In this document: in pieces, positions 1-18,466 of the stretch
How the letters are laid out: each line of letters begins with the position of its first letter
How positions within the stretch are numbered: the first letter of the stretch is position 1
NCBI GenBank assembly: GCA_902495265.1
Contig: CABUWR010000004.1
Location: forward strand, 1-18,466
Direction of reading: 5' to 3'
DNA from: an uncultured Collinsella sp.
GTDB taxonomy: Bacteria; Actinomycetota; Coriobacteriia; Coriobacteriales; Coriobacteriaceae
Length of the DNA stretch: 18,466 nucleotides
Position numbers and translations under genes: made by a program
The notes under the pieces: generated by a model
Databases searched by the model: none
What the model was told of the DNA's origin: nothing
What the model saw: only the letters and a program-made list of their open reading frames with translations

Positions 1-33
1 CATTGGAACACGAGGAGGCGCCAGGTTAAACTG

Positions 34-72
34 AAGGGACTGACCCCGGAGGAGTTCCGGAGACAGTCCCTT
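34..72. repeat. Nested inverted repeat downstream of nifJ, possible terminator
   Basis: AAGGGACTG (34-42) is the exact reverse complement of CAGTCCCTT (64-72), and inside it CCGGA (46-50) pairs with TCCGG (56-60). The result is a nested hairpin about 39 nt long. It lies about 120 nt beyond the nifJ stop. On the minus-strand transcript it is followed by CAGTTTAACC, which is a poor U-tract, so it may be a weak or Rho-assisted terminator or a palindromic extragenic element. The word CAGTCCC recurs at 4107-4113 and 4174-4180, both intergenic, which hints at a repeat family. The rest of 1-191 shows no gene. Confidence 0.5.
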
Positions 73-191
73 GCGGCGTAGTTCTTATTTAAGCCGTCCA
101 GGTTTTGGGGTGCAGTTCAGTGCGCAGCGGGGGTTCTTTCATGTCCGAGGACGTCCGCGAAGGTCAGCCCTCAGATCCTGCGGTGAGAGAC

Positions 192-3730
<3,539 letters not shown>

Positions 3731-3731
<1 letters not shown>

Positions 3732-3758
3732 ATACCCCTCTCCTCTCATATAGGTATA
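3731..3758 (-). promoter_or_regulatory. nifJ ribosome binding site in the loop of a small inverted repeat
   Basis: The purine-rich Shine-Dalgarno stretch (GAGGAGAGG in the transcript) ends about 6-8 nt before the nifJ ATG and fixes that start. It is flanked by a perfect 6-bp inverted repeat: GGTATA at 3753-3758 and TATACC at 3731-3736, the latter touching the first base of the start codon. In RNA this places the ribosome site in a 16-nt loop. The stem is AU-rich and weak, so the repeat is certain but any regulatory role is inference. Confidence 0.5.
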
Positions 3759-3763
3759 CAGGC

Positions 3764-3779
3764 CCCGGCGATCGCCGGG
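3764..3779. promoter_or_regulatory. 16-bp perfect palindrome in the nifJ leader
   Basis: CCCGGCGATCGCCGGG is a perfect self-complementary 16-mer, 33 bp upstream of the nifJ start codon and just ahead of its ribosome binding site. It could be an operator for a dimeric regulator or a GC-rich RNA hairpin that shields or exposes the ribosome site. No regulator is recognisable from the sequence, and chance formation in GC-rich DNA is possible. Confidence 0.4.
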
Positions 3780-4130
3780 ATATTGGCGTGATGGGATTTT
3801 CGTTGTTGCTTCCAATCATCTGGCAGGCGGACTCAGCAGCAGGTACATGGCGTGGAGAGAAGGCATGCCAAGGCGAGGAGGGCTGCACGCGCTCCACAGG
3901 CCCAGCTACCCGTCTTGCACATGACCGAGCGCCGCAAAGGCCGCATGTCGGATGCTCCCGGGCACGCCCCGGCGATGGGAAGCGCCCGCAACGGAAATCC
4001 GCATGCGGGTTTATTGTACCCCGCCGTCAAGCCATATTTCGGCAAATATAGGTGGCCGGTAAAGGTTTACCTCGGGTGACTATTGTGCGCCCGGCACCGA
4101 CGGACACAGTCCCCTGGAACCCCACAGCAG
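3780..4130. other. Intergenic leader upstream of nifJ, no gene recognised
   Basis: About 350 bases lie between the nifJ palindrome and the 63-bp repeat. The short reading frames here have no ribosome binding site, no conserved-looking sequence and biased Cys/Arg/Pro composition, so they are not called. The stretch 4013-4018 reads TACAAT on the minus strand and is a plausible -10 for nifJ. It would give a 5' leader of roughly 280 nt, but no matching -35 is at the right distance (TTGACG lies only 6 nt upstream). No known riboswitch was recognised. Confidence 0.4.
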
Positions 4131-4193
4131 TTGCGGTGAAATAGGGAGTGTTTTTGCTGTTAACGGCCTTAATCAGTCCCTATTTCACCGCAA
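4131..4193. repeat. 63-bp palindromic element with 17-bp perfect arms
   Basis: TTGCGGTGAAATAGGGA (4131-4147) is the exact reverse complement of TCCCTATTTCACCGCAA (4177-4193). One mismatch inside is followed by two more pairs, and the centre contains GTTAAC and TTAA words that add partial symmetry. The element begins 18 nt beyond the stop of the FHA gene (minus strand) and lies upstream of nifJ. It has no U-tract on either side, so it is not a classical intrinsic terminator. It could be a REP/MITE-like repeat or a structured transcription block between the two units. No coding content is present. Confidence 0.7.
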
Positions 4194-4211
4194 GTTATTT
4201 GGGGGGATGAG

Positions 4212-5150
4212 TTAGAGGGCGCCGAGGAGGATGGCGTAGGTAGTGGATTCGCCGAGTTTGAGCTCGTCGCCGGGGTTGAGCTGGGCGGAGCGGCCAGGCT
4301 CTACTTGAATACACACGCTTGTGGCCCCGTTTACCACCACGGTGCCGTTCGTGGACGACAGGTCCTCGACAAACCATGCGCCAGAATCGTCGCACCAGAT
4401 ATGGGCATGGCGGGCCGAGACGTCGTCGCCGACGTCGGTGATGTCGCCCTCCCCCGTTGCCAGCGCGCCGATCTCGACGCCTTCCTCACTCGGCTGAATC
4501 CAGCGCGGGGCGCTCACCACGTAGCCGTTTTGCACGCGCAGCAGTCCCAGCGGATGCGCTGGCGCGACCTCGTGCTCGCCCGCGACCGAAGATGTGCTCA
4601 GCGAGCGCGGCGTCGACGTGGCGCCGCCACAGGTCGCATGAGCGTAGTCGATGGCATAGGTCACCGACGAACGGACATCTGCCGAGCAACCCACGGCGAC
4701 AAACAGCACCAGGATGGCCTCGGCGCGCTCGGCGGGCATGAGCTCAGCCGCCTGCGACAGGCGCTCGAGCGCATTGCGATAGAGATTCGTGTCCTGATGG
4801 CATTCCTCGAGCGCCCGCACCATGGGCTCGCCAGCGGGGCCGCACACCATATTGGTCACGGCCGCGGCGTCCATGGGATTGCGACGGCGCAGGGCCAGCT
4901 GCGACATAATGCGCGCGGCCGAGGTGCCGTAATCGGCAAAATAACGTTCCTGCAGCGTGCCGACCGGCGCGCGCACGATAAAGCGCGAAACCCAGGAGCG
5001 ATCGGCGGCACGGCTCTGCGGACTACGGCCGTCGGCGAGCGGGCGGCTCGAGAGCACCAGGCCGCACAGTTCGATATGGCTCAGGTGCGCTGCGCGCTTA
5101 AAGATGTCAAACATTGCCCCGCACGGGGTGAGCTCAGCTTGAGAAGCCAT
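4212..5150 (-). CDS. FHA domain protein with helical N-terminal region
   Basis: The predicted cytoplasmic protein is 312 aa with no signal peptide or membrane helix. Residues about 205-312 form a forkhead-associated domain, which in this family binds phosphothreonine peptides. Motifs seen are SARHAHI (S245, H248), EDLSSTNGT (N268) and the closing LNPGDELKLG. The usual Gly-Arg at the third strand is IGA (227-229), so the arginine that normally contacts phosphate is absent at that position. Residues about 12-175 are Ala/Leu/Glu-rich and look helical, and I do not recognise a family there. AAGGAGG lies 8 nt before the ATG, supporting this start. The gene begins 3 bp after the kinase stop, so it is translationally linked to the kinase, and it is the last gene of the unit. 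It is probably a reader or effector of the upstream kinase, and the kinase-reader link is inferred from context. Confidence 0.85.
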   Translation of the reverse strand: MASQAELTPCGAMFDIFKRAAHLSHIELCGLVLSSRPLADGRSPQSRAADRSWVSRFIVRAPVGTLQERYFADYGTSAARIMSQLALRRRNPMDAAAVTNMVCGPAGEPMVRALEECHQDTNLYRNALERLSQAAELMPAERAEAILVLFVAVGCSADVRSSVTYAIDYAHATCGGATSTPRSLSTSSVAGEHEVAPAHPLGLLRVQNGYVVSAPRWIQPSEEGVEIGALATGEGDITDVGDDVSARHAHIWCDDSGAWFVEDLSSTNGTVVVNGATSVCIQVEPGRSAQLNPGDELKLGESTTYAILLGAL

Positions 5151-5153
5151 GGC

Positions 5154-6995
5154 TTAGCCCTCCTTGGTCGCAGAGATCGTGTCGGATACTTCGGCCGACC
5201 CGCCAAAGGTGCGGGCAGCCGCGGCTCCGCCGGCAAGCGGCGTCGCCATAGGAATTTTCGCACGTCGTGCTGACACGACGGGAGGCTCAAAGGCAAACCC
5301 CATCGCCAGCAAAAACCACGTGAGCGCATAGGTTGCAATTATGGCGGCCACCAGGCCACCCGCCACGGCATGCTGGGAAAACACAGCACATGCGAGTGCG
5401 GCCAGGGCCGGAACCTCGCAGGCAGAAAGGGCCAACACGCCCTGCAGGAATCCCGCACGGCGGTCGCGTGCCAAGGCCCCGGCAGCGATGCCCACCATGC
5501 CCGGCGATGCCAACGCCAGCGCGGCGATAATGGCCGGCAGCTTCCCGGACCACATAAGCGGTCCCACGACGAACGTCACATGGGCGCCCGACGCCAACAG
5601 CGCCGCTGATACCACGACCACAGTCCAAAGCACGCCGCATACCGCCGTCGCACCAACCATCACCGCACGCCGGGCTGTGTGCCCCGATACCTCCATCGGG
5701 CACGGCATGAGCGGCTCGGCGCGAAGCGAGCGGGCGACATTTTGCGCATAGTGGTCGCAAAATGCCGAGAGCGCCGCCTCCACCGCAGCCGGCTCGGGAC
5801 GATCTTCCTGATGGCAGGACAGGCAGGCCATCACCACATCGAACAGCTGAGCGTCGACAAACGCCAGCGCATCGCGCAGGTCCTCGGAATTTGGATCGAG
5901 CCCCAACTGCTGAGCCTGTTCGGCCGCGGCAAGTGCCACATCGGGCTCGCGTCGCAGCAGTTGCGTCAAGTCGCAGCCGGGCGCGTGGGCGCCGACGGGA
6001 TAATCGGGCAGCATATCCATCTTGAGGCAATAAGGGCTGGCGATATCGCGTGTCTTTTTGCGCGAGCCCAAAGTACCCGACGCACCCGGCGCTACTTCGT
6101 ACGGCGCGACACCGGCGATGAGCTCGTAGACCGTACTCGCCGCTGCGTAGACATCGATCGCCGGCGACATGCGAAGCATGCGCAGGTCGGGGATATCGTC
6201 GGTGAGCATCTCGGGCGGGGCGTAGGCCACCGTCGCGCGGCGCAACGTGGCATAGCGCTCGGTAAACGATGCCTTGCCGCCGGCGCCGGCCACCGCAGAG
6301 GCGGGCTCGAGCGCCAGCGACGAGCCAAAGTCGATCAAGCACAGGTCGAAGGTGCCTTCGGCAAGCTGTCGGTCGAGCGGCAGGCGCGCCGTGCGCACCA
6401 TAATATTAGCGGGAGAGATATCGCGATGGACGAACCCCTCGCCTACCAAGCTCATGTGGCAGAGCAGATCGAACAGGTCGCGACCCAGGCGCGCCGCCAC
6501 GAGCGGCGACAGACGCCCGGCATCGTCCACGGCAAGGCGCGGGCGCAGGCGAGCGAGCGTCTCGCCCTCGACCCATTCCATGACAATTGCAGACACACCG
6601 TCGACCTCGCCCCAGCCATAGAGGCGGGGAAAGCCCTTAAGGCCCGAAAGGGCACGATGGCATTCATATTCCTCGCGAAACGCCGCCTTGAACTTGGTGA
6701 CCAGCGCCTCGTGGGCGACATCGTCATCAAATTCGTCGCGCGTTGGCAAGATGAGCTGCTTGAGCGCCACGGCCTCGCCCTGCGCGTTGACGGCACGCGT
6801 CACACGGCCGATACCGCCGCGGCGCATGGTGGCGTCATCGGCAAACAGCATCGTAAAACGGCGCAGGTAGGCGGGAAGCTCGTCCGTGCCCAGGGCGACA
6901 GCCGGCTCAAACCCGTCGACGCGCGCCAGGCGCAGGCCCACCATGGGATCACGGTTGAGCGGCTGGGCTGCCGTAGAAGCGAGGTCGTTCGTCAT
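5154..6995 (-). CDS. Membrane Ser/Thr protein kinase (RD type)
   Basis: This 613-aa Hanks-type protein kinase should transfer phosphate from ATP to Ser/Thr of partner proteins. The catalytic domain spans about residues 45-415. It shows a glycine loop GGIGRV (60-65), VALK with K79, HRDISPANI (H190-D192), IDFG with D222, and AYAPPEM with E262. Residues about 442-567 hold roughly four hydrophobic helices, so the kinase domain is probably cytoplasmic and tethered. There are no PASTA repeats and no large external domain. The start at 6995 is chosen because its ATG overlaps the stop of the preceding gene as ATGA. The longer upstream frame would run into that gene and begins with low-quality Arg-rich sequence. 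The FHA gene follows after 3 bp. The missing sensor domain may be supplied by the anchored protein encoded just upstream (inference). It differs from the window's other kinase in keeping the RD arginine (R191). Confidence 0.93.
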   Translation of the reverse strand: MTNDLASTAAQPLNRDPMVGLRLARVDGFEPAVALGTDELPAYLRRFTMLFADDATMRRGGIGRVTRAVNAQGEAVALKQLILPTRDEFDDDVAHEALVTKFKAAFREEYECHRALSGLKGFPRLYGWGEVDGVSAIVMEWVEGETLARLRPRLAVDDAGRLSPLVAARLGRDLFDLLCHMSLVGEGFVHRDISPANIMVRTARLPLDRQLAEGTFDLCLIDFGSSLALEPASAVAGAGGKASFTERYATLRRATVAYAPPEMLTDDIPDLRMLRMSPAIDVYAAASTVYELIAGVAPYEVAPGASGTLGSRKKTRDIASPYCLKMDMLPDYPVGAHAPGCDLTQLLRREPDVALAAAEQAQQLGLDPNSEDLRDALAFVDAQLFDVVMACLSCHQEDRPEPAAVEAALSAFCDHYAQNVARSLRAEPLMPCPMEVSGHTARRAVMVGATAVCGVLWTVVVVSAALLASGAHVTFVVGPLMWSGKLPAIIAALALASPGMVGIAAGALARDRRAGFLQGVLALSACEVPALAALACAVFSQHAVAGGLVAAIIATYALTWFLLAMGFAFEPPVVSARRAKIPMATPLAGGAAAARTFGGSAEVSDTISATKEG

Positions 6996-7900
6996 AGGGC
7001 GATCGCCGCCACATTGGTGTTGAAGTTGTTGAGCGCGACGTCGTCGTCGCCGTAGTGCCCAACCCATTGACACAGGTTGGTATAGCAGCCCCACAGATTG
7101 GCATACTGCCGATACCACTTAGATTTGGTCGAGAACCTTTGCCGACCGAACTCGGCACGGATAACAAACATATCGTTGGCCAGGGTGTCGCACGGTCCGG
7201 TATCGCCCGTAGCGTTATAGGTCGAAACCACGCTGTTGGCGCGGGCGACATAGCCATCGAGCATGTTGTATTTGGTCACGAGCCAACTGTGAATACTCTC
7301 CTCCTCGGCAGCCGAGAGGCCACCCGAGCCCGCGTCCCCGCCGGTACCGCCGTCCGTCGAGCCACCACTCGAAGATCCACCGCCAGAGGCGGAGCCCGAA
7401 CCGGAACCGCCGTCCGAGCCCGCCGAACCGCTGCCAGAACCGGACCCGTCCGAGCCGCCGGGCTTGCCCGTCTGCTGCGTATCCTGCTCCTTCTGCCGCT
7501 CCGCCTTGTTAACGACAGAAGCCACGCTGTTATTGGAAAGCTTCGTGATGATCTTGGTGTTGGTGAGCACGATGGTCTTGCCGTTTGTCAGCGTGATCTC
7601 GTTGGACGCCTGCTCGCCCTCGTCCGCGGGATCGACGCCAAACACGGTGCGCCCGACCACGCTCGCCCACGCATATCCAGTTGTCGTTCCCAAGTCGCTT
7701 TTGGCCTTGCGCCCAATATGCAGCTCACGCGCAGCATGCGCCTGCACCATGGACGGCACCGTCATGCCATAAGCCGAAACACCGGCTATGACCAGCACGA
7801 GCGAGCAAGACAGCAGCACATACGCCCGAGGCGCCAGGCCCAGTCGGCGTCGCATGCGCACCGCGGCGCCATGCTTTGTCTGAGTGCCCCCGGGCCGCAT
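6992..7900 (-). CDS. Membrane-anchored protein with Gly/Ser linker and exported C-terminal domain
   Basis: I do not recognise the family. The 302-aa product has a basic N-terminus (MRRRLGLAPR, 16-25) followed by one hydrophobic helix (about 26-48), consistent with an uncleaved anchor and an outside C-terminus. Residues about 60-140 contain an Asn/Thr-rich region with the repeated look of LTNGKTIVLTNTK. Residues 146-194 are an almost pure Gly/Ser/Asp linker, and residues 195-302 form a Trp/Tyr-rich domain with C237, C272 and C277. The start at 7900 is set by GGAGGAG (7906-7912) 5 nt upstream. Longer upstream frames cross a terminator-like hairpin and are rejected. The stop overlaps the kinase start by 4 bp, so this is the first gene of a three-gene unit. 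A sensor or ligand-binding partner for the kinase is a reasonable inference, not shown by any motif. Confidence 0.82.
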   Translation of the reverse strand: MRPGGTQTKHGAAVRMRRRLGLAPRAYVLLSCSLVLVIAGVSAYGMTVPSMVQAHAARELHIGRKAKSDLGTTTGYAWASVVGRTVFGVDPADEGEQASNEITLTNGKTIVLTNTKIITKLSNNSVASVVNKAERQKEQDTQQTGKPGGSDGSGSGSGSAGSDGGSGSGSASGGGSSSGGSTDGGTGGDAGSGGLSAAEEESIHSWLVTKYNMLDGYVARANSVVSTYNATGDTGPCDTLANDMFVIRAEFGRQRFSTKSKWYRQYANLWGCYTNLCQWVGHYGDDDVALNNFNTNVAAIAL

Positions 7901-7915
7901 GCGTTCTCCTCCAAC

Positions 7916-7940
7916 AAAAACACGCCGCTTAAAAGCGGCG
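7916..7940 (-). terminator. Terminator-like hairpin immediately ahead of a ribosome binding site
   Basis: On the minus strand CGCCGCTT (7933-7940) pairs with AAGCGGCG (7923-7930) and is followed after TG by five T residues (7916-7920). This is the form of an intrinsic terminator. The ribosome binding site of the 7900 gene begins only 4 nt further on. It may end transcription arriving from recR or act as an attenuator in the leader of the three-gene unit, since no promoter can fit between it and the gene. Confidence 0.6.
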
Positions 7941-7962
7941 CATTCTTTCATATTCACATTTG

Positions 7963-7993
7963 AGTGTATCAGCGAACCCAAAAGGTTGCGCAA
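7963..7993 (-). promoter_or_regulatory. Possible promoter for the kinase/FHA unit
   Basis: Read on the minus strand, TTGCGC (7988-7993) and TACACT (7963-7968) resemble -35 and -10 elements, but the 19-nt spacing is longer than ideal. The -35 lies inside the palindrome GTTGCGCAAC (7985-7994). Transcription from here would pass through the hairpin at 7916-7940 before reaching the first gene. The assignment is weak. Confidence 0.3.
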
Positions 7994-8054
7994 CGAATGG
8001 GCAAATACGAGGCGCAGGCGGACCCATCCACGCGATAAGCGGATGAAAAGCAGG

Positions 8055-8070
8055 TTTGTTGCACAACAAA
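8055..8070. promoter_or_regulatory. 16-bp inverted repeat, possible operator
   Basis: TTTGTTG (8055-8061) and CAACAAA (8064-8070) are exact reverse complements separated by two bases. The site lies between recR and the 7900 gene, about 60 bp upstream (in transcription sense) of the possible promoter. Its AT-rich dyad suits a helix-turn-helix dimer, but no cognate regulator is visible. Confidence 0.3.
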
Positions 8071-8097
8071 TGTATGAACGCGCGCCCAATTATGAGT

Positions 8098-8134
8098 GCC
8101 CCGTGCGGCAGGCCGACGGGACATGCCGTGGGGC
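8098..8134 (-). terminator. GC-rich hairpin just after recR
   Basis: GCCCC and CGGCA (8098-8110) pair with TGCCG and GGGGC (8124-8134) with a small bulge, forming a strong stem 10 nt beyond the recR stop. No T-run follows on the minus strand, so any termination would have to be independent of a U-tract. It may simply protect the 3' end of the dnaX/ybaB/recR transcripts. Confidence 0.4.
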
Positions 8135-8143
8135 TGACGCCGC

Positions 8144-8740
8144 CTAGATCGCGCGGCGGGCCTCGATAGCGCGGCCAAGCGTAAGCTCGTCGGCATACTC
8201 CAAGTCGCCGCCCACGGGAAGGCCGCTCGCAAGACGCGATACCTCAACGCCCAATGGCTTGATGGTGCGAGCAAGGTAGCTCGCCGTAGTCTCGCCCTCG
8301 ATGTTGGGGTTGGTGGCGATAATGACCTCGTGGATGTCCTCGTGGCCCAGGCGCGCCAGCAGCTCGCGGATATGCAGCTGCTCGGGACCGATCTTGTCCA
8401 TGGGGCTGATCACGCCGCCCAGCACATGGTACAGGCCATGGTAGCTGCCCGTGCGCTCGATTGCCTGAACGTCGCGTGGCTCGCCCACCACGCAAATGCG
8501 AGTGGTATCGCGCATCGGATCCTGGCAGATGGAGCACTCGTCGGCCGTGGCGTAGTTAAAGCAACGGCTGCAAAAGTGGACCTCCTGCTTAACCTCCAGG
8601 ATGGCCTCGGCCAGGCGGCGGGCCTCCTCGGCATCGGCCTCGAGCAGGTAATAGGCGATGCGCTGGGCCGACTTGGGACCAATGCCCGGCAGACGACCCA
8701 GCTCATCGAGCAGTTTTTGCAGACTGTGATTCGCACTCAT
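8144..8740 (-). CDS. recR: Recombination mediator protein RecR
   Basis: RecR acts with RecO (and RecF) to load RecA at single-strand gaps during recombinational repair. The 198 aa match the family length. Order of parts: an N-terminal helix-hairpin-helix region ([17 protein letters not shown], about 17-33), a four-cysteine zinc finger (C57, C60, C69, C72), a Toprim domain beginning [11 protein letters not shown] (81-91), and the conserved C-terminal [19 protein letters not shown] (173-191). The start at 8740 gives the standard N-terminus. No clear Shine-Dalgarno is seen upstream, and the gene begins 13 bp after the ybaB stop, so it probably depends on translational coupling with ybaB. Confidence 0.97.
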
Positions 8741-8753
8741 ATATATGCGTGTC

Positions 8754-9074
8754 TTAGAACGGCATGCCCGGGATGTTGAGGCCGCCGGTGATGGCGCCCA
8801 TCTGCTTGTTGGCGAGCTCGTTGACGCCGCGGACGGCCTCGTTGACGGCAGCCATGATCATGTCCTGCAGCATATCGACGTCCTCGGGATCGAGGGCATC
8901 GGGATCGATGGTGAGGTTGACGAGCTCCATCTCGCCGTTAACGGTCACCTTGACCATACCGCCGCCGGCAGAGGCGTCGACGGTCTGGGACTTGAGGTTC
9001 TCCTGCGCGGCGGCAAGCTGCTCCTGCATCTTGCGAGCCTGCTTCATCATCTGCTGCATGTTCATACCGGCCAT
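8754..9074 (-). CDS. ybaB: YbaB/EbfC family nucleoid-associated protein
   Basis: This small 106-aa DNA-binding protein belongs to the family that forms dimers on the nucleoid and is commonly encoded between dnaX and recR. The sequence shows the Met/Gln-rich amphipathic N-terminal helix ([17 protein letters not shown]), a central beta segment ([20 protein letters not shown], about 37-56) and a C-terminal helix with [10 protein letters not shown]. The C-terminus ends in a short Gly/Pro tail. AAAGGAG (9080-9086) lies 5 nt before the ATG. recR follows after 13 bp. Here dnaX is not directly adjacent, because a gene of opposite orientation separates them, so ybaB-recR presumably has its own promoter in 9075-9414. 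Confidence 0.95.
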
Positions 9075-9236
9075 GATGGCTCCTTTACGTGCGGCCGCGC
9101 GACAAGCTGCAAGGGCAGCCGGGGCGCGGCGGGACTTTCAAACTCAAAAATCGTACCACGGCGAGAGGCCAGCGAGCGGGGCGGTCGCGCTACCTCAGTC
9201 GATATACATGTCCTGGAGTGCAAGTCGCGCCTAAAG

Positions 9237-9271
9237 ATTATGCAAGGTCGAATAATTCGCATCTGCATAAT
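9237..9271. promoter_or_regulatory. 35-bp symmetric dyad, candidate operator
   Basis: ATTATGCA (9237-9244) and TGCATAAT (9264-9271) are exact reverse complements. Centred between them is CGAATAATTCG (9249-9259), itself a near-perfect palindrome, with 4-bp spacers on each side. Outer pairs extend to 9234-9274 with one mismatch. The symmetry of three concentric blocks in a divergent promoter region suggests a regulator binding site controlling ybaB-recR, the 9415 gene, or both. A cruciform or RNA hairpin is the alternative. Confidence 0.5.
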
Positions 9272-9374
9272 ATTGAAAGCTAAATCTTGTAGAGCCGGAA
9301 TCCGACATTTAATGCGTACCACTAAATGGCCAAATGCCGAGCCACTACTCGAGGCGGCGCTCATGACGGCGGGG

Positions 9375-9380
9375 TATAAT
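9375..9380 (+). promoter_or_regulatory. Consensus -10 box for the 9415 gene
   Basis: TATAAT matches the sigma-70 -10 consensus exactly and lies 34 bp upstream of the ATG at 9415, leaving a leader of about 27 nt that contains the ribosome site GGAGG. No recognisable -35 is present 16-18 bp upstream, so an activator may be needed. Confidence 0.5.
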
Positions 9381-9414
9381 CTGATTGCCATAGATAGCAA
9401 TTTGGAGGTGCCCC

Positions 9415-9888
9415 ATGAATGCCCCCGACATGCTCCAGAACATCCGCTCAAAACACCCCGTTGCATATGTGGTTCTCTATCTCTTTGTCGGCTGGGCATT
9501 GCTGGTTGTCATCACCCATGCCATAGCTTTTGGAGCAGAACTGCTGATAGCCAGCTCGGACCAGCCCGTCGTCAAATGGGAAGCGACCGATGAGTGCACC
9601 GACGGAACCCGAACCATTTACTACAACAGCCCGTCCCTCTACCAAGAGTTCAAGGTCAAGATAAAGGGCTCCAAGATTGTCGATGCCGAAATGGGCTCTT
9701 TATTTACAATCGGAGCAACCGTCAACGCCGAGCAAGTCGAGTACACGGACAGCCACGCGACGTATCGTATCGACCTCAGCACCCTAGGCCGACCGTCACG
9801 CACCTGTCTGCTCGAATGCGATATACGCGGTACCGCACTACACATGTCCGAAATACAGATGCGCCCGGACAAAGAGACCCCTTCGTGA
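9415..9888 (+). CDS. Small membrane-anchored protein of unknown function
   Basis: I do not recognise this 157-aa protein. It has a short N-terminal segment, one strong hydrophobic helix (about 17-40) and a polar remainder of about 115 residues, with cysteines near C62 and a CLLEC pair, which probably lies outside the cell. GGAGG sits 6 nt before the ATG and a consensus TATAAT is just upstream, so expression is likely. It converges on dnaX, the two stops being separated by only 21 bp, and diverges from ybaB. Its base and codon use is less GC-biased than its neighbours (more A/T-ending codons, ATA present), and it sits within an otherwise conserved gene order. This suggests later insertion, possibly by horizontal transfer. 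Confidence 0.75.
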   Translation: MNAPDMLQNIRSKHPVAYVVLYLFVGWALLVVITHAIAFGAELLIASSDQPVVKWEATDECTDGTRTIYYNSPSLYQEFKVKIKGSKIVDAEMGSLFTIGATVNAEQVEYTDSHATYRIDLSTLGRPSRTCLLECDIRGTALHMSEIQMRPDKETPS

Positions 9889-9909
9889 GCAGTATGCCCG
9901 CCCGCACGG

Positions 9910-12375
9910 TTACTCCACCGGCTTGAAGATGGTGGCCTGGCCGAAGACGCTGCGGATGAGGGCTTTGGCCTCGTCCTCGGTCTGCGGGATGCTCGGGGCT
10001 GCGCCCTGATGGCCGAAGGGGCTGCCGGCGCCGGGGTTGGACTCCCAGGGAGCTGCAGGAGCGTCCTCCTCTTTGAGGGCAGTTGCAGCGGGCTTGGGCG
10101 CGGACGCCGCACCCGGCACGTCGAACGGGGGCAGATCGCCCCCGCCGGCATCGGCAGCAAAACCGCCGACCATGGCATCGTCGTAGGGAACCTGCTCGGA
10201 TTCCCACGGTGCAGACTGCGCAGACGGCTGAGCCTTGGGAGCGGACGCGCGCTCGGGCGCACGGGGCGCGGGCTCGGTCGGGAGCTTGCCCGTGGCAGGA
10301 GCGCCGGCAGGGTTGTCGGAGCGCAGCCAGGGGGCCTTAGCCAAGTCGGATGACTTGGGCGCAGGCGCGGCAGCGGGCTTGGGTGCGGGGACCGGAGCAG
10401 CCGGTTTGGGCGCAGCGGGCTTAGGCGCCGACGGGGTCGGTGCCATCACCGGCGTCGCTTGCCGCTGCGGCGCGCTGGCGCTCGAGGATACAGGGGCCGC
10501 CGAGGACACGGGTTGCGGGTCCGCAGATACCGCAGCCCGTGCAGATGGAGAATGCTCCTCATGTTGAGGAGCCGGCGTGCCACCTCCATCCAGGACGTAG
10601 TCGACGGTGCGACGACCGAAGACCGCGCAGACCGTCGGCAGGACCACCGATTGCGTGTCGGCGCGACCGAGCATCTTGATGGCAAAGGTCGAGCCCGCGG
10701 GGAACGAGACCGTGAGCTTGGAGCCGTCGTCGGCCGTGGCGCGGGCGTTGAGCAAAAGGCCTGCATAGGAAGCCTGACGAGCCTTGACGCGCTCGACGAC
10801 CTCGGCCCATTTGCGCTGGAGCTCGCCGGCGTCCTCGACCGCGGGGGTCTCGGCAGCACCGGCGGCGGCAACCTGGGCGGCGTTGTTGGGCTTGGACGCC
10901 GGCACGGTCGATGCAGTGGGCGCGGGAGCCGGAGCCGCAACGGGTTGAGGTGCAGGCGTTACAGGTTTGGGCGCGGGAGCCGGAGCCGCGGACTTGGGCG
11001 CAGGCTGGGCAGCCGGAACAGCAGCGCCGCGGTCCCAAGGCATGCCACCCTGATGCGCAGACGTAGCAGCGGGGGCGGCGGTCGCCGCAGGAGTAGCAGC
11101 TCGGGCACCCGAGATCAGCGTCGGCTGCTGGACAGCGGGTGCGGATGCAGCAGGCGCACTCGCTCGAGCAGCAGCCACGCTCGCCGGAACGGCGGCGTTG
11201 GCAACCATGGCCTCCAAGCGAGCCACGCGCTCGGCCAATGCCTCAATCGTTAAATCGGCCTCGGGACGCGTCAGGCGCGTGCAGGCGATCTCGAGCACCA
11301 GGCGCACGTCGCTCGCACCCCTCATCTCCAAGGCGGCATCGTCGAGCACCGTCAGCACGCGAGCCAGACGATCGGCAGGATGCTCGCCAAAGGCAGCGGC
11401 CTCGGCTGCAAGCGCCTCGGCCTGCTCGACACCGCCCTCAAACAACTCAGCACGGACACCGGCAACGCAGGCAACATACACGTCGCGCACGTGCGCCACC
11501 AGGTCGCGCGTCAGTTCCAGCAGATCGTTACCTTCCTCGACCTGCGCGCGAATAAGCCCATAGAGCTCGGCGACATCACGATCGGCAATGGCGCGCGTAA
11601 ACTCTCCCAGAATCTGGTCCGAAACTTCGCCCAAAAGTGAGCGGGCATCGTCCGCATGCACGGTGCCGTTGCCGAAGACGCTCAGCTGCTCCAGCGTGGA
11701 GAGCGCATCGCGCATGCCGCCCTTGGCATGGCGCGCCACGATGGCAAGCGCCTCGTCGTCGTAGTCGAAGCCCTCCTGCTCGCACACGTATGCCAGGCGA
11801 TACTCAATATCCTCGTTGCCGATGCGATGGAAATCGAAGCGCTGGCAGCGTGAGAGGATTGTCTCCAGAATCTTTTGCGGGTCGGTGGTGCACAGCACAA
11901 AGATCACGTGCGCCGGCGGCTCCTCGAGCGTCTTGAGCAGCGCGTTAAACGCCGCCGTCGTGAGCATGTGGACCTCGTCGATGATATAGATCTTGTACTT
12001 GCCACGCACCGGGGCAAAGTTAACGGAGTTGATGATCTCCTCGCGCACGTTGTCTACGCCGGTACGGCTTGCGGCATCGAGCTCGTAGACATCGGGGTGG
12101 TTGCCTTCGGCGATGAGCTCGCACTCCTCGCAGGTGCCATCGGGCATGCAGCCGCTCGCACCCTCGGCGCGCGCCGCCTCGGCATTGCGGCACAGCAGCG
12201 CCTTGGCCAAAATGCGCGCCATGGTGGTCTTGCCCGTGCCGCGCGGTCCGCAGAACAGGTAGGCGTGGGACAGGCGCCCCTCGGTAATGGCGTGCTCGAG
12301 CGTCGAGACGATATGCTGCTGGCCCACCACGGAGTCGAAGGTGAGCGGGCGATACTTTCGGTACAACGATTCCAT
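9910..12375 (-). CDS. dnaX: DNA polymerase III subunit gamma/tau
   Basis: This is the clamp-loader ATPase subunit of the replicative polymerase, 821 aa. The AAA+ module shows Walker A GPRGTGKT (43-50), a four-cysteine zinc module (C62, C76, C82, C85), IIDE with Walker B (131-134), the LSRC arginine-finger motif (174-177) and GGMRDA (219-224). Domain III ends near 395. The rest is an Ala/Pro/Lys-rich linker, a folded block (about 518-597, ELQRKWAEVVERV onward), a second linker and a short C-terminal helix (EDEAKALIRSVFGQATIF). A tryptophan motif recurs in the linkers (about 445, 681, 722 and 775). The start at 12375 is set by GGGGGAG 6 nt upstream and the conserved MESLYRKYRP. No A-rich slippery heptamer for programmed frameshifting was seen, so a separate gamma form is not predicted. 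ybaB and recR lie downstream but after an 835-bp interruption. Confidence 0.97.
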   Translation of the reverse strand: MESLYRKYRPLTFDSVVGQQHIVSTLEHAITEGRLSHAYLFCGPRGTGKTTMARILAKALLCRNAEAARAEGASGCMPDGTCEECELIAEGNHPDVYELDAASRTGVDNVREEIINSVNFAPVRGKYKIYIIDEVHMLTTAAFNALLKTLEEPPAHVIFVLCTTDPQKILETILSRCQRFDFHRIGNEDIEYRLAYVCEQEGFDYDDEALAIVARHAKGGMRDALSTLEQLSVFGNGTVHADDARSLLGEVSDQILGEFTRAIADRDVAELYGLIRAQVEEGNDLLELTRDLVAHVRDVYVACVAGVRAELFEGGVEQAEALAAEAAAFGEHPADRLARVLTVLDDAALEMRGASDVRLVLEIACTRLTRPEADLTIEALAERVARLEAMVANAAVPASVAAARASAPAASAPAVQQPTLISGARAATPAATAAPAATSAHQGGMPWDRGAAVPAAQPAPKSAAPAPAPKPVTPAPQPVAAPAPAPTASTVPASKPNNAAQVAAAGAAETPAVEDAGELQRKWAEVVERVKARQASYAGLLLNARATADDGSKLTVSFPAGSTFAIKMLGRADTQSVVLPTVCAVFGRRTVDYVLDGGGTPAPQHEEHSPSARAAVSADPQPVSSAAPVSSSASAPQRQATPVMAPTPSAPKPAAPKPAAPVPAPKPAAAPAPKSSDLAKAPWLRSDNPAGAPATGKLPTEPAPRAPERASAPKAQPSAQSAPWESEQVPYDDAMVGGFAADAGGGDLPPFDVPGAASAPKPAATALKEEDAPAAPWESNPGAGSPFGHQGAAPSIPQTEDEAKALIRSVFGQATIFKPVE

Positions 12376-12390
12376 GGGTGCTCCCCCGGG

Positions 12391-12396
12391 TATACT
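12391..12396 (+). promoter_or_regulatory. Possible -10 for the 12491 gene in the divergent region
   Basis: TATACT is a good -10 match, about 95 bp before the ATG at 12491. It lies very close to the ribosome binding site of dnaX on the other strand, so the two transcripts would overlap at their 5' ends. No convincing -35 is present. The 115-bp region 12376-12490 must hold both promoters. A dnaX -10 may be TATTAT on the minus strand near 12446-12451. Confidence 0.3.
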
Positions 12397-12490
12397 GAGT
12401 CTTGTTGCCGCGGCGGCCATGCGGTCGCACGGCATACTGCATTCATAATAACCCGTACGGCGAGCCCGCCGCGATAGGAGTCCAAAGAGC

Positions 12491-13207
12491 ATGGCAGACG
12501 CAGAGAGCAACCTCGTTCCCTCCGAAGCAGCCGACCAGGTCGAGGTCGCGCTCGAGACGCAGGCAGCAGCCGATGACGGCATCCTGTACCTCAACGAGTA
12601 TCAGTACGAAAACGACCTCGTCACCGATTTCGCCCGCTTGGTTGCCTCGCCCAGGCGCCGCGGCTCCCTGTACGTCGCCGCCGCCATTGCCGCGCTGCTC
12701 GGTATTGGCATGCTGGTGGCCGGCGGCAGCTGGATCAAGTTCGGCGTCGTGCTGATCGTGTTCGGCGCCTTTTTGGCCTGGTGGAGCAAAAATCTGCACC
12801 ATACGCTCGCGCGCGACTTTATCGAAGCCGTCGAGGCAGACGAGTCCATGGGCGGCCGTTACCGCCGCGTCGCCGCCAACGAGGACGGCCTGATGGTCTG
12901 GGGCAAGAGCGGCAAGTCGCAGTTCTTCCCGTTTGAGAAGCTCGACCACGTACTCGACGGCGAGCGCATCTTTGTGGCCATGTTCGCCGACCAGGGCGTG
13001 ACGATCCCTAAGGACACCTTTGTGCGTGGCGATGCCGAGCAGTTTGGCTCCTTCCTCAAGGCGCGCATCAACAAAAAGCTGCGCATCGAAACCAAACGCA
13101 AGAAGATGAAGGCCGAAAAGGCCGCTGCCAAGGCCAAGCAGGAAAGCGAGCCCAAGAATGCAAAGGCCAAGCAGCGTAAGCAGAAGAAGAACAAGAAGAA
13201 GCGCTAA
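12491..13207 (+). CDS. YcxB-like membrane protein with Lys-rich tail
   Basis: The predicted 238-aa membrane protein has an acidic N-terminal region (1-45) and two adjacent hydrophobic helices (about 59-78 and 82-99) separated by a short turn. A soluble region of about 100-200 resembles the YcxB C-terminal domain, with features such as NEDGLMVWGKSGKSQFFPF and a closing FGSFLKARI. The tail (about 195-238) is very lysine-rich and probably cytoplasmic, where it could contact nucleic acid or phospholipid. AGGAG is seen about 11 nt before the ATG, a little far but acceptable. The gene is divergent from dnaX and is followed by the second kinase without an obvious terminator, with its own promoter signal in between. 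The family assignment rests on overall layout, and the function is unknown. Confidence 0.75.
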   Translation: MADAESNLVPSEAADQVEVALETQAAADDGILYLNEYQYENDLVTDFARLVASPRRRGSLYVAAAIAALLGIGMLVAGGSWIKFGVVLIVFGAFLAWWSKNLHHTLARDFIEAVEADESMGGRYRRVAANEDGLMVWGKSGKSQFFPFEKLDHVLDGERIFVAMFADQGVTIPKDTFVRGDAEQFGSFLKARINKKLRIETKRKKMKAEKAAAKAKQESEPKNAKAKQRKQKKNKKKR

Positions 13208-13262
13208 GGCCAAGCCAGACAGGCAACCTCGCATCCCGCTATCCTCCCCATGCACCCGAGCG

Positions 13263-13271
13263 TGCTACACT
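13263..13271 (+). promoter_or_regulatory. Extended -10 promoter for the kinase-fhaA-fhaB-pstP operon
   Basis: TGCTACACT combines a TG extension with a TACACT -10 box. No -35 is visible, as is usual for extended -10 promoters. Transcription would start near 13278, giving an 80-nt leader for the kinase start at 13360. It would also place the ATG at 13282 almost at the 5' end, so a leaderless alternative start cannot be excluded. TGCTA (13263-13267) and TAGCA (13271-13275) also form a short dyad across the box. Confidence 0.45.
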
Positions 13272-13359
13272 AGCAGCATCTATGCCACCGCGAACGCCGG
13301 AACGGGCCGCGCCCGCGCCCGCCGCTCGCAAACGAACTTTAAACGCACGAGGGTTGGCC

Positions 13360-15213
13360 ATGCCGCTTTTCTCGCAACATACCGCCCGGTTCTCGCCGGA
13401 CGTTCCTTTGGAGGGCACCAGCTCTCGCGAGCTGCTCAAGCGGTTCCAGCCGCTCGAAACGCTCGCGACCGGCGGTTTTGGCTCCATCGAGATTTGCCGC
13501 GACACGCACCTGCGCCGTCGCGTCGCCATTAAGCGCATTCCCCTCACAGGCGGTGCCGGCATGCCCGCCAGCGACATCATGGATGTCCTGCGCGAGGCAC
13601 ACACCGCCGCCATGCTTCAACATCCCAATATCGTGCAGGTTATCGACTTTACGCACGATACCGCCTATGCCTACCTCGTCATGGAATATGTCGACGGCAT
13701 GTCCCTAGCCGAGTTTTTACATCGCGTGGACGGCCATTCGCTCACCTTTGACGAGGCCGCGGCAATTGCCGACGCGCTGGGCCAGGCGCTCACCTTCGCC
13801 CATAGCAACGGCGTGCTCCACCTGGATATTAAGCCCGCCAACGTGCTCATCGACCACTCGGGCAACGTTAAGCTCACCGACTTTGGCATGGCGCGTCTGT
13901 CGTCTGCCGGCGGCTTTGGCGGCTCGCGCGGCGGCACCATCGGCTACATGCCACCCGAGCAGCTAGACATCGAGACTGGCACGGTTGACGAGCGCGCCGA
14001 TGTCTTTGCCCTCGCCTGTGTAATCTACGAGGGCCTGTGCGGCAGCGCCCCCTTTATGGCCGCCACGCCCGGCGACTCGCTCGGCCGCATCATCGGCGGT
14101 GCCACCTACCCTAGCGAGCTCATCCCGCACTTTCCCCCGGGAGCCGAGGCTGCGCTCATGAGCGCCCTCTCCCCCATGCCGCAAGACCGCCCCAGCAGCA
14201 TCGAGGCATTTTGCGACCAGCTGCTCGCCGGCTTGGGCAGCGTGCGCGAGGGCCGTCGCAGCCTGGAGCAGATGGTGGGAGAGCTGTCGGATGATGAGCG
14301 CGCGGCAGACGATATCGAATCGTTGCCCTATGAGGACGACACCATCGAGGTCAACCCCGCACTCGGCTGGGCCGGCACGCGCTGGAGCCACGCGCGCGAT
14401 TACACGATGCGCGCCATCTCGGCGCTAACGTGTGGTGCCTTTAGCTTTTTGATCATGCAGACGGCTGGCGTCGCGGCGCTTCCCGGACTTATTGCCGCGG
14501 CCTTCGCGATCGGGGCGGCCGCCGGCCTGGCCCCGCAGATTGGCTCGGCTATCTCGGCCGTGGGTTTTTTGGTACTTATGGCCAACGCCACCATGCAGGC
14601 GCAGGGCATCCTGTCGATGCTGCCCGTCGCGGTGCTCTTTGCCGCCACCATGTCCGGTTGGTGGATCGCCTGGGGTCGTACCGAGGCTGCCGCGAGCGCC
14701 GCGCTCACCTGCGCGGTGGCACTTGGCTGTCTAACGGGCGACGTCCTCCTTGCCGCCGGGGTCGCCACCGGCATCGCGGCCTTTTGGCTCGGCCCGGCAA
14801 GCGCCGCGGCCGCCACGGGGATGGGCGCGCTTTTTGGCCGCCTGGCTACGGTTGCGCTTTCCACCGGAGGCGTGCTGGGGCTTGGCAATGTTGCCGCGGC
14901 ACTGGGAGACATGCTCTTCTGGGCTGCCGTCGTGCTCGTCGCGGCGACAGCTGCACTGACATCTCTGCTGCTCAACGTCCATGCCAAGCGTGCCGAGCAG
15001 GGTTCGAACCTGGCTGCAATCGCTGCCATCGCCGGCTGCGGAATAGGCTCCGCGGCGTCGCTCTGTCTTGCACACCATATGGAAATTGCCAGCCTTGCGG
15101 CCGCGGTCGTCGTCAAGGCGGCGGTTGCGGGAACCCTATCCTCTATAATCGTTGGGATATGCCTATATTTGCTCGGATACCAAAGAACCTATACGGAGAG
15201 TGATCTTTCGTGA
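13360..15213 (+). CDS. Polytopic membrane Ser/Thr protein kinase (non-RD)
   Basis: This 617-aa Hanks-type kinase is the first gene of the phospho-signalling operon. The catalytic domain (about 30-290) has the glycine loop ATGGFGSI (36-43), VAIK with K58, the C-helix glutamate E79, HLDIKPANVL (154-163), TDFG with D174 and YMPPEQL with E200. The catalytic loop reads HLD rather than HRD, so it lacks the arginine that usually couples activity to activation-loop phosphorylation. After an acidic spacer (305-332), residues about 350-610 form a very hydrophobic Ala/Gly-rich region of roughly eight or more helices, unlike the single helix plus PASTA domain of PknB. Start 13360 has GAGGG 8-9 nt upstream. 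An in-frame ATG at 13282 has no ribosome site and would add 26 Arg/Pro-rich residues. The stop overlaps the fhaA start by 4 bp. Confidence 0.92.
   Translation: MPLFSQHTARFSPDVPLEGTSSRELLKRFQPLETLATGGFGSIEICRDTHLRRRVAIKRIPLTGGAGMPASDIMDVLREAHTAAMLQHPNIVQVIDFTHDTAYAYLVMEYVDGMSLAEFLHRVDGHSLTFDEAAAIADALGQALTFAHSNGVLHLDIKPANVLIDHSGNVKLTDFGMARLSSAGGFGGSRGGTIGYMPPEQLDIETGTVDERADVFALACVIYEGLCGSAPFMAATPGDSLGRIIGGATYPSELIPHFPPGAEAALMSALSPMPQDRPSSIEAFCDQLLAGLGSVREGRRSLEQMVGELSDDERAADDIESLPYEDDTIEVNPALGWAGTRWSHARDYTMRAISALTCGAFSFLIMQTAGVAALPGLIAAAFAIGAAAGLAPQIGSAISAVGFLVLMANATMQAQGILSMLPVAVLFAATMSGWWIAWGRTEAAASAALTCAVALGCLTGDVLLAAGVATGIAAFWLGPASAAAATGMGALFGRLATVALSTGGVLGLGNVAAALGDMLFWAAVVLVAATAALTSLLLNVHAKRAEQGSNLAAIAAIAGCGIGSAASLCLAHHMEIASLAAAVVVKAAVAGTLSSIIVGICLYLLGYQRTYTESDLS
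15144..15149 (+). promoter_or_regulatory. Internal -10 box upstream of fhaA
   Basis: A perfect TATAAT lies inside the 3' end of the kinase gene, 60 bp before the fhaA start. It could let fhaA-fhaB-pstP be transcribed without the kinase. No -35 is found at standard spacing (TTGCGG at 15125-15130 leaves only 13 bp), so it may be fortuitous. Confidence 0.3.
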
Positions 15214-16220
15214 ACTTCCTGAACATCTTCGAGGACCACGTGGCCGGCATCTTCGGTGCCACCCGTGCCCCGTTCTCCTTTAAGAAGCTTGCCAAGCAGG
15301 CCGCTCGCGACATGGAGGATCAGACTCTGGTGATCAACGGCGTCAACACGGCGCCGGCACTCTATACCATCCTTATCGCCGCCGACGACGATCCCATGCT
15401 CGCCCCGTTCTACCCCGAGCTTTCGCGCGAAGTCCGCGAGTTTGTGAAGGCACAGGCCGAAAAGCGCCGCTATGTGTTTGTCGGCGAGCCCCTCGTTCGC
15501 TTTATGATCGACCCGCAGCTGCGTGCCGGTAAGTTCTCGGTCTTTGCCGAGAACGTCGACGCCCCCACGCTCGGTCGTCTGTACGAGGAAGAGCGCGCCT
15601 ACCAGAATGGCCTGGGCCAGAACAACTCGGCCGCAAGCCGTGCCGCCAGCGCTCCCCGCGCCGGCAAGCAGCAATTCGCCGCCCCGCAGCAACAGCACGC
15701 CGCCGCCATGCCCCAGCAGCCGACGCCCCGTGCCGCCGCTCCCGACCCGCTCGCCGTGGCCGATCCCTTTGCGCCCAACGTCCCCGACCCCGCCGCCGCG
15801 CCCATCCCCGTGCCGCAGACCGTCTCTCGTGACGCCCTCGCCGGTATGGGCGGAGCCGCCGCGACCGGCGCCGCCGTGGGCCTTGGCGCCGCAGCCGGTA
15901 TTGCCTCCAACATGGCGAGCACCCGCGCCCCGCAGCGCCCGCTCGCCCAGCTCGTCGACGTCGTGAGCGGCGAGAGCCACAGCATCACTTCCGCGCAGGT
16001 GACCATCGGTCGCGAGCGTTCGGTTTCGGACATCGCCCTGCGCGACCCCAACGTGTCGCGCCGTCACGCCCAGCTCACCTTTACCGGTTCGGACTGGTCG
16101 ATCGAGGACCTCAATTCCACCAACGGCACGCTCGTCAACAACCGCCGCATCACGCGCTGCCCGCTGCGCAACGGCGACCTGCTGACGTTTGGCCTAAGTA
16201 CCTTTGAATTTAGGGGATAG
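15210..16220 (+). CDS. fhaA: FhaA-like protein: DUF3662 domain plus FHA domain
   Basis: This 336-aa cytoplasmic protein corresponds to actinobacterial FhaA, whose FHA domain binds phosphorylated cell-wall and division partners. Residues 1-135 match the FhaA N-terminal domain (MNFLNIFEDHVAGIFG at the start, then VNTAPALYTILIAADDD and RYVFVGEPLVRFMID). Residues 136-245 are an Ala/Pro/Gln linker. Residues about 248-336 are a complete FHA domain with TIGRERSVSD (G267, R268), VSRRHAQ (S283, H286), LNSTNGT (N305) and GDLLTFG. Translation starts at a GTG overlapping the kinase stop as GTGA, with GGAGAG 9 nt upstream, so the two genes are coupled. Unlike the left FHA protein, all phosphate-contacting positions are present. 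A short Gly/Ala run at 211-233 could be weakly membrane-active but is too small to call a helix. Confidence 0.93.
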   Translation: MNFLNIFEDHVAGIFGATRAPFSFKKLAKQAARDMEDQTLVINGVNTAPALYTILIAADDDPMLAPFYPELSREVREFVKAQAEKRRYVFVGEPLVRFMIDPQLRAGKFSVFAENVDAPTLGRLYEEERAYQNGLGQNNSAASRAASAPRAGKQQFAAPQQQHAAAMPQQPTPRAAAPDPLAVADPFAPNVPDPAAAPIPVPQTVSRDALAGMGGAAATGAAVGLGAAAGIASNMASTRAPQRPLAQLVDVVSGESHSITSAQVTIGRERSVSDIALRDPNVSRRHAQLTFTGSDWSIEDLNSTNGTLVNNRRITRCPLRNGDLLTFGLSTFEFRG

Positions 16221-16226
16221 TCGCTT

Positions 16227-16643
16227 ATGAACATCGATATCGTCCTTTTTGCAGGCCGCATCGTCCTGGTCGCCCTGCTCTACATCTTCCTGTTCGCCGT
16301 CATGAAAACCGGCGTGGGACTCGTACGCGGCCAGCGCCGCGACTCCGCTATCTGGACGATCGATGTGGACAAGGGTCCGCGCGGCATCCGTGGCATCCAT
16401 GTAGACATGCTCGGCCCCGTCATCGTGGGCCGCTCGCCGTCCTCCGACATCTGCATCAACGAACCGTTTGTCTCAGCCTCGCACGCACGCTTTTCGCTGC
16501 AGGGCCCGGCACTCATCATCGAAGACCTCAACTCGCTGAACGGCACGCTCGTTAACGGCCGTCAGCTGGTGGAGCCCGCAACGCTGCGCGAGGGTGATGA
16601 GGTCCAGATTGGCGACGTGGTCATGAAGGTGAACCGTCGATGA
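16227..16643 (+). CDS. fhaB: FhaB-like membrane-anchored FHA protein
   Basis: The 138-aa protein has one N-terminal membrane helix (about 7-27) and a short basic stretch (VRGQRR), so the rest faces the cytoplasm. Residues about 43-138 form a complete FHA domain with VIVGRSPSSDI (G68, R69), FVSASHARF (S83, H86), EDLNSLNGT (N105, G106) and EGDEVQIGD. In Actinobacteria FhaB (also called FipA in mycobacteria) sits in this position and takes part in division and envelope control. AGGGGA lies 9 nt before the ATG, 6 bp after the fhaA stop. The stop overlaps the pstP start as ATGA. Confidence 0.93.
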   Translation: MNIDIVLFAGRIVLVALLYIFLFAVMKTGVGLVRGQRRDSAIWTIDVDKGPRGIRGIHVDMLGPVIVGRSPSSDICINEPFVSASHARFSLQGPALIIEDLNSLNGTLVNGRQLVEPATLREGDEVQIGDVVMKVNRR

Positions 16644-18466
16644 TCGACGAGGAGAACAAGTCCGCAACCATGCCCGAGACGCCAACTGCCCCCGCAGCTG
16701 CGCCGGCTCATGCCGCTCCGGCGCGCCCTGCGACCGTGGAGCCCGAGGACACCGTGTTCTCCCTGCCTCTTTCGCATGTAACTCAAGAATATCCGGCACT
16801 CGTCGATGACGAGGACGCCGACACCGAGCAGCTCGACGCCCCCATCGGCGCGCACGCTGCCGAGCAGCCCGCGGAACCGGAGGCAACGCCCGCACCGGCT
16901 CACTTTGCCGAGCCCGTCGCCGAGGCGATTAACGAGAGCGCTGCCGTGTTTGCAGCCCCCGAGCCTGCCGCGCCGGTATTCCCCGTCGCCCCGGCAAGCG
17001 AGGCGGCGCCCGCATCTGCAACGCCTGCCGAAGTCGAGCAGCCCGTTGCCGCGCCCGCCGCAGCTCCCGAGCCCTCCGCTCAACCTCAGAGCACGCCCGC
17101 GCCGTCGCACTTTGCGACGCCCGAGCCGACGGCTGTCGAGCCGCAGCAGGACGGCGATCCCGCCGACCGCGTAACCGAAGACCTCAACCTTCCGGACGTC
17201 TCCGACGCCGAGTCGGGCAACAATGCCGACACCGTCTCCCCCGGCGACACCGCCGAGATCGATGTCGCCGCCGTGGAGGCAAAGCTCAAAGATCCCGGCT
17301 CGACCATGAGCTTTGAGCCGCTGACCGACGAGCGCATCGAGACCGACTCGACCTACGACGCCGGCACCACCACACAGCTTATGTGGGGCGCCCGTTCCGA
17401 CGTCGGATGCGTACGCCCGCACAACGAGGACTCCTATCTGGTGCAGTCGCCGCTCTTTTGCGTGTGCGACGGCATGGGGGGACACGCCGCCGGCGAGGTG
17501 GCATCCTCCATCGCCGTCGAGACCATCGCCAAGACGGCACCGCAGTCCGCCGACGCCGCGCGCCTGGCCGCAGCCGTCGAGGCCGCCAACGCCGCCGTGA
17601 TCGAGGCCGCCCTCAACGGCCTGGGCAAACCCGGCATGGGATGCACGGCCACCTGCGCCTACATCGAAAACGACACGCTCGCCATCGCCCACGTGGGCGA
17701 CTCGCGCGCCTACCTGCTCCACGAGGGTACGCTCATCCGCGTGACCCGCGACCATTCCTACGTGGAGGAGCTCGTGGATGCCGGCGAGATTACGGCCGAC
17801 GAGGCCCGCGTCCACCCCAACCGCTCGGTCATCACCCGCGCGCTGGGCTCGGATCCCGCCATGTATGCCGACCACTTTACCCTGCACATCGAGGAAGGCG
17901 ACCGCCTGATTCTGTGCTCCGACGGTCTTTCGAGCATGATTCCCGATAGCGATATCGAGAACATCGCTACGCAGTCCTCGAGCGCACAGATCTGTGTCGA
18001 CAACTTGGTGGACGCGGCGCTCGCCGCCGGCGGCCACGACAATGTGACCGTGGTGGTCGTCGACCTGGTCGACGACGGCGTCATGCGCGAGGCAAAACGC
18101 GTCCGACGCCGCAATGTCACCATCGCCGCCGTCTTGGCCCTTGTCTTTGTGCTGATAGCAGGCATCTGGGCATACACGGGCGTCACCGGCTCCTATTACT
18201 TGGGAACCTACCACGGCAATGTCGCCGTCTGGCGCGGCCTGCCCGGCAAGACGCTCGGGGTCGAGCTCCACTGGCTCGAAAGCGAAACCAGCATCAAGCT
18301 GTCCGACCTGCCCGAAGACACGCAAAACCGCCTCAAGGCGGGCATTCCGCAAACAAGTGTCGACGATGCGCAGGACACGATATCCAAGTACCGCCACCAG
18401 ATCGACGAGGAGCAAACCCGCCAGGTGATCGACGCCCAAACGATTCGCGACAACACCAATCAGGGA
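16640..18466 (+). CDS. pstP: PP2C-family Ser/Thr phosphatase (PstP-like), 3' end outside the window
   Basis: This is a metal-dependent PPM phosphatase that removes phosphate from Ser/Thr targets of the operon's kinases. The frame is open from 16640 to the window end, 609 codons without a stop. Residues 1-247 are an acidic, Ala/Pro/Glu-rich extension that looks disordered. The catalytic domain (about 248-475) has RPHNED (259-264), CDGMGGHAAGE (D277, G278), VGDSRAYL (D354), LCSDGL (D428) and GGHDNVT (D467, N468), so the metal-binding aspartates are in place. A basic stretch and one membrane helix (about 493-515) follow, then an external region to at least residue 609. Known PstP proteins usually start at the catalytic domain. 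The start at 16640 is favoured by the ATGA overlap with fhaB and by lack of ribosome sites before internal ATGs at 17308 and 17381. rodA, pbpA and pknB would be expected downstream. Confidence 0.92.
   Translation, partial: MIDEENKSATMPETPTAPAAAPAHAAPARPATVEPEDTVFSLPLSHVTQEYPALVDDEDADTEQLDAPIGAHAAEQPAEPEATPAPAHFAEPVAEAINESAAVFAAPEPAAPVFPVAPASEAAPASATPAEVEQPVAAPAAAPEPSAQPQSTPAPSHFATPEPTAVEPQQDGDPADRVTEDLNLPDVSDAESGNNADTVSPGDTAEIDVAAVEAKLKDPGSTMSFEPLTDERIETDSTYDAGTTTQLMWGARSDVGCVRPHNEDSYLVQSPLFCVCDGMGGHAAGEVASSIAVETIAKTAPQSADAARLAAAVEAANAAVIEAALNGLGKPGMGCTATCAYIENDTLAIAHVGDSRAYLLHEGTLIRVTRDHSYVEELVDAGEITADEARVHPNRSVITRALGSDPAMYADHFTLHIEEGDRLILCSDGLSSMIPDSDIENIATQSSSAQICVDNLVDAALAAGGHDNVTVVVVDLVDDGVMREAKRVRRRNVTIAAVLALVFVLIAGIWAYTGVTGSYYLGTYHGNVAVWRGLPGKTLGVELHWLESETSIKLSDLPEDTQNRLKAGIPQTSVDDAQDTISKYRHQIDEEQTRQVIDAQTIRDNTNQG

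Follow-up and report, generated by a model that had tools for sequence, protein, structure and literature searches.

Three adjacent genes of an uncultured Collinsella sp., encoding an anchored outer protein (gene 1), a membrane kinase and an FHA adaptor, may together specify one membrane signalling unit, i.e., a receptor kinase divided among three separate proteins; the case for this reading is, in our judgement, evenly balanced. The DNA analyzed, referred to here as the window, is a stretch of 18,466 nt (GCA_902495265.1, contig CABUWR010000004.1), and gene coordinates are window positions. Collinsella and related bacteria are common in the gut, and little is known of how they sense their environment.

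The three genes are tightly packed (Table 1). Gene 1 and the kinase gene share an ATGA (6995-6992), giving a 4-bp overlap, and the kinase and FHA genes are separated by 3 bp (5153-5151), just as an earlier note on this DNA had described. An inverted repeat that starts 7 bases past the stop codon of the FHA adaptor is a possible transcript end; it is absent from the output of the terminator scan, which returned one site (3.0 in shuffles). The promoter scan also returned one site (0.6 in shuffles).

Table 1. Positions of the features discussed in the text, numbered along the window
Feature	Positions	Strand	Details
Inverted repeat	4120..4204	.	34-nt arms, 82% complementary, 17-nt loop
FHA adaptor	4212..5150	-	312 aa; helical domain (9-174) and FHA domain (201-309)
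FHA adaptor Ala229 codon	4464..4466	-	Position of Arg in the FHA "GR" motif; alignment to 1uht
Hanks-type Ser/Thr kinase, four-TM tail	5154..6995	-	613 aa
Kinase tail, four predicted TM segments	5334..5666	-	Residues 444-554
Gene 1	6992..7900	-	302 aa; Arg-rich short N terminus, one TM, Gly/Ser linker, outer helical domain
Gene 1 outer domain	6995..7318	-	Residues 195-302; predicted four-helix bundle
Gene 1 Gly/Ser linker	7319..7489	-	Residues 138-194; 24 Gly and 15 Ser in 57
Gene 1 single predicted TM	7763..7819	-	Residues 28-46
Stp1/IreP-type PP2C	16640..18466	+	Neighbouring cluster; runs off the window end

The earlier note had given gene 1 one membrane helix, a Gly/Ser linker of about 50 residues and a Trp/Tyr-rich C-terminal domain of no family, and this architecture is confirmed. 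The cytosolic side comprises only ~27 residues, the outer domain holds 4 Trp and 7 Tyr among its 108 residues, and the protein (P0001) has no Pfam or NCBIfam family above cut-off, nor was a zinc ribbon found in it by Pfam scan. Structure prediction of the outer domain, which the earlier note had proposed, yields an AF2 model of a four-helix bundle with pLDDT 96.5 and pTM 0.86. A Foldseek search of this domain against the PDB gave no match at E <= 0.001, so its ligand cannot be guessed. In an alignment of 19 gene-1 proteins, the best-conserved segment is residues 21-55, including the TM (mean of 2.57 bits per column vs 2.18 for the outer domain). With the whole protein as query, strong matches (E below 1e-100) were found in 16 of 58 relatives, together with four weak matches that lie mostly on the linker, one of which (G035) is a genuine gene-1 locus (L055). 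Because whole-protein searches thus underrate the spread of gene 1, a profile of the outer domain was needed.

The kinase matches Pkinase (PF00069) at 59.7 bits (cut-off 31.7), placing it among the Hanks-type kinases, and also matches ABC1 at 27.3 bits (cut-off 22.9). Its Lys79, Glu109, His190, Asp192, Asn197 and Asp222-Phe223-Gly224 are conserved in all 27 aligned type-A kinases (the window kinase and those from 26 of the 44 type-A loci defined below), and the HRD Arg in 26 of the 27. The tail contains four hydrophobic segments within residues 444-554 but lacks a soluble outer domain; the fifth such segment, at 376-394, was assigned to the kinase part. The earlier picture of a kinase with full catalytic motifs and no external sensor therefore stands. 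A Pfam scan found no PASTA match in the kinase, and the PASTA-kinase model NF033483, whose cut-off is 450 bits, reached 37.4, on the kinase part only.

A survey that located loci through the kinase yielded 79 named loci, of which 44 are type A (kinase tail with several TM segments) and 35 are type B (at most one tail TM). The earlier note had proposed looking for the trio as a conserved neighbourhood in Coriobacteriia, and type-A loci form exactly that: the gene-1 domain lies directly upstream of the kinase in 42 of 44, and an FHA protein is found at most 1.5 kb away in all 44 (downstream in the same orientation in 40, divergent in 4). A start codon suited to the 4-bp overlap is available in 39 of the 42 loci with gene 1. 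The remaining two, L099 and L115, had no match to the gene-1 profile, and both were counted as misses. Inspected by eye, a single frame at L099 combines a TM with a Ser/Gly linker and an end that looks helical; at L115, a zinc ribbon, a TM and a different outer domain occupy the place of gene 1.

At type-B loci, by contrast, gene 1 adjoins the kinase in none of 35, and an FHA adaptor of the same kind is nearby in 28. Most of the type-B kinases scanned (20 of 24, from 23 of the 35 loci) have a fused tail, consisting of DUF6273 in 12 cases and WG repeats in 8. Since gene 1 is missing from type-B loci and their kinases mostly carry such tails, gene 1 most likely replaces, judging from these sequences, the fused sensor of type-B kinases, in keeping with the earlier claim that the outside input is split from the kinase. 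When loci are sorted by tail-TM count alone, gene 1 is present in 40 of 42 loci with at least three TM segments vs 2 of 37 with fewer; the exceptions in the latter group, L105 and the split kinase L143, were classed as type A by likeness. At L117, the partner protein has an outer region similar to the tail of the kinase itself (BLASTP E 1e-11 over 286 columns, including the TM and linker).

Quick trees group 26 type-A kinases at 95 SH-aLRT and 21 type-A adaptors at 98, and the kinase and adaptor trees split alike; on each of them, the type A/B labels require two changes, not one. Of 296 Coriobacteriia genomes, 74 were found to contain the FHA adaptor, so the trio is an accessory unit in this class. 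The same partners recur in several families with differing flanking genes, and in Olsenella the FHA gene is turned round. Because order and partners recur across genera, the trio is more than a chance arrangement.

The gene-1 domain also occurs away from the trio. One outer-domain profile matches both gene 1 and zinc-ribbon membrane (stalk) proteins of Coriobacteriales, the order to which all matches were confined in the searches made. Three such proteins (L153, L154 and L156) share with gene 1 a single TM and a homologous outer domain, but all three have an N-terminal zinc ribbon, which gene 1 does not, and no adjoining kinase of the trio-kinase family was called at any of them. The gene-1 domain therefore need not be a kinase sensor. 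One zinc-ribbon protein with this domain is encoded beside mreB in two families, and in one of them mreC was also confirmed, which suggests a wall-related role of its own. As to whether gene 1 keeps unrelated company elsewhere, a point raised by the earlier note, the gene itself stays with the trio, but its domain is found on kinase-less proteins as well.

The third protein had been described as an unrecognised helical domain joined to an FHA fold, and so it proves: it matches FHA (PF00498) at 41.5 bits (cut-off 20.7) with a beta-sandwich fold, and its helical part (9-174) belongs to no named family. In a fold search, the matches listed all fell on the FHA part and none on 9-174. The adaptor (P0003) has no match at E <= 0.5 to FhaA_N (PF12401) or to DUF6382. 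Calling it a "reader", as the earlier note did, is doubtful on the evidence of its residues. The Arg of the GR motif (position 229), which grips phosphate, is found in 0 of 38 aligned FHA relatives vs 36 of 36 ordinary control FHA domains, although the controls were picked with a GR-bearing profile and comprise 21 scored and 15 judged by eye, all VGR. A motif pattern applied to 120 homologues found no Arg in the 87 that it matched; it missed 33, so this is not a count. Of the residues expected of a phosphothreonine-reading FHA domain, the Ser and Asn of the SxxH and NG motifs are present. Because Ser245, His248 and Gly269 (38 of 38) and Asn268 (35 of 38) are conserved, residual phosphate binding may remain, and Arg205, conserved in 37 of 38, might stand in for the lost Arg. 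By analogy with YukB, whose FHA domain is described as docking the kinase fold of YukC without phosphate (PMC9600267), the adaptor may dock the kinase in a phosphate-independent manner.

The trio contains no phosphatase, as the earlier note stated; that statement does not extend to the window, where a PP2C in a neighbouring cluster matches the Stp1-type model at 250.6 bits (cut-off 230). In a scan with this model, 7 of 8 related genomes had just one such PP2C, and it is possible that the trio shares this phosphatase. The FhaA- and FhaB-like proteins of the PknB-type cluster, also in the window, retain the GR Arg in their FHA domains, and P0005 in the window matches FhaA_N at 66.7 bits.

In the proposed split receptor, gene 1 would be the outside part, with its TM adjoining the kinase's four-TM tail and its Gly/Ser linker allowing the four-helix domain to reach into the cell wall. 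A change at this domain (ligand, wall state or crowding) would pass to the kinase through TM-TM contact, leading to autophosphorylation and phosphorylation of targets. The cytosolic adaptor would be bound to the kinase through its FHA domain, probably with no need for phosphothreonine, its helical domain would bring in a substrate or target, and the PP2C of the neighbouring cluster would reset the phosphorylation state. A broader proposal, which we hold more tentatively, is of a new class of split receptor kinases, occurring across Coriobacteriia, in which an active kinase and an FHA scaffold past phosphothreonine reading form a common core for swappable outside parts, whether fused (WG, DUF6273 or beta domains) or separate (a stalk with four helices). 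If the split-receptor reading is correct, it would provide a compact receptor from which outside part, kinase and adaptor can each be deleted separately, and an FHA domain that partners a live kinase, yet not as a phosphothreonine reader; it would also link several domains that are unnamed or poorly known (the gene-1 domain, the adaptor helical domain and the DUF6273 and WG tails) in one testable frame.

Two alternatives concern the roles of individual partners. The FHA domain could be a classical reader that binds phosphothreonine at activation-loop Thr245 of the kinase or another site, with a different basic residue replacing the lost Arg. We consider this possible but on the unlikely side: in Bdellovibrio DgcB, R61 and R76 are described as holding the phosphate (PMC6733907), and at the positions matched to them here, 229 and 246, the adaptors have no Arg, as noted above for 229 and in 0 of 22 type-A adaptors for 246. 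Gene 1, in turn, could be an output, i.e., a protein of the envelope, with the kinase controlling where it sits or how it acts. The kinase-less zinc-ribbon stalk proteins with the same domain, and the apparent wall-related job of the relative beside mreB, are consistent with this; against it stand the short cytosolic side and the fused tails of most scanned kinases lacking gene 1, which fit a sensor slot, and we consider an output role unlikely.

Two further alternatives concern the trio as a whole. Tight packing is common in bacteria, and the three products might have no joint function; this is very improbable, given that the same partners persist across families despite differing flanks, even where the Olsenella FHA gene is turned round, and that the kinase and adaptor trees have matching splits. 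The trio, as a combination of kinase, FHA and membrane protein, might instead be a control module detached from a type VII secretion system. The T7SSd of Olsenella uli is described as having a membrane Ser/Thr kinase and T7SSe an FHA protein, TseJ (PMC11217815), and in G055, from the genus group of the Olsenella locus L061/L107, a 1264-aa frame matches EssC below cut-off. Against this, the one EssC model used, TIGR03928, exceeded its cut-off in only one of the 8 genomes with the trio that were searched (as a model of Firmicutes EssC, it could overlook a diverged T7SSd ATPase), and the adaptor lacks a DUF6382 match at the threshold given above. We regard this secretion-system reading as very improbable.

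In a literature search, Collinsella is named in none of the 12 papers listed out of 1,513 matches. Like PknB/Stk1-type PASTA kinases, the trio has a membrane-bound Hanks-type kinase domain and a PP2C available; unlike them, it has no PASTA match, has a four-TM tail and carries its outside domain on a separate protein. Type-B Coriobacteriia kinases share its kinase-domain family and, at most loci, the same kind of FHA adaptor, but differ in having at most one tail TM, a mostly fused DUF6273 or WG tail and no adjoining gene 1. With FhaA- and FhaB-like proteins, the adaptor has in common that it is encoded beside a kinase; those proteins keep the GR Arg, and the adaptor has no FhaA_N match but a helical domain of its own. 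A precedent for the docking proposed here is the T7SSb pair YukB-YukC/EssB, in which an FHA domain without phosphothreonine residues is likewise described together with a membrane kinase-fold protein (PMC9600267; PMC11217815). In the trio, however, the FHA domain is on a small adaptor rather than on an ATPase, and the EssC model exceeds its cut-off in so few of the genomes searched; YukC/EssB is a pseudokinase, whereas the catalytic residues of the trio kinase are intact.

Gene 1, the Hanks-type kinase gene and the FHA adaptor gene are closely spaced in the window: gene 1 and the kinase gene overlap by 4 bp (ATGA), and 3 bp separate the kinase gene from the FHA gene. Among the few gene 1 matches that carry an organism name, most are from Collinsella and one is from Tractidigestivibacter; the nearest genome among those compared is G001, with 42% of sampled words in common. 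Upstream of the trio are genes that we take to be recR (8740-8144) and ybaB (9074-8754).

Coordinates of the trio and the adjoining inverted repeat in the window
Feature	Position	Strand	Remark
gene 1	7900-6992	minus	
kinase	6995-5154	minus	
FHA adaptor	5150-4212	minus	
inverted repeat, 34-nt arms	4120-4204		starts 7 bases past the FHA stop codon

Is this arrangement conserved? A kinase-alignment scan of named genomes yielded 376 stretches with a relative; the best 80 served as our sample and represent 79 distinct loci (L074-L152). We divided these loci by the number of transmembrane segments (TMs) in the kinase tail, counted by hydropathy only throughout, with the boundary between types set after the loci had been inspected. 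Type A (44 loci; L074-L116 and L143) has 3-6 tail TMs in 42 loci, with L105 (one tail TM) and L143 (kinase split between frames, none) assigned to this type for their likeness. The 35 type-B loci have at most one tail TM, and tails are short in L119, L138 and L152. Genes were called with a codon-usage script, and those missed (in L104, for example) were recovered by six-frame search.

In these best 80 of 376 stretches, the gene-1 domain is encoded directly upstream of the kinase in 42/44 type-A loci versus 0/35 type-B loci, the type-A loci not being independent because 19 of them (L074-L092) belong to a close C. aerofaciens group. Sorting the same sample by TM count alone gives 40/42 loci with at least three TMs versus 2/37 with fewer. 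Again within the best 80, an FHA adaptor gene lies within 1.5 kb of the kinase in all 44 type-A loci (same strand and downstream in 40, divergent in four Olsenella loci) and in 28 of the 35 type-B loci, some of the seven misses being at contig ends; a start codon allowing the 4-bp overlap of gene 1 and kinase is present in 39 of the 42 type-A loci with a gene-1 domain upstream. Further named genera among the loci sampled are Enorma, Slackia, Senegalimassilia, Olsenella, Adlercreutzia, Parvibacter and Aphodovivens. A linker-free outer-domain profile, searched against 15312 six-frame ORFs from 100 sequences (the same loci being partly repeated), matched exclusively just upstream of type-A kinases. 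The C. phocaeensis kinase (L143, 7914-9738) and a Senegalimassilia gene 1 (L103, 6504-7947) are each split between reading frames, which may reflect either a decaying unit or an error in the sequence.

Gene 1 encodes a short Arg-rich N terminus, one predicted TM, a linker with Gly or Ser at 39 of 57 residues, and a 108-residue C-terminal end; in our alignments, most relatives have some 30-40 residues that are absent from the window's copy. Pfam and NCBIfam searches with gene 1 gave nothing above cut-off. The outer domain (residues 195-302) is predicted to form four helices (pLDDT 96.5, pTM 0.86; 23-row alignment as input), and the predicted structure had no PDB match at E <= 0.001 with Foldseek. 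Type-A kinases from the window and from 26 of the 44 loci were aligned; the catalytic Lys and Glu, the HRD His and Asp, the Asn and the DFG motif are present in all 27, the HRD Arg is present in 26, and activation-loop Thr245 in 24. Four TMs are predicted in the kinase tail, which lacks an outside domain.

Type-B kinases carry other tails: 12/24 have DUF6273 and 8/24 have WG repeats (the scan covered 23 of the 35 loci), domains that the single TM would place outside the cell. Kinases with such tails, in L120, L122, L134 and other type-B loci, are mostly close to the same kind of FHA adaptor and make up a larger family of kinase-adaptor pairs. Kinase and adaptor trees each separate type A from type B. 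In the kinase tree, support is 99 for a group of 22 type-B members and 95 for one of 26 type-A members; in the adaptor tree, it is 99 (15 type-B members) and 98 (21 type-A members). Both are quick trees with SH-aLRT support only and flagged long branches (L109, L117, L128 and L129). L115, L117 and L121 fall next to type A in the kinase tree, as do L115 and L117 in the adaptor tree, and the type labels need two changes on each tree. In all three loci, the protein encoded upstream of the kinase has a zinc ribbon, a TM and an outer domain. In L117, the outer region of this protein is similar to the tail of the kinase itself (E 1e-11; the 286 aligned columns include TM and linker); in L121, where the kinase is cut off by the contig end, there is a short match (E 0.002). 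This likeness is the strongest single clue that the upstream protein occupies the place of a sensor.

The outer domain occurs in 103/296 genomes of the class (E <= 0.001), and all genomes with it, in draws from the class (103/296) and the phylum (13/246), are from one order. Near-full-length adaptors were likewise found in that order only; adaptor matches outside it span approximately profile residues 173-286, a stretch that is mostly FHA. The adaptor is present in 74/296 class genomes (E 1e-20), and the unit is therefore patchy. G001 and most of its close group have three outer-domain matches, i.e., the trio and two more, which in G001 are zinc-ribbon proteins. One, a zinc-ribbon/TM/four-helix protein, is encoded beside mreB, mreC, and cyclophilin-like and TPR-like genes (L154, 3680-8968); a locus from another family (L157, 7207-12282) has the same neighbors, with mreB confirmed, and mreC and the zinc ribbon assigned by eye. 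This protein is possibly an unnamed cell-shape component.

Several observations concern the surroundings of the trio. Exact copies of the hairpin arm TTGCGGTGAAATAGGGA of the inverted repeat occur in 7/165 loci, some from the same genome, with one copy (L153, 6996-7012) 72 bases 5' of a zinc-ribbon paralogue of gene 1; the arm may be a dispersed repeat. In several genomes of the C. aerofaciens group, the FHA part alone (approximately residues 168-312) occurs as an extra copy: L078 (17215-17529), L083 (17209-17523), G003, G010, G012, G025 and G030. Copies in the G genomes are 90-94% identical to the window's, and the L083 copy is followed by the same hairpin arms as the FHA gene of the window. 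One genome of C. aerofaciens (L077, 5356-9874) has two genes, by eye an ABC transporter and a radical-SAM/SPASM-like gene, downstream of the FHA gene; beyond them, the 3' end of the FHA gene is partially repeated, as would be expected had an island inserted there. An ORF of 157 aa whose N-terminal part is hydrophobic (window 9415-9888, plus strand; no NCBIfam match) has the same place in L073 (2572-3045), and is antisense between genes that are presumably dnaX and ybaB.

The window holds a second kinase in a cluster at 13282-18466 (plus strand), with a PknB-like kinase domain, a tail with seven predicted TMs, and no PASTA match. The kinase gene and an FhaA-like gene have 4 bp in common, and genes for a small FHA protein and a PP2C come next; G001 has a further kinase match past the PP2C. 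Across eight genomes, there are 3-8 kinase matches each. It is plausible that a shared phosphatase serves the trio, because a Stp1-type PP2C is single-copy in 7/8 genomes (one phosphatase model used) and PstP, according to PMC6554272, is the sole annotated Ser/Thr phosphatase in many Actinobacteria.

Together, the trio could form a chain in which the outer four-helix domain signals through the gene-1 TM and the four-TM kinase tail to the kinase, with the adaptor delivering the target to the kinase. A very different reading, that the trio is a detached control part of a T7SS, is highly improbable, although the EssC model, above its cut-off in 1/8 trio genomes, may miss T7SSd, so its low count weighs less against this reading. 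A narrower question is how the adaptor would bind. The Arg of the FHA "GR" motif is absent in 38/38 aligned FHA relatives (Ala229 in the window), and Arg205, present in 37/38, might stand in for it. We favor phosphate-free docking of the adaptor on the kinase, by analogy with the YukB FHA, which is described as co-purifying with the YukC pseudokinase domain from E. coli (PMC9600267); phosphate-binding residues are reported not to be conserved in the FHA domains of YukB (PMC9600267) and EssC (PMC4925161).
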